From: Bacteroidales bacterium
GTDB lineage: Bacteria > Bacteroidota > Bacteroidia > Bacteroidales > VadinHA17
Length of the DNA: 41,887 nucleotides
Reading direction: 5' to 3'
Assembly (NCBI GenBank): GCA_024762655.1
Contig: JANTHB010000026.1
Location: 1-41,887 of the forward strand
In this document: positions 1 through 41,887 of the stretch, piece after piece
Layout of the letters: each line of letters opens with the position of its first letter
How positions within the stretch are numbered: position 1 is the stretch's first letter
Position numbers and translations under genes: made by a program
The notes under the pieces: generated by a model
Told to the model about the DNA's origin: nothing
The model's database searches: none
Seen by the model: the letters and a program-made list of their open reading frames with translations, nothing else

Positions 1-1250
1 TTCCACACATGGGTACAGGATCCCATACAGCAACCCGAACGGTCATTACATCCTTCCCAGGCATAGAAGTTCCCGTCGGAGATGCGAAAACAGGTCTGTG
101 TGCGTAAGGTGCTGGTATTGAATAACGCCGCCTCTTTCACCGCTTCAGGCAGGTCGCTGTTGCAAAAGGTCTGTACGAACTGCACAGTTTTCTTTTCCAG
201 GTCAGGCAAGGCCGGCAATACTTTCCGGATCACATCCCAGGCATCACGATAATGTAACGAATAGTAATTCAGCAGCATGCTGTCCGACCAGGCTCTGCGG
301 TTGGGAAAGTCCCAGGTAAGATAAAAGTCGAGGATGCGTGTTTCCCCGGCCGGAATGGACACCGATGCGGCCAGAGAAGCCATGGGTTTTTTTTCCAGCA
401 AACCCGGGCGTTCTTCCAGCTTGCCGTCCCTGCTGAAATCGTCCCAGAAATCCAGCAGGGAAGTACCCCATCGCCAGGGTTTCCAATGTGTACGGTAACT
501 CACCTGACCGGCGGTGGTCGTTACAGCCATGGTACCCCATTGTTCGGCCCCGCGATCCACTCCTGAAGAGGACATGAAAATCCCTTTCAAGCCCTTCTCC
601 TCCCGGAATTCGTTCCGGTTTCCGATGGCCAGTCCGCTATGCCCATCTTCCCCGATAAAATTCTGCATGGAATAACAAACGGAGGCGTCGGTTTTCTCCC
701 CCGAAACATTTTTCAATACCACCCGGAACACGGCCACAGGGATCCCGCTATTGTCCGGATCGCCGGGGACCATTGGATTAAAAGCCTTGATTGTAACCCG
801 GACAGGTACCGTGGAGTCCCACAGGTGCACCTGTCCGAACGGATATGCCGCATCAAAGGAAGCATGCCGGAAACGGGGCCATCCGTGATTGGTTGCTACC
901 GCACCGGAAGAACCTTCATAGGCAAATAACGGCAGTGGCCCTTCCAGTATTTTGGTTATCTTATCATCCCCTTTCTTAAGGTATACAGCAAAAAAAGGAG
1001 CTGTTCTCTGTATCCCCGGTCCCGGATTATACCCCTTGGCCGGCCGGTTCATGATCTCCCAGTCCTGCAGATTTCCCCTGCCACCGAGCGATACGGTGCC
1101 GGTACCTATCCCTCCTACCGGCAAGGCAATTTTATCCAGGTGATGCTCATCATAATGCTTTAATACCGGCCACTCCGGAACCTGCCCGGATGAAAAAACA
1201 TGGAGCAAACCAGATAACGCAATTACAAATAAGATACGTGATGTTTTCAT
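1..1250 (-). CDS. GH116-family glycoside hydrolase (GBA2-like), 3' end outside the window
   Basis: The reading frame runs from ATG at 1250 down to the window edge with no stop, about 416 codons, so the C-terminal part is missing. The start is followed by a hydrophobic signal peptide ([20 protein letters not shown]), implying export. The N-terminal beta-sandwich domain of GH116 is recognisable: [17 protein letters not shown] near residue 50, then [10 protein letters not shown], then [21 protein letters not shown] around residue 170. The cysteine-rich stretch [21 protein letters not shown] at the window edge marks the junction with the (alpha/alpha)6 catalytic domain. Known family members are retaining beta-glucosidases, beta-xylosidases and glucosylceramidases; the catalytic Glu and Asp lie in the missing part, so substrate cannot be judged. 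It is divergent from the membrane-protein gene at 1460. Family call firm; specificity unknown. Confidence 0.9.
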   Translation of the reverse strand, partial: [416 protein letters not shown]

Positions 1251-1459
1251 TTCGTAATATTTATCTGAATTATAACATGCAGAATATTAAATTTTTATAC
1301 TTTTCCTAATATGTATCAAAGTACAGATAAAAGTAAATAAGTTCCTGAATTCTCAAAAATTTTAATCTGAAAAATTCAACTATTATCTTTTTGCTTTTGT
1401 CAATTATCTTATATTTAACGTTTCAAAACATCCGGACAAACCTTTTAATAAACCCACGT

Positions 1460-2329
1460 ATGAACTACAAAGAATTTCCATTTTATCAACAAACAACCCT
1501 TGAACTGATTTTCAACAATACCGTTGAGATCTACAGGAAGTTTTTCGGCTGGCTGTTTTTCTACAGTTTCCTGTTTCTGCTGCTGATGAATGTTGTCTCC
1601 GGTTCTTTGATAGCAGACAAATTCCAGAATCTGGAACAGATCGCAGATCATCCCGAACTTATCACCGGGATTTTCAGCAGTCTCGGAAAATATTTATTCG
1701 TTTTCTGGCTCGCGTATTCATTGTATTATCTTTTCCTCCATTATTTCATCATTGTAAAATATCTGGAACCTGAAAAGAGTCACGGCGTCATGTTCATGGA
1801 TATCCTTAAGAAATATTACCTGAAATATCTGATCATCACCCTGCTGGCATCCATGATCATTGGTCTGGGAACCATGATCGGTATTCTGGCATTGATCATC
1901 GGCTCTGTTGTGGCGGCTATCTTCCTGGGCGTATGCCTCGTACCCATCACCCCCATCCTGATTGTGGAAGAAACGGGAATCTGGGAAACGATCAAACGAA
2001 GCTTCCGTCTGGTATTAAAAGATTTCTGGCAGATTCTGGGCTTCCTGATCATTTTTTATCTCATCTATATGCTTTTCTCACTGATTTTCGGAGCCATTGC
2101 CATGGCGCCCTATGCCGGAGGATTTTTCTTCAATATGCTACACCCTGCTGAAGACACTTCTGCCGCAACCAATTCGTTTCAACTTCTAAACCAACCCGTA
2201 TACCTTATCCTTAACTCGCTATTAACCGCACTGATCACACCGCTGGTACCTGTTTTCACCGTTTTGATTTATTTTCATCTTAAATTCAAGGAAGACCAGG
2301 AAGGAACAATAATGATTGAAGAAGGATAA
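1460..2329 (+). CDS. Multi-pass inner-membrane protein of unknown function
   Basis: A 289-residue protein starting at ATG 1460 (MNYKEFPFYQQTT). An upstream TTG at 1391 would add 23 residues but is less likely. It has about six hydrophobic segments: one near residues 28-50, one near 80-95, a long Gly/Ile-rich pair around 125-165, one around 190-215 and one near the C terminus. The Glu-Thr-Gly-Ile-Trp-Glu-Thr-Ile-Lys-Arg-Ser motif before a hydrophobic helix resembles the repeated 'xxWxAlkrS' segment of YciC/DUF975-like and glycerophosphodiester-phosphodiesterase membrane domains, but the likeness is weak. The stop is 3 bases before the GH92 start, so the two genes are probably co-transcribed. 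No function can be assigned from the sequence. Confidence 0.75.
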   Translation: MNYKEFPFYQQTTLELIFNNTVEIYRKFFGWLFFYSFLFLLLMNVVSGSLIADKFQNLEQIADHPELITGIFSSLGKYLFVFWLAYSLYYLFLHYFIIVKYLEPEKSHGVMFMDILKKYYLKYLIITLLASMIIGLGTMIGILALIIGSVVAAIFLGVCLVPITPILIVEETGIWETIKRSFRLVLKDFWQILGFLIIFYLIYMLFSLIFGAIAMAPYAGGFFFNMLHPAEDTSAATNSFQLLNQPVYLILNSLLTALITPLVPVFTVLIYFHLKFKEDQEGTIMIEEG

Positions 2330-2332
2330 CCG

Positions 2333-5329
2333 ATGAACGAGACGGAAATGCCCAAAAGGAGAATCCGGGATATCCCTTTCAGAGGCGGCCGTCCAGCCTG
2401 GTTATTTCTCTGGTGCTTTACCCTGCTGGTTTTCTCCTGTGAGAGGCCGGGAAAAGATCCGGTAGATTTTGTTGATCCTTTTATCGGCACCGGTTCTGAC
2501 GGCCATACCTTTCCGGGAGCAGTATATCCTTTCGGCATGATACAGCTCTGTCCCGACACCCGGGTAACAGGCGACAACTATGCCACCGGTTATCACTATT
2601 CCGATTCCTCGGTCCTGGGCTTCAGTCATACACGGTACAGCGGTACGGGGAGAGGTGCCGGCGGGGATTTTCTATTCATGCCCATGGCCGGAAAACCGCA
2701 CTGGCAACCAGGCGATGCCGGCAACCCCACCCGCGGATACCGCTCGGCTTTCTCCCATCGTGATGAATACGCTACTCCCGGCTATTACCGCGTGTTGCTG
2801 AAAGACGACCATATCACGGCCGAACTTACCGCCGGAAAGCGGGTAGGGGTACACCGGTACACCTGGCACAACACCGACACGGCCGGCATCCTCCTGGACC
2901 TTACCCACGGCATTCATGACACACCCGACTCGTCGTATTTGAAAATCACAGGCAGAAACCGCATTGAAGGTTTCCGGAAATCACGGGGCGGACTGAGAGA
3001 TTATCAGACGCTTTATTTTGCTGCCGAGTTCTCGGAGCCTTTCGATCAACATACCCTGTGGTTCAACGGAAAAACGTCAGACAGTTTGCTGGCTGCCAGC
3101 GGCAAAGAGGTCAAAGCCTTTTTCCGTTTTTACCATAAGCACAAAACAGAGATAAAGCTGGCTATCTCAAAGGTAAGCATTGCAGGCGCCCGGAACAATC
3201 TGCAGGAAGCCCGGGACCGGAATTTCGATGCCATCCGGAAAGACAGCCGGCAGGCCTGGCAGCGGGAGCTCGGCAAGATTGAGGCAGAGACCCGTAATCC
3301 CACCCTGGATACGCTCTTTTATACCGCCCTCTACCATTGTTGTATCCTGCCATCGCTGGACATGGACCGGGACGGAAGATACCGCAGCACAAATCATAAA
3401 GTTTACAAAGCCAAGGGTTTCTCCGTCTATACCAATTTCTCGCTGTGGGACACCTTCCGCGGATTACATCCTCTGTTTACCCTTATCAACCAAAACAAAA
3501 CGAAAGATTTCCTGAATACTTTCCTCGAAAGATACATCCATGCAGGGAGCCTGCCCGTCTTCGAGTTGTCCGGCAACGATCTGCCTATCATGATCGGTTT
3601 TCATTCTTTGCCGGTCATTGCCGATGCCTGGGCAAAGGGAATACGGGTGAAGGAGGCAAAAAAAATGCTGGAGGGGATGAAATCCCTGGCCACCCTCCCC
3701 TATGGTACCAGAGAGACATACAACATTTTCGGATACCTGCCCTATGAGGATACGTACCAGGCGGTTTCGCGTACCCTCGAATATGCTTATGACGACTGGT
3801 CTGTAGCCAGAGTGGCCAAAGATCTTGATAAGGCAACATACCGTTATTTCAGCCACAGGGCCAATTTTTACAGGAACCTCTATGACCAAAAGAGCGGTTT
3901 TATGCGCCCCAAAGACAGTAATCATCAATGGCTGAAGGATTTTAACCCCATGGATTATACCCGTAATTACACCCAGGGTAACGCCTGGCAATATACGACC
4001 TTTGTGCCCCAGGATATACAGGGACTGATCGGGCTGATGGGCGGAGACCATGCGTTTGAACGCTGGCTTGACCGTTTTTTTACCACCCACAATCCAAAAA
4101 CCTACCAGCGAAGAACTTCCTCCCTGATGATCGGACAGTATTACCATGGCAATGAGCCCTCCCACCATGTGGCTTATCTGTATAATTTTGCCGGCGTACC
4201 CTGGAAAACCCAAAGGATGGTCAGAAAAATCATGAAAACCCAATACCGTACCGGTCCGGCAGGACTGGCCGGCAATGACGATGCAGGGCAGATGTCGGCC
4301 TGGTACGTTCTCAGTGCCATGGGCTTTTATTCCGTCACCCCCGGCATGGATTATTATGTCATCGGATCCCCCTTGCTTGACAAGGCTGTTATTCATCTGG
4401 AAAACGGGAAAGATTTCCGGATTATCGCCCGTAATAATTCTCCGGAAAATGTTTATATTCAGTCGGTCACCCTGAACGGCCTGCCCTATAACAAATCATA
4501 CCTGAAGCACGAGGATATCATGCAGGGGGGTACCATGATCTTCACCATGGGACCGGAACCTGACACGGCGTGGGCCACCGGAAAGACAGACCGGCCTTAT
4601 TCCCTGTCATACAAGGATGCCCCCATGCCCGTCCTCACCGTAAAGGACCGGCACATTTCACCGGACGGGGTGATCACTTTTGATAAGAGATGTTTTGTAA
4701 GTATCTCTTGCGGGGATAAGGATGCCGGTATCTTTTATACCACCGACGGAAGTGAACCGGATAGCACGTCTTTCCCTTACAAGGGGGAATTCGGAATAGA
4801 TACAACCGTTATCGTTAAAGCCAAAGCTTTCAGAGAAGGCTTTTTACCCTCCTATACCTCCTCTCTCACCCTGCGGAAGCTCACCCCGCTGCCCCCCTTG
4901 CCGGTAAAAAATCCGCAACCGGGAGTACGGTATGCTTACCGGGAGGTATGGGTGTGCCGGAGTGTTGATCAGATGTTCCAGTATCCGGTTCTGAAAAAAG
5001 GTATCGTGCCTGTCATCAGCTCCGATATGGGTTTCAGGATGGATGACAAAAACGGAGTGGAATATTCGGGATATATAAAGATACCCCGGGACGGGACCTA
5101 CACTTTTTATCTTTTTTCCGAAGACGGGAGTGTTTTATATATTGATGATATACGACTTATCCTGAACGAAGGCTCCCGTCGCCGGGGCATGATCGCCCTG
5201 CAAACAGGATTTCACAGGATACGGGTCAGGCACGTGCAGGTGGGAGGTACCCCAAAACTCAGACTTTCCTGGACAGGCCCGGGAGCCGGCCTGCAGGAAA
5301 TACCGGCAGAAGCTTATTTTCACGAATAA
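2333..5329 (+). CDS. GH92-family exo-alpha-mannosidase lipoprotein with catalytic-acid Glu replaced by Gln
   Basis: A 998-residue predicted lipoprotein: hydrophobic segment then lipobox LVFSC with Cys36, so probably anchored in the outer membrane or cell surface. The GH92 N-terminal domain starts at VDFVDPFIGTGSDGHTFPGAVYPFGMIQLCPDT. The catalytic domain carries GNDDAGQMSAWY at residues 647-658, the motif bearing the acidic residues used as base in this Ca-dependent inverting family. The usual EGNAWQY motif reads QGNAWQY here, with Gln548 (codon CAG at 3974) in the position of the catalytic acid, and the following VPHD reads VPQD. Residues about 760-835 look like a chitobiase C-terminal/Fn3-like module (DAGIFYTTDGSEPDS). 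Residues about 865-995 look like a PA14 domain (IPRDGTYTFYLFSEDGSVLYID), a likely carbohydrate-binding part. It lies 3 bp after the membrane-protein stop and converges on the GH172 gene. Family certain; Gln form suggests substrates with a good leaving group such as mannose-1-phosphate esters (inference). Confidence 0.95.
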   Translation: MNETEMPKRRIRDIPFRGGRPAWLFLWCFTLLVFSCERPGKDPVDFVDPFIGTGSDGHTFPGAVYPFGMIQLCPDTRVTGDNYATGYHYSDSSVLGFSHTRYSGTGRGAGGDFLFMPMAGKPHWQPGDAGNPTRGYRSAFSHRDEYATPGYYRVLLKDDHITAELTAGKRVGVHRYTWHNTDTAGILLDLTHGIHDTPDSSYLKITGRNRIEGFRKSRGGLRDYQTLYFAAEFSEPFDQHTLWFNGKTSDSLLAASGKEVKAFFRFYHKHKTEIKLAISKVSIAGARNNLQEARDRNFDAIRKDSRQAWQRELGKIEAETRNPTLDTLFYTALYHCCILPSLDMDRDGRYRSTNHKVYKAKGFSVYTNFSLWDTFRGLHPLFTLINQNKTKDFLNTFLERYIHAGSLPVFELSGNDLPIMIGFHSLPVIADAWAKGIRVKEAKKMLEGMKSLATLPYGTRETYNIFGYLPYEDTYQAVSRTLEYAYDDWSVARVAKDLDKATYRYFSHRANFYRNLYDQKSGFMRPKDSNHQWLKDFNPMDYTRNYTQGNAWQYTTFVPQDIQGLIGLMGGDHAFERWLDRFFTTHNPKTYQRRTSSLMIGQYYHGNEPSHHVAYLYNFAGVPWKTQRMVRKIMKTQYRTGPAGLAGNDDAGQMSAWYVLSAMGFYSVTPGMDYYVIGSPLLDKAVIHLENGKDFRIIARNNSPENVYIQSVTLNGLPYNKSYLKHEDIMQGGTMIFTMGPEPDTAWATGKTDRPYSLSYKDAPMPVLTVKDRHISPDGVITFDKRCFVSISCGDKDAGIFYTTDGSEPDSTSFPYKGEFGIDTTVIVKAKAFREGFLPSYTSSLTLRKLTPLPPLPVKNPQPGVRYAYREVWVCRSVDQMFQYPVLKKGIVPVISSDMGFRMDDKNGVEYSGYIKIPRDGTYTFYLFSEDGSVLYIDDIRLILNEGSRRRGMIALQTGFHRIRVRHVQVGGTPKLRLSWTGPGAGLQEIPAEAYFHE

Positions 5330-5413
5330 ATTCCTGTACGTTACAGATGACCTGAAAACAAAAGAGTTCTTTCCCTTTCATCTATTATTACACCAACCCC
5401 GGTGAGGATGTTA

Positions 5414-6592
5414 TTACTGCGCCCTGATCACCAGTTTATCCCTGGACGGGAGTGGCGGGAAGGGGTTGTGCGGTTCGGTCTGGTACCAGTAAGCCACCGA
5501 AGAGAGGTCATCCTGCAGAGGCAGGTAACGTCCTTCGCTCTGCCACCCCAGTGCCTGGATCGTCACTTTCAGATCGTGGTCAAACCGCACAGGATCGGTA
5601 ATATGCCAGCGGTACTCTCCCACCCGGCTCAGGTATTTCCCAAACACACCTTTCACATAATAAAATCCTGAATAAGGAGAAGAGAAAGCGGTGTACTCAT
5701 CACGGCCATTTTCGCCTGCACGCATCTCAAAACCATAAGATCCGTTGAAATAATCCTCTTCACCGGTGCCGCAGATCGTCGGGAACTTTGTATCCCCGTC
5801 GATATAGAATTTCACTTCTCCTTCGCCCCACCATCCGGGACTGAAAGCTCCGTGTGAGAGATAAGTACCCACATACTGCCCCCGGCCTTTGATCCCGTCC
5901 ACAATGGTATAGACCTCCTTATAGGGTAACGGATTCACCCTTCGAAACTGAGCATGGAAATAAGCCACACCCTGCGGTACGCCGGTCTCCTGGTAGTCAA
6001 TCTGATAATACAGGCTTGCGTTTTTATCACTTTTGTTCTCCATGGTAATACGGCATTTTTTGCGAAACGGCATCTGCCAGTAACTGTTAAAACCACTGCG
6101 GGGATTAATACACATGGCCCGTGAAGCTACCAACGGCTCGTTGCCCTGGCCCCACCCCGTCAGGAAGAAGTCTCCCACCGGTACCTCCACGGAAGGATTC
6201 TCCTCATCATCCCAGTAGATGCGTAAGATCATCAGACGGTAGATCCCGGTGGGGGTCATCCAGATATGCCGGATGATCCCGGGACCCTGGATATTGGCCA
6301 GGGTAAAAGTATCTCCCGGCATGATGTTAATATAAGGATTTACTTTCCATCCCTGTCCCAGCTCACGGGCAGCATGGGCAGCATTCCCCTCCTTGAGGGT
6401 AGCCATGCCTCCTTTTCCCTTTTCGCCGGTAAAATTCTCCGGACTCACCGAGCGGGATTTTGCATCGTTCAGACGATACAATGTATTCAGATCATTATGA
6501 ACCATATCTGTATCATTATCATTCTCCTGGGGATGACAGGAGACCAATGCAAGAAATGGCACCAAAACAAAAACAAACAATACATTTTTCAT
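5414..6592 (-). CDS. GH172 (DUF2961) glycoside hydrolase, lipoprotein
   Basis: A 392-residue protein starting at ATG 6592; a longer frame to 6643 adds 17 residues with no signal function. The N terminus MKNVLFVFVLVPFLALVSC is a clear lipoprotein signal with Cys19. Family hallmarks are the jelly-roll core with GPGIIRHIWMT, LRIYWDDEENPSVEVPVGDFF, MPFRKKCRI and GTGEEDYFNGSYGFE at about residues 275-290. DUF2961 proteins were reclassified as GH172, with characterised activities on difructose dianhydride/fructofuranosides and on D-arabinofuranosides; they act as ring-like trimers or hexamers. Conserved Glu residues in the GEGEVKFYIDGD and GTGEEDYF regions are candidates for the catalytic pair. It faces the GH92 gene tail to tail. 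Family call firm; substrate unknown. Confidence 0.92.
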   Translation of the reverse strand: MKNVLFVFVLVPFLALVSCHPQENDNDTDMVHNDLNTLYRLNDAKSRSVSPENFTGEKGKGGMATLKEGNAAHAARELGQGWKVNPYINIMPGDTFTLANIQGPGIIRHIWMTPTGIYRLMILRIYWDDEENPSVEVPVGDFFLTGWGQGNEPLVASRAMCINPRSGFNSYWQMPFRKKCRITMENKSDKNASLYYQIDYQETGVPQGVAYFHAQFRRVNPLPYKEVYTIVDGIKGRGQYVGTYLSHGAFSPGWWGEGEVKFYIDGDTKFPTICGTGEEDYFNGSYGFEMRAGENGRDEYTAFSSPYSGFYYVKGVFGKYLSRVGEYRWHITDPVRFDHDLKVTIQALGWQSEGRYLPLQDDLSSVAYWYQTEPHNPFPPLPSRDKLVIRAQ

Positions 6593-7041
6593 GGTCGTAA
6601 TTTTTTCAGGTTTCCTATAAAAGTACAAAAGATTCTGAAACAAACACTTTCGTCAATATAAATAATTTCTTTTTTATCCAATCCTGTCCCTGCATCAGAA
6701 TTCTCTATGTTTTTTTTTGTTACGCTATTTCTGCGAAAATCTACGTGATCAGCGTGAGAAGTTTCTCGCAGATAAGAAAGGAGTCGAAAAGTCTAAAAGT
6801 CCATAAGTCCAAAAGTAATGAGTAACGAGCAGGCAGTTGGCGGGTGCGTAGTAGATGATTTTTTTCGATATCCTTGTTGCGCAATTCCAGGATAATTCTT
6901 CAACCCCTCCCTTGCTCCGCACGCTGTCGCCAAAGCTTCAGCGCAGGCGCCCGAAGCGGCTACGCGAAGGCGAGGCGAGATCTTTTGGATTACAGGAACC
7001 CCTCTATGTGCAGGTGGGGGGGGGTAGTAGCTTATCGTACT

Positions 7042-7127
7042 GACCACGAAGTGGTCGCAGAGAATAACCCCGGTCCCACCCGGGGTACAAGGAGATCCCT
7101 AGACACAAAACAACCCCGGATGGGGTT
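7042..7127. repeat. Three-hairpin intergenic repeat, copy A
   Basis: Three successive perfect stems: GACCAC-gaa-GTGGTC (7042-7056), ACCCCGG with CCGGGGT (7067-7086) and AACCCC-ggat-GGGGTT (7112-7127). The order, the spacer word 'gaataac' and the linker 'acaaggag' match copy B at 7261, so the two are related copies rather than chance hairpins. Confidence 0.7.
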
Positions 7128-7260
7128 AACGAAATTATATATTATAACTCTTCTCATCATTAATAAAAAAAGAAATTTATTAAAACGAAAGGTTCCCGAA
7201 GCAGTACGTCCTGACTGAACGAAGTAATTGGCCGGTAAAAAGGTTCCTCGTTTTACACAA

Positions 7261-7342
7261 GCCACGAAGTGGCTAAATATGAATAACCACCCCGGTACGG
7301 GGTGGTACACAACGCATTAGACTCCGATCCCCGAAGGGGGTC
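7261..7342. repeat. Three-hairpin intergenic repeat, copy B
   Basis: Stems GCCAC-gaa-GTGGC (7261-7273), CCACCCCG-gta-CGGGGTGG (7287-7305) and GATCCCC-gaa-GGGGGTC (7326-7342). Base changes between copies A and B fall on both arms of each stem, so base pairing is kept while sequence drifts. This implies selection on, or copying of, a structured element. Confidence 0.7.
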
Positions 7343-7382
7343 AACCGTTCCCCCCGGACCCGGTTATCACCCCACCCCCAAG

Positions 7383-7407
7383 CCCCCTCCCCTGGTGTGG
7401 GAGGGGG
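7383..7407. repeat. G/C-rich hairpin
   Basis: Perfect 9-bp stem CCCCCTCCC / GGGAGGGGG with a 7-base loop. A similar but less perfect CCCTCTCCCC...GGGAGGGG element lies between gnd and uxaC near 21775-21800. No T-run follows, so it is not a typical intrinsic terminator. Confidence 0.55.
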
Positions 7408-7598
7408 TGTAAGCAGGAACTTGCAATCGCCAAATTTTCGCAAAAGTAAATCATCAAAAAATGGCAAAAGCAGATCACCATTTTTAAGGGAATACATCTT
7501 TTATTACACCTCCTCCAAAACTTTCTTCAAAAACTTTACCTCTCCTCAGGAGATGTATACATAAATCCCCGGGGATTTTTTCAGATTAAAATATATGT

Positions 7599-7642
7599 AT
7601 TTAAATAAATATTTAAATATGCCTTTAAATATTTATTTAAAT
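7599..7642. repeat. AT-only 19-bp inverted repeat downstream of GH3 gene
   Basis: Perfect 19-bp arms (ATTTAAATAAATATTTAAA and its complement) around the loop tatgcc. It lies 38 bp past the stop of the GH3 gene on the minus strand and could end transcription. A 21-base word that begins just upstream of the left arm and runs into it (7593-7613) recurs inverted at 39976-39996, next to another palindrome. Confidence 0.8.
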
Positions 7643-7680
7643 GTTCTCCTTCGGTTCAAGGATTTAGTGCAACACAAGAT

Positions 7681-10053
7681 CTATTTCTCTTCCAACCAGA
7701 ATTTGCCTTTCAGTCTGATGTCTTCCGAGCTGCTGCCTATAAACACATCAAATCTTCCCGGTTCGACGGTAAATGCCATGTCTTTTCCGTAAAACCCCAG
7801 GTCGCGGGGTGTAAGGGTAAAAGAGATCCTTTTATTTTCCCCGGGTTGCAGGTGAACCCGTTCAAAACCTCTCAGCACCTTTTCATAGGTAATCACCGAA
7901 CTTACCACATCGTTGATATAAAGTTGCACGATCTCGTCCCCGGGTCTGTTTCCTATATTTTTAACGGTAAAGGAAACCTTTACAGAATTCATCAATCCGG
8001 CTGTATCAGGAGTAACCGTCAGGTTTTTATAGGCGAATGTCGTATAACTCAATCCATAACCAAAGGGAAAAAGGGCTCCCGAAACACGGGATTTTCCGCC
8101 GGAGCGGGCCCCGGGCATAAAAGGAAAGGCATAAGGGATCTGTCCTACCGTTTTAGGGAAGGTAACAGGCAGCTTCCCTCCCGGGTTGTAAATACCGAAC
8201 AACACATCGGCAATGGCTGTTCCGGTATACTCGCCCGGAAACCAGGCTTCCACAATGGCCGGCACATGCTTCGCACACCAGTTGATGGTGAGGGGGCGTC
8301 CGTTCAGCAGCACCAGCACTACCGGCGTTCCCGTACGATAAATCGCCTGAATGAGATCACGCTGTCGTCCGGCCGGATCCAGGGAAGTGCGGGAATGTCC
8401 TTCCGAGCAGATACGGTTATCATCGCCCAGTACCACAATAGCAATATCCGACTTTTTGGCAATCCGGACTGCTTCCCCGATCATTTTTTTCTCGTCTGCT
8501 GACAGTGGAAAAGGGTACAGTTCGCTTTCGGGAAAATGGGGGTCTGTCAGCCTGCATCCCTGGGCATGTAATACCCGGGTTGCAGGGGTTACAGCCCGAC
8601 GAATACCTTCCAGTACGGTTACCAGCTCCGGATTACGCGGACCGTAACGGGAAGATATTTGTTTCACTTCTTCGATATCCGGACCGATCACAGCAATGGT
8701 TTTAAGGGTTTTCTTCAACGGCAGCAATCCGCCTTCATTCTTCAACAGGATCATGGATTCATGCGCTGCCTGCAAAGCCAGTTTTTTATGCTTCTCCGAA
8801 TGAACAAGGGTATCCGCTGCTTTGGGATTATTGACATAAGGATGATCGAACAGCCCCAGTGTGAATTTTACCCGCAGCACCTCGGAAACGCGTTTATCCA
8901 CGGTTTCTTCCGGGAGCTTCCCGTCCCGAATGGCTTTTCGTAAAGGGATAATAAAGACTTCCGGTTTCGTAAAGGTTGTCCGGACATTCAGTCCGGCCTG
9001 AAAAGCCCTCGCAATGGCATCTTCATACGTAGGAGAGACTTTGTGTTTGGTATAGAGATATTCCAGGGCATCGCTGTCAGAAACGACATAGCCTTTAAAC
9101 CCGAATTTTTCGCGCAGGACAGTGGTCAGGAAATAATGGCTGCCTGTAACAGGCACTCCGTTGTAGTCATTATAAGAGCTCATGGTCCCGAGTCCTCCGG
9201 CTTCGGTAAAATCAACCCGGAAGGGTTCCAAAAAGAGCGACCAAACGGCTCGCGGGGTTACATGGGGATCGGTACGTGTCTTTCCGTCACGGCCTCCCAC
9301 CGGCACGCTGTAAACAGCATAATGTTTCGCTGTGGATGCGACTCCCTGACTCTGCAGCCCCAGCACTTCCTGTTTGCCCAATTGAGCAACCAGATAAGGA
9401 TCTTCCCCGTAGGTTTCCACAAAGCGTCCCCATCGCGGATCACGGGCCAGTCCCAGAATCGGCGAATAGACATTGGTGTACCCCAGGGCCCGGCCTTCCC
9501 GGCCGGTCACCTCGCCGATCTTTCGTACCAGCGCTTTGTCCCATGTGCTGGCCACACCGATCTGGGCCGGAAAATAGGTGGCTTTGTAATGACAGATACC
9601 CCGGATGCCTTCATCGGTAAAATCCACAGGAATACCCAGACGCGTTTGTTCAATAAAAAAGTGCTGAACCGTATTGATGGCTTCAGCATGCCGTGAAAAA
9701 GGATAACAGTACTGACTGATTGTCCTGACGCCATTCAGATGCTCATCGATGTTGGCAATCCCTTCTTTCCATATCTCATTTTTCCATTCCGGTGTCGGCA
9801 GCTCGTCTTTCAGCACCTTATTATAGCCGTACAGGGTAGCCAGCTGACAGGTCTTTTCTTCCATGGTCATTTGTGACAGCAAATCCTTAACTCTCTTATC
9901 TATAGGTTGAGATGAATCTTCATACACATCCTTTTTCCCATTTTTATTGAGATCGATCCACCCGTCATGATAAATGTTTTTGTTTTGCTGGGTAAAAGAG
10001 GGGGCAATGTGGATCCCCAGGATCATACACACTAAAAGTACTTGTTTTTTCAT
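7681..10053 (-). CDS. GH3-family beta-glycosidase (beta-glucosidase/xylosidase type), secreted
   Basis: A 790-residue protein; ATG at 10053 is preferred because MKKQVLLVCMILGIHIAPSFTQQ forms a signal peptide, while the upstream extension does not. Domains in order: GH3 N-terminal TIM barrel, with GRNV-like GREGRALGYTNVYSPILGLARDPRWGRFVETYGEDPYL and the KHYA motif; nucleophile Asp326 in VVSDSDA; GH3 C-terminal alpha/beta sandwich (ESMILLKNEGGLLPL, VLGDDNRICSEGHSR); and a C-terminal Fn3-like domain (VSFTVKNIGNRPGDEIVQLYINDV). The reaction is release of terminal beta-linked sugars from oligosaccharides, probably in the periplasm. Full family length, no breaks. It is followed on the same strand, upstream, by the sulfatase gene with 237 bp between them. 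Sugar specificity cannot be read reliably. Confidence 0.95.
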   Translation of the reverse strand: MKKQVLLVCMILGIHIAPSFTQQNKNIYHDGWIDLNKNGKKDVYEDSSQPIDKRVKDLLSQMTMEEKTCQLATLYGYNKVLKDELPTPEWKNEIWKEGIANIDEHLNGVRTISQYCYPFSRHAEAINTVQHFFIEQTRLGIPVDFTDEGIRGICHYKATYFPAQIGVASTWDKALVRKIGEVTGREGRALGYTNVYSPILGLARDPRWGRFVETYGEDPYLVAQLGKQEVLGLQSQGVASTAKHYAVYSVPVGGRDGKTRTDPHVTPRAVWSLFLEPFRVDFTEAGGLGTMSSYNDYNGVPVTGSHYFLTTVLREKFGFKGYVVSDSDALEYLYTKHKVSPTYEDAIARAFQAGLNVRTTFTKPEVFIIPLRKAIRDGKLPEETVDKRVSEVLRVKFTLGLFDHPYVNNPKAADTLVHSEKHKKLALQAAHESMILLKNEGGLLPLKKTLKTIAVIGPDIEEVKQISSRYGPRNPELVTVLEGIRRAVTPATRVLHAQGCRLTDPHFPESELYPFPLSADEKKMIGEAVRIAKKSDIAIVVLGDDNRICSEGHSRTSLDPAGRQRDLIQAIYRTGTPVVLVLLNGRPLTINWCAKHVPAIVEAWFPGEYTGTAIADVLFGIYNPGGKLPVTFPKTVGQIPYAFPFMPGARSGGKSRVSGALFPFGYGLSYTTFAYKNLTVTPDTAGLMNSVKVSFTVKNIGNRPGDEIVQLYINDVVSSVITYEKVLRGFERVHLQPGENKRISFTLTPRDLGFYGKDMAFTVEPGRFDVFIGSSSEDIRLKGKFWLEEK

Positions 10054-10290
10054 GATATATAATTTTTTGTAATACACTCTCTTATTGTGAGACAAGGCAG
10101 ACTTGTCTTTACCACCCCAATGCCCTTATCCCTCAACCTTCATCTGTATCTGCCTCCGCCCTTACGGGATATAACATGTTTATCAATCTCTCCTCACCCA
10201 GGGCTTCGCCCTACGCCAATGTCCACGCCCATGCCTGTCTGCGTGCCTTCAGGATCTGTACATTTTCATTTCTACGCCCCTGTTCGCCCT

Positions 10291-11793
10291 TCATTGACCG
10301 TGGTTCATCATTCCAAACAGTCCCGTATTTCCTTTTTCCCATATCTTCATCAGGCTATCCACCAGTTCCGGCCGGGCAGAGGCGATGTTCCGGTTTTCAT
10401 AAGGATCGGCCTGGTGGTCATACAATTCGGTAACGGGCCGGGCGTTTCTGAAATAATGAGTCAGCCGGTAGCGGGAGGTCCGCATGGAGATGCCCCGGCG
10501 GAAGTAGCTATAGGCTACCTCATCCCAGTGGGGATCATCCGGATGCTTTAATAAAGGGACAAAACTTTTTCCGTCGACAGGAAGCGTATCCCTGATACCG
10601 CATAACTCCATCAAGGTAGGATAAATATCTACCGAGCTGACGATCTTGTCACAGACAGCATTCTGTTTCATGCCCGGCACCCGCATCATAAAAGCGCTGC
10701 GCAGGGCCCATTCGAAGATCGTATGTTTTCCCCACACCCGGTCATCGCCCAGATGCCAGCCATGATCACCCCATAAGATCACGATGGTATTGTCCTCCAG
10801 TCCCTGCCGGTCCAGTTCACCGAGGACTTTTCCCACCTGCGCATCCACATAACTGATGGCAGCAAAATAAGCATGCCGGAGTTTTCGGGCGTAGGCATCC
10901 GAGACCGGATTTTCCAGCGTAGGATGTTCTTCCCCCAGCTTGTATGCGTTGAACTCTCCGCTGTTATGCAGGCTGGCCGGGTTAACGTTCCGGGGAATAT
11001 CAGGCGAAGGGGTTAGAGGCAGCTTGTTTTCGTTATACAGCTTCCAGTATTTTTCGGGAGCATTGAAAGGAAGGTGTGGTTTGAAAAAGCCCACACCCAA
11101 AAAGAAAGGTTGTTTTTTTCCGGCCAGTTCACGAAGCTTTTGGACGGCCAGTTGCGCTGTCAGTCTGTCAGGATAGCCGCTATCCGGCACCTCAGCACAC
11201 TCATAAGGCTTCACCTCATTTTTTCTCGTATTGCGGTTGCTCCCATCGGCATATCCGAAAAAGGCATTCCATCCGGTGCCCCATTTACCGGCATCAAACA
11301 ACATCTCATCCCAACTGTGCGGCAGTTCCAGGGGGGCTCCTTCCGGGTCTCCCAGGTAGGGATACAGCTTCCCGTCAGCGTAGTGACTTATCTTCCCGAT
11401 GCCCACCGTATAATAACCGTGATTACGCAAGCGTTCGATAAATGTCTCGGGTACGTCATGTGTTTTTGCCTCACCGATAAAATGCCGGCAGGCATCGTTG
11501 GACAGGGCCCCCCTGTTCCGTGGCAGAGATCCGGTAAGCATGCTGTAGCGCGAAGCTCCACAGGTAGGCACCGTGACAAATTCATGCCTGAAAAGGATCC
11601 CCTGCCGTGCCAGCCTGTCCATGTTAGGACTCCGGATAAGTGAGTCGCCGTAACAATGCAGTTCGGGCCGCAGGTCATCCACAAAGAAAAACAGTATGTT
11701 GGGCTTCACCGGTTGTTTTGTATGCATATGGCAACTCAGCAATCCTAAAAAAGATACTGAAACAGCAACAAATAATAGCCGGTTTTTATACAT
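10291..11793 (-). CDS. Type I sulfatase, iduronate-2-sulfatase-like, lipoprotein
   Basis: A 500-residue sulfatase starting at ATG 11793. The N terminus MYKNRLLFVAVSVSFLGLLSC gives a lipoprotein signal with Cys21. The catalytic signature CxAxR is CGASR at residues 78-82, where Cys78 would be converted to formylglycine; metal-binding Asp39-Asp40 is in FFFVDDLRPELHCYG. Iduronate-2-sulfatase-like features include FFKPHLPFNAPEKYWKLY, WGDHGWHLGDDRVWGKHTIFEWALRSAFMMRVPG and a C-terminal LYDHQADPYENRNIA. It would remove sulfate esters from sulfated glycans (glycosaminoglycan or algal type) at the cell surface or in the periplasm and needs a formylglycine-generating enzyme from elsewhere. A strong AGGAGG lies directly against the ATG with no spacer, which is unusual. 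Divergent from the LacI gene across 257 bp that contain the palindromic operator. Confidence 0.95.
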   Translation of the reverse strand: MYKNRLLFVAVSVSFLGLLSCHMHTKQPVKPNILFFFVDDLRPELHCYGDSLIRSPNMDRLARQGILFRHEFVTVPTCGASRYSMLTGSLPRNRGALSNDACRHFIGEAKTHDVPETFIERLRNHGYYTVGIGKISHYADGKLYPYLGDPEGAPLELPHSWDEMLFDAGKWGTGWNAFFGYADGSNRNTRKNEVKPYECAEVPDSGYPDRLTAQLAVQKLRELAGKKQPFFLGVGFFKPHLPFNAPEKYWKLYNENKLPLTPSPDIPRNVNPASLHNSGEFNAYKLGEEHPTLENPVSDAYARKLRHAYFAAISYVDAQVGKVLGELDRQGLEDNTIVILWGDHGWHLGDDRVWGKHTIFEWALRSAFMMRVPGMKQNAVCDKIVSSVDIYPTLMELCGIRDTLPVDGKSFVPLLKHPDDPHWDEVAYSYFRRGISMRTSRYRLTHYFRNARPVTELYDHQADPYENRNIASARPELVDSLMKIWEKGNTGLFGMMNHGQ

Positions 11794-11977
11794 CCTCCTT
11801 TAAACAAATTAAGAATATGAAATCATAGACCAAAATAAAGAAATTTCTTCAACCGAAATTTTTTTATTCCACCTCAACCTAAACTTTTTTTTCAAAAGTT
11901 ATGACGTTTCCTCAATTTACAGTTTGCATCCCGTAAAAAATGCATAATGCAGATGAACCATACTTCTTTTAAAAAAT

Positions 11978-11999
11978 TTTGCGTGTACGTACACGCAAA
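11978..11999. promoter_or_regulatory. Perfect 22-bp palindromic operator, probable LacI-family site
   Basis: Half-site TTTGCGTGTAC followed at once by its exact reverse complement, with a central CG step across a TGTACGTACA core, as is common for LacI-family operators. It sits 51 bp before the regulator start and just upstream of the -7 box at 12013, where binding would block polymerase. It is the only copy I found in the window. It also lies between the regulator and the divergent sulfatase, so it could serve both. Confidence 0.8.
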
Positions 12000-12012
12000 T
12001 AAAAATATGTTG

Positions 12013-12020
12013 TATCTTTG
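12013..12020 (+). promoter_or_regulatory. Bacteroidota -7 promoter box for the LacI-type gene/operon
   Basis: TATCTTTG matches the Bacteroidota sigma-ABfr -7 consensus TAnnTTTG exactly. No clear TTTG -33 element is seen at the usual 19-21 bases upstream; that space is taken up by the operator's right half and an A/T run. The start codon is 30 bases downstream. Confidence 0.75.
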
Positions 12021-12050
12021 CAATAAAACCAGCTATAATACTGCAATATA

Positions 12051-13094
12051 ATGAAAAAGGTAAGTATCAAAGACATCGCAGAAAAAGCCAATGTGTCCAT
12101 TGGGACGGTAGACCGTGTCATTCACAATCGTGGCAGGGTATCGGAGCGTACCCGGGAGAAGGTTCTTGCCATATGCCGGGAGATGGATTACGAGCCCAAT
12201 GTTCTGGCACAGCGGCTGGCCTCAGACAAGGCTTTTGTTTTTGCGACTTTTACACCGAAGCCCAAAAGAGACAATTCTTACTGGAAAACGCCCCTGGACG
12301 GGATCAGAAAAGCAGCCGACGAACTGTCGGGTTACCGGGTGCGGGTAAAGTCCTATTTTTACGATCAGGAAAATGAAGAATCGTTCAGGCAGGAGTCCCT
12401 TAATATTTTACTGGAGAAACCGGACGGGGTCCTGATCGCTCCGCTGTTTCACCGCGAAGCCCGGGATCTGGCCCGGAAACTGGAATCCTACGATATCCCC
12501 TTTGTTTTCATTGACTCCAAAGTGGAGGACACCCGGTACCTCAGTTATTTCGGACAGGATTCCTTTCGCAGCGGATATCTTGCCGGCCGTTTGATCTGGT
12601 TTCACCTGAAAAAGAAAGGAGAAGTGATCATTGTCAATTTCTCCTCCGATCTGGAAAACCATGTACATCTGAAAAACAGGGAGAAAGGATTGAAGCAGTT
12701 TATGGAAAACCACCATTTCAGGGGAACACTGACAAGTCTGACCATAGATCCCAAAGAAGAGCTGGTGCTTACACACACCCTTTATGAAAGACTGCATCAC
12801 AAAACGCAGGGCCTGTTTGTCACCTCTTCGGCCCATAAGGTGGCCCGGAGTCTTCAGAAAATCGGCAAGGATAATGTCCTTTTCGTCGGTTATGACCTGA
12901 CACCTGACAACGTAACGTATCTGAACAAAGGGATTATTGATGTTCTGCTGTGTCAGAAACCCATGGCCCAGGGCCACGAAGGGATTATGGCTCTCTTCAA
13001 CCATCTGGTCAGAAAGAGAAAGGTGGAAAAAAACCACTCCATGCCCATAGAAATTGTGGTAAAGGAAAATTACCAGGATTATTCGGATTTTTAA
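12051..13094 (+). CDS. LacI/GalR-family transcriptional regulator
   Basis: A 347-residue regulator. The N-terminal helix-turn-helix is canonical: [35 protein letters not shown] at residues 4-38, followed by the hinge region [12 protein letters not shown]. The rest is a periplasmic-binding-protein-like effector domain (residues about 60-340), with the usual [28 protein letters not shown] and [27 protein letters not shown] segments. It probably senses a sugar or sugar acid and controls the downstream operon, plus itself, through the palindrome at 11978-11999. It is the first gene of the co-directional run to 25337, 60 bp before the SDR gene. The ligand is not deducible, but the context suggests an intermediate of uronate breakdown. 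Confidence 0.93.
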
Positions 13095-13154
13095 GATGAG
13101 GGAAAGGTGTCATCCCTGATTATTCCCTGTCCATACCTATAAAAAAATCACTAT

Positions 13155-14006
13155 ATGAAACCACTTAATTTTGATGATCTGAAAGGAAAAGTTTGTGTTT
13201 TGACCGGGGGTGGAGGAGCCATCGGTGCTTCGCTGGCGGAGTTTCTGGCGCGCAGGGGTGTACGCATGGCCATTCTGGACCTGAACGGGGCACGTGCTGA
13301 GGAAGTGGCTAAACAGGTCAAACGTGAAACGGGCACTCCTGCCGTCGGTATCAAAACCAATGTCCTGGAGAAAGAATCCCTTGAGCAGGCCGCAGAGGCC
13401 ATTCATAAAGAATTCGGAAAGGTGGATTTTCTGATCAACGCTGCCGGAGGCAACTCTCCCAAGGGCACTACGGAGGCGGAGTTTCTGGAATCGGTATCGG
13501 AACAGGATCTGGAGAAATCCATCTATGGTCTTGACATAGAAGGGTTCCGCTGGGTCTTTGACCTGAACCTTTCCGGCACCCTGCTCCCTACGCTGGTATT
13601 TACCAGGGATATGCTGGATCTGGGCAGCGGCGCCGTGGTTAATTTTTCTTCCATGAGTGCCCTGCGTCCTCTGACACGTGTGGGGGCCTACTCCGCCGCC
13701 AAAGCCGCCGTCACCAACCTGACCGAGTGGCTGGCCGTACATCTGGCCAAAAAGAACATCCGCATAAACGCCGTAGCACCGGGATTCTTCGTGGGAGAAC
13801 AAAACCGCTTTCTCCTTTTTGATGAAAAAACGGGAGAACTATCTCCCCGCGGCAACAAGATCATTATGAACACTCCCATGGGAAGATTCGGAGATTACGG
13901 GGAGATCCACGGCACGGTAGCCTTCCTGCTCTCAGGCATGGCCAGCTTCATTACGGGCGTGACCGTTCCGATTGACGGAGGTTTTAACGCTTACTCGGGC
14001 GTGTAA
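13155..14006 (+). CDS. SDR-family oxidoreductase, probable D-mannonate oxidoreductase (fructuronate reductase)
   Basis: A 283-residue classical short-chain dehydrogenase. Nucleotide-binding TGGGGAIG at residues 17-24, NAAGG at 95-99, catalytic Ser in NFSSMSA (about 165-167), and Tyr179/Lys183 in YSAAK; it ends in the typical TVPIDGGFNAYSGV. The overall pattern, including the long insert before FDLNLSGTLLPTLVF and the APGFFVGEQNRFLLFDEKTGELSPRGNKII loop, matches SDR proteins annotated as D-mannonate oxidoreductases that replace the unrelated polyol-dehydrogenase-type UxuB. The reaction would be D-fructuronate + NAD(P)H to D-mannonate. The uronate isomerase encoded later in the same operon would supply the substrate. 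The alternative is another sugar-acid dehydrogenase such as a gluconate 5-dehydrogenase. Family call certain; substrate moderately likely. Confidence 0.85.
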   Translation: MKPLNFDDLKGKVCVLTGGGGAIGASLAEFLARRGVRMAILDLNGARAEEVAKQVKRETGTPAVGIKTNVLEKESLEQAAEAIHKEFGKVDFLINAAGGNSPKGTTEAEFLESVSEQDLEKSIYGLDIEGFRWVFDLNLSGTLLPTLVFTRDMLDLGSGAVVNFSSMSALRPLTRVGAYSAAKAAVTNLTEWLAVHLAKKNIRINAVAPGFFVGEQNRFLLFDEKTGELSPRGNKIIMNTPMGRFGDYGEIHGTVAFLLSGMASFITGVTVPIDGGFNAYSGV

Positions 14007-14013
14007 AATCCCA

Positions 14014-14108
14014 ATGTCGGATACAGTTAAAGTCAACGGATTTCCATGAAGGAGAAAATCACACCTGAACTTCAAACAAAAGGATTTACGGAATCATATC
14101 AGAGATAA
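14014..14108 (+). other. Two tiny overlapping ORFs between SDR and PFK genes
   Basis: An 11-codon frame (MSDTVKVNGFP, 14014-14049) ends in a TGA that overlaps the ATG of a 20-codon frame (MKEKITPELQTKGFTESYQR, 14046-14108) by the ATGA arrangement seen at other junctions in this operon. They may be a leader, the remnant of a lost gene or chance. Nothing else is recognisable in the 125-bp gap before the phosphofructokinase. Confidence 0.25.
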
Positions 14109-14131
14109 GGCACTTAAAAGACTTTACGAAC

Positions 14132-15424
14132 ATGAAAGGAATGAAAAAAAATGTTATCGTCGCACAGTCCGGAGGGCCTTCTCCGGTCATCAACAACTCC
14201 TTACGCGGGATCATTGAGGCCTGCAGGGCGTATCCCGGTCATTTCGGCACACTCTATGCCGGATGGCATGGGATCGAAGGGGTGCTGAAAGAAGAATTAT
14301 TGGATCTGTCGGCCCAAAAAGAGGAAGAGATTGCGTTGTTGAAAAACACTCCGGCAGCAGGCAGCATCGGCACCTGCCGTTACAAGCTGAAAGAGCATCA
14401 GGAGAAGGATTTTGAACGTATTGTGGAAGTATTCCGTGCGCATAATGTAGGATATTTTTTTTACATCGGGGGTAACGACTCTCAGCACACAGCTTATAAA
14501 GTCAGTGAGATCTGCCGGGACAAAGGGTTGGATGTCATTGCCGTGGGCGTTCCCAAGACGATTGACAATGATGTGGGTGACAGCGAGTTCAAGCTGATCG
14601 ACCATACACCCGGCTATGGCAGTGTGGCTCGTTACTGGAGTCACATTGTGCAGAACGCAGAAGAGGAGAACCGGGGTTCTTCGCCTGCCGACCCGGTGCT
14701 GGTATTGCAAGCCATGGGCCGCAAGATCGGATACATTCCGGCGGCAGCCCGTCTGGCAGACCCCGAAAGAAAAACGCCTTTGCAGATATACCTGGCTGAG
14801 TCGGGCGTCAGTCTGCCCGAACTGGCAGACCACGTCAACGACCAACTGAAAAAGGACGGCCGTTGTCTGGTGGTGGTGAGCGAAGGCTTTGATGCAGGAG
14901 ATCAGGGAGAGGTGAAGGACTCGTTCGGACATACCAACTTCGGAGCTACTAAAATAACGGTGTATCAGACCATCATCAACTACCTGAACGAAAAAGGACT
15001 GAAAGCCCGGGGAGCCGCCCGTGGTCAGGTGATGGGCACCGACCAGCGTGATACGGCTATCTATGCCTCTACCATAGACCTGGATGAAGCTTATCAGGTG
15101 GGGAAAAAGGCGGTAGAGATCGCCCTGCATGACGGCAACGGCTGGATGGCCACGATCCTGAGGGATCCGGGACCCGTCTACACCGTACACTACGATAAGG
15201 TGCCGCTGGAAAAAGTAGCCCTTTCCGAACGTACTTTCCCTGACAAATGGATCGCCGGAAACAGGAGGGATGTGACGGATGCCTTCCTCGAATACGTCCG
15301 GCCCCTCATCGGCAACGACTGGCCCTCCGTACCCCTGGTGAACGGCATTCAGCGGTTCACCCGCTTCGAACCCATCTTTGCCGAACAAAAACTGAAAAAG
15401 TATATCCCTCAGGCCTACGCTTAA
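14132..15424 (+). CDS. PPi-type 6-phosphofructokinase
   Basis: A 430-residue phosphofructokinase, longer than the ~320-residue bacterial ATP enzyme and like the group II/III pyrophosphate type. The phosphoryl-donor motif is GGNDS (residues 113-117) rather than ATP-type GGDGS, and the catalytic motif is PKTIDND (141-147), whose Lys is typical of PPi-dependent enzymes in place of PGTIDND. Substrate-binding features include GRKIGYIPAA and VSEGFDAGD. It reversibly phosphorylates fructose 6-phosphate with pyrophosphate in the cytoplasm. Some PPi-PFKs also phosphorylate sedoheptulose 7-phosphate, which would fit its place in an operon with transketolase and 6-phosphogluconate dehydrogenase. A second in-frame ATG at 14141 is a possible start. 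The next gene in the operon is separated from it by an inserted four-helix-bundle gene. Confidence 0.93.
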   Translation: MKGMKKNVIVAQSGGPSPVINNSLRGIIEACRAYPGHFGTLYAGWHGIEGVLKEELLDLSAQKEEEIALLKNTPAAGSIGTCRYKLKEHQEKDFERIVEVFRAHNVGYFFYIGGNDSQHTAYKVSEICRDKGLDVIAVGVPKTIDNDVGDSEFKLIDHTPGYGSVARYWSHIVQNAEEENRGSSPADPVLVLQAMGRKIGYIPAAARLADPERKTPLQIYLAESGVSLPELADHVNDQLKKDGRCLVVVSEGFDAGDQGEVKDSFGHTNFGATKITVYQTIINYLNEKGLKARGAARGQVMGTDQRDTAIYASTIDLDEAYQVGKKAVEIALHDGNGWMATILRDPGPVYTVHYDKVPLEKVALSERTFPDKWIAGNRRDVTDAFLEYVRPLIGNDWPSVPLVNGIQRFTRFEPIFAEQKLKKYIPQAYA

Positions 15425-15428
15425 AATG

Positions 15429-15848
15429 AATTTTGAATGATGATTTATGATTTATGAATAAATAAATTTTTAATTATGAAAACTTTCGATAATTATGATC
15501 TGGAAGAAAGGGTAATTGATTTTGCAGTTATGATAATAAAAATTGCAGATAAAATCCACAATTCTTTCCGGGGAAATAATCTTAGCAATCAATTGGTTCG
15601 ATCAGGAAGTTCTCCTGCAATACATTATGGTGAAGTTCAATCCTCAGAATCTTTAAAAGATTTCATACATAAGATGAGTGTATGTCTGAAGGAATTACGT
15701 GAAACTTATATTTCATTAAGGATAATCAAGAAGTTAGACTTTAATGGGCTTAACGAAGAAATTGATATTGCAATTAAAGAAAACCTGGAACTAATATCCA
15801 TTTTTTCAAAAGCCATAAAAACCTCAAAAAACAAAAACATTCAAAATT
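15429..15848 (+). mobile_element. IVS-like insertion with 11-bp inverted ends carrying a four-helix-bundle gene
   Basis: The AATTTTGAATG at 15429-15439 recurs as its exact reverse complement at 15838-15848, framing the small gene at 15476. Inside and beside these ends are short A/T repeats: 'atgattt' units at 15437-15456 and 'ataattc' units at 15857-15877. Base composition is much more A/T-rich than the neighbouring operon genes. Its position between a phosphofructokinase gene and a HAD gene that otherwise belong to one transcription unit suggests an insertion. Confidence 0.5.
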
Positions 15849-15853
15849 CTTAA
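15476..15853 (+). CDS. Four-helix-bundle protein (S23/IVS-encoded family)
   Basis: A 125-residue protein (MKTFDNYDLEERVIDFAVMIIKIADKI...). The sequence fits the four-helix-bundle family first known from intervening sequences in 23S rRNA genes: helix 1 with LEERVIDFAVMIIKIADKIHNS, the conserved NNLSNQLVRSGSSPAIHYGEVQSSES region, then FIHKMSVCLKELRETYISLRIIKKL and a last helix ENLELISIFSKAIKT. The DGR accessory protein Avd has the same fold, but no reverse transcriptase or repeat cassette is nearby. The family forms ring-like homopentamers and its function is unclear. The gene is A/T-rich and framed by inverted repeats inside a metabolic operon, so it looks recently acquired. Its 3' end overlaps the right inverted repeat. 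Confidence 0.9.
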   Translation: MKTFDNYDLEERVIDFAVMIIKIADKIHNSFRGNNLSNQLVRSGSSPAIHYGEVQSSESLKDFIHKMSVCLKELRETYISLRIIKKLDFNGLNEEIDIAIKENLELISIFSKAIKTSKNKNIQNS

Positions 15854-15883
15854 CTCATAATTCATAATTCATAATTTTCTACC

Positions 15884-16768
15884 ATGGATCATCAACAAAT
15901 GCTTAAAGACTTAAAACCCGAAAAGGATTTTTTTATCGGCATTGATTCGGACGGATGTGTGTTCGACTCGATGGAGCCTAAACAGAAAGAATTTTTCTGT
16001 CCCAATGTGCTTCGGTATTTCGGGTTGTTACCGGTTTCGAAAGTTGCCCGTGAGACCTGGGAGTTTGTCAATCTTTACTCCCGCACCCGTGGCATCAACC
16101 GTTTCCTGGCCCTGTTGGAATTTGCACGTTTACTGTCTGACCGTCCCGAGGTGGCCTCCCGCGGCCTGGAGGTCCCCGATTTCTCATCGTTGAGAGCCTG
16201 GACCCGGAAAGAAACCAAACTGGGGAATCCCACCCTGAAGAAATATGCCTCGCACACCGATGATGCCATGATCCACCGGGTGCTGGAATGGTCGGAGAAG
16301 GTAAATGAAGAGATCGGCATGTGGGTAAAAGGGCTCAAACCTTTCGCCGGAGTACGCGAATCCCTGGAAATCATCCGGGACAAGGCCGATGCCATGGTGG
16401 TCTCACAGACTCCGGTAGAAGCCCTGGTGAGAGAGTGGGAAGAAAACGGCATAGCAGGCTTCGTGCGAATCATCGCCGGCCAGGAATACGGCACCAAAAC
16501 GGAGCACCTGGCCCTGGCCGCCAAAGGGAAATATGCAGATGACCACATCCTGATGGTAGGAGATGCTCCGGGCGATATGAAAGCAGCCCGCGCCAACGGG
16601 GTGCTGTTCTTTCCCGTCAACCCCGGCCATGAAGAAGCATCATGGGAACGATTCCACAAGGAAGCGCTGGGCAGGTTTTTCGAAGGCACTTATGCCGGAG
16701 ATTATGAGGAGACACTGGTGGAAGAATTTAATACGTATCTACCGGAAGAACCGGACTGGAAAAAATGA
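15884..16768 (+). CDS. HAD-superfamily hydrolase (probable phosphatase)
   Basis: A 294-residue cytoplasmic protein. HAD motif I is DSDGCVFDS with nucleophile Asp21 and acid/base Asp23; motif II is the Ser in VVSQTP (about residue 168); motif IV is GDAPGD at residues 226-231. A helical cap lies between motifs I and II (residues about 30-140), as in type C1 HAD phosphatases such as phosphoglycolate phosphatase and beta-phosphoglucomutase. It hydrolyses a phosphoester or moves a phosphoryl group on a small metabolite. The place in a uronate/pentose-phosphate operon suggests a sugar phosphate or a damaged metabolite. It is not a kinase fold, so it does not obviously fill the missing gluconate kinase step. 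The start at 15884 lies 30 bp past the inserted gene. Confidence 0.85.
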   Translation: MDHQQMLKDLKPEKDFFIGIDSDGCVFDSMEPKQKEFFCPNVLRYFGLLPVSKVARETWEFVNLYSRTRGINRFLALLEFARLLSDRPEVASRGLEVPDFSSLRAWTRKETKLGNPTLKKYASHTDDAMIHRVLEWSEKVNEEIGMWVKGLKPFAGVRESLEIIRDKADAMVVSQTPVEALVREWEENGIAGFVRIIAGQEYGTKTEHLALAAKGKYADDHILMVGDAPGDMKAARANGVLFFPVNPGHEEASWERFHKEALGRFFEGTYAGDYEETLVEEFNTYLPEEPDWKK

Positions 16769-16893
16769 ATTCTCAACCTTCAAATCCCATTCAGGCACGA
16801 TGACCGGTTTTTGTAGTTTGGTGCTTTTTGGGGCTACCGGAGATCAGGGAGTGAGGTTGTTTTTTGAAATTGTTCGTTTTAATTTTTACACGT

Positions 16894-18180
16894 ATGATCT
16901 ATTTTGAAGCCGGTTCTGAAAAAACCGTTTTAAGCCCTGATGATCTCAGGAAAGGTCTCTATGAAGCGTTGGACAAGGCCGGCAGGTTTCACAAGGTACT
17001 GGCCATCCCGCCCGACATGACACGTTTCCATTCTCGTGCCGGCGAGCTCACCCGCTATGCCCGGGAATATTTCGGCCGGGCTCTCACCGACATCCTCCCG
17101 GCACTGGGCACCCACACGCCTATGACGCCGGAACAGATCAAAGCGATGTTCGGGGATGTCCCGCTCTCCCTGTTCCGCGAACACAACTGGCGCAGGGATG
17201 TCATTACCCTGGGCCAGGTTCCCGGGGATTATATCCGTGAGATCACCCGTGGAAAACTCTCCTTCGACTGGCCGGCCCAGGTGAACCGTCTTCTGAAGGA
17301 AGGAGGGCACGACCTGATTCTTTCTCCCGGGCAGGTGGTGCCCCACGAAGTGATCGGCATGGCCAACTACAATAAAAATATTTTTGTGGGTACAGGGGGA
17401 TATGAAGGAATCAACAAAAGCCATTTTCTGGGTGCTGTCTATGGCATGGAGCGGATCATGGGACGGGCTGACAATCCGGTGAGAGCCGTACTGAACAAAG
17501 CTTCTGAGATGTTTGGTTCCCTGTTGCCTCCGGTATTGTATGTTCTCACCGTGATCGGCAGGGACGAGAAAGACCGGCTGGTTACGCGCGGTTTGTTTAT
17601 TGGCAATGATGACGAGACCTTTTACCGGGCTGCAGAGCTTTCTGCCAGCGTCAATATTAAACTTCTTGACAAGCCGCTGAAAAAGGTGATTGTATATCTG
17701 GATCCTCAGGAATATAAAAGCACCTGGCTGGGCAACAAAGCCATCTACCGCACACGCATGGCCCTGGCTGATGACGGGGAGCTGATCATTCTGGCTCCCG
17801 GAGTGCGGGAGTTCGGCGAGGACAGGGAGATAGACCGGTTGATACGCAAATACGGTTATTTCGGTACGGACATTACCCTGAACCAGGTGGAAAACAACCG
17901 TGACCTGGCTGACAATCTGGCTGCTGCCGCCCACCTGATTCACGGATCCTCCGAAGGAAGATTTCACATCACATACTGTCCCGGGCACCTCACCAGAGAA
18001 GAGGTGGAACGTGCAGGTTTCCGCTATGGCAACCCTGCTGAGATGGAGAAAAAATATAACATTCATATCCTGAAAGACGGATTCAACAGCCTCCCCCACG
18101 GGGAGGAGATATTTTTTATTTCCAATCCGGCCCTGGGATTATGGGCTGAAAAAGAGAAATTTCTAAACCCATCCCTATGA
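16894..18180 (+). CDS. LarA-superfamily nickel-dependent racemase/epimerase; candidate D-gluconate 2-epimerase
   Basis: A 428-residue protein, close to the 424 residues of Lactiplantibacillus LarA. ATG 16894 is preferred over an upstream TTG. Motifs: PPDMTRFHSRAG (39-50), LGTHTPMT (71-78), PHEVIGM (His151), YNKNIF (Lys161) and NKSHFLGA (His177). His151, Lys161 and His177 have the same spacing (10 and 26 residues) as LarA His174, Lys184 (which tethers the nickel-pincer nucleotide) and His200 (a nickel ligand). LarA homologues include lactate, malate and other hydroxyacid racemases and D-gluconate 2-epimerases (D-gluconate <-> D-mannonate). The operon supplies mannonate on one side (UxaC, SDR) and uses 6-phosphogluconate on the other (Gnd), which favours gluconate 2-epimerase. 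The stop overlaps the next start by ATGA. The cofactor genes larB, larC and larE are not in the window. Confidence 0.88.
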   Translation: MIYFEAGSEKTVLSPDDLRKGLYEALDKAGRFHKVLAIPPDMTRFHSRAGELTRYAREYFGRALTDILPALGTHTPMTPEQIKAMFGDVPLSLFREHNWRRDVITLGQVPGDYIREITRGKLSFDWPAQVNRLLKEGGHDLILSPGQVVPHEVIGMANYNKNIFVGTGGYEGINKSHFLGAVYGMERIMGRADNPVRAVLNKASEMFGSLLPPVLYVLTVIGRDEKDRLVTRGLFIGNDDETFYRAAELSASVNIKLLDKPLKKVIVYLDPQEYKSTWLGNKAIYRTRMALADDGELIILAPGVREFGEDREIDRLIRKYGYFGTDITLNQVENNRDLADNLAAAAHLIHGSSEGRFHITYCPGHLTREEVERAGFRYGNPAEMEKKYNIHILKDGFNSLPHGEEIFFISNPALGLWAEKEKFLNPSL

Positions 18181-19175
18181 AACAGATCAACTGGGGTATC
18201 ATTGGTTGCGGCAAAGTAACCGAGAAAAAGAGCGGGCCTGCCTTCAACAAGGTGGAAGGCTCCCGGCTGGTCGCTGTGATGCGGCGTACGGCAAAGCTGG
18301 CCGAAGGCTATGCCCGGCATTATGGAGTACCTAAATGGTATGACAAGGCCTCTGACCTGATCCGTGATCCGGAGGTCCATGCCGTGTATATTGCTACGCC
18401 TCCGTCAACGCATGCGCAGTATGCCATCGAAGCTATGCGGGCTGGTAAACCGGTATATGTCGAAAAACCCATGGCCCGTACCTATAAGGAATGTCTGGAA
18501 ATGAACCGTGTCTCGGCAGAGACCGGTATGCCGCTCTTTGTGGCCTACTATCGCCGGCGACTGCCGGGGTTCCTGAAAATCAAGGAATGGCTGGAAACCG
18601 GAAAGATAGGCACCCCCAGACTGGTATCCCTGCATCTGTTGTTGCCTCCCCGCCGGGAGGACCTGGACCGTCACAACCCCCCCTGGCGCGTGATCCCTGA
18701 GGTATCGGGCGCCGGCTATTTCTATGACCTGGCTTCTCACCAGTTCGATATTCTGGATTATTTTTTCGGTCCCGTAAAAAAGACGCAATCGGTGGTCACC
18801 AATATGGCCGGATTGTACGAAGCAGAAGATACGGTGGTGGCTGATTTTACTTTTGACACAGGGGTCCTGGGCCAGGGTATGTGGCATTTTACCGCCGCCC
18901 CGGAAGACAAGACCGATACCCTGACCATTTACGGGTCGGAAGGATCCATTCATTTTTCCACCTACGAAACCATCCCCGTAAGGCTGATCACCGGAACGGG
19001 TACCACGGAATATCGTTATAAGAATCCGGAGAATATACAGTTCAACCTGATCAAGACCGTAGTGGAAGAGCTGCAGGGAAAAGGCAGGGGATTGTGTCCG
19101 AGTACGGGGGTATCGGCTGCCCGCACCAACCGTGTGCTGGAGGACATAGTCAAAACCTATTATGCAAAAAAATGA
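18177..19175 (+). CDS. Gfo/Idh/MocA-family NAD(P)-dependent oxidoreductase
   Basis: A 332-residue protein with an N-terminal Rossmann fold (WGIIGCGKVTEKKSGPAF, residues 5-22) and the family's EKPMA motif around residue 100, whose Lys is catalytic. The C-terminal alpha/beta domain has GAGYFYDLASHQFDILDYFFG, carrying the conserved Asp/His pair, and ends with the IVKTYYAKK helix. Relatives include 1,5-anhydrofructose reductase, xylose 1-dehydrogenase and glucose-fructose oxidoreductase. It is joined by ATGA overlaps to the LarA-type gene before it and to pdxB after it, so it is made together with them. A role on a sugar or sugar acid of the same pathway is likely, for instance oxidising an aldose to its lactone or feeding another uronate, but this is inference. 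Confidence 0.9.
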   Translation: MKQINWGIIGCGKVTEKKSGPAFNKVEGSRLVAVMRRTAKLAEGYARHYGVPKWYDKASDLIRDPEVHAVYIATPPSTHAQYAIEAMRAGKPVYVEKPMARTYKECLEMNRVSAETGMPLFVAYYRRRLPGFLKIKEWLETGKIGTPRLVSLHLLLPPRREDLDRHNPPWRVIPEVSGAGYFYDLASHQFDILDYFFGPVKKTQSVVTNMAGLYEAEDTVVADFTFDTGVLGQGMWHFTAAPEDKTDTLTIYGSEGSIHFSTYETIPVRLITGTGTTEYRYKNPENIQFNLIKTVVEELQGKGRGLCPSTGVSAARTNRVLEDIVKTYYAKK

Positions 19176-20311
19176 AAGTCATTGCAGACGATAAGATCCC
19201 ATTTTTAAAAGGGGTGTTGGAACCATATGCGGAAGTAAACTATCTGCCCGGGGCAAAGATCAGCCGCCAGGATCTAATGGATGCGGATGCCCTGATTACC
19301 CGCACCCGCACGGTAATAAACAGGGATCTGCTGGAGGGGACCCCGGTCAGGTTCATCGCTACAGCCACCATCGGGTATGATCATATTGACACGGCGTACC
19401 TGGCAGAAAAAGGGATCCGCTGGACCAATGCGCCGGGATGTAACTCCGGCTCGGTGATGCAGTACATCGCAGCCGTTCTGGCCTGGCTGGGACGCAACAG
19501 GGGGATCCGTTTCAGAGACACTACCCTGGGGATCATAGGAGTGGGACATGTAGGCTCAAAAGTTGCACATATGGCCGGCGCGCTGGGGATGAACATCCTG
19601 CTTAATGACCCGCCCCGTCAGCGAAAAGAGGGGCCTGCCGCATTTGTCTCCCTCACCCGGCTTTTACAGGAAGCCGATATTGTCACGTTACATGTACCGC
19701 TGAACAAAACCGGGGAAGACAAAACCCTGGGCATGGTAGACGAGCTTTTTATGAGCCGCCTGAAACCGGGAGCCATCCTGATAAACAGTTCCCGGGGCCC
19801 GGTGGTGGAAGATGCGGTATTGAAAGAAGCCATGCGTTCGGAGCACCTGAAAGGACTGGCACTGGACGTATGGAACCACGAACCGGACATAGATCTTTCT
19901 CTTATGCAAGTTGCCGACATTGCCACACCGCATATTGCCGGGTATTCCGCTGACGGCAAAGCCAACGGCACTTCCATGTCCGTACAGGCTCTCTCCCGCT
20001 TTTTCGGCCTGCCTCTGACCACCTGGTATCCCGACAACATACCCCCGCCGGAAAATCCCGTTATAACCCTGACGGATCATCAGACTGACCTGCAGGAAAT
20101 AATATCAAATGCCATCCTGCACACCTACCCCATAGAAAGGGATGATAATAATCTCAGAAACCAACCCGGACAATTTGAATACCTGCGGGGAAATTATCCT
20201 GTGAGAAGAGAATTTCATAATTATTCTATAGCAATGAAAAAAGAAAATAAGACCTTACACAAAATATTCGAAACCCTGGGTTTTAACGTCATAAAAAATA
20301 AAAAACTATGA
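19172..20311 (+). CDS. pdxB: 4-phosphoerythronate dehydrogenase PdxB
   Basis: A 379-residue D-2-hydroxyacid dehydrogenase starting at ATG 19172, overlapping the previous stop by ATGA. NAD-binding core GIIGVGHVGSKVA at about residues 120-132; the catalytic Arg lies in NSSRGPVVEDAVL and the His in DIATPHIAGYS. The PHIAGYSADGKANGT motif and the C-terminal dimerisation extension of about 100 residues are typical of PdxB rather than of PGDH or lactate dehydrogenase types. The reaction is 4-phospho-D-erythronate to 2-oxo-3-hydroxy-4-phosphobutanoate in pyridoxal phosphate synthesis. Erythrose 4-phosphate, the precursor, is a transketolase substrate, which could explain its presence here. Joined to gnd by a further ATGA overlap. 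The last part (about 355-379) is A/T-rich. Confidence 0.9.
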   Translation: MKVIADDKIPFLKGVLEPYAEVNYLPGAKISRQDLMDADALITRTRTVINRDLLEGTPVRFIATATIGYDHIDTAYLAEKGIRWTNAPGCNSGSVMQYIAAVLAWLGRNRGIRFRDTTLGIIGVGHVGSKVAHMAGALGMNILLNDPPRQRKEGPAAFVSLTRLLQEADIVTLHVPLNKTGEDKTLGMVDELFMSRLKPGAILINSSRGPVVEDAVLKEAMRSEHLKGLALDVWNHEPDIDLSLMQVADIATPHIAGYSADGKANGTSMSVQALSRFFGLPLTTWYPDNIPPPENPVITLTDHQTDLQEIISNAILHTYPIERDDNNLRNQPGQFEYLRGNYPVRREFHNYSIAMKKENKTLHKIFETLGFNVIKNKKL

Positions 20312-21762
20312 AAAAGAAAGCAGATATTGGATTGATTGGTCTTGCCGTTATGGGCGAGAACCTTGTTCTCAATATGGAGAGCAAAGGTTTTACCGTAGCT
20401 GTCTTTAACCGTACCGTGGAGAAGGTGGACAATTTTCTTAACGGCAGAGGGAAAGGAAAGAACTTTATCGGAGCCCATACCCTGGAGGAGCTGGTGGAAT
20501 CGCTGGAGCGTCCTCGCAAAGTGATGATGCTGGTGAAAGCCGGCAAACCGGTGGATGACTTTATTGAAAAGCTGATCCCTCTTCTGGAACCGGGCGATAT
20601 CATCATCGACGGAGGTAATTCCCATTTCCCCGACACCATCCGTCGCACAAAATATGTGGAAAGCAAAGGTCTTTTATACATCGGTACCGGGGTGTCGGGA
20701 GGTGAAGAAGGTGCGCTGACCGGGCCTTCCCTGATGCCGGGCGGGTCCAGGGAAGCCTGGCCCCACGTTAAAGACATATTCCAGAAGATCAGCGCCAAAG
20801 TGGAAGACGGCACCCCCTGTGCCGATTGGGTAGGCGATAACGGGGCAGGTCATTTCGTCAAGATGGTACACAACGGCATCGAATACGGAGACATGCAGTT
20901 GATATCGGAAGCCTATTTTATCATGAAAAAACTGCTGGGGATGACCCCGGATGAGATGCATGAGGTCTTTGCCGAATGGAACCAGGGAGAGCTGGACAGT
21001 TATCTTATCGGCATCACTGCAGATATTATGGCTTTTAAGGATCAGGACGGTGAGCCGCTGGTGGAAAAGATTCTGGATGCAGCAGGACAAAAAGGCACCG
21101 GCAAATGGACCGGCATCGCCGCCCTCGATGAAGGCGTGCCCCTGACCCTGATCGTTGAGTCGGTATTTGCCCGGGCTCTCTCGGCACAGAAGGAAGAAAG
21201 GGTAGCTGCCTCCAAAGAACTGCAGGGGCCGCAACCTGCTTTTGAAGGAGATAAGAAAGCTTTTATCGAAGAGCTGCGCAAAGCTTTATACGCTTCCAAG
21301 ATCATCTCTTACGCCCAGGGGTACACCCTGATGCGTGATGCTGCCAAAACCTATGGCTGGGATCTTGATTTCGGACGCATCGCCCAGTTATGGAGAGGAG
21401 GATGTATTATCCGTTCCGCTTTCCTTGATAAAATCTTTGAGGCCTACCGCAATAATCCGGGCCTGGCCAATTTGATCCTCGATCCATATTTCAAATCCAT
21501 CGTCGAAGGAGCCCAGACGAGCTGGCGCAAAGTGGTGAGTATGGCTCTGCTTAACGGTCTGCCCGTTCCTTCCATGGCCGCTGCCCTTACTTATTTCGAC
21601 GGGTATCGTACCGATCGTCTGCCGGCCAACCTGCTACAGGCACAGCGCGACTATTTCGGCGCACACACGTACGAACGCTTAGACAGGCCACGGGGTGAGT
21701 TCTTCCACACCAACTGGACGGGCCACGGAGGAGATACCGCTTCAACAACCTATACTGCATAG
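20308..21762 (+). CDS. gnd: 6-phosphogluconate dehydrogenase, decarboxylating
   Basis: A 484-residue full-length enzyme of the long (GndA) type. The N-terminal Rossmann fold starts IGLIGLAVMGENLVLNMESKGFTV, with NRTVEK after beta-2, the Arg-Thr pattern linked to NADP preference. Family signatures: IIDGGNSHFPDTIRRTKYVESKGLLYIGTGVSGGEEGALTGPSLMPGG around residues 90-150 and the catalytic Lys region GHFVKMVHNGIEYGDMQ (about 180-197). The C-terminal tail FHTNWTGHGGDTAS closes the partner's active site. It converts 6-phosphogluconate to ribulose 5-phosphate, CO2 and NAD(P)H in the cytoplasm. No glucose-6-phosphate dehydrogenase or lactonase gene lies nearby, so 6-phosphogluconate would come from gluconate in this operon. 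Coupled to pdxB by ATGA. Confidence 0.97.
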   Translation: MKKKADIGLIGLAVMGENLVLNMESKGFTVAVFNRTVEKVDNFLNGRGKGKNFIGAHTLEELVESLERPRKVMMLVKAGKPVDDFIEKLIPLLEPGDIIIDGGNSHFPDTIRRTKYVESKGLLYIGTGVSGGEEGALTGPSLMPGGSREAWPHVKDIFQKISAKVEDGTPCADWVGDNGAGHFVKMVHNGIEYGDMQLISEAYFIMKKLLGMTPDEMHEVFAEWNQGELDSYLIGITADIMAFKDQDGEPLVEKILDAAGQKGTGKWTGIAALDEGVPLTLIVESVFARALSAQKEERVAASKELQGPQPAFEGDKKAFIEELRKALYASKIISYAQGYTLMRDAAKTYGWDLDFGRIAQLWRGGCIIRSAFLDKIFEAYRNNPGLANLILDPYFKSIVEGAQTSWRKVVSMALLNGLPVPSMAAALTYFDGYRTDRLPANLLQAQRDYFGAHTYERLDRPRGEFFHTNWTGHGGDTASTTYTA

Positions 21763-21830
21763 CTACCTGCCTCTCCCTCTCCCCATGGAGCAGGGAGGGG
21801 ATTTAATCTCTAAAACAAAACGCATTGATC

Positions 21831-23231
21831 ATGAAATCATTTCTTGACGAGAATTTTCTATTACAGAATAAAACGGCTGAACGGTTATATCATGACTATG
21901 CCGAGTCGCAGCCTGTCATTGACTACCACTGTCACCTGCCGGTAAAGGACATTGCCGAAGATCATCGTTTCCGGGATCTGCAGGAGATCTGGCTGGCAGG
22001 AGATCACTACAAATGGAGGGCTATGCGCACCAACGGGGTGGATGAAAGATTCTGCACCGGGGAGGCTTCGCCCTGGGAGAAGTTTGAAAAGTGGGCAGAA
22101 ACAGTACCTCACACCTTACGTAACCCTTTGTATCACTGGACACACCTGGAATTAAAAAGATATTTCGGGATCACGGACCTGCTCAACCCGGATACGGCAA
22201 AAAAAATATGGGATATTGCCAACAGTAAACTGCAACAACCGGACTACTCCTGCCGGAACCTTCTGACAAAAATGAACGTGGAGGTGGTGTGTACTACCGA
22301 TGACCCGGCAGACTCTCTGGAATATCATGAAAAGCTATGGACAGACTTTCACAGGGTTAAGGTTTATCCGGCTTTCCGTCCCGACAAAGCCATGGCCGTC
22401 GAAGATCCGGAATCCTACAATGCCTATCTCAATAAACTGGCTGAGGCTGCGAATACGGAGATCTCCGGCTACCGGGATCTGCTGGAAGCACTCAGCAGAA
22501 GACATGACTTTTTCAACGAGCGGGGTTGCCGTCTCTCCGATCACGGGATAGACACGTTCTATGCCGAAGAATATACGGAAAAGGAAGTGGACAAAATCTT
22601 CCTGAAAGTCCGCAAAGGGGAAAAAGTGTCTTTATCAGAAGCAGGAAAGATCAAAACCGCGTTATTGACAGCTTTTGCGGAGATGGACTACGAGAAGGGC
22701 TGGGTACAACAGTACCATTACGGGGCCATGCGCAACAACAACACCCTGATGTATAAGAAACTGGGGCCGGATACGGGATTTGACTCCATCGATGATCTGC
22801 CGGTGGCAAGAAAGATGAGCCGTTTTCTGGACCGTCTCGCCAGTCGTGAAAAACTGACCAGGACCATCCTGTACAATCTGAATCCGGCTGACAATGAGCT
22901 GGTAGCCACTATGGCAGGCAATTTCCAGGACGGCAGTGTGCCGGGGAAGATTCAGTTTGGCGCTGCCTGGTGGTTTCTCGATCAGAAAGAGGGCATGGAG
23001 AGACAACTCAACACCCTCTCGTCGCTGGGTCTTCTCAGTCGTTTCGTAGGTATGCTCACCGATTCCAGAAGTTTCATGTCTTATCCCCGTCACGAATACT
23101 TCAGGCGTATTCTTTGCAATCTGGTAGGCGAAGATGTAGAAAAGGGTCTTTTGCCGGCCGATTATTCCCTGCTGGGACCGATGATCAAAAATATTTGCTA
23201 CAATAATGCAAAAGAATATTTCAACTTTTAA
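21831..23231 (+). CDS. uxaC: Uronate isomerase UxaC
   Basis: A 466-residue member of the amidohydrolase-like uronate isomerase family, matching the usual length. ATG 21831 is used; the upstream in-frame TTG is unnecessary. The metal-binding HxH is His33/His35 in VIDYHCHLP. Other family segments include IWLAGDHYKWRAMRTNGV, FERFCTGEASPWEKFEKWAETVPHTLRNPLYHWTHLEL-like text near residue 70, VVCTTDDPADSLEYH, and FVGMLTDSRSFMSYPRHEYFRRILCNLVG near the C terminus with a conserved Asp. The reaction is D-glucuronate to D-fructuronate or D-galacturonate to D-tagaturonate. With the SDR gene it gives the first two steps of uronate use; it lies between gnd and transketolase with 68- and 72-bp gaps. Confidence 0.97.
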   Translation: MKSFLDENFLLQNKTAERLYHDYAESQPVIDYHCHLPVKDIAEDHRFRDLQEIWLAGDHYKWRAMRTNGVDERFCTGEASPWEKFEKWAETVPHTLRNPLYHWTHLELKRYFGITDLLNPDTAKKIWDIANSKLQQPDYSCRNLLTKMNVEVVCTTDDPADSLEYHEKLWTDFHRVKVYPAFRPDKAMAVEDPESYNAYLNKLAEAANTEISGYRDLLEALSRRHDFFNERGCRLSDHGIDTFYAEEYTEKEVDKIFLKVRKGEKVSLSEAGKIKTALLTAFAEMDYEKGWVQQYHYGAMRNNNTLMYKKLGPDTGFDSIDDLPVARKMSRFLDRLASREKLTRTILYNLNPADNELVATMAGNFQDGSVPGKIQFGAAWWFLDQKEGMERQLNTLSSLGLLSRFVGMLTDSRSFMSYPRHEYFRRILCNLVGEDVEKGLLPADYSLLGPMIKNICYNNAKEYFNF

Positions 23232-23303
23232 AAAACTGTGTATTTTTGGGGTGGTTTAATCCTTCCCTTATTTTTCATTTTTCAAATAAAATAATCATTC
23301 ATT

Positions 23304-25337
23304 ATGGACACAATCGCCAAACGGGCTGCCGACAACATCAGGATCCTGTCTGCCGCCATGGTTGAGAAAGCCCAGTCGGGCCATCCCGGCGGAGCTATGG
23401 GTGGGGCTGATTTCATACATATCCTCTATTCCGAGTTTCTGAACCTTGATCCTTCGGATATGATCTGGACCAACCGGGACCGTTTTTTCCTGGATCCCGG
23501 TCATATGTCCCCCATGCTCTACTCCGAACTTACCCTGACGGGACATTTCTCGCTGGAAGATCTGAAAAACTTCCGGCAATGGGGCAGTCCCACGCCGGGA
23601 CATCCGGAGAAAGATCCCAGGAGGGGTATTGAGAACACCTCCGGGCCGCTGGGGCAGGGTCATGCTATGGCTGTAGGAGCTGCCATAGCCGAGCGTTTTC
23701 TGGAAGCCCGTTTCGGCAACTGGATGGCACACAAGATTTATACCTATATCTCCGACGGGGGTATCCAGGAAGAGATTTCACAGGGAGCAGGCCGCCTGGC
23801 CGGGCATCTGGGACTCGGCAATCTCATTATGTTCTATGACTCCAATGATATACAGCTCTCTTCCGAGACCAGCGATGTGACCTCCGAAAATACAGCCATG
23901 AAATATGAAGCCTGGGGATGGCATGTACAGTCCATCATCGGGAACGATCATGATGCGATCCGGAAAGCTTTGCGTGAAGCACAGAAAGTAACGGACAGGC
24001 CTTCCCTGATCATCGGGAAGACAGTTATGGGCAAAGGGGCCGTAGATGAAGACGGGAACAGTTTTGAACGCCAGGTATCCACGCATGGTATGCCGCTGAG
24101 CAAAGCAGGTGCCGACTTCAAAAAGACCGTGGAGAATCTGGGGGGAGACCCCGACAACCCGTTCATGATTTTTCCGGAGGTATCGGAATTCTACAGCAAA
24201 GTGCTGAAAGAAAAACGGGAGTATGCCGAATGGAAAAAAGAAGAACAGGCCCGGTGGGAAAAAGCCAATCCGGAACTGTCGGAGCAATGGAACCGTTATT
24301 TTTCAGGGACTCTCCCCAAACTGGACTTCAGCGAGATCAGCCAGAAAGAGAACATTGCCACCCGGGCTGCTTCGGGAACGGTACTGGGCTGGCTGGCCGA
24401 CAAGGTCGATAATCTCCTCGTTACCTCTGCCGATCTTTCCAACAGTGACAAAACGGATGCTTTTCTGAAAAAAACCAAAATACTGAAACGCGGGGATTTC
24501 TCCGGCTCTTTTCTTCAGGCCGGCGTTTCCGAGCTGACCATGGCCGCTGTGGCCAACGGCATCGCACTACACGGAGGGATCATCCCGGTCACCGGAACGT
24601 TTTTCGTCTTTTCCGATTACATGAAGCCTGCGGTACGTATGGCTGCCCTGATGGAGTTACCGGTAAAATATGTTTGGACCCATGATGCTTTCCGTGTTGG
24701 AGAAGACGGGCCTACACACCAGCCGGTAGAGCAGGAAGCCCAGATCAGGTTACTGGAGCAGTTAAAGAATCATTCTCACAGGGATTCTTTGCTGGTGCTG
24801 CGTCCTGCTGACGCCCAGGAAACCACCGTAGCCTGGAAACTGGCATTGGAAAACCGGAATGCACCTACGGCACTCATTCTTTCCCGCCAGGGCATCAAAG
24901 ACCTTCCTGCCACCACTTCCCGGTTTCAGGAAGCCCTCCGGGCCGGCAAAGGAGCCTACATTATTTCCAGGGATCCCGGTAAACCTGACGTAGTACTCGT
25001 CGCCAACGGATCCGAGGTCTCCACGCTGGTGGAGAGTGCGGAGATCCTCAGAAAGGAGAAAAGCCTTTCCGTGCAGATCGTATCAGCCATATCCGAAGGC
25101 CTTTTCAGACAACAGCCTGAAGAGTACCGCCGGGAAGTATTGCCTGAAGAGATCCCGACTTTCGGTCTGACAGCAGGACTGCCCAACACGCTGCAAGGTC
25201 TGGTGGGATGCATGGGTTTTGTTTACGGGATGCGTTCCTTCGGATATTCCGCCCCCTATAAGGTACTGGATGAAAAAATGGGATTCACCGGTGAACATAT
25301 TTATGAAGAGATCATCGCATTCCTGGAGATGAAGTAA
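23304..25337 (+). CDS. tkt: Transketolase
   Basis: A 677-residue complete transketolase. The N-terminal domain has AQSGHPGGAMGGADF (about residues 23-37), GPLGQG, and the ThDP-Mg motif written ISDGGIQEEISQ...FYDSNDIQLS, in which the canonical first Gly of GDG is Ser, as I recall for other Bacteroidota enzymes. The middle pyrimidine-binding domain has FLQAGVSELTMAAVANGIALHGG, with the conserved Glu that activates ThDP, and THDAFRVGEDGPTHQPVEQ. The C-terminal domain follows from about residue 545. It moves two-carbon units among pentose, tetrose and hexose phosphates in the cytoplasm and would take up the ribulose 5-phosphate made by Gnd. It is the last gene of the operon, with a strong terminator 14 bp after the stop. 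Confidence 0.97.
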   Translation: MDTIAKRAADNIRILSAAMVEKAQSGHPGGAMGGADFIHILYSEFLNLDPSDMIWTNRDRFFLDPGHMSPMLYSELTLTGHFSLEDLKNFRQWGSPTPGHPEKDPRRGIENTSGPLGQGHAMAVGAAIAERFLEARFGNWMAHKIYTYISDGGIQEEISQGAGRLAGHLGLGNLIMFYDSNDIQLSSETSDVTSENTAMKYEAWGWHVQSIIGNDHDAIRKALREAQKVTDRPSLIIGKTVMGKGAVDEDGNSFERQVSTHGMPLSKAGADFKKTVENLGGDPDNPFMIFPEVSEFYSKVLKEKREYAEWKKEEQARWEKANPELSEQWNRYFSGTLPKLDFSEISQKENIATRAASGTVLGWLADKVDNLLVTSADLSNSDKTDAFLKKTKILKRGDFSGSFLQAGVSELTMAAVANGIALHGGIIPVTGTFFVFSDYMKPAVRMAALMELPVKYVWTHDAFRVGEDGPTHQPVEQEAQIRLLEQLKNHSHRDSLLVLRPADAQETTVAWKLALENRNAPTALILSRQGIKDLPATTSRFQEALRAGKGAYIISRDPGKPDVVLVANGSEVSTLVESAEILRKEKSLSVQIVSAISEGLFRQQPEEYRREVLPEEIPTFGLTAGLPNTLQGLVGCMGFVYGMRSFGYSAPYKVLDEKMGFTGEHIYEEIIAFLEMK

Positions 25338-25351
25338 TAATACATTTTAAT

Positions 25352-25384
25352 AAAAAAGCCCGCTCTGCTGAACGGGCTTTTTTT
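25352..25384. terminator. Bidirectional intrinsic terminator between tkt and tlpA-like gene
   Basis: Stem GCCCG / CGGGC with flanking A6 and T7 runs that extend the pairing, loop of 10 bases. It ends the operon on the plus strand and also serves the convergent minus-strand gene ending at 25409. Confidence 0.92.
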
Positions 25385-25408
25385 ATTGTATGGCTGTGGT
25401 ATTGACAA

Positions 25409-26500
25409 TTAATCCAACAACTCCGCCAGTTTCTTTTTCAAGGCTTCTCCCCTGAGGTTCTTGGCGATGATCCTGCCCTCTTTATCCAACAGGAAATTAG
25501 AGGGAATGGAACGCACTCCATACGCTTTGGCGACCTCTGCTTTCCACCCTTTCAGGTCGGAAACCTGTGTCCAGAGCAGTCCGTCTTTTTTGATGGCTTT
25601 AATCCAGTTGTCCCGGTCATCATCCAGAGAAACGCCTATGATATCAAACCCTTTGTCATGATATTTTTTATAGGTTTTTACAAGATTGGGGTTCTCGGCA
25701 CGACAGGGGCTACACCAGGCAGCCCAGAAATCAATCAACAGATAATGTCCGAAAAGGGAAGAAAGGCTTACCTCTTTCCCCGTGGTATCAGGCAGGGTGA
25801 AGTCCAGGGCCGGCTGACCTATGGCTACTTTTTTCTTGGCCTCGGCCCATTCACGTAATTCCCTGACAAAACTGATCTGATTAAAAGAAGTGTCCAGCTG
25901 ATCAAGATATTTTTCCATCTCTTCCCCTTCCATGCTATAAGCCATGCTTCTCAACAAATAAGGAGATACCAGAGACTGCGGATGTTCCTCCATGAATTTT
26001 TTCTCAACCTCTTCCTGGGCTTTGGTGATTGAGTCGTACTGATCCTCTATCTTTTTCGCTAGGTCTTCATTCCCTGTCATTTTAGCCTGCTGCCACTGGC
26101 CGTACAGGTCTTTAAATTGTTTCTCAAAAGGTTTCATGGTCTCCTGATAGGCATTATATTCATCCTGATAAGGAGAACCTTCAGCTTTTGCAAGCCAGAG
26201 AGAATCGACATTCCCGGTGATTCTTAGCTTATTGTTTTCAAGGAACAACAACAGGTAACCACGTTTGTCCTGTACCTGAAGATAATACAAATCGGGATGC
26301 TCCAGCGTTCCTTCCATTTTGAAGTTTCCATCTTTTATCTCGGCCGAATCAACGTGGACAATTTCCTGATTTTCTTGTTTTGACAGATAAACTTTCCCCG
26401 CCACAGCCCCATCCAGGTGGCCTGTGATCTCATACCGGGGCGTATTGTTACAGGCCCAGAAGCCTGCAACCATAACCAAAAGAATAATAACTTTTTTCAT
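25409..26500 (-). CDS. TlpA-like thiol-disulfide oxidoreductase lipoprotein (DUF4369 + thioredoxin fold)
   Basis: A 363-residue envelope protein. Lipoprotein signal MKKVIILLVMVAGFWAC with Cys17. Residues about 22-110 form a DUF4369 domain (YEITGHLDGAVAGKVYLSKQEN). A charged helical linker of about 100 residues follows (coiled-coil-like, KKIEDQYDSITKAQEEVEKKF). The C-terminal AhpC/TSA-type thioredoxin domain (from about 225) has the active site WAAWCSPC, where WCxPC is kept with Ser in place of the common Gly, and the cis-Pro segment VRSIPSNFLLDKEG. It probably reduces or isomerises disulfides in the periplasm or keeps cytochrome or substrate cysteines reduced. Such lipoproteins are numerous in Bacteroidota and the individual partners are unknown. 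It stands alone, 104 bp from meaB. Confidence 0.93.
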   Translation of the reverse strand: MKKVIILLVMVAGFWACNNTPRYEITGHLDGAVAGKVYLSKQENQEIVHVDSAEIKDGNFKMEGTLEHPDLYYLQVQDKRGYLLLFLENNKLRITGNVDSLWLAKAEGSPYQDEYNAYQETMKPFEKQFKDLYGQWQQAKMTGNEDLAKKIEDQYDSITKAQEEVEKKFMEEHPQSLVSPYLLRSMAYSMEGEEMEKYLDQLDTSFNQISFVRELREWAEAKKKVAIGQPALDFTLPDTTGKEVSLSSLFGHYLLIDFWAAWCSPCRAENPNLVKTYKKYHDKGFDIIGVSLDDDRDNWIKAIKKDGLLWTQVSDLKGWKAEVAKAYGVRSIPSNFLLDKEGRIIAKNLRGEALKKKLAELLD

Positions 26501-26604
26501 TAGTTAAGAATTAGATGTTTAAAATAAAATACCACAAATAGTTGTTTTGCTTTTGTAAAGGTTGTAAAGATAGGGATAAACAATTGATTAAAAAAGTGTT
26601 TCAT

Positions 26605-27678
26605 TTAACAAAAATAATTTGAAAGTATATCCCGGGCTGCCTTGTAGGGGTCTGCTTTTCTGTCCAGAACCACCTTCTCTGTCTCTGCAATTTTTTTCCT
26701 GATTTTCTCATCTCCGTAAAAGTGTTGTTTCAGTCCCTCGTTCAGGGCCTCAAAAAACCAGTAACGTGCCTGCTGTTTACGTCTTTCGTCAAAATAACCG
26801 TTTCTTCTGGTAAAAGCCACATATTCCAGTATGGCATCCCAGGCTTCCGTAATCCCGTTATTTTCAACTACCGAACAGGTTCTCACGCGTGGCAGCCATC
26901 CGGAGGCAGGTACGGGGAAAAGATGCAGCGCCGATTCGTATTCTTGTACCGCTTTGGCTGCCGCTTCCCGGTTTTCCCCGTCGGCTTTGGTGATAAGGAT
27001 CATATCCGCCATCTCCATAATTCCTCTTTTCATGCCTTGTATCTCATCGCCGGCACCGGCCAGCATCAGTAACAGGAAAAAGTCAACCATAGAGTGTACA
27101 GCCACCTCGGACTGTCCCACCCCGACGGTTTCGACAAAGACCACCTCATAGCCGGCCGCTTCGCACAGCAGGATTGTTTCACGGGTTCTTGAGGCCACGC
27201 CTCCCAGTGAACCTGCCGTGGGGGAAGGTCTTATAAAAGCATTCGGACTGGCTGCCAGTCTTTCCATGCGGGTTTTATCCCCCAGGATACTCCCTCCGCT
27301 TTTCTGGCTGGAAGGATCAATGGCCAGAATGGCCAGTTTTTTTTCATGCTCCGTCAGATAAACCCCCAACGACTCTATAAAACTGCTCTTCCCTACCCCC
27401 GGGACCCCGGTGATTCCGACACGTATACTCCCGCCTGCATGAGGCAGACATCCTGCCAGTATCTCTCCGGCAAGGGTCTGATGGTCCGGCAACGCACTCT
27501 CCAGCAAAGTGATCGCCTGACTTAACAGGGAAATGTCGCCGGCAAGAATACCCAGAATGTAGGCTTCCGGAGCCAATAGTTTTTTCTTCTTCCGTATATA
27601 ATTACTGACCGCATCGGGATTGACGCCCTGCGACAGAGGGGTTTCTTTCTTTTTTTCTTTCCCTTCCACTTCTGGCAA
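26605..27678 (-). CDS. meaB: MeaB/ArgK-type P-loop GTPase, methylmalonyl-CoA mutase chaperone
   Basis: A 357-residue GTPase of the G3E family. Walker A is GVPGVGKSS (about 90-98); switch and other G motifs include DPSSQKSGGSILGDKTRM, FIRPSPTAGSLGGV, VETVGVGQSE and ITKAD. The C terminus has the helical dimerisation arm. It protects and loads adenosylcobalamin on methylmalonyl-CoA mutase during propionate/succinate metabolism in the cytoplasm. The mutase genes (mutA/mutB) are not in this window. There is no ATG at the N terminus: the frame starts at TTG 27678, with a GTG at 27669 that has a better-spaced AAGG upstream, so the true start may be three codons later. A terminator of the upstream DUF1573 gene separates the two genes. 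Confidence 0.93.
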   Translation of the reverse strand: MPEVEGKEKKKETPLSQGVNPDAVSNYIRKKKKLLAPEAYILGILAGDISLLSQAITLLESALPDHQTLAGEILAGCLPHAGGSIRVGITGVPGVGKSSFIESLGVYLTEHEKKLAILAIDPSSQKSGGSILGDKTRMERLAASPNAFIRPSPTAGSLGGVASRTRETILLCEAAGYEVVFVETVGVGQSEVAVHSMVDFFLLLMLAGAGDEIQGMKRGIMEMADMILITKADGENREAAAKAVQEYESALHLFPVPASGWLPRVRTCSVVENNGITEAWDAILEYVAFTRRNGYFDERRKQQARYWFFEALNEGLKQHFYGDEKIRKKIAETEKVVLDRKADPYKAARDILSNYFC

Positions 27679-27701
27679 CCTTGTTTCAGTGACGAAGATA
27701 T

Positions 27702-27731
27702 AAAAAAACGGGATGCAAGAATTTGCATCCC
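27702..27731 (-). terminator. Intrinsic terminator of the DUF1573 gene
   Basis: Read on the minus strand: GGGATGCAA, loop attc, TTGCATCCC, then G and a run of seven T. A 9-bp perfect stem 26 bp after the stop at 27757, upstream of meaB. Confidence 0.9.
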
Positions 27732-27756
27732 ATGAATGTCAAACCCATCTGGTTTG

Positions 27757-28860
27757 TTATTTTTTCTCTGCCGGTGGCTCCACAATCCCTGTAATCCGCA
27801 ACATGGTAGTCGGAGAATCCGGATCGTTGGTGATCACCGTAATGGATTTACTCTGGCGGCCCTTATAAGCGCCCGTATGGAATATTGCTTTGATATTGCT
27901 GGATTGTCCCGGCTTGATCACTTTCTCTTTCGGGCTGACAGCAGTACACCCGCAACTTGAACGCACTTTGTGGATCACCAGATCACTCTTGCCGGTATTG
28001 GTAAACACAAATTCATGCTCCACTTCGGAACGTTGCGGAGCCTTTCCAAAATCATAACTTTTTTCCTTAAAACTGATATGAGGAGCCTTGGCCCGCTGTT
28101 CGGGGGTGAGTTTACTGAAATCCTGCTCTATGGAAGCGGAAACCACCAGTCTTGAATTACTTTGCTCTTTCCCGTTGAGCTTCATCCATACCCGGTCAAT
28201 CACAAAACCCCAGTCGTTTTTCTTACTTGCATCGTACGTCACCTCGATGTACCCTTTCTGGTTGGGTTTCAGAACCGGGGGCACTGCTTTTAACGTAAGA
28301 TGGGGCGGAACCCTCGTGAATTCGATCTTTATATCATGGTCTGAGGTATTAATGAGCTCGTCTCTCCTCACTTTTTTCTGGTTCTTGTATGTCCTGGTAA
28401 AAGCGATATGGTTGGTTTTCAGCCTGAGGCCCTCAATCTCGTACGGATAAATATCCTTTACCGTTTTTGGACGAGGCTCCACAAAGCCCATGATCCGCAA
28501 CATCACCGGTCCGGAGGAAGCATTGGAGTAAATGGTAATGGTTTTGGAAAACTTGTTGGGCCGGTTTCTCGGATTATAGGCTACCCGGATAAAGCCTTCC
28601 CCTCCGGGAGGAATCGGCTCTTTCGACCAGGTAGGAGTGGTACACCCACACGAGGACACCACCCGCTGTATAATCAATGGCTGACTTCCTGTATTCCTGA
28701 ATTTGAAATCATGGGTGACAACCCCAGCCTCCTCCTTGATCTTGCCGAAGTCGTAGATCTTCTCCTTAAAAGCAATATTCGGCGCTTTCTGCTGGGAAAA
28801 GACCGGAAGCCCAAATGCCATTATCGCAATGAACATTGAAAGTCTGTAATAACTTTTCAT
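27757..28860 (-). CDS. Secreted protein with two DUF1573 domains
   Basis: A 367-residue exported protein with signal peptide MKSYYRLSMFIAIMAFGLPVFSQQ. It holds two DUF1573 (Ig/HYDIN-like) domains, each starting with the pattern IAFKEKIYDFGKI.EE / ISFKEKSYDFGKAPQRSEVEHEF and containing the family's cysteine motif: VVSSCGCTTPTW near residue 70 and VRSSCGCTAVSP near residue 305. Between them (about 130-255) is a further Ig-like segment without the CGC motif. DUF1573 proteins are abundant in Bacteroidota, sit in the periplasm or at the surface and have no established biochemical role; the paired cysteines may bind metal or heme-like ligands (speculation). The gene is monocistronic, with its own terminator. 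Confidence 0.88.
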   Translation of the reverse strand: MKSYYRLSMFIAIMAFGLPVFSQQKAPNIAFKEKIYDFGKIKEEAGVVTHDFKFRNTGSQPLIIQRVVSSCGCTTPTWSKEPIPPGGEGFIRVAYNPRNRPNKFSKTITIYSNASSGPVMLRIMGFVEPRPKTVKDIYPYEIEGLRLKTNHIAFTRTYKNQKKVRRDELINTSDHDIKIEFTRVPPHLTLKAVPPVLKPNQKGYIEVTYDASKKNDWGFVIDRVWMKLNGKEQSNSRLVVSASIEQDFSKLTPEQRAKAPHISFKEKSYDFGKAPQRSEVEHEFVFTNTGKSDLVIHKVRSSCGCTAVSPKEKVIKPGQSSNIKAIFHTGAYKGRQSKSITVITNDPDSPTTMLRITGIVEPPAEKK

Positions 28861-29040
28861 TTTCTATTTTTTTATTGGTTAATAAAATTTACTTCTTTTA
28901 CATGCATATTCAATAAAGTAAACAAACCGTCCTTTTTTACGTTCAAAAATTAAAGAAGTTCAATTTTATAAAATATAAATTAAAATTTAGCTGATTTTAA
29001 CTATTTTTAACGTTTCTCATGTAATGTTTTTTTGGCTTTT

Positions 29041-32000
29041 ATGAACCGTGAAAGAAAATTGAGGAGAAAGGTATTGTGGGAGATGTTTTTTCTCACGGGA
29101 CTGCTGATTGCCGGAATGCCGGCCCGGGGTCAGTTTTACAACGGTCATCAAATGACTTTCGGGAAAAACAGGGTTCAATACAACACTTTTTTCTGGTCTT
29201 TCTACCGCTTTGAACAGTACGATGTTTATTTCAACGAATACGGTCGTCAACTGGCCGATTACACCGCCGAAGTGGTCCGGAAAAAACTTTATGAAACAGA
29301 AGATTACTTTGACTACACCCTGAATAAAAGACTTATCTTCCTGGTGTACAACAAGCTGTCGGATTTTCGTCAGAGCAATATCGGTCTGGAAGGGAAAAAT
29401 GTTGAAAACAACATAGGAGGGATCCGGTATGTAATAGACAACAAGGTGTTTGTGTACTTCAACGGAGATCATATCCGGTATGACCGGGAGATCGGGGCAG
29501 CCATCGCCCAGGTATTGATCAATGAAATGATCAACGGAGGAGACCGTAAAGACCAGGTCTCCGCCTCAGCGAGGATCTCTCTCCCCGACTGGTTCACAAA
29601 AGGCCTTATCTCTTATGTCTCCGACCCGTGGGACCTCACCCTCGACAACAGGGTCAAAGACGGGATCTTAAGCAAAAGATATAAGAAACTAAATCACCTG
29701 GAACGAGACGATGCGGTTTGGGCAGGACATTCTTTCTGGCGTTATATTGCAAAAGAATACGGCGATGCGGTAATCCCTAATATCCTGTACCTGACACGTA
29801 TCAACAAAAATCTGGAAAAAGGGTTTTATTATGTGCTGGGCAAGAAGATTAAAGAGTTGTCGGCCGACTGGGTGGCATACTACAAAGACATTTATGCACC
29901 GGAAGAAGAAGGAAGGGAAGATTCTGCAGGAACGCCCCTCCTTAAAAAGACCAAACCCAAGCATGTCTATAAGCAAATTAAGGTCAGTCCCGACGGAACA
30001 CACATTGCTTATGTAACCAATGAACTGGGGAGATACAAAATCTGGATGTACGACCTGCGCACCCATAAAAAGAAGAAGATCTATGCGCATGAACCCCGTG
30101 TCGAACAGATCATAGACTATTCTTATCCGGTGGTTGGCTGGTATCCCAACGGTCGCATGCTGGCTTTTATCGCCGAGCAAAACGGCGGCCTGGTCCTGTT
30201 TTTTTATCGGCTGGATTCCAGAAAAATAGAAAAAATAAATCTTCTATATTTTGAGAAAATTCTGGATTTTGACTTTTCCGATGACGGAGCACAGATGATT
30301 TTCTCGGCGGTCAGGAGCGGCCAAACCGATCTTTACGTCTATGACCTGGCCTCTGGTACCAATGTTCAGCTGACCAACGATCTCGAAGATGATCTGCATC
30401 CGCGTTATATCAATCATTCGCAACAGATCCTGTTTAGTTCAAACCGGAGCTCCGACACCCTGCTTCCAAAACAGGCTGTTTCCAGGCCCAAAACAGTTCC
30501 GTATCACGACCTGTTTATCTATGACCTTAAAACCAAATCCGGCGTTCTGAAGCGTCTGGCCGAAGGGAAATACCGGGATAAAAAATTTCCTGCCCAGGCC
30601 GGGAATAAGGAATTCCTTTACCTGGGTGATCAAAATGGTATTGTCAACCGTTATGCCGCCATCTTTGACAGTGGAATTGCTTACATTGATACAGCAATAC
30701 ATTACCGCTATTTCACCGTTTCCAAACCATTGACCAATTACAAACGCAATATTCTTGAGCAGGATTACTCTCAGGAATCCGGACTGGGTGGAGACATTGT
30801 TTTTACCAAAGGAAAATATATTCCCGAATACGACACGCCCGATCTGCGGGATAAGCCTTTCGGGGACTCCCTGACACCAACCGCTTACAGAGAGGTCATG
30901 AACAAGCAATATCGCGCACAAGACAGTCTGGAGCAACTCCGGCAGCGGCTCATTGCAGAAGACCGTCTGCGGCGCGATACCCTTACCAGGCCGTTGTATA
31001 CCTATTTCGAAGATAAGAACCTGATTGATATCAACCATTATATCTTTGAGCAGGAAAAACAAAATTATTACAACCATCTCATCCTGGGAAAATATGCGGA
31101 TGTAGATCTCGATACGGCAAAAATGAAATTTCCCGCCATTCGTATCTATGAGACCTCTTTCTATCAGAATTATTCTTCCAGTCAGCTTGATTTCAGCTCC
31201 CTGAATAATACTTATCAGTACTTCAGCGGCAGCGGGATGTATTACAACCCCGGGATAAACGGTCTTTTTAAAATCGGGGCAAAAGATCTTTTTGAAGATT
31301 ACAGAATCACGGCCGGTTTTCGCTTTTCGGGCGACTTTACCAGCAATGAGTACCTGGTCAGTTTTGAGAATCTGAAAAAAAGACTCGACAAGCAATTGAT
31401 CTTTCACCGGCAGAGCTACAAAGCCAATAATAATCAGACTAACTCGTACGAAAAAGTCACATCACAACAGATTTTCTTTATTGCCAAATATCCTTTCAGT
31501 CAGGTTATGGCCGTACGTGCCACGGCCAGCTTGCGGACCGACAGAATGGTAGCCCTCGCCACCGACAATGCCAACCTGCAACGACCCAATACGTTTATCC
31601 CCTGGGCAAGTGCAAAACTTGAGTATATCTTTGACAACACCCGTTTCAGAACCGTCAATATCTTTTTCGGTACCCGTCTGAAAATATTCGGAGAAGCTTA
31701 CTATCAGCTTGACAACTGGAAATCGGATGTATTTATCCTGGGTGCCGATATTAGGCACTATCAACGTATCCACCGTGATTTTATCTGGGCTACCCGTCTG
31801 GCCGGCAGTTCCTCTTTCGGACATTATAAACTGTTGTACTATATGGGCGGAGTGGATAACTCCCTGCTGAACATGTTCAATCCGGGAAAAAACTTCAACC
31901 AGAATATCCCGGTAGATTATTCCCGCCACTATATCTTCCAGACCCTTGCCACGGATATGCGTGGATTTCATCAGAACATCCGTAACGGAAGCAATTTCAT

Positions 32001-32349
32001 TCTGTTAAATTCCGAACTCAGGCTGCCTCTTTTCAGATACCTGGCCAATCATCCTCTGGGCTCCAGGTTTCTTAACAGTTTTCAACTGGTGGGATTTGGC
32101 GACCTGGGCACGGCCTGGAACGGCCTCAGCCCCTATTCCGGACAAAATGCCTATGACAGAAGGGTCATCAAAAACGGTCCACTGACCGTCACGCTGGAAA
32201 CCAACCGGGAACCTTTCGTGGCCGGTTTCGGCTGGGGAGTCCGGGCGTTGGTATTCGGATATTTCCTCCGTTTTGATATGGCCTGGGGGGTGGAAAACTT
32301 TATCGTCCGGCCACATATGTTCCATCTATCATTTGCTACTGATTTTTGA
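29041..32349 (+). CDS. Outer-membrane protein: peptidase-MA-like N-domain, TolB-like propeller and C-terminal beta-barrel
   Basis: A 1102-residue secreted protein; ATG 29041 gives a signal peptide ending near ARGQF. Residues about 40-270 (FYRFEQYDVYFNEYGRQLADYTAEVVRKKL..., later SLPDWFTKGLISYVSDPW) resemble the metallopeptidase-like 'MA' module seen in Bacteroidota propeller proteins, though a HExxH zinc motif is not visible. Residues about 310-560 are PD40/TolB-like propeller blades (QIKVSPDGTHIAYVTNELGRYKIWMYDLRT, FDFSDDGAQMIFSAVRSGQTDLYVYDLASG). After a Gln/Arg-rich linker, the C-terminal ~380 residues look like a beta-barrel related to the Omp85/surface-antigen type, with SELRLPLFRYLANHPLGSRFLNSFQLVGFGDLGTAW and a final Phe (LSFATDF), the outer-membrane insertion signal. 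Function unknown; perhaps assembly or transport at the outer membrane. It is followed 4 bp later by the TauE-like gene. Confidence 0.85.
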   Translation: MNRERKLRRKVLWEMFFLTGLLIAGMPARGQFYNGHQMTFGKNRVQYNTFFWSFYRFEQYDVYFNEYGRQLADYTAEVVRKKLYETEDYFDYTLNKRLIFLVYNKLSDFRQSNIGLEGKNVENNIGGIRYVIDNKVFVYFNGDHIRYDREIGAAIAQVLINEMINGGDRKDQVSASARISLPDWFTKGLISYVSDPWDLTLDNRVKDGILSKRYKKLNHLERDDAVWAGHSFWRYIAKEYGDAVIPNILYLTRINKNLEKGFYYVLGKKIKELSADWVAYYKDIYAPEEEGREDSAGTPLLKKTKPKHVYKQIKVSPDGTHIAYVTNELGRYKIWMYDLRTHKKKKIYAHEPRVEQIIDYSYPVVGWYPNGRMLAFIAEQNGGLVLFFYRLDSRKIEKINLLYFEKILDFDFSDDGAQMIFSAVRSGQTDLYVYDLASGTNVQLTNDLEDDLHPRYINHSQQILFSSNRSSDTLLPKQAVSRPKTVPYHDLFIYDLKTKSGVLKRLAEGKYRDKKFPAQAGNKEFLYLGDQNGIVNRYAAIFDSGIAYIDTAIHYRYFTVSKPLTNYKRNILEQDYSQESGLGGDIVFTKGKYIPEYDTPDLRDKPFGDSLTPTAYREVMNKQYRAQDSLEQLRQRLIAEDRLRRDTLTRPLYTYFEDKNLIDINHYIFEQEKQNYYNHLILGKYADVDLDTAKMKFPAIRIYETSFYQNYSSSQLDFSSLNNTYQYFSGSGMYYNPGINGLFKIGAKDLFEDYRITAGFRFSGDFTSNEYLVSFENLKKRLDKQLIFHRQSYKANNNQTNSYEKVTSQQIFFIAKYPFSQVMAVRATASLRTDRMVALATDNANLQRPNTFIPWASAKLEYIFDNTRFRTVNIFFGTRLKIFGEAYYQLDNWKSDVFILGADIRHYQRIHRDFIWATRLAGSSSFGHYKLLYYMGGVDNSLLNMFNPGKNFNQNIPVDYSRHYIFQTLATDMRGFHQNIRNGSNFILLNSELRLPLFRYLANHPLGSRFLNSFQLVGFGDLGTAWNGLSPYSGQNAYDRRVIKNGPLTVTLETNREPFVAGFGWGVRALVFGYFLRFDMAWGVENFIVRPHMFHLSFATDF

Positions 32350-32353
32350 GATT

Positions 32354-32722
32354 ATGACAACAACTCAGTTAATTATTCTGCTTATTACCGGACTGCTCGC
32401 CGGATTTGTCAGCGGGGCCATGGGGGTGGGTGGCGGGATCATCATCGTCCCGGCCCTGGTTTTTCTGCTGGGGATGACACAACATGAAGCCCAGGGCACC
32501 AGCCTGGGTGTGCTGGCTGTCCCCGTGGTTTTACTGGGAGCCATCAACTACTACAAAAACGGATATCTGAATCTGAAACTCGCCCTCATTCTGGCGCTGG
32601 CATTTTTTATAGGAGGCTATCTGGGTTCGGCTACAGCCATCGCCCTTCCGGACAGATTATTACGCAAGATCTTCGGTGGACTCGTTTTTATTGTCTCATT
32701 AAAAATGATCTTTGGAAAATAA
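32354..32722 (+). CDS. Half-length TauE/SafE-family membrane protein
   Basis: A 122-residue protein starting at ATG 32354. It has the family's N-terminal repeat: LLITGLLAGFVSGAMGVGGGIIIVPALVFLLGM, then HEAQGTSLGVLAVPVVLLGAINYYKNGYLNLKLAL, then FFIGGYLGSATAIALPDRLLRKIFGGLVFIVSLKMIF, giving about four membrane helices. Full TauE/SafE proteins (sulfite or organosulfur exporters) have two such repeats and about 250 residues, so this is half size. The gene is intact and tightly packed (4 bp after the previous stop, direct abutment to the next ATG), so it is not a broken remnant. It probably works as a dimer. Substrate unknown. Confidence 0.88.
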   Translation: MTTTQLIILLITGLLAGFVSGAMGVGGGIIIVPALVFLLGMTQHEAQGTSLGVLAVPVVLLGAINYYKNGYLNLKLALILALAFFIGGYLGSATAIALPDRLLRKIFGGLVFIVSLKMIFGK

Positions 32723-33922
32723 ATGGACGCTGATACCTTAAAAAATATCCGTTTTCTGGCCGATCAACATTATGATATGCTGGTACGGTGGAGACACGAT
32801 CTTCACCGCCATCCCGAGCTTTCTTTCGAAGAACATCATACGCATCAATATCTGTGCGACCAACTTGATCAGCTCGGGATCCATGACCTGCAGACCGTAG
32901 CCGGGACAGGCCTGATGGCCCGTATCGAAGGGAAAAATCCCACCGGAAAGACCCTGGTCTTACGGGCCGATATGGATGCGCTTCCCGTCGAAGAAGAAAA
33001 CGACGTTTTTTACCGTTCACAGAACGCAGGCGTTATGCATGCCTGTGGCCATGACGTACATATGACCTGCGTATTGGGTGCTGCCAGGATACTGGAAGAT
33101 ATCCGCGACCAGTGGGAAGGAACGGTGATCCTGCTGTTTCAACCTGCCGAAGAAAAGGTACCGGGTGGCGCCCTTCAGGTGGTGGAAAGCGGACTTCTCG
33201 CCGGATACCATCCTGATCTTATCCTCGGACAGCATGTCGACCCCACCCTGGAGGCCGGGACGGTAGGTTACCGCCCGGGAAAATACATGGCTTCAACCGA
33301 CGAACTGTATCTGACCGTGGCCGGCAAGGGAGGCCATGCCGCTCTGCCCGACAAGGTTACCAATACCCCGTATGTAGCCGCCAGAATACTCACAGGCATG
33401 GAAGACCTGGTGGAAAAGGAATCACCTGCAGGCTTCCCGTCCGTCCTGCGGTTCGGAAAAGTGGAGGCCGCCGGCGCCACCAATGTCATCCCCGACAAAG
33501 TCAGTATGGAAGGCACCTTCCGCACTTTTGACGAGACCTGGCGCAATACCGTGCACCACAAGATCACCGCCCTGGCGAAAGAAACCGCAGATCAATACGA
33601 TGCACAGGCCACACTGGAAATACGAAAAGGCTATCCTGTACTGGAAAATGACCCGGCCGCTACCTCCGGAGCCATGAACTTCTCAGCAAGTTTTCTGGGA
33701 AAAGATAAGATCATTCCCCTGGAACTGCGGATGACGGCGGAAGACTTTGCCTATTACTCACGCATCGCCCCTTCCCTCTTTTTCCGCCTGGGGGTTACCG
33801 CACCGGAACAAAATACCATACATCACCTGCACACCTCCCGCTTTGATATACACGAACCGGTGCTTTCCCTGGGCGCCGGCCATCTCGCCTGGCTGACCTA
33901 TTGCTTTCTCCGGGAGCCGTAA
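32723..33922 (+). CDS. M20-family amidohydrolase (N-acyl amino acid / hippurate hydrolase type)
   Basis: A 399-residue metal-dependent hydrolase of the M20D type. Motifs in order: RHDLHRHPELSFEEHHTHQYL (about 24-44), LRADMDALPVEEE (metal-bridging Asp region), MHACGHDVHMTCVLGAA (metal-binding Cys and His), LFQPAEE (catalytic and metal-binding Glu pair), the lid-domain GKGGHAALPDKVTNTPYVAA, and the C-terminal MTAEDFAYY with a metal ligand. It hydrolyses N-acyl bonds such as in hippurate, indole-acetyl or N-acetyl amino acids in the cytoplasm; the specific substrate cannot be told. The start codon directly follows the TAA of the TauE-like gene, indicating co-translation. Ends before a ferredoxin promoter region. 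Confidence 0.95.
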   Translation: MDADTLKNIRFLADQHYDMLVRWRHDLHRHPELSFEEHHTHQYLCDQLDQLGIHDLQTVAGTGLMARIEGKNPTGKTLVLRADMDALPVEEENDVFYRSQNAGVMHACGHDVHMTCVLGAARILEDIRDQWEGTVILLFQPAEEKVPGGALQVVESGLLAGYHPDLILGQHVDPTLEAGTVGYRPGKYMASTDELYLTVAGKGGHAALPDKVTNTPYVAARILTGMEDLVEKESPAGFPSVLRFGKVEAAGATNVIPDKVSMEGTFRTFDETWRNTVHHKITALAKETADQYDAQATLEIRKGYPVLENDPAATSGAMNFSASFLGKDKIIPLELRMTAEDFAYYSRIAPSLFFRLGVTAPEQNTIHHLHTSRFDIHEPVLSLGAGHLAWLTYCFLREP

Positions 33923-33979
33923 AAAAGAAAAATATTTTATAAAATAGAGGAAGTCACTTTCTAATTTTAATTTTATTTT

Positions 33980-33987
33980 TACTTTTG
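33980..33987 (+). promoter_or_regulatory. Bacteroidota -7 promoter box for ferredoxin gene
   Basis: TACTTTTG fits TAnnTTTG exactly, 34 bp before the ferredoxin ATG, in an A/T-rich upstream region. The -33 element is not a clean TTTG. Confidence 0.7.
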
Positions 33988-34021
33988 CCGGACATTTTAA
34001 ACCCATAAAATTAAAATTATC

Positions 34022-34189
34022 ATGGCTTACGTTATTAATGAAGATTGTACTGCTTGCGGCACCTGTATTGATGAATGTCCGGTCGAAGCTATCTCTGAAG
34101 GGGATATCTATAAAATCGACCCGGAATTATGTACCGATTGCGGTGCCTGCTCAGAAGTTTGTCCGGTGGAAGCTATTCATCCCGAATAG
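34022..34189 (+). CDS. 2[4Fe-4S] bacterial-type ferredoxin
   Basis: A 55-residue protein (MAYVINEDCTACGTCIDECP...AIHPE) too short for most ORF cut-offs. It has two perfect CxxCxxCxxxCP motifs: CTACGTCIDECP and CTDCGACSEVCP, each followed by VEAI, which makes the classical pseudo-twofold clostridial-type ferredoxin. It would carry low-potential electrons in the cytoplasm, for example for pyruvate:ferredoxin oxidoreductase or hydrogenase, which suits an anaerobe. It has its own promoter and a strong terminator and is monocistronic. Confidence 0.96.
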   Translation: MAYVINEDCTACGTCIDECPVEAISEGDIYKIDPELCTDCGACSEVCPVEAIHPE

Positions 34190-34210
34190 TTCGCACAAAC
34201 AAACACATAT

Positions 34211-34239
34211 AAAAAAACGGCCTCTCAGGCCGTTTTTTT
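34211..34239. terminator. Bidirectional terminator between ferredoxin gene and gldB
   Basis: Stem ACGGCCT / AGGCCGT with loop ctc, flanked by A7 and T7. The last two T positions are part of the gldB stop codon on the minus strand, so the two convergent genes share it. Confidence 0.93.
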
Positions 34240-35260
34240 ATTGCTCCGGATCATACTCCGACCCGTTGAGTATCTCCTGATAGTCTGCCAATCTCATTAA
34301 TTTCTCCAGGGTCACCTCTTTGTGCAGTTTCATGTATTTCCGCACAATCTGCCAACCGATCCAGTTGGCGGCCCTGCCCGGCGACTCACGCGGAAAGAAA
34401 CTGGTAAAAGGAGCGTCACGTGTCAGCTTGTTAATGGTCATGTAATCGGTCTTGAACAGCATCTTGTGTTCAATAAGATACGCCCACATCTGTCCCTCAT
34501 TCGTCTTACACCATTTCATCTGATCCGCCGTAAAACCGAGGATCCTCTCATCTTTTTCATGCGGCAGCATGGCTTTGACAAAATAATATAGTTTCCCTTC
34601 ATAGATCATACGGTTGATGACATTCTCAGCTATCAACGTATCAGCATCCCGCGGCTGAAAAGGGAATTCGACGGATGCCCAGGCATACATACAGTCCGAA
34701 GGGATTTTTGAAGGGACCATCTTTCGTTGCATATATTTCGGGATCCCCAGCTGGTCATAATAGGGAACATCCCTCCCCAGATAACGATCCAACCCGATGC
34801 CCAGAATCCCTTCATCGATAAGAAGAGAAGCGTTAAACCCGGATATGTAACTATACACGGCCGGCACTTTTTTCTCCGGAAAATAATATTTGTAATGTTT
34901 GAAGGCATCGGTCAGCTGCTTTTCCTGATCTCCCAGATCGGGAAAAATGTTCATGACCTTATGAAACACCTCCCGGTTCGTATTATCCGACAGAAACACT
35001 TTCAGCAGCTCCTTAAACATGGTAGTGCCGGGCTTACCAATATTGAGCAACTGTATAAACCGGTTAAAAAAGAGACCGTACTCCTTCTGAAAATGAGGTA
35101 TACGCATCATCACACTGTCAGGGGGGGGCGTAAAAAGATCTTTTTCCAGCCGCTTGATTTTTATCGTTACATCAATATCCGAGACATCCACATCCAGCGG
35201 GTTTCTCCTGCAACCTGAAAAAAGTGCAAATAGAAACAACAAAAACACCCACTTTTTCAT
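34238..35260 (-). CDS. gldB: GldB-family lipoprotein
   Basis: A 340-residue lipoprotein with signal MKKWVFLLFLFALFSGC (Cys17). The body matches the GldB family: VDVSDIDVTIKIKRLEKDLF near the N terminus, YGLFFNRFIQLLNIG, YKYYFPEKKVPAVYSYISGFNASLLIDEGILGIGLDRYLG, YDQLGIPKYMQRKMVPSKIPSDCMYAWA, and the C-terminal RESPGRAANWIGWQIVRKYM. GldB was found as a gliding motility protein in Flavobacterium and is also present in non-gliding Bacteroidota; it is an envelope protein linked with type IX secretion and motility functions. Here it is a single gene, away from other gld genes. The endonuclease with a sorting domain 300 bp away is a possible type IX client, not a functional partner. Confidence 0.92.
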   Translation of the reverse strand: MKKWVFLLFLFALFSGCRRNPLDVDVSDIDVTIKIKRLEKDLFTPPPDSVMMRIPHFQKEYGLFFNRFIQLLNIGKPGTTMFKELLKVFLSDNTNREVFHKVMNIFPDLGDQEKQLTDAFKHYKYYFPEKKVPAVYSYISGFNASLLIDEGILGIGLDRYLGRDVPYYDQLGIPKYMQRKMVPSKIPSDCMYAWASVEFPFQPRDADTLIAENVINRMIYEGKLYYFVKAMLPHEKDERILGFTADQMKWCKTNEGQMWAYLIEHKMLFKTDYMTINKLTRDAPFTSFFPRESPGRAANWIGWQIVRKYMKLHKEVTLEKLMRLADYQEILNGSEYDPEQ

Positions 35261-35316
35261 TTTCGTTACGATTCGTATAACAAAAAAACAGTTTCCGCCG
35301 GTAAAATTAATCCAAA

Positions 35317-35355
35317 TTCCGAAATAGAAAAGTCAAGGGGTTTTCTATTTCGGAA
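35317..35355. repeat. 15-bp perfect hairpin overlapping the stop of the small ORF
   Basis: Perfect stem TTCCGAAATAGAAAA / TTTTCTATTTCGGAA around a 9-base loop. On the minus strand the stop codon TAG of the 35345-35581 frame lies inside the stem. No T-run follows directly, so it may act as a Rho-independent-like or RNA-stabilising 3' structure. Confidence 0.75.
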
Positions 35356-35581
35356 CGACAATGGATTTCATCTGTTTTGTTTTTTCCCCAAAGCAGTGGA
35401 TTCCTAAGTCGGGATTTACCCGGTACCCGACCGCAAGCACGTGCGTAATAGAATAGAAGATTTTTTCGAAATCTCTATTGTGCGATCCGGGATTAACGCA
35501 AAAGGTTTTAAAACAAAATAAGGGATTCTGACCGGGAGTGTCCTCCATCAACTTGATCCCTTCCTGCCCTCCTCCGGCCAT
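35345..35581 (-). CDS. Small uncharacterised ORF after endonuclease I gene
   Basis: A 78-residue frame with ATG 5 bp after the endonuclease stop, ending inside a perfect hairpin. The sequence (MAGGGQEGIKLMED...HVLAVGYRVNPDLGIHCFGEKTKQMKSIVVPK) has no signal peptide, membrane segment or family motif that I know. Position and 3' hairpin argue for a real translated gene or the downstream part of a longer transcript; lack of recognisable features argues against. Conservation in relatives would decide. Confidence 0.35.
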   Translation of the reverse strand: MAGGGQEGIKLMEDTPGQNPLFCFKTFCVNPGSHNRDFEKIFYSITHVLAVGYRVNPDLGIHCFGEKTKQMKSIVVPK

Positions 35582-35586
35582 CCGGC

Positions 35587-36627
35587 CTATTTCCGCACTG
35601 TCAGTTTTCTCGTTGCCACTTTCTTGCCGGACGGGTCTTTAATGATCAGGATATATATTCCACTGGCCACCGAGGGATTCAACTGCAAAAGGCTCTCTTT
35701 CGTGTACAGGATTTCTGTGCCGGTAATATTGAGGAGGGAAATGGTATAGTCGGCGGGTTTGTCAATATATATATGATTTTTTGCCGGGTTGGGATACACT
35801 GCGAAAGGGAACTTTTCCGATGAGGAAGTGACCGTACTGGGACTACCCCATATGCTGACAGCATATTCGGGATGATCAATAAAAGGATTCCGGTTATGCT
35901 GGTAACTGTACACCACTTCGTTTCTGTGTCGTTCCAGGTCATCCACCGGATCTTCTTCATTCCATTTCAATAAAGTACTCAGTTTGGCATGAACCGCTTC
36001 TTTGGTTCTGTTATCTGCCGGCAAATAATCAATCATCTCCAGATCAGGCTCTCCGTTCTCTCCTTCGTACCGGGTAGCCATATAGAAGATCATTCTCGAC
36101 ACGTCCCCTTTTACCTCGTTGCGGGGCTGCCATACCCAGGCCGTACTGCTGGTATAGCATCCGGTGGCCACCCCATTGTCGTAATAGGGTTCGGTACAGT
36201 CGTCGAACCATCGGTTGTTTCTGGCACTGTTCACGGAAATATCGGCAGGCCGCAGGTGGTGAACATCGGTTCCGGGACCTTGTGCCGTACCAAAATCACC
36301 CCGGGATTTGGCCCAGATATGCTCCCGGTTCCAGCCACTGCCCCCGTTGTATTCCTGGGCAGCATTTACCGACCATCCCGTATAAAAAAGAATTACATTG
36401 TCAGGATTGGCTGTGTCACGATCTGTTTCTTTCAGAATATCCCACACATCCGTTGAACTGCCGGAATAGGGATACTCGGTGTGCCCTTTGATAATGTTGT
36501 ACAAAGCACTCTTCAGATTTTCACCCGTAAGCCCATCTGCAGCAGCATAATACCCGTCCGGGATTTGTGCCGTCAGGATAACCCCCGACACCACCCACCA
36601 TAAAAATATCACCGTTCTCTTCATCAA
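35587..36627 (-). CDS. Endonuclease I family nuclease with type IX secretion sorting domain
   Basis: A 346-residue secreted nuclease: signal peptide MMKRTVIFLWWVVSGVILTAQ, then the endonuclease I (EndA/NucM) domain with NREHIWAKS (about residues 100-108), DVHHLRPADISVNSARNNRWFDDC (about 121-144) containing the beta-beta-alpha metal His-Asn elements, and NEVKGDVSRMIFYMATRY. A short linker leads to a C-terminal Por/type IX sorting domain of about 75 residues: FPFAVYPNPAKNHIYIDKP...GIYILIIKDPSGKKVATRKLTVRK. It should be exported by Sec, then by type IX secretion and attached or released at the surface, where it degrades extracellular DNA or RNA. This is the direct sign that the organism has type IX secretion. 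An unannotated small ORF follows 5 bp downstream. Confidence 0.95.
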   Translation of the reverse strand: MMKRTVIFLWWVVSGVILTAQIPDGYYAAADGLTGENLKSALYNIIKGHTEYPYSGSSTDVWDILKETDRDTANPDNVILFYTGWSVNAAQEYNGGSGWNREHIWAKSRGDFGTAQGPGTDVHHLRPADISVNSARNNRWFDDCTEPYYDNGVATGCYTSSTAWVWQPRNEVKGDVSRMIFYMATRYEGENGEPDLEMIDYLPADNRTKEAVHAKLSTLLKWNEEDPVDDLERHRNEVVYSYQHNRNPFIDHPEYAVSIWGSPSTVTSSSEKFPFAVYPNPAKNHIYIDKPADYTISLLNITGTEILYTKESLLQLNPSVASGIYILIIKDPSGKKVATRKLTVRK

Positions 36628-36717
36628 AAAAAATATTTCGGCGAAGATAGGAAAATAAAATCAATGGGAAGGCAGATCGATATACAGCCGGAGCATTCTT
36701 CTCCTAAACAGGACACA

Positions 36718-37785
36718 TCATTCTTTATAGGATGTCTTTCCTTTCCCTATGGCTTTGCGCAATTTGTCAAAGTTCAACTCATTCTTATAAAAAGTGATAT
36801 TATTGAGCAAATCCATAAGAAAAGTCCCGGCATCTTTATCCCTGCCGGAAACGGAAGGATAAGAGATGCTGAAAAGAAAATCCCCGTAAATAAAGGTCAC
36901 ATAATACGTTTTAACCGCCGGTACGTTGTAAATGGTCACATGGGTAACTTTACCCGGTGTCAGATTCTCGTAATACCAGAATTTCATGGGAAATTTGAGA
37001 GGGGAATATATCCTTTCAAAGCGTACATTCAATTGCGTATGATACAATCTGTTTTGATTATTCGTTTCCCACTTCAGATATTTTTCGATGGCTTCTTTAT
37101 CCCCGGCAGCAAATTGTGTTTTCTTGGTATAATAAAATTCTATCACCTTCCCGTCTTCCATACGGATCAGGGGATAATTATTACACTCCGGATGATCGTC
37201 CAGGAACAGGGTAAAATGGAGATCCGGGAAATTGGCAAAGACGATGGTGCCTTTTGGCATCTCCATGATCCCTTCCGGATCAAAAAAATACTTCCTGAGC
37301 AAACGTGTTGCGACAGGGCTCCCCATATTTTTTGCGATGATCCAGTCTTCGGAAGCACCTTTCTCATCCTTAAAGTATTTATATTTTATGACCCCTCTGT
37401 TACTGTATGCATCCCGGTTTAACGAATCCAGTTCAATGGCGCGGTTAAAGTCTTCCAGGGCGCCTTCATAGTCTCCCAGACCTTTTTTACAGATACCCCG
37501 GCGGTTGTAAGCATCGGAATTGCCCGGATTCAATTTAATAATAAGATCAAAATCTTCCATTGCCCCTTTGAAATCCTTCATCTGTGCTTTGGCATACCCC
37601 CGCAGGGTCAATATCCCGATATCTTTGCTGTTTTTCCGTAGAACCTGATTAAAATATTCTATAGATTCCTGATAACTAAGCTTTTTCAGCTTATCAAGCC
37701 CCACCTTGTATGAATCCCCACTCTGGCCAGGCAAGAGACTGGAACAAAATGAAAGTATGATAAGGATCCCGGCCAATATCTTCAT
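36718..37785 (-). CDS. Secreted TPR-repeat protein
   Basis: A 355-residue protein with a signal peptide MKILAGILIILSFCSSLLPGQ. Residues about 22-130 form three to four TPR units: YKVGLDKLKKLSYQESIEYFNQVLRKNSKD, GILTLRGYAKAQMKDFKGAMEDFDLIIKLNPGN, SDAYNRRGICKKGLGDYEGALEDFNRAIELDSLN and a degenerate one with DAYSNRGVIKYKYFKDEKGASEDWIIAKN. From about 150 on there is a beta-rich domain without known family (FDPEGIMEMPKGTIVFANFPDLHFTLFLDD, later AVKTYYVTFIYGDFLFSISYPSVSGRDKD). It probably scaffolds other envelope proteins in the periplasm. The gene is divergent from the C45 gene across a 286-bp A/T-rich region with a TCTGCT...AGCAGA hairpin near 37816-37836. Confidence 0.8.
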   Translation of the reverse strand: MKILAGILIILSFCSSLLPGQSGDSYKVGLDKLKKLSYQESIEYFNQVLRKNSKDIGILTLRGYAKAQMKDFKGAMEDFDLIIKLNPGNSDAYNRRGICKKGLGDYEGALEDFNRAIELDSLNRDAYSNRGVIKYKYFKDEKGASEDWIIAKNMGSPVATRLLRKYFFDPEGIMEMPKGTIVFANFPDLHFTLFLDDHPECNNYPLIRMEDGKVIEFYYTKKTQFAAGDKEAIEKYLKWETNNQNRLYHTQLNVRFERIYSPLKFPMKFWYYENLTPGKVTHVTIYNVPAVKTYYVTFIYGDFLFSISYPSVSGRDKDAGTFLMDLLNNITFYKNELNFDKLRKAIGKGKTSYKE

Positions 37786-38071
37786 ATCCTTATGGGAATT
37801 ACATTTTTATATTCTGCTAATTTACCAAGCAGATAAAAATATTCCTAATTTTCCGGCTCTTTTACACTGTTTCCTTTCACTTTTAATCAATATATTCGCC
37901 TTTTGCATTGATATGCCTGCTATTGCCATACGCTTTTCTGTAAGCCTCAAGCATAAGAAAACTCATCATATTGATATAATCTAAACAATATTTTATAATA
38001 TATTAACCGATGTAAAATATCTGATTTCCAATACCGTTAATTTTTATCAATTTTGTAATAACAAATTTTGT

Positions 38072-39931
38072 ATGATCATGAAAAAATCGCGAAAAAGACT
38101 CATTATTGTCCTGGCCCTTTTGCTTATCGTATATTTTGTATTTCAGGACAGGATCTCCGGAACCTGTCAAGTGTATCGACTGGTCACCAAAGTAACGGGG
38201 GTAATCAGCGAGGGAAGTGATCAATACAACCTTAAAATAGGAGCCGGTATCGGTGAGGGGAAAGAAAGAGACACACTGACGGCTGTTTTCTCCCGGCAGG
38301 GAAACCCTCTTTTTACGGCAAATGTTTCTTACAACAAAAGCAGGTATGTCATCCTTCACCGGGGCGACTCCACCAAATTGATTATCAGTGATCCGGGGCT
38401 GGTTATTGCAGGAAAAAGCGATACGGCAGCACATTTTGATGTAGCCGGGTTGCTGGGAGAGATCCTTAAGGATTATCCAGGCACCCATTTCATCCCGGAC
38501 ATGTCCTGGTCGAAAAGAGCAGGGTTTACTGCCTGGCTTTTTCTCAACGGTCGATTTGACCGGCAAAAAATCCACGGACAGAAATATCAAATCATCCGCC
38601 TGGATAACAAGCTTGTGGAGAGTGCTGAATTCCGGATGGGAAACCATGGAAATCACTTCTTTCTGAAGATAAAAAATAAAAAACAGCAGATAGCTCTTTC
38701 TGTCCGTCTGACAAAAGAAGCGCCTCCGGAACCAATGCTCCCTCCGTCCGGGAACCTGAAAAAACTTGTGGTCAACGGGGATGAACTGAATACCTCCATA
38801 TACCGCGGCGCTTTGCGTGCGGGAGGTCTCCTGCTGGAAAACATAAAGCCGCCAAAACCCGACGGGATCGAACGCCGGTGGGGCCAAGGATTGCTAACCT
38901 ACGTCAACGGCAACCGGGTGCTCATTGCAAAAGGAACCCATCGTGAGCTCGGGGAAGCTCACGGAGCCTTGCTGAAACCGGAGATCCGCAAGCTGGTGGA
39001 CGCTACTCTCTACACGATCAACTGGGTTTATACCCTGGAAAAAGGCCATTGGTTTCTGGACGATCTGCGTTCTGCCTATCACAGAGAAGCTCCTTTTATC
39101 CCGGAAAAATACCAGGACGAAATGAAAGGCCTGGCCAGGACCTCCGGCATCAGTCTGGAAGAGATCCGGCTGACCAATGTCTTTCCGGCCCTGTTCCATT
39201 GTTCGGGATTTGCTCTTTTCGGCGATGCTACCGTAAACGGGAAACTCTACCACGGCAGGATCCTCGATTACATCACCGAGCTGGGACTGCAGTACTATCC
39301 GGTCGTAATGATATTCAAACCGGACAGTGGTTATGCTTTTGCCAATGTCAGTTTTGCCGGCTTCATCGGCTCTGTGACAGGGATCAACGAGAAGCAGGTC
39401 ACCTTCGGAGAGATGGGCGGCGGCGGGGAAGGCAACTGGGACGGCATGCCCATGGCTTTCCTGATGCGTGAAGGTATGGAACGTGCCTCTACCCTGGAAG
39501 AAGCACTGACCATCTTCCGTACCACCCCGCGCACCTGTGAATATTACTATGTCATTTCCGACGGCAAGGGCCCTGATGCCCGCGGTCTGGCTACCACCCC
39601 TGAAAAGTTTGAGGTCATCAAACCGGGTCAGTATCATCCGCTCCTGCCCGAGCCCGTGAAAGACGCTGTGTTGATGTCGGCCGGGGACCGTTATAAAAAA
39701 CTCGCGGAACGTGTGAAAGCGGAATATGGCAGGGTTGATGCACAAAAAGCCATCCGTCTGATGGACCGGCCCGTAGCCATGAAAGCAGCCCTGCATGCCG
39801 TTCTGTTCGCTCCGCAAACCCTGGAGTTCTGGGTAGCCAATGCAGGCCCTCACACTCCGGCTCCGATGGAACCCTATACCCATTATAACATGATGGAGTT
39901 GCTGAAAAAACTTGACCAACAGAAACACTGA
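38072..39931 (+). CDS. C45-family (acyl-CoA:6-APA acyltransferase-like) N-terminal-nucleophile hydrolase with N-terminal extension
   Basis: A 619-residue protein (start at 38072; ATG at 38078 is equally possible). A membrane anchor or uncleaved signal (RLIIVLALLLIVYFVF) is followed by about 250 residues with no family I recognise. The C45/AAT-like domain starts near residue 290: VLIAKGTHRELGEAHGALLKPEIRKLVD, then LARTSGISLEEIRLTNVFPALFHCSGFALFGDATVNGKLYHGRILDY, where Cys377 is the predicted nucleophile after self-cleavage, then TEKQVTFGEMGGGGEGNWDGMPMAFLMREGME and TCEYYYVISDG. Known relatives cleave amide bonds (penicillin acylation, peptide or bile-acid-like amides). Its substrate is unknown, and the long N-terminal part may regulate cleavage or bind ligand. 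In the envelope by prediction. Stop followed by an AT-rich palindrome. Confidence 0.85.
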   Translation: MIMKKSRKRLIIVLALLLIVYFVFQDRISGTCQVYRLVTKVTGVISEGSDQYNLKIGAGIGEGKERDTLTAVFSRQGNPLFTANVSYNKSRYVILHRGDSTKLIISDPGLVIAGKSDTAAHFDVAGLLGEILKDYPGTHFIPDMSWSKRAGFTAWLFLNGRFDRQKIHGQKYQIIRLDNKLVESAEFRMGNHGNHFFLKIKNKKQQIALSVRLTKEAPPEPMLPPSGNLKKLVVNGDELNTSIYRGALRAGGLLLENIKPPKPDGIERRWGQGLLTYVNGNRVLIAKGTHRELGEAHGALLKPEIRKLVDATLYTINWVYTLEKGHWFLDDLRSAYHREAPFIPEKYQDEMKGLARTSGISLEEIRLTNVFPALFHCSGFALFGDATVNGKLYHGRILDYITELGLQYYPVVMIFKPDSGYAFANVSFAGFIGSVTGINEKQVTFGEMGGGGEGNWDGMPMAFLMREGMERASTLEEALTIFRTTPRTCEYYYVISDGKGPDARGLATTPEKFEVIKPGQYHPLLPEPVKDAVLMSAGDRYKKLAERVKAEYGRVDAQKAIRLMDRPVAMKAALHAVLFAPQTLEFWVANAGPHTPAPMEPYTHYNMMELLKKLDQQKH

Positions 39932-40247
39932 GAGGCATAGGCATCAAAAAATATAAATATTTAAATATGTATTTTAATATTTATTTAAATACATATTTCT
40001 TATCCGCAAGTGAAAATAATAGATTTGATTTTTTTGAACCATTCCGTTTGAAAAGCTGAAAAATAAAGAAATTTCATTATCACACCCCGTCAAAAACTTT
40101 CTCTGAAAGTTTTGATCTCATCCTGAAGGAGAGAAAAGCGAACCCTTTGGGCTTTTGATTTAAGAAAATACCGTTGTTTACTCTTTAAGAATTTATTACA
40201 TTTACCCTTGGTATGTAGGCTTTCTTTCATCCATTAATTTTAGACGT
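39932..40247. other. 316-bp intergenic region with AT-rich palindrome
   Basis: No gene seen. It contains the palindrome at 39963-39998, a second hairpin AAAACTTT-ctctg-AAAGTTTT at about 40093-40113, and the segment 'tcatcctgaaggagag'. The second part resembles 7505-7555 downstream of the GH3 gene in content and order of short words. A -7-like TACATTTA before the Gfo/Idh gene (about 40197) is a weak promoter candidate. Confidence 0.5.
39963..39998. repeat. AT-rich inverted repeat downstream of C45 gene
   Basis: Perfect 12-bp arms AAATATGTATTT / AAATACATATTT around a 12-base A/T loop. A 21-base word inside (39976-39996) is identical, inverted, to 7593-7613, so the two palindromes belong to one family 32 kb apart. 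Confidence 0.75.
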
Positions 40248-41459
40248 ATGAGAAATTTCAAGCTTGCTTTGCTCGGAACAGGATTCATCAGTGATTTTTA
40301 TACAGGCACCCTCCATGGCCAGCGCTCCGGGGACCGTGTACATATTGTTTATTCCAGAACGGAGGCGAAGGCCAAAGAGTTTGCCCGGAAATGGGAAATA
40401 CCGGAATGGACGACCGACATACATGAGGCTGTCGGTCATCCTGCCATAGATGCCGTGCTGGTCGGTCTGCCCAATCATAGACATCTTGAAGCGGTAAAAC
40501 TGGCTGCGGAAGCGGGCAGAGCGGTTTTATGCACCAAACCGCTGGGGCGTACTGCGGCGGAAGCCAGGGAAATGCTGGAGGCGGTGGAGCGTGCCGGTGT
40601 ATTTCACGGATATCTGGAAGATCTTGTTTATACTCATAAAACCCTGAAAGCACTTAAGTTCGTCCGTAACGGTGCTCTGGGGGATATCCTCTGGGTGCGG
40701 TCGAGGGAAACACATCCGGGGCCGCACAGCGACTGGTTCTGGAATAAAGAATTATCCGGCGGAGGAGCGATCGTGGATATGGGCTGTCATTGCATTGAGA
40801 TAGGGAGAAACTTCATCGGCAAAGATGTCCGGCCGGTGGAAGTAATGTGCTGGGCAGATACACAGGTAAAGCCCATTGAAGCCGAGGATCACGGGATCGG
40901 ACTGGTGAAGTACGACAACGGAGCCATCGGACAATTTGAGGTCAGCTGGAATTTCAGGGGAGGCATGGATCTGCGTGATGAGGTGAGCGGGACGGACGGC
41001 ACCATCCGTATGGATCATTTTCTGCGCACGGGGTTTGAGATATTTACCGCAACGGGAGAGAGCGGATATGTGGCGGAAAAAGCAGAGTCGCAAACGGGAT
41101 GGTTGTTCCCCGTAGGGGATGAAGTGGGTGCCCTGGGCTATGATAATATGTTTTTGGATATGTTCAACTCGCTGGAAAAAGGAGAAGCCCCCAGGGAAGA
41201 TTTCTATGACGGATATGTTGTTAATGCCATCATTGATGCGGCCTATCGTTCTGCTGCGAGCAAAAAGTGGGAAAAGGTGAATCTGGAGATATGGCGAGGA
41301 CAGAAAAATGCCGGTAAAAGGGATAATCTCACGGAATATGATGAAGGCCATTGGCTGGTTAAAAAAGAAAAGCTTCCGAATGCCGTTGTGAAGCTGATCC
41401 TGAAAGAAAAGAGCACCGGCAAGATCATACAACGGGAAATACGTGCGGAAGATTCTTAA
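40248..41459 (+). CDS. Gfo/Idh/MocA-family oxidoreductase
   Basis: A 403-residue NAD(P)-dependent dehydrogenase. The Rossmann part starts [19 protein letters not shown] (residues 5-23), with [31 protein letters not shown] where the usual EKP reads TKP (residues about 97-99), keeping the Lys. The C-terminal domain carries [29 protein letters not shown], with the conserved Asp and His, and [21 protein letters not shown]. It is longer than the 332-residue relative at 18177 because of a C-terminal tail of about 45 residues after the last helix. Substrate unknown, probably a cyclitol, sugar or sugar acid. The gene stands alone, with a hairpin (CCTCCC/GGGAGG, 41463-41481) just past its stop. Confidence 0.9.
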
Positions 41460-41528
41460 AAGCCTCCCTGCCGGTGGGAGGAGAAGTACAACATTATTTT
41501 TCTTTTTCTTCCGGTATCATTTTTTTTG

Positions 41529-41536
41529 TATTTTTG
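41529..41536 (+). promoter_or_regulatory. -7 promoter box for tRNA-Pro
   Basis: TATTTTTG matches TAnnTTTG, 62 bp upstream of the tRNA 5' end. Upstream is a pyrimidine run rather than a clear TTTG -33 element. Confidence 0.65.
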
Positions 41537-41598
41537 CCCCGCTCTTGCTCATTGTAAGGATGGAAAAGAGGCAGAAAGAAAAGGTTCTTTGTGTTTTA

Positions 41599-41673
41599 CG
41601 GGGTGTAGCGCAGCCCGGTTAGCGCGCGTCGTTCGGGACGACGAGGTCGGGAGTTCGAATCTCCCCACCCCGA
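41599..41673 (+). tRNA. tRNA-Pro (anticodon CGG)
   Basis: A 75-base cloverleaf. Acceptor arms CGGGGTG and CACCCCG (41599-41605 / 41666-41672) with discriminator A; D-arm with the GCGCAGCCCGGTTAGCGCGC pattern; anticodon stem CGTCG / CGACG around loop TTCGGGA, giving anticodon CGG and codon CCG; T-arm with GTTCGAATC. CCA is not encoded, as the bases after the discriminator are CAA. Confidence 0.97.
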
Positions 41674-41681
41674 CAATCTTC

Positions 41682-41717
41682 AAAAAGCTGGCACAAAGTG
41701 CCGGCTTTTTCTTTTTT
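41682..41717 (+). terminator. Intrinsic terminator of tRNA-Pro
   Basis: Stem GCTGGCAC / GTGCCGGC (one G-T pair), loop AAA, followed by T5-C-T6, 14 bp after the tRNA end. It is part of the left arm of the larger palindrome. Confidence 0.88.
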
Positions 41718-41735
41718 GTAGCGGTGAAAGCTTGC

Positions 41736-41758
41736 TTTCACAAGCGAAAAAAAAGGAA
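41736..41758 (+). repeat. 23-bp direct repeat, copy 1
   Basis: The word tttcacaagcg followed by A8 and ggaa is identical to 41865-41887, 129 bp downstream, where the window ends. Confidence 0.85.
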
Positions 41759-41811
41759 AAGCCAAAGCTGCCGGAGGCAGCAGCTTTTTGAAGATTGAAT
41801 CGACCCCAAAA

Positions 41812-41846
41812 GAGATCACGAGCCCGTGGAGCGGGCGAGTAATCTC
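41812..41846. repeat. Imperfect 35-bp palindrome between the two direct repeats
   Basis: Arms of 15 bases around the loop tgga or so, with about three mismatches: gagatcacgagcccg pairs with cgggcgagtaatctc. It lies between the direct-repeat copies and is followed by a weak cacc-type stretch. Confidence 0.6.
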
Positions 41847-41864
41847 ACCACCCTTTTGTAACCG

Positions 41865-41887
41865 TTTCACAAGCGAAAAAAAAGGAA
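41865..41887 (+). repeat. 23-bp direct repeat, copy 2 (at window edge)
   Basis: Exact copy of 41736-41758, preceded by a related 'cttttgta' word in both places. The repeat may continue outside the window. Confidence 0.85.

Follow-up and report, generated by a model that had tools for sequence, protein, structure and literature searches.

A gene for a four-helix-bundle (4HB) protein lies in a protein-coding operon of a Bacteroidales bacterium, within the 41,887-nucleotide stretch of DNA that was analyzed here (the window). We consider it probable that this feature, judged from comparison of sequences, is one copy of a compact mobile element in which the 4HB gene is enclosed by reverse-complement arrays of 7- to 9-bp units. 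As is general for mobile elements, gene and arms occur as one unit at unrelated sites and relatives have empty sites; from this we infer mobility. The large 4HB/S23 family has a patchy distribution, and its genes are familiar mainly as inserts in ribosomal RNA genes. The rRNA intervening sequence (IVS) is an established kind of element, and what is added here is the matched tandem-repeat arms and a wide non-rRNA population.

The 4HB gene and its repeat arms in the window

The open reading frame (ORF) at 15476-15853 (125 aa, ATG to TAA) matches TIGR02436 ("four helix bundle protein"; cutoff, 24 bits) and, barely above the cutoff of 33.8 bits, PF05635 (23S_rRNA_IVP), which bears out the original prediction of an IVS-type 4HB gene. 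Its placement between co-directional enzyme genes (PPi-type phosphofructokinase [PFK] and HAD, all on the + strand) and its foreign-looking composition, both part of that prediction, also held. The GC content is 27% for the element and 29% for the 4HB ORF versus 53% for the neighbors (window, 48%), and only 0.5% of 378-bp windows reach a value as low as that of the ORF. The 4HB gene is the sole ORF between the arms, where no transposase gene is found, and no known nuclease, integrase, or polymerase is encoded in the element. There is no rRNA gene at the element; the only Rfam match in the window is a tRNA at 41599-41673. The host operon (13155-19175) encodes a mannonate-oxidoreductase-like SDR, a PPi-type PFK, a HAD hydrolase, an epimerase, and a Gfo/Idh/MocA oxidoreductase and probably specifies a sugar-acid pathway. 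Its putative hexonate epimerase is of the nickel-pincer type (NF052594, 637.7 bits).

Table 1. Features of the element and its host genes (window coordinates)
Feature	Position	Strand	Basis or remark
PFK gene, diphosphate-fructose-6-phosphate 1-phosphotransferase type, upstream host gene	14132..15424	+	NF010675, 371.6 bits
Left arm, short tandem repeats ATGAATTTTGAATGATGATTTATGATTTATGAAT	15426..15459	+	Directly after PFK stop codon; TRF period 7 at 15440-15457
Exact 12-bp inverted-repeat core, left copy GAATTTTGAATG	15428..15439	.	Sequence match 12/12
4HB (S23 / 23S rRNA IVS protein family) gene	15476..15853	+	TIGR02436, 63.7 bits; PF05635, 34.9 bits
Exact 12-bp inverted-repeat core, right copy CATTCAAAATTC	15838..15849	.	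Within 3' end of ORF
Right arm, ATTCATA heptads, 5.4 copies	15839..15876	+	TRF; reverse complement of left arm over 15839-15872
HAD hydrolase gene, downstream host gene	15884..16768	+	PF13419; adjoins PFK gene in relatives without the element

The gene had been predicted to lie between exact 11-bp inverted ends. The inverted match is real, but its exact part measures 12 bp and serves as the core of a longer, imperfect inverted repeat of 34 bp (27/34 positions; 15426-15459 and 15839-15872). The alignment score of this repeat is 38, compared with a mean of 18 and a maximum of 32 in 2000 dinucleotide shuffles (p = 0.0005). Both arms are built of approximately 7-bp tandem units, and the A/T repeat tracts noted earlier on the two sides correspond to their heptad part (TTTATGA on the left, ATTCATA on the right); the right arm shares the last 15 nt of the 4HB ORF. 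The RNA of the window copy is predicted to be more stable than shuffled sequences (z = -2.9), with a centroid fold that pairs the arms. Chance or AT-richness as the source of the arms is ruled out by the shuffles, by mismatched loci, and by control ORFs.

Empty sites in the same operon of relatives, which the original prediction had proposed to look for, were found: PFK and HAD are adjacent without a 4HB gene in all ten relatives with both host genes on one locus. These relatives are too divergent to reveal a target duplication for the window copy, and several have a hairpin of another kind between the two genes. In L009, L012, L017, L018, and L019, only a short, plain gap separates the genes. 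In L007 and L008 (same genus), L010, and others, the gap holds a different short-repeat structure (e.g., ATGCAGATCATGCAGATCA..AATCTGCGTGCACCTGC) and no 4HB gene; thus, the junction has apparently been hit more than once. Loss in the relatives could replace insertion after the species split as an explanation, but the gene is absent from ten of them.

Across the taxonomic family, 4HB genes are present in 53 of 59 members (1 to 24 each), a patchy distribution of 0 to 24 copies per genome. The window's genome has five, so that further copies, for which the original prediction had proposed a search, do exist, but not with the same ends: the literal ends AATTTTGAATG are absent around the other four. 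What recurs in other copies is not the literal 11-bp repeat but an inverted array of 7- to 9-bp units particular to each copy (AGGCTAAGGC..GCCTTAGCCT in L002 and GAATATCGAACAAGGATT..AATCCTTGTTCAATATTC in L004). Judged by the refuting condition set with the original prediction (no inverted ends around other copies), its literal form would fail, but its structural form holds. At L001, the inverted arrays are G-rich and their units no longer match. This array structure was invisible in the initial reading of the sequence because only one copy was available.

Many arrays of 7- to 11-bp units without a gene are also found in intergenic regions of the window's genome (G000; L118:8565-8728, L119:13899-14236, L126:6846-6876, L130:9863-9928 and 12945-13036, and L131:18001-18189). 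Their units include CTTTGACT, GGTCATTCAAT, TCGTCACT, and GAATGAT (x27), and several of these arrays resemble the arms of 4HB elements in relatives. A survey of 400 kb of this genome for gene-less arm pairs retrieved many single arrays and few clean inverted pairs.

Matched arms around 4HB genes in many lineages

The combined set comprised 169 usable 4HB loci from some 20 bacterial groups, drawn from the family, from the 80 best matches of one scan over 84,980 species genomes, and from a plasmid sample (14 loci, including cyanobacterial plasmids); 463 ORFs served as the control. Groups represented in the scan include Bacteroidota, Acidobacteriota, Chloroflexota, Cloacimonadota, Patescibacteria, Planctomycetota, Proteobacteria, Firmicutes, Desulfobacterota, Neomarinimicrobiota, and one Methanophagales archaeon. 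Loci above the 99th percentile of the control ORFs accounted for 84% of the family sample, 75% of the scan sample (other lineages), and 93% of the plasmid sample (p about 1e-69), while inverted arrays surround 1% of control ORFs from the same genomes. When the left flank was compared with the reverse complement of its own right flank (83 loci), the median score was 41, versus 19 for flanks of different loci. Repeat periods of 7, 8, and 9 dominate, with 52% of 340 flanks periodic at the threshold versus 1.5% of control windows. Arm units differ from locus to locus, yet both arms of one locus match. Read inward, the arms are rich in G and poor in C at 130 of 138 loci (130:8). Copies without detectable arms make up 16% (family) to 25% (other lineages). 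No fixed terminal inverted repeats common to the copies were found; arms are alike only among related proteins.

Among the 14 plasmid copies, arms in direct rather than inverted orientation occur only in Pseudanabaena galeata (L154:1335-1503 and 1864-1980; AAAGCTA and AAAGCCA units). On the Methanophagales archaeon contig (L234), the inverted repeat around the 4HB gene is weak and its score (29) marginal. One query against 50,697 phage records gave no 4HB match, and phage carriage is not supported.

Where both neighbors could be assigned, the 4HB gene was co-directional with both at 94 loci and opposed to both at 12 (p = 6e-17). This bias may arise either from selection, if antisense copies are silent or harmful, or from the insertion process itself. 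Mismatches within the arms showed a slight G-U excess over the A-C type in the first 75 loci (207:165), which vanished with stricter scoring of 139 loci (200:196). Because G-U mismatches are not favored, there is no sign of pairing kept at the RNA level, and upkeep of arm pairing by that route was rejected.

Association of arms with protein and probable insertion events

The analysis covered 77 pairs in which the 4HB proteins are ≥60% identical and the neighbors are non-homologous. Arm sequence was shared in 62% of these pairs, compared with a mean of 7.5% and a maximum of 23% after relabeling (5000 trials; p <= 0.0002). Because the left arm of one locus was matched against the right arm of the other, a shared 5' leader does not mimic the result. 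TCGGCAG units, for example, occur at L049, L051, L073, L075, and L079, and GTCTTGCAG units at L076, L083, L089, and L097. These data point to cognacy between arms and protein; part of the association could be co-inheritance without recognition. The near-identical genes of L049, L073, and L075, which occupy different sites in two genera, differ at 10-27% of fourfold sites. The host PFK gene differs at 64% of fourfold sites between those two genera, one of which was represented by a different species. The 4HB gene of these loci appears to have spread between genera. Where computable, 4HB pairs gave dN/dS values of 0.03-0.37, indicating purifying selection and thus a protein in use.

On cyanobacterial plasmids, filled and empty versions of the same site could be aligned. 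At site 1, the element of Trichormus variabilis ATCC 29413 (plasmid C) and Scytonema (L160/L253) is placed after AAAAAGTAAT, and the empty sites of Nostoc linckia NIES-25, Microchaete NIES-3275, and Aulosira NIES-50 (L246-L248) read AAAAAGTAATTAACA (97-98% identity). The filled copies have GTAAT on both sides of the insert, a 5-bp target duplication. Such a clean duplication is seen at site 1 only and is absent at sites 4 and 7, where insertion occurred at the 3' end of the upstream ORF and about 8-25 bp of target were replaced. Site 7 is the cas10-cmr3 junction, which is empty in PCC 7002; further copies interrupt cas6-cas4 and tra operons. Site 3 is filled in two plasmids, has nothing in L251, and in L252 holds a gene-less hairpin of the GGGAAC unit that is also present in the filled copies. 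At site 6, L259 has only a left arm. Gene-less versions are found at junctions filled elsewhere (L252, L250, and L007/L008). The cas6-cas4 gap contains a 4HB element in Anabaena sp. 90 and a different gene-less inverted repeat, GTAGGTTGGGTTGACG..CTTAACCCAACCTAC, in Dolichospermum UHCC 0315A (L250:840-1080).

Relation to known systems and competing explanations

The 23S rRNA IVSs with an S23p ORF (Coxiella and Leptospira) resemble the window element in their protein family, in having the ORF in the loop between complementary ends, and in their patchy distribution; the Coxiella IVS is also of similar size (428-444 nt), with a 28-bp stem at its borders that is cut by RNase III (PMC4990558). The ORF of IVS elements may once have served mobility, and 25 years after discovery the function and origin of rRNA IVSs were called unclear (PMC4990558). 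In that paper the ends are terminal inverted repeats; tandem-unit arms, arm-protein co-inheritance, and a wide non-rRNA population are not described there. The window copy has the IVS traits of an S23/IVP-family ORF and complementary ends able to form a stem but, unlike the IVSs, is located in a protein-coding operon and not in an rRNA gene. A copy on a plasmid of Azospirillum lipoferum 4B (L162) lies within a large-subunit (23S) rRNA gene (2529 bits) and has repeat-array arms (GAGGACGGATGACAGAGGACGG / CCGTCCTCTGTCTTCTGTCATCCGTC); thus, the anatomy of an rRNA intervening sequence is the same as that of the operon copies. The best reading is that rRNA IVSs are a special case of the compact 4HB element. 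In the open-licence papers searched, no connection of 4HB genes with tandem-repeat arms was found.

Several short repeats invite comparison with the arms. Cyanobacterial STRRs are short tandem heptanucleotide repeats. TAACTGA heptads in Beggiatoaceae, cyanobacteria, and Bacteroidetes have been described without a mechanism of spread (PMC4679880), and the repeat classes of the trnL intron P6b loop underwent several replacements in Nostoc (PMC4476775). All of these resemble the arms in their short period (7 for TAACTGA), intergenic location, patchy occurrence in the same phyla, and suspected horizontal spread but have been described with no accompanying gene and, for the most part, as direct repeats. 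The TAACTGA and trnL P6b repeats may be gene-less relatives of 4HB arms.

In REP/BIME-RAYT systems, a gene lies between inverted copies of its cognate repeat, and gene-less copies occur elsewhere. The 4HB elements share this arrangement; however, the 4HB protein is not a Y1 transposase, the arms are tandem arrays with fast-changing units, and Y1 genes are not needed. Unlike a DDE/TIR insertion sequence, the element has neither a transposase gene nor fixed terminal inverted repeats. S23 proteins and Avd, the accessory protein of diversity-generating retroelements (DGRs), have a common pentameric four-helix-bundle fold, and sequence relatives of the 4HB proteins with solved structures include PDB entries 2GSC and 2RLD. 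In contrast to the DGR setting, no reverse transcriptase is encoded in the window's genome.

For the window copy, we propose that the element would have inserted into the PFK-HAD junction, in the sense direction, after the species split from the sampled relatives. The pentameric 4HB protein would recognize the units of its own arms, in hairpin DNA or RNA, and bring in a host enzyme (nuclease/polymerase or replication fork) to move the element. The arms would be kept matched by slippage and template switching, one arm being copied from the other, and units would therefore change rapidly between loci while matching within a locus. Such copying is probably at the DNA level because the mismatches lack the G-U preference expected under RNA-level selection. 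Persistent insertions would be those that follow host transcription and lie where a hairpin is tolerated, namely, at gene junctions or at the tips of rRNA helices. RNase III could cut this hairpin, as is known for rRNA IVSs, and by the same analogy its processing of the operon message is plausible.

More tentatively, and with somewhat less than even confidence, these elements may form a new class without a recognized nuclease, present in many bacterial phyla and perhaps in archaea. S23/4HB would then be a mobility factor specific to the repeats of its cognate tandem arms, rRNA IVSs would be copies that landed in rRNA, and cyanobacterial and Bacteroidota short tandem repeats would be gene-less or decayed copies. 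The matched arms around 4HB genes, the association of arms with the protein and not the site, and the empty sites make three questions testable at once (the role of the S23 protein, the spread of IVSs, and the origin of many bacterial short tandem repeats) and offer a biochemical test, namely, binding of the 4HB protein to its own repeat.

The frequency of gene-less and single arrays in genomes with 4HB elements, and at junctions that such elements occupy, raises the question of whether the hairpin arrays are themselves the spreading unit (by slippage, template switching, or a host process), with the 4HB gene a passenger that enters by recombination between like arrays. The matching of arms at the DNA level without G-U bias and the repeated hits of the same junctions by different hairpins would fit as well. 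We nevertheless regard this explanation as unlikely, since inverted arrays accompany 1% of control ORFs versus 75-93% of 4HB genes, arm units go with the protein at unrelated sites, and the protein is under purifying selection. A non-mobile host gene, whose surrounding RNA hairpin controls expression or permits RNase III excision from the operon message, would agree with the 94:12 sense orientation, with the predicted fold (z = -2.9, arms paired in the centroid), and with the cleavage of rRNA IVSs by RNase III (PMC4990558). It is very unlikely given the empty sites in relatives, the range of 0 to 24 copies per genome, the lack of a G-U excess in arm mismatches, and the near-identical genes at unrelated sites with matching arms. 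RNA cleavage may still occur as a by-product of the presence of the element.

Finally, the element could be non-autonomous and owe its movement to a reverse transcriptase, in the manner of DGRs with their Avd protein, or to a Y1/REP-associated transposase that acts on the hairpin ends. The fold shared by S23 proteins and Avd speaks for such a helper, as does the presence of Y1_Tnp genes, which occur in 40 of the 59 family genomes and give 6 matches in the window's genome. However, reverse transcriptase (PF00078) was detected in just 14 of the 59 genomes and in neither of the two richest in copies (G053, 24 copies; G044, 20 copies), and G011, G070, and G074 (96-98% complete, 5-6 copies) have neither reverse transcriptase nor Y1_Tnp. 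Both enzymes were accordingly rejected as partners; neither is necessary as a standing one, and the explanation as a whole is highly improbable. Past activity of a helper since lost is possible.

Two further observations concern repeats and sites of insertion. 4HB elements lie upstream of an RND efflux transporter in L024, L038, L040, L044, L046, L060, and L076. At least three 4HB protein clades, in different genera and with different arms, are represented at this junction, an apparent insertion hotspot; the L046 copy has an in-frame stop. The window also contains two A/T-only arrays of the 12-bp unit ATATATATTTAA (7593-7642 and 39953-39998), located 32 kb apart.
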